DNA of 19,056 bases. It comes from Candidatus Altimarinota bacterium. GTDB lineage: Bacteria; Patescibacteriota; Gracilibacteria; GCA-2401425; JAJOLG01. The notes under the pieces were generated by a model. It was not told the DNA's origin. It was given only the letters and a program-made list of their open reading frames with translations, and searched no databases. The stretch lies in NCBI GenBank assembly GCA_021129445.1, contig JAJOLG010000059.1, positions 1 through 19,056 on the forward strand. Reading direction: 5' to 3'. The translations under genes were made by a program, and so were the position numbers. Below, one piece after another: positions 1 through 19,056 of this stretch (the stretch's first letter is position 1; each line of letters opens with the position of its first letter).

Positions 1-30
1 ATCATTATTTTATATATAAAAAATAATGAT
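1..30. repeat. perfect 11-bp inverted repeat before the first gene
   Basis: Positions 1-11 and 20-30 are exact reverse complements with an 8-base AT loop. No T-run follows on the plus strand, so it is not a classical terminator in that direction. It ends 3 bases before the ATG of the following gene and could be a leader hairpin or the end signal of a gene beyond the left edge. The function is not determinable here. Confidence 0.4.
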
Positions 31-33
31 ATT

Positions 34-326
34 ATGAGCTTAAATTGGTTAAAAGATAAAACTCCTGAGATTTTCAATAAAGTTATAAAAAATTGAGAAA
101 TGGCACAAGAAAGTGTTGATTCTGTTGCTAATGAAGATTTTTATATTTCTGAAGAGTTTGTAAAAGAATTAATTAAGATATTAAGAGTTGAAAAAATAAT
201 TTTAATGTTTTAAAAGATGAGGCGGATTGACTTGTTGATGAAAATAAAAGATTAAATGAAGAAAATGACAATTTAGCTTTTGGAGTAAAAAGATTAAATG
301 AATTTTTTGTTAAAATAAAATCTTAA
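34..326 (+). pseudogene. small coiled-coil protein of unknown function, frame broken near 191-196
   Basis: From ATG 34 the frame reads 59 codons (MSLNWLKDKTPEIFNKVIKN...) to a TAA at 211-213. At the A-run 191-196 a shift of one base back opens a second frame that continues as NNFNVLKDEADGLVDENKRL and on to TAA at 324-326. Both halves have the same charged helical character, and the second half looks like a coiled coil (DENKRLNEEND). The parsimonious reading is one protein of about 97 residues with one base missing from a homopolymer, either by sequencing error or real decay. The heptamer does not fit the usual -1 slippery pattern. I do not recognise a family. TGA is used as Gly in both halves. 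Confidence 0.5.
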
Positions 327-344
327 AATAAAAAAATACAAATT

Positions 345-402
345 TTGCATTTTAATTTATTTTTCTTAAAAAATAAAAAAATAAATTTTTAAAATAATGC
401 AA
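345..402 (+). promoter_or_regulatory. imperfect hairpin covering the miaA start codon
   Basis: TTGCATT at 345-351 pairs with AATGCAA at 396-402, which contains the miaA ATG (397-399). An inner 11-bp perfect stem, 354-364 with 377-387, continues the same fold. The inner stem followed by a short T-run could end transcription of the upstream small gene. The outer pairing would bury the miaA start. Whether the fold forms in RNA is an inference. Confidence 0.35.
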
Positions 403-1332
403 TTTACAAAAAAAATTTCAAATCAAATCCAAAATTATTTAAATTCAGAAAAAAAACCTCTTATTTGCGTCGTTTGACCAACCGCAACTTGAAAAACTGA
501 ATTTTGAATTGAAATTGCAAAAAATTTTTCCTGAGAAATGATAAATTGCGATTCAAAGCAAATTTATAAGGATATTGAGTGTATCACAGGCTTGGATTAC
601 GAAGAATTAAAATGAGTAAAAAACCATTTTTTTTGAATTGCGGAAATTACAGATAATTCTTGGTCGTCGGCAAAATTTTTGGAAGAGCTTGAAAAATTGA
701 TTGATGAGATTTACAAAAGGTGAAAAGTGCCAGTTTTGGTGTGATGAACTGGGTTATTTTTTTCATCTCTGATTGAATGATTTGAAATTCCAAAAAATTC
801 TACAAATCCAAAAATTGTTGAAGAATTAGAGAAAAAATCAAATGAAGAATTATTTTTGGAGTTGCAAAAAGTTGATTTTGAATATTCTCAAAAAACCCAT
901 CAAAATAATCGTGTTCGTGTTATTCGAGCCTTGGAATTCTTTTATTCTTCGTGAATAAAAAAATCTTCTGAGAGAAAAAATATTGAAAAAAAATTTAATC
1001 CATTGATTTTTTGTAAAAAAATTTTTTCTGATGAAGAAAGAAATATTTTGTATGAAAAAATAAATATTCGTGAAGAAAAAATTTTTTTAAATTCCATAAA
1101 AAAAATTTCAGAGATTTTAAAAAATTTTTCTGATGATGAAAAAATTTTTTTTGAAGAGCAAAAAAAATTTCCTGCTTTAAAAAGTATTTGAATTACAGAA
1201 ATTTTTTTATTTTTGAAGTGAAAAATTTCAAAAGAGGAGGCGATTTTGAGAATTCAACAATTTGCGAGAAATTATGCGAAAAGGCAGATGACCTGGTGGA
1301 GAAAGAAGGATTGAGTGGATTTTGTTTTGTAA
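397..1332 (+). CDS. miaA: tRNA dimethylallyltransferase MiaA
   Basis: Transfers a dimethylallyl group to N6 of A37 in tRNAs that read UNN codons, stabilising codon pairing. The 311-residue product has the family hallmarks: P-loop GPTATGKT at residues 27-34, the DSKQIY substrate motif shortly after, VGGTGLFF near residue 115, and the C-terminal signature YAKRQMTWWRK. The length is typical for MiaA. Several of these glycines are TGA codons (for example both Gly of VGGTG), so standard-code translation destroys the gene. Start ATG 397 leaves a short N-terminal extension before the P-loop. It is a separate unit: a hairpin precedes it and a terminator follows its TAA by 5 bases. Its tRNA substrates here could include the UGA-reading tRNA-Gly expected in this lineage, which is not in the window. 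Confidence 0.95.
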
Positions 1333-1337
1333 TTTGT

Positions 1338-1368
1338 AAAAATCATTCATTATAATGAATGATTTTTT
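1338..1368 (+). terminator. rho-independent terminator after miaA
   Basis: A 14-bp perfect stem (1338-1351 with 1354-1367) has a 2-base loop in this reading. The centre probably opens slightly in RNA. The 3' arm ends in a T-run. It lies 5 bases after the miaA stop codon and insulates the ribosomal cluster from miaA. Confidence 0.85.
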
Positions 1369-1455
1369 ATTGTGTATAAATTTTTTTCTGTTTTTTTATT
1401 TTTGCTCTGTTTTTTCTTTAAAGTAAAACATTTCTAACTTTTTTTCAAAATAAAT

Positions 1456-1483
1456 TTGACATTTAATTTTTTCTCGTTAGTTT
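1456..1483 (+). promoter_or_regulatory. candidate promoter of the ribosomal protein cluster
   Basis: TTGACA at 1456-1461 is a perfect -35 hexamer, followed by a 16-base spacer and TAGTTT at 1478-1483. Transcription would start near 1490, giving a leader of about 90 bases before rplC. It lies in the 212-base gap between the miaA terminator and rplC, where a promoter is required. The -10 match is modest. A TATAAA at 1375-1380 is an alternative that would give a longer leader. Confidence 0.45.
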
Positions 1484-1563
1484 TCTCTGGCATGTTTTTT
1501 TACAACATGTTTTATGTTAATAAAAAGGTTTTGAGGAAAATTTTATTTTTCAAAAAAACTAAC
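1476..1563 (+). promoter_or_regulatory. possible structured leader upstream of rplC
   Basis: GTTAGTTTT (1476-1484) is the reverse complement of AAAACTAAC (1555-1563), which ends 17 bases before the rplC start. Inside this closing stem are CATGTT/AACATG (about 1491-1496 and 1504-1509) and TTTTGA/TCAAAA (1529-1534 and 1550-1555, sharing one base with the closing stem). This could form a multi-branch RNA suited to feedback control by a ribosomal protein. If the promoter at 1456-1483 is used, the 5' arm is not transcribed and the outer stem cannot form. The two readings exclude each other. Confidence 0.3.
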
Positions 1564-1580
1564 TAACCAATAAAAATAAT

Positions 1581-2165
1581 ATGTTTACTTGATTTTTAGC
1601 AACGAAAGTTTGAATGTCGCAAATTATCGACAATGAAACTTGAAAAATTACACCGGTGACTTATATTTCTGTTGAAGAAAATATTGTTACTCAAATTAAA
1701 ACTATTGAAAAAGATTGATATAATGCTGTTGTTTTATGAACAAATAAATACAACAAACCAACTAAAACTAGAATTTTCAAAAATGTAAAAGAGTTTAAAG
1801 TTGATTCAGTAGAATGAATAAAAATATGAGATAAAGTTAATTTATCTGATTTTGAATGAATGTGAGAATGTCATGTTACATGAGTTTCTAAATGAAAATG
1901 ATTTGCTTGACCAGTTAAAAGATGGAATAGAACAATTGCAAGAAAAACTCATTGAACTAAATATATTAGACATTGATCTACAATGAATTCTTGTATTACT
2001 TGAAGATCTAAAAAATGAATAAAAATGGCGGGTCACATGTGAAATGAAAATACTACTTTAAAATTTAGAGAAGTTTCTTTAATAGATTTAGATGAAAATG
2101 TTTTTGCTATTAAATGACCAATTCCTTGATTTAATGGATGATCTCTAATTATCAAAAAAGCATAA
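1581..2165 (+). CDS. rplC: 50S ribosomal protein uL3
   Basis: A core protein of the large subunit, placed near the peptidyl-transferase centre. The 194-residue product begins MFTGFLATKVGMSQI, the usual bacterial uL3 opening, and carries the GKGFAGPVKRW segment and the AGHMG loop that reaches toward the active site. It is slightly shorter than the usual ~205-210 residues. It is the first gene of the cluster here. In most bacteria rpsJ (uS10) stands in front, but no rpsJ is present between this gene and miaA. The ATG at 1581 has an A-rich upstream region without Shine-Dalgarno. rplD starts 8 bases after the TAA. Confidence 0.96.
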
Positions 2166-2173
2166 AAAAAGAT

Positions 2174-2803
2174 ATGAAAATTACAATATACGATAATAAA
2201 GGTAAAAAATCATCTGATTTAGCTTTAAATAAAGAAATTTTCTGAGTTGAGCCAAATTTTGAATTGATGCATAGATATCTTGTTTTACAAAAAGCAAATT
2301 CTAGATATAACTTAGCTTCAACTTTAACTAAATGAGAAGTTAGATGATGATGAAGAAAACCATTTAGACAAAAATGAACTTGAAGAGCAAGACAATGATC
2401 AACTAGAAATCCACATTGGGTTTGATGATGAGTGTCTCATTGACCAAGATGAGTTAGAAATTTTTCTTTAATGATGCCAAGAAAAATGAGAAGAAAAGCT
2501 TTATTTTCTTTCTTATCAAAAAAAGCATCTGATGAAAAAATATTTTGATTAGAATCTGTAAAAATTACAAAAACTAAAGAATTAAAATCTTTATTAGATA
2601 CAATTAAATTTGATAGAAATTTACTTATTGTAGTTTCTGAAAAAGCAAAAGATGAAAATTTAATAAAATCTGCTAAAAATTTAGAAAATGTTAAAGTTAT
2701 TTTAGCAAATTATTTAAACCCATCTGATTTAACAAAATATAGAAATATTTGTTTTTACTGAGATAGTTTAAATGCAGTTGAGAATACATTTTTAAAGAAA
2801 TAA
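2174..2803 (+). CDS. rplD: 50S ribosomal protein uL4
   Basis: Large-subunit protein lining the exit tunnel. The 209-residue frame has the tunnel-loop signature KPFRQKGTGRARQG, then HWVGGGVSHGPR, and the C-terminal alpha/beta domain ending in YGDSLNAVENTFLKK. Length is normal. In many bacteria uL4 also represses this operon by binding its leader. Whether that happens here is unknown, but the long leader before rplC would be the place to look. Spacing to rplW is 20 bases. Confidence 0.96.
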
Positions 2804-2823
2804 GATAAAAAATAATAAATAAA

Positions 2824-3144
2824 ATGAATAATTATTTTTGAATTATAAAAGGGATTGTTGAAACAGAAAAAACTCATAAATTAAATTGAGAAAATAAATA
2901 TGTTTTTGCAATAAATATAGCTGCAAATAAAATCGATGTAGCAAAAGCAATTGAATATTTTTACTGAGTTGAAGTTAAATGAGTAAATACTGTAAAGGTT
3001 AGAAAAAAAACAAGATTGATTTGAAGAAATAAAATCATGACAAGGAGACATGCTTGAGCAAAAGCAGTTGTTACTTTGAAAGAATGAAATAAAATTGATT
3101 TTACAGCTTTAACTTTCAAAGAAAATAAATCTGAAAAAAAATAA
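2824..3144 (+). CDS. rplW: 50S ribosomal protein uL23
   Basis: Sits at the tunnel exit, where it docks trigger factor and signal recognition particle. The 106-residue product shows the family pattern: an early TEKTHKLN segment (usual form TEKS), the helix KIDVAKAIEYFYGVEVKGVN, and then the basic arm KVRKKTRLIGRNK. A charged C-terminal tail (FKENKSEKK) follows. It is slightly longer than the ~95-100 typical of bacteria. It stands between rplD and rplB, as in the standard S10 operon. Confidence 0.94.
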
Positions 3145-3150
3145 AAGGAT

Positions 3151-3993
3151 ATGGCTAATAAACTTTATAAACCAACAACACCGGGTAGAAGAAATTATTC
3201 AGTAGCTTCTTTTGAAGAACTTACAACTTCTAAACCAGAAAAAACTTTATTGAAAAAAATTCAAGCAAATTCTTGAAGAAATAATCAATGAAGAATTACA
3301 ATCAGGCATAGATGATGAGGTCATAAAAGAATGTATAGAATTATTGATTTTAAAAGAACTGATAAAAAAGATGTTGAATGAACTGTAAAATCAATAGAAT
3401 ACGATCCAAATAGAACTTCATATATCGCATTAGTATTTTATACTGATTGAGAAAAAAGATACATTATTTCTCCAGAGTGAATGAAAGTTTGAGATAAAAT
3501 TATTTGTTCTGATAAAGCAGAGATTAAATCATGAAATAGAATGATGTTAAGAAATATTCCAGTTTCTTACCCAATATATAATATTGAATTAAAATTATGA
3601 AGATGAGGTCAAATGGTTAAAACTGCTTGATCATCAGCAAAATTAGTTTCTCTTGATTGAGAATATGCACAAGTTGCACTTCCATCATGAGAAGTTAGAT
3701 ATATTTCAAAAGATTGTTTCGCAACAATCTGAACTGTATCAAATAGAGATCATTCTTTAATTAAAATTTGAAAAGCATGAAGACAAAGATGGTTATGAAA
3801 AAGACCAAATGTTCTTTGAAAATCAATGAATGCTTGTGATCATCCACATTGATGATGAGAATGACATTCTCCAATTTGAATGAAAGCTCCAAAAACACCA
3901 TGGTGAATGCCAGCTTTATGATACAAAACTAGAAAGAAAAACAAAACAAGTAATAAATTTATTGCTGTAAGTAGACACAGAAATAAGAAATAA
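3151..3993 (+). CDS. rplB: 50S ribosomal protein uL2
   Basis: One of the most conserved large-subunit proteins, needed for subunit joining and peptidyl transfer. The 280-residue product has the OB and SH3-like halves ([18 protein letters not shown] near the start) and the signature [18 protein letters not shown] with the conserved histidine. By hand count about 26 of 29 glycines are TGA and 3 are GGT, which makes this the best single gene for the recoding. AAAAGGA at 3143-3149 precedes the ATG by one base, too close for a working Shine-Dalgarno. The gap to rplW is 6 bases. Confidence 0.97.
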
Positions 3994-4002
3994 GATTAAA
4001 AT

Positions 4003-4260
4003 ATGTCAAGAAGTCTAAAAAAATGACCGGTTATATGTGCAAGATTAAATAAAAAAATTATGTCTTGAGATTGAAAATCTGTATTTAAAACTTATTCTAG
4101 ATGGAGTACTATTCCACCAGAATGGATTTGAAAAAATATAGAAGTACATAATTGAAAAACTTTTGTTACGGTACATATTACAGAAAATCATGTTTGACAC
4201 AAATTATGAGAATTCTCTTTAACGAGAACTTATAGATGACATGATGCTAAGAAAAAATAA
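4003..4260 (+). CDS. rpsS: 30S ribosomal protein uS19
   Basis: Binds 16S rRNA in the subunit head with uS13. The 85-residue frame begins MSRSLKKGPVICARL and contains STIPPEWIGKNIEVHNGKTF, HVGHKLGEFSLTRTYRGH and a short lysine tail. These are the standard uS19 landmarks. It is slightly shorter than the ~92 residues of other bacteria because the C-terminal tail is trimmed. It follows rplB by 9 bases and precedes rplV by 12. Confidence 0.95.
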
Positions 4261-4272
4261 TAATAAGAAAAA

Positions 4273-4629
4273 ATGAAAGCATTATTAAAAAATGTTAGGA
4301 TATCACCGAAAAAAGCAAATCTTGTAATTTGACTTATTAGAAAAGAATCTGTTAATTCAGCTTTGGCTAGGTTAAAGTTTATGAATAAAAAAGCTGCTGA
4401 TATTATTTATAAAGTATTGTTTTCAGCTGCATCAAATGCTAAAACAAATTTTTGAGAAGATTTTTGAGACTTAGTTGTTTCAAGTGCGTTTATTACTGAG
4501 TGACCAACTTACAAAAGATGGCAATCTAGATCTAAATGAAGAGTATTTTCTTTACTAAAAAGAACTGCTAATATAAATATAGAATTAGAATCTGTGAAAA
4601 AAGAAGATAAAAAAACAGAAGATAAATAA
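4273..4629 (+). CDS. rplV: 50S ribosomal protein uL22
   Basis: A tunnel-wall protein whose hairpin meets uL4 at the constriction. The 118-residue product has the N-terminal pattern LLKNVRISPKKANLVIGLIR, the helix ADIIYKVLFSAASNAKTNFG and the hairpin sequence GPTYKRWQSRSKGRVFSLLKR. It ends in a charged tail (ESVKKEDKKTEDK) not needed for the fold. It lies between rpsS and rpsC in standard order. rpsC starts 4 bases after the TAA. Confidence 0.95.
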
Positions 4630-4633
4630 TTAT

Positions 4634-5260
4634 ATGGGACAAAAAGTAAATCCAAATTCGATAAGGCTAAAAATTACTAAGCAACATGAATCAAAATGGT
4701 ATGCTCCAGTAAAATCAATGTGAGATTTAGTTATTGAAGATAAAAAAATTAGAGATTTTTTATCATCAAAATTAAAGGAAGCATGAATTGATAGGTTTGA
4801 GATAGCAAGAACCTCATCAAATGTAGTAGTTGATATCTTTACATCAAAACCATGAGTTGTGATATGAAGACAATGAGCTCAAATTGATGAATTAAAAATT
4901 GTATTAGATAATAAATTTTCTAAAAAATTTGAATTAAATGTTAGAGAAATTAAAAAACCTGATTTATCAGCTGCTGTTTGTGCAGATATAATCGCAAGAG
5001 CAATTGAAAAAAGAGTGCCTTACAGAAGAGCTATTAAACAACAAATTTGAAGAACAATAGATGCTTGAGCAAAATGAGTGAAAGTATTTATATGATGAAG
5101 ATTAAATTGAGTTGAAATGGCGAGATCAGAATTTTATAAAGAGTGAAATATTCCTTTGCATACGTTTAGATCTGATATTGATTATGCAATAGAAAGAGCA
5201 AATACTACTTATTGAGTATTATGAATCAAAGTTTGGATTTATAAATGAGAAGTATTTTAA
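4634..5260 (+). CDS. rpsC: 30S ribosomal protein uS3
   Basis: Forms part of the mRNA entry site. The 208-residue protein starts MGQKVNPNSIRLKI, carries a type II KH domain with the loop GVVIGRQGAQIDELK, and has the C-terminal signature GAKGVKVFIGGRLNGVEMARSE followed by HTFRSDIDYA. The KH-loop glycines that contact RNA are TGA codons. Length matches the short uS3 form without a long tail. After it there is a 36-base gap, the largest in the first half of the cluster, with promoter-like sequence. Confidence 0.96.
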
Positions 5261-5262
5261 AA

Positions 5263-5290
5263 TTGACTTTTAAATATATTAGATTATTTT
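5263..5290 (+). promoter_or_regulatory. candidate internal promoter before rplP
   Basis: TTGACT (5263-5268), a 16-base spacer and TATTTT (5285-5290) lie between rpsC and rplP. A start about 7 bases downstream would fall on or next to the rplP ATG at 5297, so any such transcript would be leaderless or nearly so. The same spacing and -10 hexamer occur before the gene at 16100 and before tRNA-Trp. It is unusual to need a promoter inside this operon, so this is tentative. Confidence 0.3.
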
Positions 5291-5296
5291 AAAAAA

Positions 5297-5713
5297 ATGT
5301 TACAACCAAAAAAAACAAAATATAGGAAGCAAAGAAGATGAAGATCAGCATTAGTTTGATCTGCAAAATGATGAACAAGATTAAGTTTTTGATCATTTTG
5401 AATTAAAGCAATTACACCAGCAGAAATTACTTCAAGACAAATTGAAGCTGCTCGTAAAGCTATTAATAATCATCTTTCGAGAAAGTGAAAATTATGGATT
5501 AAAATTTTTCCACATAAACCCCTTACTAAAAAATGAGATGAAGCTTCAATGGGTTCATGAAAATGATCTATTGATTGATATGTTGCAGTAGTAAAAAGAT
5601 GAGTAGTTTTATTTGAATTAGAGTGAGTTTCTGAGGAACTTGCAAGATGAGCTTTTAATAAAGCTATTTATAAACTACCTTGTAAAACAAGATTTGTAAA
5701 AAAAGAATTTTAA
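5297..5713 (+). CDS. rplP: 50S ribosomal protein uL16
   Basis: Large-subunit protein beside the A-site tRNA elbow. The 138-residue frame begins MLQPKKTKYRKQRRGR and contains RLSFGSFGIKAITPAEITSR, KLWIKIFPHKPLTKK and MGSGKGSIDGYVAVVKRG, the loop that contacts tRNA, and ends LPCKTRFVKKEF. Length is normal. The next gene's ATG begins one base after the TAA, which suggests coupling with rpmC. Confidence 0.96.
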
Positions 5714-5714
5714 T

Positions 5715-5879
5715 ATGAAAAATACAAAAGATTTAACTTCAATGGATATTTCTTGATTAAATTCAGAACTTCTAGATGCTCAAAGAAAATATACAACTTT
5801 GAAATTTTCTAAAAGTCCAGAAGCAAAAAAATATAGAAAACAAATTGCAAGAATTAAAACAGTAATTAACAGTAAATAG
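5715..5879 (+). CDS. rpmC: 50S ribosomal protein uL29
   Basis: A small two-helix protein near the tunnel exit. Only 54 residues are present against the usual 60-70. The pattern MKNTKDLTSMDISGLNSELL, then YTTLKFSKSPE, then KYRKQIARIKTVINSK matches the two helices of uL29 with a trimmed end. Its place between rplP and rpsQ supports the assignment. It uses a TAG stop, one of few in the window, and rpsQ starts one base later. Confidence 0.92.
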
Positions 5880-5880
5880 T

Positions 5881-6102
5881 ATGATAGTAATAAGCTGAAC
5901 TATAGTATCAATTTCTGATGCGAAAACTATGATAGTTGAAAATACTAGAAGAGTTGCACATGAAAAATATCTTAAATCTTTTGTTAAATCTAAAAGGTTT
6001 GCAGTTCATACTGAAGATAGTTCAAAATTTTCTTTATGAGATAAGGTCTCAATAATTCCTTGTGCTCCTAAATCGAAAACTAAAAAATGGATAATTAAAT
6101 AA
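5881..6102 (+). CDS. rpsQ: 30S ribosomal protein uS17
   Basis: An OB-fold 16S rRNA-binding protein that acts early in 30S assembly. The 73-residue product shows ISGTIVSISDAKTMIVENTR, the central KYLKSFVKSKRFAVHTE stretch and FSLGDKVSIIPCAPKSKTKKW, typical of uS17. It is shorter than the usual ~84 residues, chiefly at the N-terminus. The TAA is 7 bases before rplN. Confidence 0.94.
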
Positions 6103-6109
6103 TAATAAA

Positions 6110-6475
6110 ATGATACAAACTCAAACAAGATTGTCGGTTGCTGATAATACATGAGCAAAAGAAGTTATGTGTATTAAAGTTTTAGGTTGATCAAAAAGAA
6201 GATATGCTACAATTGGTGATACTATTGTTGTGTCTGTTAAAAAAGCTTCTCCTAAATGAATAGTTAAGAAAAAATCAGTTGAAAAAGCTGTAATTGTAAG
6301 AACTACAAAAGAAGTTAAAAGACAAGATTGATCTTACTTGAGATTTTATGATAATGCTTGTGTAATTGTGAAAGATTGAAACCCAAGATGAACTCGTGTG
6401 TTCTGACCGGTTTGAAGAGAGGTTAAAGCAGCGTGATTTCAAAAAATTATATCACAAGCACCTGAAGTATTATAA
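6110..6475 (+). CDS. rplN: 50S ribosomal protein uL14
   Basis: Binds 23S rRNA at the subunit interface and is the docking site of RsfS. The 121-residue protein is canonical in length and sequence: MIQTQTRLSVADNTGAKEVM, YATIGDTIVVSVKKASPKG, VIVRTTKEVKRQDGSYLRF and GTRVFGPVGREVKAAGFQKI. The start ATG has no Shine-Dalgarno. rplX begins 26 bases downstream. Confidence 0.97.
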
Positions 6476-6501
6476 AAGTTATAAAGAATTAAAAAATACT
6501 T

Positions 6502-6813
6502 ATGAAAATAAGAAAATGAGATAATGTAAAGGTTGTTGCTTGATCATCTAAATGAAAAGAAGCAAAAGTACTTCGTGTTTTTACAAAAAAAAATACAGTT
6601 TTACTTGAATGAGTTAATCTTAAAACAAAATATAAGAAAAAAACTAACTGAAAAAAATGATCTATGGTTAGAAAAGAATTTCCAATTGATGTTTCTAATG
6701 TGATGTTGATTTCTCCAAAAAGCTGAGAAGTAACAAGAATTTGATTTAAAAAAGATAAATCATGAAAAAAAGTTAGAGTTTCAGTGAAAGATTGAGAAGT
6801 TTTAAATTCTTAA
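6502..6813 (+). CDS. rplX: 50S ribosomal protein uL24
   Basis: An assembly-initiator protein with a KOW domain. The 103-residue frame opens MKIRKGDNVKVVAGSSKGKE, the KOW motif in which the conserved glycines are TGA, then shows VLLEGVNLKTKYKK and FPIDVSNVMLISPKSGEVTR. Length is normal. It sits in the standard rplN-rplX-rplE order. A 23-base gap follows. Confidence 0.95.
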
Positions 6814-6836
6814 TTTAGAAAAATAATATTATAAAG

Positions 6837-7370
6837 ATGTCAATATATTCTAATTTAAATAAAATTAACGAAGAGCTTAAATCAGAGCTTTCATTAAAGA
6901 ATAAGAATCAAGTTCCTTCTTTGGAAAAAATAGTTTTAAATGTTTGAGTTTGAAGTTATTTAACAAAATGAAAAACATCACTTGATGATGTAATTGAGAA
7001 CATTGCAGCTATTTCATGACAAAAACCTTTAATTATTAAAGCGAAACTTGCAGTTTCTAACTTTAAATTAAGAAAATGAATGTCAAACTGAGTTAAGGTT
7101 ACTTTAAGATGAGAAAGAATGTATAATTTTTTAGATAAATTAAATAATTTAGTTATTCCTAGGATCATGGATTTTAGATGACTTTCTAAAAAATTTGATA
7201 AAAAATGACAGTATTCAATTTGAATTAAAGATATTACTATTTTTAATGAAATTAATTTAGAAGATATTTCTAAAACTCATTGATTACAAATAAATTTTTC
7301 TATAAATAATGCTTCAAAAGAAAATTCTTTTGCATTATTATCAAAAATGTGATTACCATTTAAAAAATAA
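6837..7370 (+). CDS. rplE: 50S ribosomal protein uL5
   Basis: Large-subunit protein of the central protuberance that contacts 5S rRNA and P-site tRNA. The 177-residue product has VPSLEKIVLNVGVGSY, ISGQKPLIIKAKLAVSNFKL, VTLRGERMYNFLDKL, NLVIPRIMDFRGLSKKFD and GQYSIGIKDITIF. These are the diagnostic uL5 segments and the length is normal. The spacing to rpsN is 6 bases. Confidence 0.97.
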
Positions 7371-7376
7371 TTTACT

Positions 7377-7601
7377 ATGGCAAAAATATCTAGAATCGTT
7401 AAGTGTGAAAAAAAACAAGCAAGAGCTTTAAGAAGACATAAGCTTTGATTAAAACAAATAAAATGAACACAAGTTTATAATATTTGTAAATTATGTTGAA
7501 GATCAAGGTGATACATGTGAGATTTTAAAATGTGTAGAATCTGTTTCAGAGGATTAGCATCTCAATGAAGAATCGCTTGAGTTACAAAATCAAGCTGGTA
7601 A
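7377..7601 (+). CDS. rpsN: 30S ribosomal protein uS14, zinc-binding type
   Basis: Head protein of the small subunit. The four cysteines of the zinc ribbon are intact (C37, C40, C53, C56, in CKLCGR and CRICFRGLA), and the end RIAGVTKSSW matches the conserved C-terminus. At 74 residues it is about 13 longer than the usual 61-residue zinc form. The extra length is N-terminal and basic (MAKISRIVKCEKKQARALRR). An additional cysteine, C10, lies in that extension. It is located between rplE and rpsH as in the standard spc operon. Confidence 0.95.
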
Positions 7602-7621
7602 AAATTTAATTAAAAATAATT

Positions 7622-8005
7622 ATGTGTACTGATACTATAGCAGATATGTTAACTAGGATAAGGAATATAAATATGACTTGAAAAAAAGTTGTAGAATGAA
7701 TTCCTTATTCAAAACTTAAACTTGATATTCTTAATGTTTTAAAAGAAAATTGATATATTGATTCAATTAAAGTTAATAAAGAATGACAATTTAAAGTTTT
7801 AGATATCACTTTTTGAAAAAAAGAAATTTTAAATTTAAGAAAAATTTCAAAATGATGACAAAGAATTTATGTTAAGTGAGCTGATATTAAACAAGTTATG
7901 AATTGATACTGAATGTCGATAATTTCAACTTCAAAATGAGTTATGGCTTGATATAAAGCATATAAAGAGTGAATTTGATGAGAATTATTATGTGAAATTT
8001 ATTAA
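7622..8005 (+). CDS. rpsH: 30S ribosomal protein uS8
   Basis: Binds 16S rRNA helix 21 and in many bacteria represses the spc operon. The 127-residue frame begins MCTDTIADMLTRIRNINMTG and has IPYSKLKLDILNVLKENGYI, then SKGGQRIYVK and the C-terminal core ISTSKGVMAGYKAYKEGIGG, which replaces the more usual STSxGxMxxxxA form. Length is standard. rplF follows after 18 bases. Confidence 0.95.
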
Positions 8006-8023
8006 TTTTTTTAAAAAAGAAAT

Positions 8024-8578
8024 ATGTCAAGAATTTGAAAACAACCGGTTAAAATACCAGCTGGTGTTAAAATAGAAATAAAAGCTTGAAATGTAAAAGT
8101 TTCTTGAACTAAATGAGATCTAAATCAAGATTTTTTATCTGAATATGTTTCAGTTAAAGAAGAGGACTGACAAATTATTATTTCAGAAGCTTCTGATGAT
8201 AAAAAATGTTCAGCTTTCTCTTGATTAACAAGATCTTTAATTGCAAATATGATAGAATGAGTGACTAAATGATTTTCAAAATCATTAGAAATTCAGTGAG
8301 TTTGATACAGAGCTGCAATGAAATGAAAACAATTGAATTTAAGTTTATGATTTTCTCATCCGGTTTTACTTGATATACCTGAATGATTAAAAGTTGACTT
8401 ACCACAAGATAAGAAAAATGTAATTGTTGTTTCTTGAATTGATAAACAAAAAGTTGGTCAATTTGCTGCTGAAATTAGAGAATATAAAAAACCAGAGCCT
8501 TACAAATGAAAGTGAATTAGATATGTATGAGAATATGTTACTAGAAAAGCTTGAAAATCTGCTTCTGCTTCTGATTAA
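8024..8578 (+). CDS. rplF: 50S ribosomal protein uL6
   Basis: Located by the sarcin-ricin loop and elongation-factor site. The 184-residue product shows the duplicated fold: MSRIGKQPVKIPAGVKI, the middle GLTRSLIANMIEGVTKGF with LEIQGVGYRAAMKG, and the C-terminal signature [23 protein letters not shown]. Length is normal. TGA encodes the glycines of GVGYR and YKGKGIRY. rplR follows after 14 bases. Confidence 0.97.
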
Positions 8579-8592
8579 TAATTTTTAAAAAA

Positions 8593-8916
8593 ATGAAAAG
8601 AAAAAATACAGTAAATAAAAAAGGGTTATTAAAAAATAGATTAAAATCAAAAGTTCAATGAACTGCTGATAAGCTTAGATTTTGTCTAAGTAGATCTAAT
8701 ACTTCATTATATTGACAATTGATCAATGATGTAGAATGAAAAACTGTTTTTTGATTTAAAGTTAAAAAATGAGATAAATGAATAGAAGAAATGTGAAAAG
8801 TTTTTTGAGAGAAATTTAAATGACAAAAAATTGCTTTTGACAGAAACTGAAATTTATATCATTGAGTTGTTAAAAAATGTGCAGATGCTCTAAGAAAATG
8901 ATGATTAGATTTTTAA
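8593..8916 (+). CDS. rplR: 50S ribosomal protein uL18
   Basis: 5S rRNA-binding protein of the central protuberance. The 107-residue frame has the basic N-terminus (MKRKNTVNKKGLLKNRLKSK), RFCLSRSNTSLYGQLINDVEGKTV and the closing stretch IAFDRNGNLYHGVVKKCADA followed by LRKGGLDF, a clear uL18 end. It is slightly shorter than the ~117 typical residues. It is placed between rplF and rpsE as expected. Confidence 0.95.
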
Positions 8917-8941
8917 TAAAAAATTTTAAAAAAAATTAAAT

Positions 8942-9514
8942 ATGTGAAAAAAATTTTCTAAACCAAAGGAAAAAAAGGAATTCTTCGAAGAATTAATAGA
9001 TCTTGCAAGAGTGACAAGAGTTGTTAAATGATGAAGAAGAATGAGATTTAGAGCTACTGTTGTAATTTGAAACAGAAAATGAAAAGTTTGACTTTGAGTT
9101 TGAAAATCTTGAGAAGTTGCACTTGCTGTTCAAAAAGCTGTTGCAGATGCAAAAAAAACTTTATTAACATTTCCAATTGTTGATTGAACTATTGCACATA
9201 ATTTACAATACAAATTCAAATGAGCTCAAATTTTATTAATGCCAGCTTGACCTTGAACTTGAATTATATCTTGATGAGCAACTAGAAAAATTTTAGATTT
9301 AGCAGGTGTTGAAAATGTTTTAACAAAAAGATTTTGATCAACAAATAAATTGACAAATGCACAAGCTACAATGAAAGCATTGACAATTATTGCTTGAAGA
9401 ACAAGGAAAGAAGATGTTAAAAAAGTTGAAAAAGTTGAAAAAGTAGAAAAAAAAGAAACTGCTGAAAAAAAAGATTCTAAAAAGAAAGAACCTAAAAAAG
9501 AAGCGAAAAAATAA
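8942..9514 (+). CDS. rpsE: 30S ribosomal protein uS5 with charged C-terminal tail
   Basis: Small-subunit protein important for decoding accuracy. The first ~155 residues form the normal two-domain uS5: RVTRVVKGGRRMRFRATVVI, GKVGLGVGKSGEVALAVQKA, PAGPGTGIISGGATRKIL and GVENVLTKRFGSTNKLTNAQ. After that the 190-residue product carries a tail of about 35 residues made almost wholly of Lys, Glu, Val and Ala, with VEK repeats. rpmD (uL30), which usually follows, is missing, and rplO starts 9 bases downstream. Confidence 0.96.
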
Positions 9515-9523
9515 TAGTTTATT

Positions 9524-9961
9524 ATGTTACAAAACGAATTTAGTAATCCATTAAAGGTTTCAAGAAAAAGAGTTGGTAGATGAGATGCTTCGTGAAAGTG
9601 AAGAACTTGTTGAAAGTGAGATAAATGACAAAATGCAAGAAAATGATCTTGACCAAATGCTTTTTTTGAATGATGACAAACACCTTTATATAAAAGACTT
9701 CCAAAGTTAAAATGATTTACAAATATTTTTAAAAAAGAATATGATGTAGTTAATTTATCATCTATTGCAAATTTAGAATGAGAAATTACATTAGAAACTT
9801 TGTCTGAAAAATGAGTAATTTCATGAAAAACTTGAAGATTGAAAGTTTTATGAAATTGAGAAGTAAAAAATAAAATTTCTTTAAAAGCTGTTAAAGTTTC
9901 GGCTTCAGCAAAAGAAAAGATTGAAAAAGCTTGATGAAAAGTAGAAATATTATCTAAATAA
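9524..9961 (+). CDS. rplO: 50S ribosomal protein uL15
   Basis: Large-subunit assembly protein. The 145-residue frame contains KRVGRGDASGKGRTCGKGDKG and the GGQTPLYKRLPKLKGF signature, followed by the C-terminal domain SEKGVISGKTGRLKVLGNGE and the SASAKEKIEKAGGKVEIL helix. Glycines in the N-terminal Gly-Lys-rich arm are nearly all TGA. In most bacteria secY follows. Here rpsP begins 9 bases after the stop, so secY lies elsewhere. Confidence 0.96.
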
Positions 9962-9970
9962 TTTTTTAAG

Positions 9971-10369
9971 ATGTTAAAAATTAGATTACAAAGAATTTGA
10001 AAAATACATAACGCAGTTTATAGAATTGTAGTTGCTGAAAATACAGCGCCAGTTAAATGAAAATTTATTGAAAGATTATGATCATTTGCTGCACAAAGAA
10101 AAGAAGCAACTTTACAAATAAATACAGAAAGAGCTTGATATTGGATTTCAGTATGAGCAATTCCTTCTGATTCAGTTGCTAGGCTTTTAGTTAAAAATTG
10201 ATTAAAATCTGCTGAAAAATTTATTCAAAAAAGAGTAATGAAAATGTCTAATGCTGAAAAAGCTAAATTAGAAGCTGAACAAAAAGCAAAAGAAGAAGCA
10301 GAAGCTAAAAAAGCGGAAGAAGAAGCTGCAAAAACTGCTGAATCTAAAAATGCTGAAGAATCTGAATAA
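9971..10369 (+). CDS. rpsP: 30S ribosomal protein bS16 with acidic alanine-rich tail
   Basis: A 16S rRNA-binding assembly protein. The first ~85 residues are typical bS16: MLKIRLQRIGKIHNAVYRIV, ENTAPVKGKFIERLGSF, INTERAGYWISVGAIPSDSV and ARLLVKNGL. The product continues to 132 residues with a Glu/Ala/Lys helix (EAEQKAKEEAEAKKAEEEAA) ending acidic, probably a surface tail. It closes the cluster. In other bacteria rpsP heads an rpsP-khpA-rimM-trmD group, and here khpA follows after 208 bases, so the two conserved groups are joined. Confidence 0.95.
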
Positions 10370-10577
10370 TTAAAGCAAAAATAAAAAATTTTTATATTAA
10401 TAAATTTTTAAAAATTTATTAAAAATATTTTAGATATTTTAAAAAAATTGTATAAAAAATTTTGAAATATAAATTTTTTTGTTTTAAAATTTTGGTTTTA
10501 CCAAAACAATTTGAAGTTTTAAAAATAAGGATAAAACCTTTATAAAAAATAAATTTTTTAAAAAAATAAAAAATATT
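10370..10577 (+). terminator. gap between rpsP and khpA with AT palindrome and dyad
   Basis: This 208-base gap holds a 26-base perfect palindrome at 10397-10422 (TTAATAAATTTTT and its complement). In RNA it could act as a weak terminator for the ribosomal cluster, though its tail is A-rich. A second short AT dyad follows near 10423-10440. Further on is the promoter-like and operator-like sequence listed separately. No coding frame with recognisable product is visible. Confidence 0.4.
10462..10506 (+). promoter_or_regulatory. candidate khpA promoter with GGT/ACC dyad at the start site
   Basis: TTGAAA (10462-10467), 17 bases, then TAAAAT (10485-10490) resemble -35 and -10 boxes. TTTTGGT (10490-10496) and ACCAAAA (10500-10506) form a perfect 7-bp inverted repeat with a TTT loop, where transcription would start. 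A related dyad lies in the comEC promoter region. An operator or a start-proximal RNA hairpin are both possible. Confidence 0.3.
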
Positions 10578-10832
10578 ATGGACAAAGAAATAGAAATGTT
10601 AGCATGAATTGTAAAATATCTTGTTGAAAATGAAGATGAAATTAGAATTCAAAAAAATGAAGAAACTGATTGATCGACAAATTTGATTTTAACAACTCAT
10701 AAAGATGATATTTGAAGAGTGATTTGAAAAGAGTGAAAAGTTGTTTGAGCTATGAGAACTTTATTGAGAGTTTTGTGAGCAAAGCTTGATAAAAGAATTA
10801 CTTTAACTGTAATTGAACCAGATAAAATTTAG
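10578..10832 (+). CDS. khpA: KH-domain RNA-binding protein KhpA
   Basis: A small single-KH RNA-binding protein (YlqC family) that in Gram-positive bacteria pairs with KhpB and acts on sRNAs and cell division. The 84-residue product contains the GxxG loop within DDIGRVIGKEGKVVGAMRTL, followed by LRVLGAKLDKRITLTVIEPD, the typical YlqC end. An N-terminal helix MDKEIEMLAGIVKYLVEN precedes it. Length is normal. Linkage to rpsP is a conserved arrangement, although rimM and trmD do not follow here. It ends with TAG and its own terminator 5 bases later. Confidence 0.92.
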
Positions 10833-10837
10833 ATTTT

Positions 10838-10862
10838 AAAATCCTGATTTAAGGATTTTTTT
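10838..10862 (+). terminator. rho-independent terminator after khpA
   Basis: AAAATCCT (10838-10845) pairs perfectly with AGGATTTT (10852-10859) across a 6-base loop and runs into a T-tract to 10862. It separates khpA from comEC. Confidence 0.85.
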
Positions 10863-10874
10863 ATAATTTTAATT

Positions 10875-10914
10875 TTGTATTTTTGGTAATTTCTAATATT
10901 TTTTTACCAAAAAT
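10875..10914 (+). promoter_or_regulatory. candidate comEC promoter overlapped by a large dyad
   Basis: TTGTAT (10875-10880), a 16-base spacer and TATTTT (10897-10902) resemble a promoter with a start near 10909 and a short leader to the ATG at 10928. ATTTTTGGTAA (10879-10889) and TTACCAAAAAT (10904-10914) form a perfect 11-bp inverted repeat that brackets the -10 box. Its TTTTGGT/ACCAAAA core is shared with the dyad before khpA, and a repressor or activator could bind it. Confidence 0.35.
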
Positions 10915-10927
10915 GATTTTTTAAAAA

Positions 10928-12562
10928 ATGAAAAAACAAGTTATAATTCTATTATTTTCAATTTTTGTAATATTTTTATGACAATTTTTTATTTGAAATA
11001 AAATTTTTGATAAAATATTTTTTAATTATCCAAAGAATCATATCATTAATTTTTTGGATTTTCCTGAAAAAATTAAAATTCAATGAAGGATTTGTTGAGA
11101 GGTGGATAGGAGGATTTTTAAGACGAATTATGAAGTTTGTGTAAAAAGAATTTTTTTATTAAAAAAAGATAAAGATAAATTTTTACAAAAGCAGAAAAAA
11201 TTTTTAGAAAATTTTGATAAAAACGAGGATAAAAATTTTTTAAAGCAGTCAAAACAGTCAAAAATTGAAGAAAGTTTTTTTGAAAAAATAAAAATTGTTC
11301 AGGAAAAAACTGATGAAAAACAGCAGTGGAAAAGGGAGATTACAGAGCAAGAAAAATTTTTTTTGAGATGAGAAAATTTTTCTGATATTCAAAAAAATTT
11401 TTTAAAATGAGAAAAAATTTTTTCTGAGTGAAAAATTTTAATTTCAACAAGATTTTTTCCAGAATATAATCTTGGTGATGAAGTTAAGATTTATTGAAAG
11501 TTAAAAAAACCGTTTGAAAATAAGGATTTTTCGTATAAAAATTTTTTATTAAAAGATTGAATTTTTTGAACGATGAATTTTGGGCAGATTAAATTTTTGT
11601 GAAATTGAGATTTTTTTAATTATTCATGGTTTGAAAAAATAAAATATTCTTTTTTTGAGAGAATTTTTGCTTTTAAAAAGATTTTTTTGGAAAGAATTGA
11701 GCAAATTTATCCGTCGCCACATTCGGCTTTTTTGGCTTGATTGCTGGTAGGGGACAGGAAGTGATTGCCTGATGATGTAAAAACTGATTTTCAAAAAAAT
11801 GGTTTGGCGCATATTGTGGCAATTTCTGGGTACAATATCACGATTATTATTTTGTTTATTTCTGGGATTTTTTTCTTTTTGCCGAGAAAATTGTGAATTA
11901 TTTTATCTGCGATTTTTGTGGTTTTGTTTACGATTTTTGTTTGATGAACAAGTGCTGTTGTTAGGGCGTCTGTGATGTGAATTTTGGGGCTTTTAGCTTT
12001 GTATTATTGACGAGATAAAAATATTTTGATTTTGATATTAGCATCGGTTTTTTTGATGAGTGTGCGGAATCCGATGATGCTGTGGTGGGATATTGGTTTT
12101 CATTTATCGGTTTTGGCGGTATTGTGAGTTGTTTATTTGGTAAAAATTTTTGAAAAATTTACAAAAAATATTCAAAATTTTTTCTGAATAAAAGAAATAA
12201 TTTTGTTGACAATTTCTGCTAGTTTAATGACTTTTCCGCTGATTTCGTATCACTTTTGAATAGTTTCGCTAATTTCACCGATAGCGAATTTAGTGGTCAC
12301 TCCGCTTATTCCTTTGGCAATGCTTTTGTGATTTTTTTCAGTTGTTTTTAGTTTTTTGTGAAATTTTTGAATTTTTTATTTTTTAAAAGAATTTTTTTGA
12401 TTTTTAACCTACTCAGTTTTAGATTTTTCCCTCAAAATGTCGCATTTTTTTGCGAATTTAAAATATTCTTTTGTTGAGTTTAAAATATGAATTTTGTGAG
12501 TTTTGTTGTTTTATTTGTTTTTAGGTTTTTTATTTTTGAGATTTAGGGAGGAGTTTGAGTAG
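10928..12562 (+). CDS. comEC: DNA-uptake channel ComEC, short form without metallo-beta-lactamase domain
   Basis: Inner-membrane channel that carries single-stranded DNA into the cell during natural transformation. The 544-residue product starts with one membrane segment (about residues 5-23), an OB-like DUF4131 region (KIKIQGRICGEV), and then the competence core: LLVGDRKGLPDDVKTDFQKN near 275, GLAHIVAISGYNITIII near 294, and roughly eight further hydrophobic segments up to LLFYLFLGFLFLRF. A strongly charged Lys/Glu/Phe stretch at about residues 76-165 is inserted in the extracytoplasmic part. The C-terminal metallo-beta-lactamase domain of long ComEC proteins is absent, as in several other lineages. 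ATG 10928 is the only start that precedes the first membrane segment. The stop is TAG. Confidence 0.9.
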
Positions 12563-12685
12563 AAATAAAAAATTTTTGAGATTTTTAAATTTCAATAATT
12601 TTAACTCGGTAGCTTTGTTTAATTAAGGTATTTTAATTTTTTGTTTCTTCTGATTTATTTTTAATTCAATTGATTTCAATTGTCT

Positions 12686-12792
12686 TTAAAATGAATATTT
12701 TGAAATCAATAATCTTTTCCAGCCAGTCTTTTCATTTTTTCTAACTAAATCATTATTTCAATGTATGTCTGCTAGAATAGCTATTTTTTCAT
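12686..12792 (-). pseudogene. remnant resembling the start of a calcineurin-like metallophosphoesterase
   Basis: On the minus strand one frame reads KIAILADIHGNNDLVRKNEK, which matches the beginning of YfcE-type metallophosphoesterases (DxH metal motif). The ATG at 12792 is one base out of frame: ATG followed by seven rather than six A's would give MKKIAILADIHGN. The frame stops at 12686 after about 34 codons, and the second metal-binding block (GD...GNH) is missing. This looks like a decayed 5' end. The Gly of DIHG is a TGA codon, so the decay happened in a recoded genome. The match is short and chance is possible. Confidence 0.35.
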
Positions 12793-12817
12793 AAAAAACT
12801 CTCTTTTAGAGAGTTTT
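12793..12817 (-). terminator. terminator of tRNA-Trp
   Basis: AAAACTCTCT (12795-12804) pairs with AGAGAGTTTT (12808-12817) across a 3-base loop. Read on the minus strand, the stem is followed by a run of T's (complement of A's 12793-12798), 12 bases past the CCA end of the tRNA. Confidence 0.8.
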
Positions 12818-12829
12818 AAATTTTTCAAA

Positions 12830-12904
12830 TGGCAGTCTCGCTCAGAATCGAACTGAGGTTGCCGGTGTTGGAGACCAGCGTCATAACCGTTAGACCACGA
12901 GACC
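12830..12904 (-). tRNA. trnW: tRNA-Trp (anticodon CCA), CCA end encoded
   Basis: The minus strand folds as a full cloverleaf: acceptor GGTCTCG/CGAGACT with one G-U pair at the top, D stem GTC/GAC, anticodon stem CTGGT/ACCGG, loop CTCCAAC, T arm CTCAG-TTCGATT-CTGAG, discriminator G, encoded CCA. Anticodon CCA with G73 gives tryptophan identity. C34 restricts it to UGG, which agrees with UGA being glycine here. Position 38 is C, whereas many bacterial tRNA-Trp have A36-A37-A38. Terminator downstream and promoter-like boxes upstream indicate its own unit. Confidence 0.95.
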
Positions 12905-12916
12905 ATATGCCGAGAA

Positions 12917-12944
12917 AAAATATATAAAAAAAATTTTTTATCAA
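12917..12944 (-). promoter_or_regulatory. candidate promoter of tRNA-Trp
   Basis: On the minus strand TTGATA (12944-12939), a 16-base spacer and TATTTT (12922-12917) stand 12 bases before the tRNA 5' end, good placement for a start near 12910. The sequence is a run of A and T, so chance matches are easy, but it agrees with the other candidate promoters in spacing and -10 hexamer. Confidence 0.4.
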
Positions 12945-12954
12945 GATAAAATTT

Positions 12955-14475
12955 TTATTTAATTTTTTTCTCAATTTCTTTAAAAAATTTTTCTTTTAAA
13001 TAATCTCTTAAAAATTCTTTTTCCTTAAAACCCTGATAAATTGGTATTAAACTCATATTGTAAGATTTTTCAATAAGGTGATTTAACTTCTTAAATTTAT
13101 CAAAATTTTTTTCTGTGATATTTCAAGGGTAAAGTAAAAAAATTTTATCTGCCTTGCTTTGAAAATCTTTTTGATTTTGAAATCAAATTTTTCTGTATTT
13201 GTGAAGGTCGGATTTGAAATATTTTGGATTTGGATAATCCAATTTTAAATCAAAATCTTTAAAAGACGAAAATTTTACATCAAAAAATATTTTTTTTGAA
13301 ATTGTTTTGTTTGTTTTTTTATCAAAAAAGTTTATTTCAAGCGAAATATCAGGTGTTAATTTTTTTGAATTATTTTTAAATTTTTTTCATAAAATTTTTG
13401 AAAAATCTTCTTCTAAAAATCGTGCTTCATTTTCTTTTATTTTATCTCAAAAAATGTATTTAAAACTTAAATTATCATCAATTTTGTACTCCAAAAATCA
13501 AAATTCCTTTTCGTTTTTATCTTTTAAAAATTTTGAAAAATCGTCTTCAAAGCGAATAATTTTATTTTTATGTGAAATTTTTTCTAAATTTTTTTTAATT
13601 TCTTCATCAAAATTTTTTAATTCATCATAATTTCATTGAAATTTTTTTAGAAATTCTTGAAAATTTTTTTCATCTATTAAAAATTTTTCATCTTTTTTTA
13701 AAAGCCTTTCAATATCTTTTTCGTCTAAAAAAAACCTTTTTTTCAAATTTAAAAAATCTTTTTTTAAATCTTTTCAAAATTTTTCCAAAAAAATTTCTTC
13801 CAAAATTTCTTTGAATTTTAAATATGCAAAAAATTCGTATTTTTCCGAGAAAAAATTAACATAATTTGTATTTTTAACTGGATCAATAAAAAATTTTTTG
13901 TTAAAAATTTTTTCTCAAAAATAAGAATCAATTTTTTTTGTGATGTAATCCAAAAAGCTTTTTTCCAGAATTTGAAATGGATAAATAAAAAATTTTCATT
14001 TCAAAAATTTTTTCAGAGGTGTGAATTTGAAGTCGTTTAGTCAAATTTTGTAATTTTTTGGTGAAATCCGGTAAGTTGTCAAAATATCAAAATTTTTGTT
14101 CAGTAGGGTGAAAAATGATGCTTCTGTGAAGAAAAAATTTGAACGAATTTCTTTTGTGAAATTTTTTGCAAATTTTTCTAAATTTTTTTCGTTTGTTCTA
14201 AAAATTTTTTTTCATCAGAAAAAATTATCCAAATAAAGATATTCAATTTCAAAATTTTTTTCTAAATAAAAATTTTTTTTATGGAAAATTTTTTTATGAA
14301 AATCGTCTATTTGATGCGAAAAAAATCAAGAATGACTGGTTAAAAATTTTTCTTCATCAAATTTTTTCTTTTCTTCATTGAAAAATCTATCAAAATTTTT
14401 TTGTAAATAAAAAATTTTTCAATTGTTTGTATTTGTGATTTTTACAGCCGCTAAAATATCTTTAAAATTTATCAT
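12955..14475 (-). CDS. PD-(D/E)XK nuclease resembling McrC / DUF2357 proteins
   Basis: The 506-residue product ends in a nuclease-like fold: P375-D376 in TPDISLEINFF, then D399-V400-K401 in FFDVKFSS, then D423 in SDLHKYRKIG and the strand IFLLYPGN. The order PD...DxK...DLxKxxxY...LLYPG is that of McrC-type and DUF2357 endonucleases, the cutting subunits of McrBC-like modification-dependent restriction. The N-terminal ~350 residues are extremely rich in Phe, Lys, Asp and Asn, and I recognise no domain there. No McrB-type AAA+ partner lies next to it. ATG 14475 is used because a TAA lies a few codons upstream in frame. It is the next gene upstream of tRNA-Trp on the same strand, and rlmD ends 74 bases behind it. 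Role in DNA defence is inferred from fold alone. Confidence 0.6.
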
Positions 14476-14549
14476 CAAGATATTTTAGCTATTTTTTCGT
14501 AAAAATCATTTTTTCGGTTTGAAAAAAATAGAGAATGTGGTTTTTTAAA

Positions 14550-16052
14550 TTATTTTAATTTAAATTTTGCAACAAGCTCAATGTGACTTGTATGCGGAAA
14601 CATGTCCACGGCCTGCACTTTTTCCAAAACATATTTTTCCGCAAAAATCTGAGCATCTCTTGCAAAAGTCGATGGGTTGCAAGACACATAAATCAAGTTT
14701 TTTGCCTCAGAATTCATAATTGTTTCAATGGCTTTTTTGTGCATTCATGCTCTTGGTGGGTCAATTACAATCAAGTCCAGTTCTTGAAATTCCTCTAAAA
14801 GTTCAGGTAATTTTTCCTCAACTTTTCCACAAATAAATTCAGTATTTGTTAAATTATTCAATTTTGAATTTTCTTTTGCATCCTCAACGGCACTTTCGAT
14901 ATATTCGATTCAAACAACCTGCGCATCGGAATCTTTGGCTAAAATTTGCCCAATTGTTCAGGTTCAGCAGTATAAATCGATAAAAATTTTATCAGTTGTT
15001 TTTTCCGAATTTGCAAAAATTTCATCAGAAAATTTTTTTACTTGCGAATATAAAACTTCTGCTCATCCTGAATTTGTTTGAAAAAATGATTTTGCAGAAA
15101 TTTTAAAATTTAATCATAAAATATTTTCTTCAATAAATTCGTCTTCTCAAAAAATTTTATGCACTTCATATTTTGCCCAATCATCATTTAATCAAGGGTT
15201 ATTTGTGTAAAAAAAATTTTTTACATAATTTAATTTTCAATTATGCACTCAGTTTGAATTTCAATTTCAGTTTCAAAAATTTTGTAATTTTATTGCTAAA
15301 TTTTCTAAAAATGTATTAAATCTTTGATTTTTGTATTTATTTTGAAATAAATTTATAATCAAATTTATCATCAATTCTCATTTTAAATTTTCACGAATTA
15401 AAATATGTCTCCAAAGTCATTTATGAGAATATGGGTTAAAAACCTCTTTTGAAAATTTTAAACATTCAGTTTTTATCAGTTGAAATACTTGATTTGCATT
15501 TTCTGTAATCAAATCACAATTTGCAATATCGACAATTTCTTGAAATTTTCAAGGTTTATGAAATCAAGCAGTTTCTCAGGTGTCAAAAAATTTTTTATTT
15601 CAGTCTTCATCAGTCTCAACTCTCATTTCTTGATATCAAAACGAAAATTCAACTTTATTTCTGTATCAAAAAATTTCTGGGCTTCCTAAAATTGGTGAAA
15701 AATTTATCGTCTCTAAATCAAATTTTCAAATGTGTTTTAAGGATTCTTTAACTTGATTTTCTTTGTATTCAAGTTGTTTTTTGTAGTCTAAATTTTGCCA
15801 TTTGCATCATCAACATTTTCAGAAATGCTGACATTTTGCAGAAATCTCAATATTAGATTTTTCCAAAACTTCTTGAAGTTTTCAATTTCAATGTGATTTT
15901 TTCTTTTTTTGTAAAACAAATTTTACTTTTTGCCCAGGAATTCATCATTTTATGAAAATTACAAAATCATCAATTTTTGCAATTCATTCTCATCAGAATC
16001 ATAAATTTTCTATTTTTGCCTCGTAAACTCCTCATTTTTTTAGCTGTGTCAT
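14550..16052 (-). CDS. rlmD: RNA uracil-C5-methyltransferase, RlmD/RumA type with Fe-S site
   Basis: Methylates a uracil C5 in rRNA (23S U1939 for RlmD; paralogues act on U747 or tRNA U54). The 500-residue product has an N-terminal TRAM-like domain (YEAKIENLGFGGEGIAK), the Fe-S cysteines C74, C80, C83 (CxxxxxCGGC) and C179, the SAM-binding motif FIDLYCGTGTIGQ, DPPRAG at 431-436 and the catalytic C458 in VSCNPSTFARD. A middle insert of about 100 residues contains an Asn/Gly run. The start ATG 16052 gives MTQLKKGG immediately before the TRAM domain. The exact target base cannot be told from sequence, so the symbol is for the family. It is transcribed away from the gene at 16100. Confidence 0.88.
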
Positions 16053-16079
16053 TGACTTTTTTAGTTATTAAAGTATTTT
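16052..16079 (+). promoter_or_regulatory. candidate promoter of the small gene at 16100
   Basis: TTGACT (16052-16057), 16 bases, TATTTT (16074-16079), with an expected start near 16086 and a leader of about 14 bases. The region is only 47 bases wide between divergent starts, so rlmD's own minus-strand promoter must overlap it. I could not pick a clear one. Confidence 0.4.
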
Positions 16080-16099
16080 TATTTTGAATAATATTTTAT

Positions 16100-16375
16100 A
16101 TGAAGATAGAAAAAATTTCACAAGAGGTAAATTCTTTTTTAGAAAAATGAAAAGAAAATGTAGAAAAAAGCAATTTACCAGAGTGATCTTACAAAACAGA
16201 AAGGGCATGACATTTTAAAACACAATTTCATTTGATTAAAATTTTAGATTCTATTGAAGTTTTTCGTAATGAATTATTGTCAATGTCAAAAGCAAATAAT
16301 CCAAGAGTAATGAAAATTCAAGATAAACTTCATGAAAAAATAGAAGAATTTTTGAAAATTTGGGAAAATAATTAG
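16100..16375 (+). CDS. small helical protein of unknown function
   Basis: 91 residues, highly charged and predicted helical: MKIEKISQEVNSFLEKGKEN near the start, a middle HFKTQFHLIKILDSIEVFRN, and the end KIQDKLHEKIEEFLKIWENN. There is no signal peptide, membrane segment or cysteine, and I recognise no family. Reality is supported by a promoter-like sequence just upstream, an intact frame with TGA-Gly codons, and a fit between two genes of the other strand. Its TAG stop is 3 bases from the stop of uvrD, which converges on it, and no terminator lies between. It may bind protein or nucleic acid, but nothing in the sequence decides this. Confidence 0.7.
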
Positions 16376-16378
16376 TTT

Positions 16379-18391
16379 TTACCAATCCCATTCTTCCTTT
16401 TTCTTCCGAAAATTATTTCCACCAGAAAAATTATTTTTATAAAAATCTTTATTCTCAACATCTGCCAAATCCTCAGAAATCTCACCTAAAAATCTTGATG
16501 GGGGATTATTTTGAAATTGTCAATAAAGTAGGCGAGATCAGGTGTGTAATAAATACAAATTTTCCTTTGCTCTTGTAATTCAAACATAGGCCAGCCTTCT
16601 TTCTTCCTCAATATCGCCATCTTCTTCACTTCTTGATGATGGAAAAATTCACTCTTCAACTCATGCAATAAAAACATTTTTAAATTCTAGTCATTTTGAT
16701 GAATGCAAAGTCATCAATAAAACCGCATTTTCTCAGTTTTCAATTGAATCAACATCGGCAACTAGTGCAACTTCTTCTAAAAATTTTCATAATCATTCTT
16801 CTCATAAATTATCAAATTTTTGAGCAACCGATTTTAATTCTTTTAAATTATCAATTCTATTTTTTGATTCCAAATCGTCATCTTTCTTTAACATTGCTAA
16901 ATATCAAGATTTTTCAATTACAGAGTCGATAAAGTCTGATAAAACTGTTGTTTTTTGCTCTTTTCTTAATTCAGAAATTATTTCAGAAAATGCAGAAATA
17001 TTTTTTTTTGCAGCAGCGGAAAGTCCTTCAATTGTATCAACATGATTTACCAATTCTCAAATTGATAAAGTTCTTTGCCAGGCATAATTTTGCATTTTTG
17101 CGATTGTTGTTCAACCGATTTTTCTAGCTGGAACATTGATAATTCTCAAAAGTGAAACAGAATCTTGCGGTGAATAAATAAATTTTAAATATGCTAAAAT
17201 ATCCTTAATTTCCTTTCTTGCATAAAATTTTATTCATCAAATAATTTTGTAGGTAATTCAATTTTTTACCAAAGCCTCTTCAATTGCACGAGATTGAGCA
17301 TTTGTACGATAAAGTATGGCGAAATCTGATAATTTTGTCTCAAAATTTTCTCACATTTTAGTTCTGATAATTTCAGCAATTTCATTTGCCTCTTCCTTTT
17401 CTCATCTTACTTTTATCACTTTTATTTTTTCTCATTCTCAAAGTTCTGAAAACATATTTTTTTGATATCTTCAAGTATTATTCGAAATTACTTGGTCAGC
17501 AGCTTTCAAAATTTTCATTGTTGAACGATAATTTTGCTCCAATCTCACAATTTCTGCACCAGAAAAATCTTTTTCAAAACTTAAAATATTTCAAATATCC
17601 GCTCATCTAAACGAATAAATCGATTGATCAGAATCTCAAACCACACAAATATTTTTGTGTTTTTCAGCCAACATTTTAATAAATAAATATTGAATGTGAT
17701 TTGTATCTTGATATTCGTCAACTAAAATATATTTGTAGCGATTTGAAAATTTTTCTCTAATTTGAGGGAATTCTTGGAAAATTTTCACGGTAAAAAATAA
17801 AATATCATCAAAATCCAAGGCATTATTTTCTTTTAAAATTTTTTGATATTCCTTATAAATTTCACCAGTTAATTTTTCTGAGTTTCAAAAATTTTGCAAA
17901 ACTCAATCTGGGTCCATATTTACATTTTTATAATTTCAAATTCTATTCAAAAATATTTTTGGATTATATTTTTTTGAGTCCAATTCCATTTTTTGGAAAA
18001 CCAGTTTCATTGCAGCAAGTTGGTCAGAAGTGTCATAAATTGCAAAATTTGATTTAAATCAAATTTCTTCAATTGTCGTTCTTAAAATTCTCAAACAAAA
18101 TGAATGAAAAGTTCAAATAAATGGCAATTCAATATTTACATTTTGTAATTCTTCTTCTGACATTCAATCAAAAAGCAATTTTTCAACCCTTTCTTTCATC
18201 TCATTTCCAGCTTTATTCGTAAAAGTTAAAGCACAAATTTGCCGGGATTCTGTTCAGCTTTTTAAAATATTCGCAATTCTTGAAGTTAAAGTTTTTGTTT
18301 TTCAAGTTCAAGCTCATGCGATAATCAGAAGTGGTCCATCAATTTTTTCCGCAGCTGCTTTTTGGCGCGGGTTTAAGTCGTCTTTTGGCAT
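16379..18391 (-). CDS. uvrD: UvrD/PcrA-type superfamily 1 DNA helicase
   Basis: 3'-5' DNA helicase used in nucleotide-excision repair, replication restart and clearing of RecA filaments. All SF1A motifs are visible in the 670-residue product: [11 protein letters not shown] (Q motif), P-loop AGAGTGKT at 25-32, [12 protein letters not shown] (Ia), [19 protein letters not shown] at 225-231 (II), [14 protein letters not shown] at 252-265 (III), LEQNYRST (IV), TLHSSKGLEF near 561 (V) and [16 protein letters not shown] (VI). It is shorter than E. coli UvrD (~720) at the C-terminus, ending KKKEEWDW. All three P-loop glycines are TGA. Assignment to UvrD rather than PcrA or Rep is by family only. The ATG at 18391 directly precedes the Q motif. 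Confidence 0.95.
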
Positions 18392-18417
18392 ATTTTATTT
18401 TAAAATTTTTTTATTTT

Positions 18418-18445
18418 AAAATAATTTTAAATGTGTTAAAAGCAA
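18418..18445 (-). promoter_or_regulatory. candidate promoter of uvrD
   Basis: On the minus strand TTGCTT (18445-18440), a 16-base spacer and TATTTT (18423-18418) precede the uvrD ATG by about 26 bases. The -35 match is weak. It is listed because spacing and -10 hexamer equal those of the other candidate promoters. Confidence 0.3.
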
Positions 18446-18455
18446 TATTATTTAA

Positions 18456-18491
18456 AAAAATGTTTTCTGAAAAATCTCAGAAAACATTTTT
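18456..18491 (-). terminator. strong hairpin terminator between the partial membrane-protein gene and uvrD
   Basis: A 15-bp perfect stem, 18456-18470 with 18477-18491, has a 6-base loop. Both arms end in A/T runs, so read on the minus strand it finishes with a T-tract about 20 bases past the stop codon of the upstream gene. uvrD is therefore a separate transcription unit. Confidence 0.85.
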
Positions 18492-18511
18492 GTATTTTTT
18501 ATTTTTTAAAA

Positions 18512-19056
18512 TTAAAATTTCAACTTTTTCGCAGCATCTCCAATAAAAGGTGCGACCCACATTTCTCATTTGTAAGCTTTCATTCATCAATAAATTGCAA
18601 TTGCAATTTGTAAAAGCGAGAAAATTACTCAAATTCAATAAATAATATTTCAAATTATTCAGAATAAAAAGAAAATAATTACCAAAATCAGTCATTGTTT
18701 TCAGTGATGCTGGCAAAGTTTAGAATCTTTTTTTAATAAAAGTGGGATAATTACAAGGTAAGATGCATAAGAAAGCGCTGCCATAATCCTCTCAGATTTT
18801 TCATCTTCCGATGCTTGTTCCGATGCAATTGATGGTTTTGTATTTCAAGTTGAAGTTGAATTTTCTCAATCTTTTTGAGCATTTTTCATTTCAAAAATCT
18901 CTTTTTCAAGAGCTTGAATTTCTTCCGAATCTCATAAAAATTTTTTTAATTCAGAAAGTCAATTTTCGGCAGATTGAAAATTTTTTTCAGCTGTCCATTT
19001 TTTTATGTGCGCAATTGCATCTTCAATTGCAATTCAGTTTTCTTTTGCGAATTTGT
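18512..19056 (-). CDS. small membrane protein with DUF4870-like C-terminal domain (5' end beyond window)
   Basis: The visible part is 180 residues and lacks its start. The N-terminal portion is soluble and helical (EDAIAHIKKWTAEKNFQSAE, then LSELKKFLGDSEEIQALEKE), reminiscent of a helical repeat or coiled coil. A Ser/Thr/Gly linker follows (ENSTSTGNTKPSIASEQASE). The C-terminal ~90 residues begin RIMAALSYASYLVIIPLLLK, then KLCQHHGKQGLILVIIFFLF, another hydrophobic hairpin (IYGIGVIFSLLQIAIAIYGG) and KAYKGEMWVAPFIGDAAKKL. That pattern is typical of DUF4870/Tic20-like small membrane proteins of unknown function. Membrane glycines are TGA codons. The family assignment is by pattern and moderately sure. 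Confidence 0.65.

Follow-up and report, generated by a model that had tools for sequence, protein, structure and literature searches.

The window, by which we mean the whole 19,056-nucleotide stretch analyzed (contig JAJOLG010000059.1 of a Candidatus Altimarinota bacterium), holds a gene for a McrC-family nuclease that is much shorter in its middle than the same protein in related bacteria. In our judgment there is an even chance that this gene encodes a McrC-family PD-(D/E)XK endonuclease that does without the McrB-docking finger and lives without McrB. Four observations are at the core of this account: the existence of the gene, the family it belongs to, the segment it lacks, and the failure to find an McrB in the assembly.

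Gene, reading frame, and genetic code

The reading frame at 12955-14475 of the minus strand is a real gene. It runs from an ATG at 14475 to a TAA stop at 12957-12955 and, translated with code 25, gives a protein of 506 residues (P0001, here called the window protein); with table 11, the minus strand of 12955-14475 yields no such frame. Only the reading of TGA as glycine keeps the frame open; of the 15 glycines, 14 are encoded by TGA, a habit shared by the neighboring genes. In 2000 first-order Markov simulations with the same AT-rich dinucleotide make-up, the longest open frame over all six frames was 275 codons, and since the nuclease profile also matches with an E-value of ~1e-37, a chance origin of the 506 codons can be set aside. 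GC content varies by codon position, as it does in the neighbor genes, and is 19% overall, versus 25-28% in six other measured genes. The protein contains 19% Lys and 15% Phe, with zero Trp and zero Cys; its net charge is +27 (versus +4 for its relative P0002), and its predicted pI is 9.4.

Reassignment of CGA/CGG was considered but finds no support, the few such codons being located at Arg-plausible sites (e.g., R177 of MiaA). The window's rlmD has 34 TGA glycines, unlike the rlmD copies of G001, the only other genome of the same order in the comparison, which have no in-frame TGA (L043 398-1894 and L042 6035-6853). It seems that the genetic code differs inside this order or that the order placement is off.

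Family membership and domain layout

A search of 99 relatives, followed by one of 353 class genomes, turned up two clear relatives of the window protein. P0002 (716 aa) comes from Candidatus Gracilibacteria BROCD037 (G033, L005:8426-10576) and uses the window protein's genetic code; P0004, from an uncultured bacterium (G139), has at least 914 aa and is cut at the contig end. All three have in common a TPD...FDxKFS...LHKY...YPGN core, with the relatives at 44%-53% identity. Scans of genome contigs gave no relatives besides these two, and scans of viral contigs gave none; tblastn of P0004 and P0006 against plasmids, and of P0002 against phages, found no match. PDDEXK_7 had no match over 379 genomes of the phylum, a search that missed the positive controls likewise. 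The relatives of the window protein are rare and scattered across the class.

Pfam, NCBIfam, and PADLOC models place the window protein in no family, and Pfam PF04411 itself has no match. The connection to described nucleases is made through other members of the class. P0004 has a sub-cut-off match to PDDEXK_7 (E = 0.004), P0005 and P0006 are clear PDDEXK_7 proteins (E ~1e-10), and in a profile-to-profile comparison the three-member family profile matches P0005/P0006 over the same core (E = 3e-5). Together with the homology to P0002 and P0004 (E ~1e-37), this bears out the McrC/DUF2357-type PD-(D/E)XK nuclease proposed in a preliminary description of the DNA; judged by sequence, the C-terminal part of the window protein is a McrC-family PD-(D/E)XK nuclease.

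The predicted nuclease domain (PDDEXK_7-like) comprises residues 212-503 (12967-13842, minus strand, as for all parts that follow) and matches the relatives' profile at E ~1e-37 (0 of 1000 shuffles), the E-value of 3e-5 being that of the A2-A4 profile comparison. The PD...DxK active site is formed by P375-D376 (13348-13353), invariant in the alignment of the window protein, P0002, and P0004, and by D399-V-K401 (13273-13281), of which D and K are invariant in the same alignment. The latter pair had been singled out earlier for checking in homologs, and the motifs quoted at that time (P375-D376, D399-V-K401, D423, and YPG at 449-451) are all present. LHKY is also invariant within the LHKYR motif at residues 424-428 (13192-13206), as is YPG (13123-13131), which recurs in P0005 and P0006. 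Within the domain, residues 236-326 (13498-13770) form a helical-looking stretch ~50 residues longer than that of P0002, with no significant match to P0002 and no clear relative.

Ahead of the nuclease, residues 115-184 (13924-14133) match a scaffold-type domain common to P0002 and P0004 (profile E = 6e-8, 0 of 1000 shuffles; z = 7.5 and 8.6). Shuffle scoring by parts aligns them with the relatives' N-terminal domain, FFxEGxxYHL...GN...YPSxGL...KID. Residues 1-114 (14134-14475) have no detectable relatives (residues 1-112 against P0002 1-192: z = 0.7, 230 of 1000 shuffles). The preliminary description had left some 350 N-terminal residues unrecognized; this holds for residues 1-114 but not for the scaffold match at 115-184, nor beyond the start of the nuclease near residue 212. 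Two MAFFT alignments (A1 and A2) had placed the window protein's N terminus on the relatives' finger, a placement that we rejected in favor of the part-wise scoring; because of this misplacement they were used for the nuclease core alone. Identity between the window protein and P0002 is 39% in the scaffold and 53% in the nuclease, versus 36% and 51% between P0002 and P0004.

Both AlphaFold models are of low confidence (mean pLDDT 40 for one), and Foldseek gave no match under E = 0.001. A second-look structure list, from the low-confidence model with pLDDT 40, is rich in PD-(D/E)XK nucleases, all at Z < 8; the McrC structure 6hz4_M matches this low-confidence model with Z = 5.5 and rmsd 5.1 over 137 aligned residues. 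Sequence searches of solved structures found nothing relevant.

A central segment absent from the window protein

P0002 and P0004 both have the layout scaffold, finger (~195 aa), nuclease. Between scaffold and nuclease lie 192 residues in P0002 and 199 in P0004; the window protein has only 21-27, depending on where the ends are placed. Scoring by parts delimits a short junction at residues 185-211 (13843-13923) in place of the relatives' finger of 192-199 residues. The central parts of P0002 and P0004 match one another (z = 8.3), which serves as a positive control. When the relatives' finger was sought in the whole window protein, it was undetected, 46 of 1000 shuffles scoring equally high. 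By these comparisons, the central segment of ~195 residues is absent from the window protein, which the preliminary description had overlooked.

The McrC of T. gammatolerans consists, from N to C terminus, of a scaffold (1-98), a finger (99-288), and a nuclease (299-458). Its finger is inserted through the McrB ring, where it places an Arg that stimulates GTP hydrolysis, and the dimer is built by the scaffold and nuclease domains (PMC7680126). We compared the central segment with a canonical finger profile made from 13 McrC proteins (E. coli and 12 plasmid-collection loci). It matches P0002 and P0004 in the central part (with 2 and 3 of 1000 shuffles, respectively), led by DxxxNRxLK and followed further on by the canonical nuclease match, and scores at noise level against the window protein. 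In P0005 and P0006, both of which have McrB neighbors, the canonical finger profile likewise fails to pick up the equivalent region. Given the shared domain order, the length (190 versus 192-199 residues), and the NRxLK motif, we infer that the absent segment is the McrB-docking finger. With scaffold and nuclease present and the finger absent, the window protein would keep the cutting and dimer-forming parts of McrC without the coupling to a motor. A finger relocated to residues 236-326 was also considered and rejected, the evidence for it being weak (z = 2.8 to P0004 and 1.2 to P0002).

The McrB partner: beside the relatives' genes, but not found in the window's genome

An AAA+ protein of 1416 aa (P0003) is encoded ~6 bp upstream of P0002; it has a Walker A motif, LLDEINL, and GTANIDETT, and matches PADLOC PDC-M26A (4e-34). 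P0005 and P0006 each have a McrB-like AAA+ gene directly upstream, the second split by a frameshift. McrB is thus directly upstream in all relatives' loci that include upstream sequence, as it is in nine out of nine annotated plasmid McrC loci with intact CDS, plus one end-cut locus. The NxD motif marks one branch of McrB (PMC11090510), and since the relatives' partners are NxD McrB-type AAA+ proteins, the nuclease family represents the McrC side of McrBC-like systems.

In the window, no McrB-type gene adjoins the nuclease gene. The gene upstream on the same strand is RlmD-like (14550-16052, minus strand), and a UvrD-like gene also lies upstream on this strand. Nor did we find a McrB anywhere in the draft genome (672,893 bases in 77 contigs, 94.8% complete): P0003 has no match in the assembly, a NxD-GTPase profile has none in the genome (the controls G033, G139, and G185 are all positive), and the AAA_5 matches, by gene reading, are MoxR, ClpC, RuvB, DnaX, and FtsH, none of them McrB. 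At this completeness a McrB could sit in the missing part. The orphan status suggested earlier for the nuclease therefore stands at both levels, and the loss of the finger fits well with the absence of McrB. No DNA methylases of the C5- or N6_Mtase families were found in this genome.

The relatives' loci offer some further observations. In G033, L005 1-18001 (C6:101000-119000) is a defense island of Candidatus Gracilibacteria with type I restriction genes alongside P0003 and the McrC P0002; the island also has a 444-aa AAA_2/Torsin-like AAA+ protein in the opposite orientation. In G139:C30, L028 1501-7982 carries two tandem McrBC-like pairs, one of a NxxD (NTADRS) McrB with a McrC and the other of a NxD McrB fragment with a PDDEXK_7 protein. 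The McrB-like gene of G185:C20 (L029 4902-7744) consists of two overlapping frames, from either a true frameshift or a sequencing error.

Proposed function and alternative explanations

Since the missing part is taken to be the finger that inserts into McrB and stimulates its GTPase, a protein that has lost it would no longer be driven or gated by McrB. The McrC dimer forms through the scaffold and nuclease domains, for which reason we propose that the window protein makes a homodimer and acts as a stand-alone DNA endonuclease. Each active site of the dimer would cut one strand, and the hold on DNA might come from the basic surface of the protein itself (pI 9.4) or from a new partner. Activity free of McrB is not a given, because E. 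coli McrC alone shows no stable DNA binding (PMC7680126) and LlaJI requires both subunits (PMC1459862); any cutting that the window protein does is probably motor-free. More specifically, we tentatively suggest, as a possible but not the expected outcome, that McrC has been domesticated: The lineage would have dropped finger and motor, leaving a scaffold-nuclease dimer as an endonuclease that needs no GTP and is maintained for a cellular role in defense, repair, or DNA processing, a mirror of PcdA on the McrB side. The case is a single example of a fingerless McrC, in a draft assembly and with no close ortholog.

The main rival is that the gene is a functionless McrBC remnant in decay, from which mcrB and the finger have gone while the rest is still unbroken. 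We regard this as unlikely, though to be taken seriously: Neither P0003 nor the NxD-GTPase profile finds a partner in the genome, the low GC (19% against 25%-28%) and the 19% Lys and 15% Phe are what relaxed, AT-driven drift should produce, and the family is rare and scattered in the class. Yet the frame of 506 codons is intact in sequence where TAA arises easily, the active-site residues are retained, and scaffold and nuclease have diverged no further than P0002 has from P0004, all of which favors a maintained protein over a decaying one. The protein might instead be a working subunit of McrBC type whose McrB is unassembled or too diverged, with residues 1-114 or 236-326 doing the docking. 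An assembly in 77 contigs at 94.8% completeness leaves room for this, as do the extra helical-looking stretch and the score of residues 232-330 of P0001 against the P0004 finger (z = 2.8, 8 of 1000). It is improbable, however, given that the P0003, AAA_5, and control-validated NxD-GTPase searches gave no GTPase, that the finger profile is unmatched across the whole protein, and that a RlmD-like gene occupies the place where the relatives' complete loci and the plasmid McrC loci (nine intact and one end-cut) keep McrB.

It is very unlikely that the consensus has simply dropped a piece of ~570 bases in frame. A draft metagenome assembly of AT-rich sequence with many short repeats is open to such an error; but the frame continues unbroken across the junction, none of the repeats reported is a long, exact, direct one of the kind that favors collapse, and the absence of McrB points independently to the same loss. 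Least credible of all is a DNA-processing nuclease that partners ComEC in DNA uptake, a functional link raised in the preliminary description on account of comEC lying nearby (~0.4 kb away). That gene is on the opposite strand and convergent, past a tRNA-Trp (12830-12904) that stands between the two; no comEC adjoins the relatives' nuclease genes in the loci examined; and neither the nuclease nor comEC occurs in the rlmD region of G001 or of G003, so the link finds no support.

Comparison with known systems

As far as the draft shows, a fingerless and apparently McrB-free McrC composed of scaffold and nuclease is a new McrC variant. In the McrBC studies that we consulted, McrC is active only in partnership with McrB, and our partial coverage of the literature yielded no publication that speaks of an orphan or solitary McrC. 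If our favored reading of a finger-free, McrB-independent nuclease is true, nuclease and motor are separable in evolution, and the gene illustrates the stripping-down of defense systems in very small genomes. The window protein is also a ready construct for asking whether a McrC dimer can cut DNA alone.

The C-terminal PD...DxK nuclease is common to the window protein, the McrC proteins of E. coli and T. gammatolerans, and LlaJI R2, and the scaffold-type domain precedes it as in T. gammatolerans McrC. Unlike McrC and DUF2357-PDDEXK_7 subunits, the window protein has no detected finger and no McrB, adjacent or in the assembly, and it carries the extra stretch at 236-326. P0002, which uses the same code and is 53% identical to the window protein over the nuclease core and 39% identical over the scaffold, differs in its own 192-residue central part, in the NxD GTPase 6 bp upstream, and in the type I restriction genes beside it. 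The relatives' partners carry the NxD motif (GTANIDETT and GTINLDETT) of the McrBC branch that includes the CoCoNuTs (PMC11090510); in contrast to the latter, there is no GTPase here, and the window has neither a coiled-coil GTPase fusion nor a HEPN gene.

PcdA of Staphylococcus belongs to the McrB family but has lost its McrC and turned into a protein of cell division (PMC10602043). Like the window protein it is a lone, structurally reduced half of a McrBC pair, but PcdA is the McrB side with a new role and the window protein the McrC side. EndoMS is absent from the structure rows for the low-confidence model, which excludes nothing, and the window protein has no Pfam or NCBIfam match. For T. 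gammatolerans McrC, EndoMS/NucS has proved the best template in structure (PMC7680126), and the window protein may resemble this motor-free, dimeric PD-(D/E)XK endonuclease in architecture.
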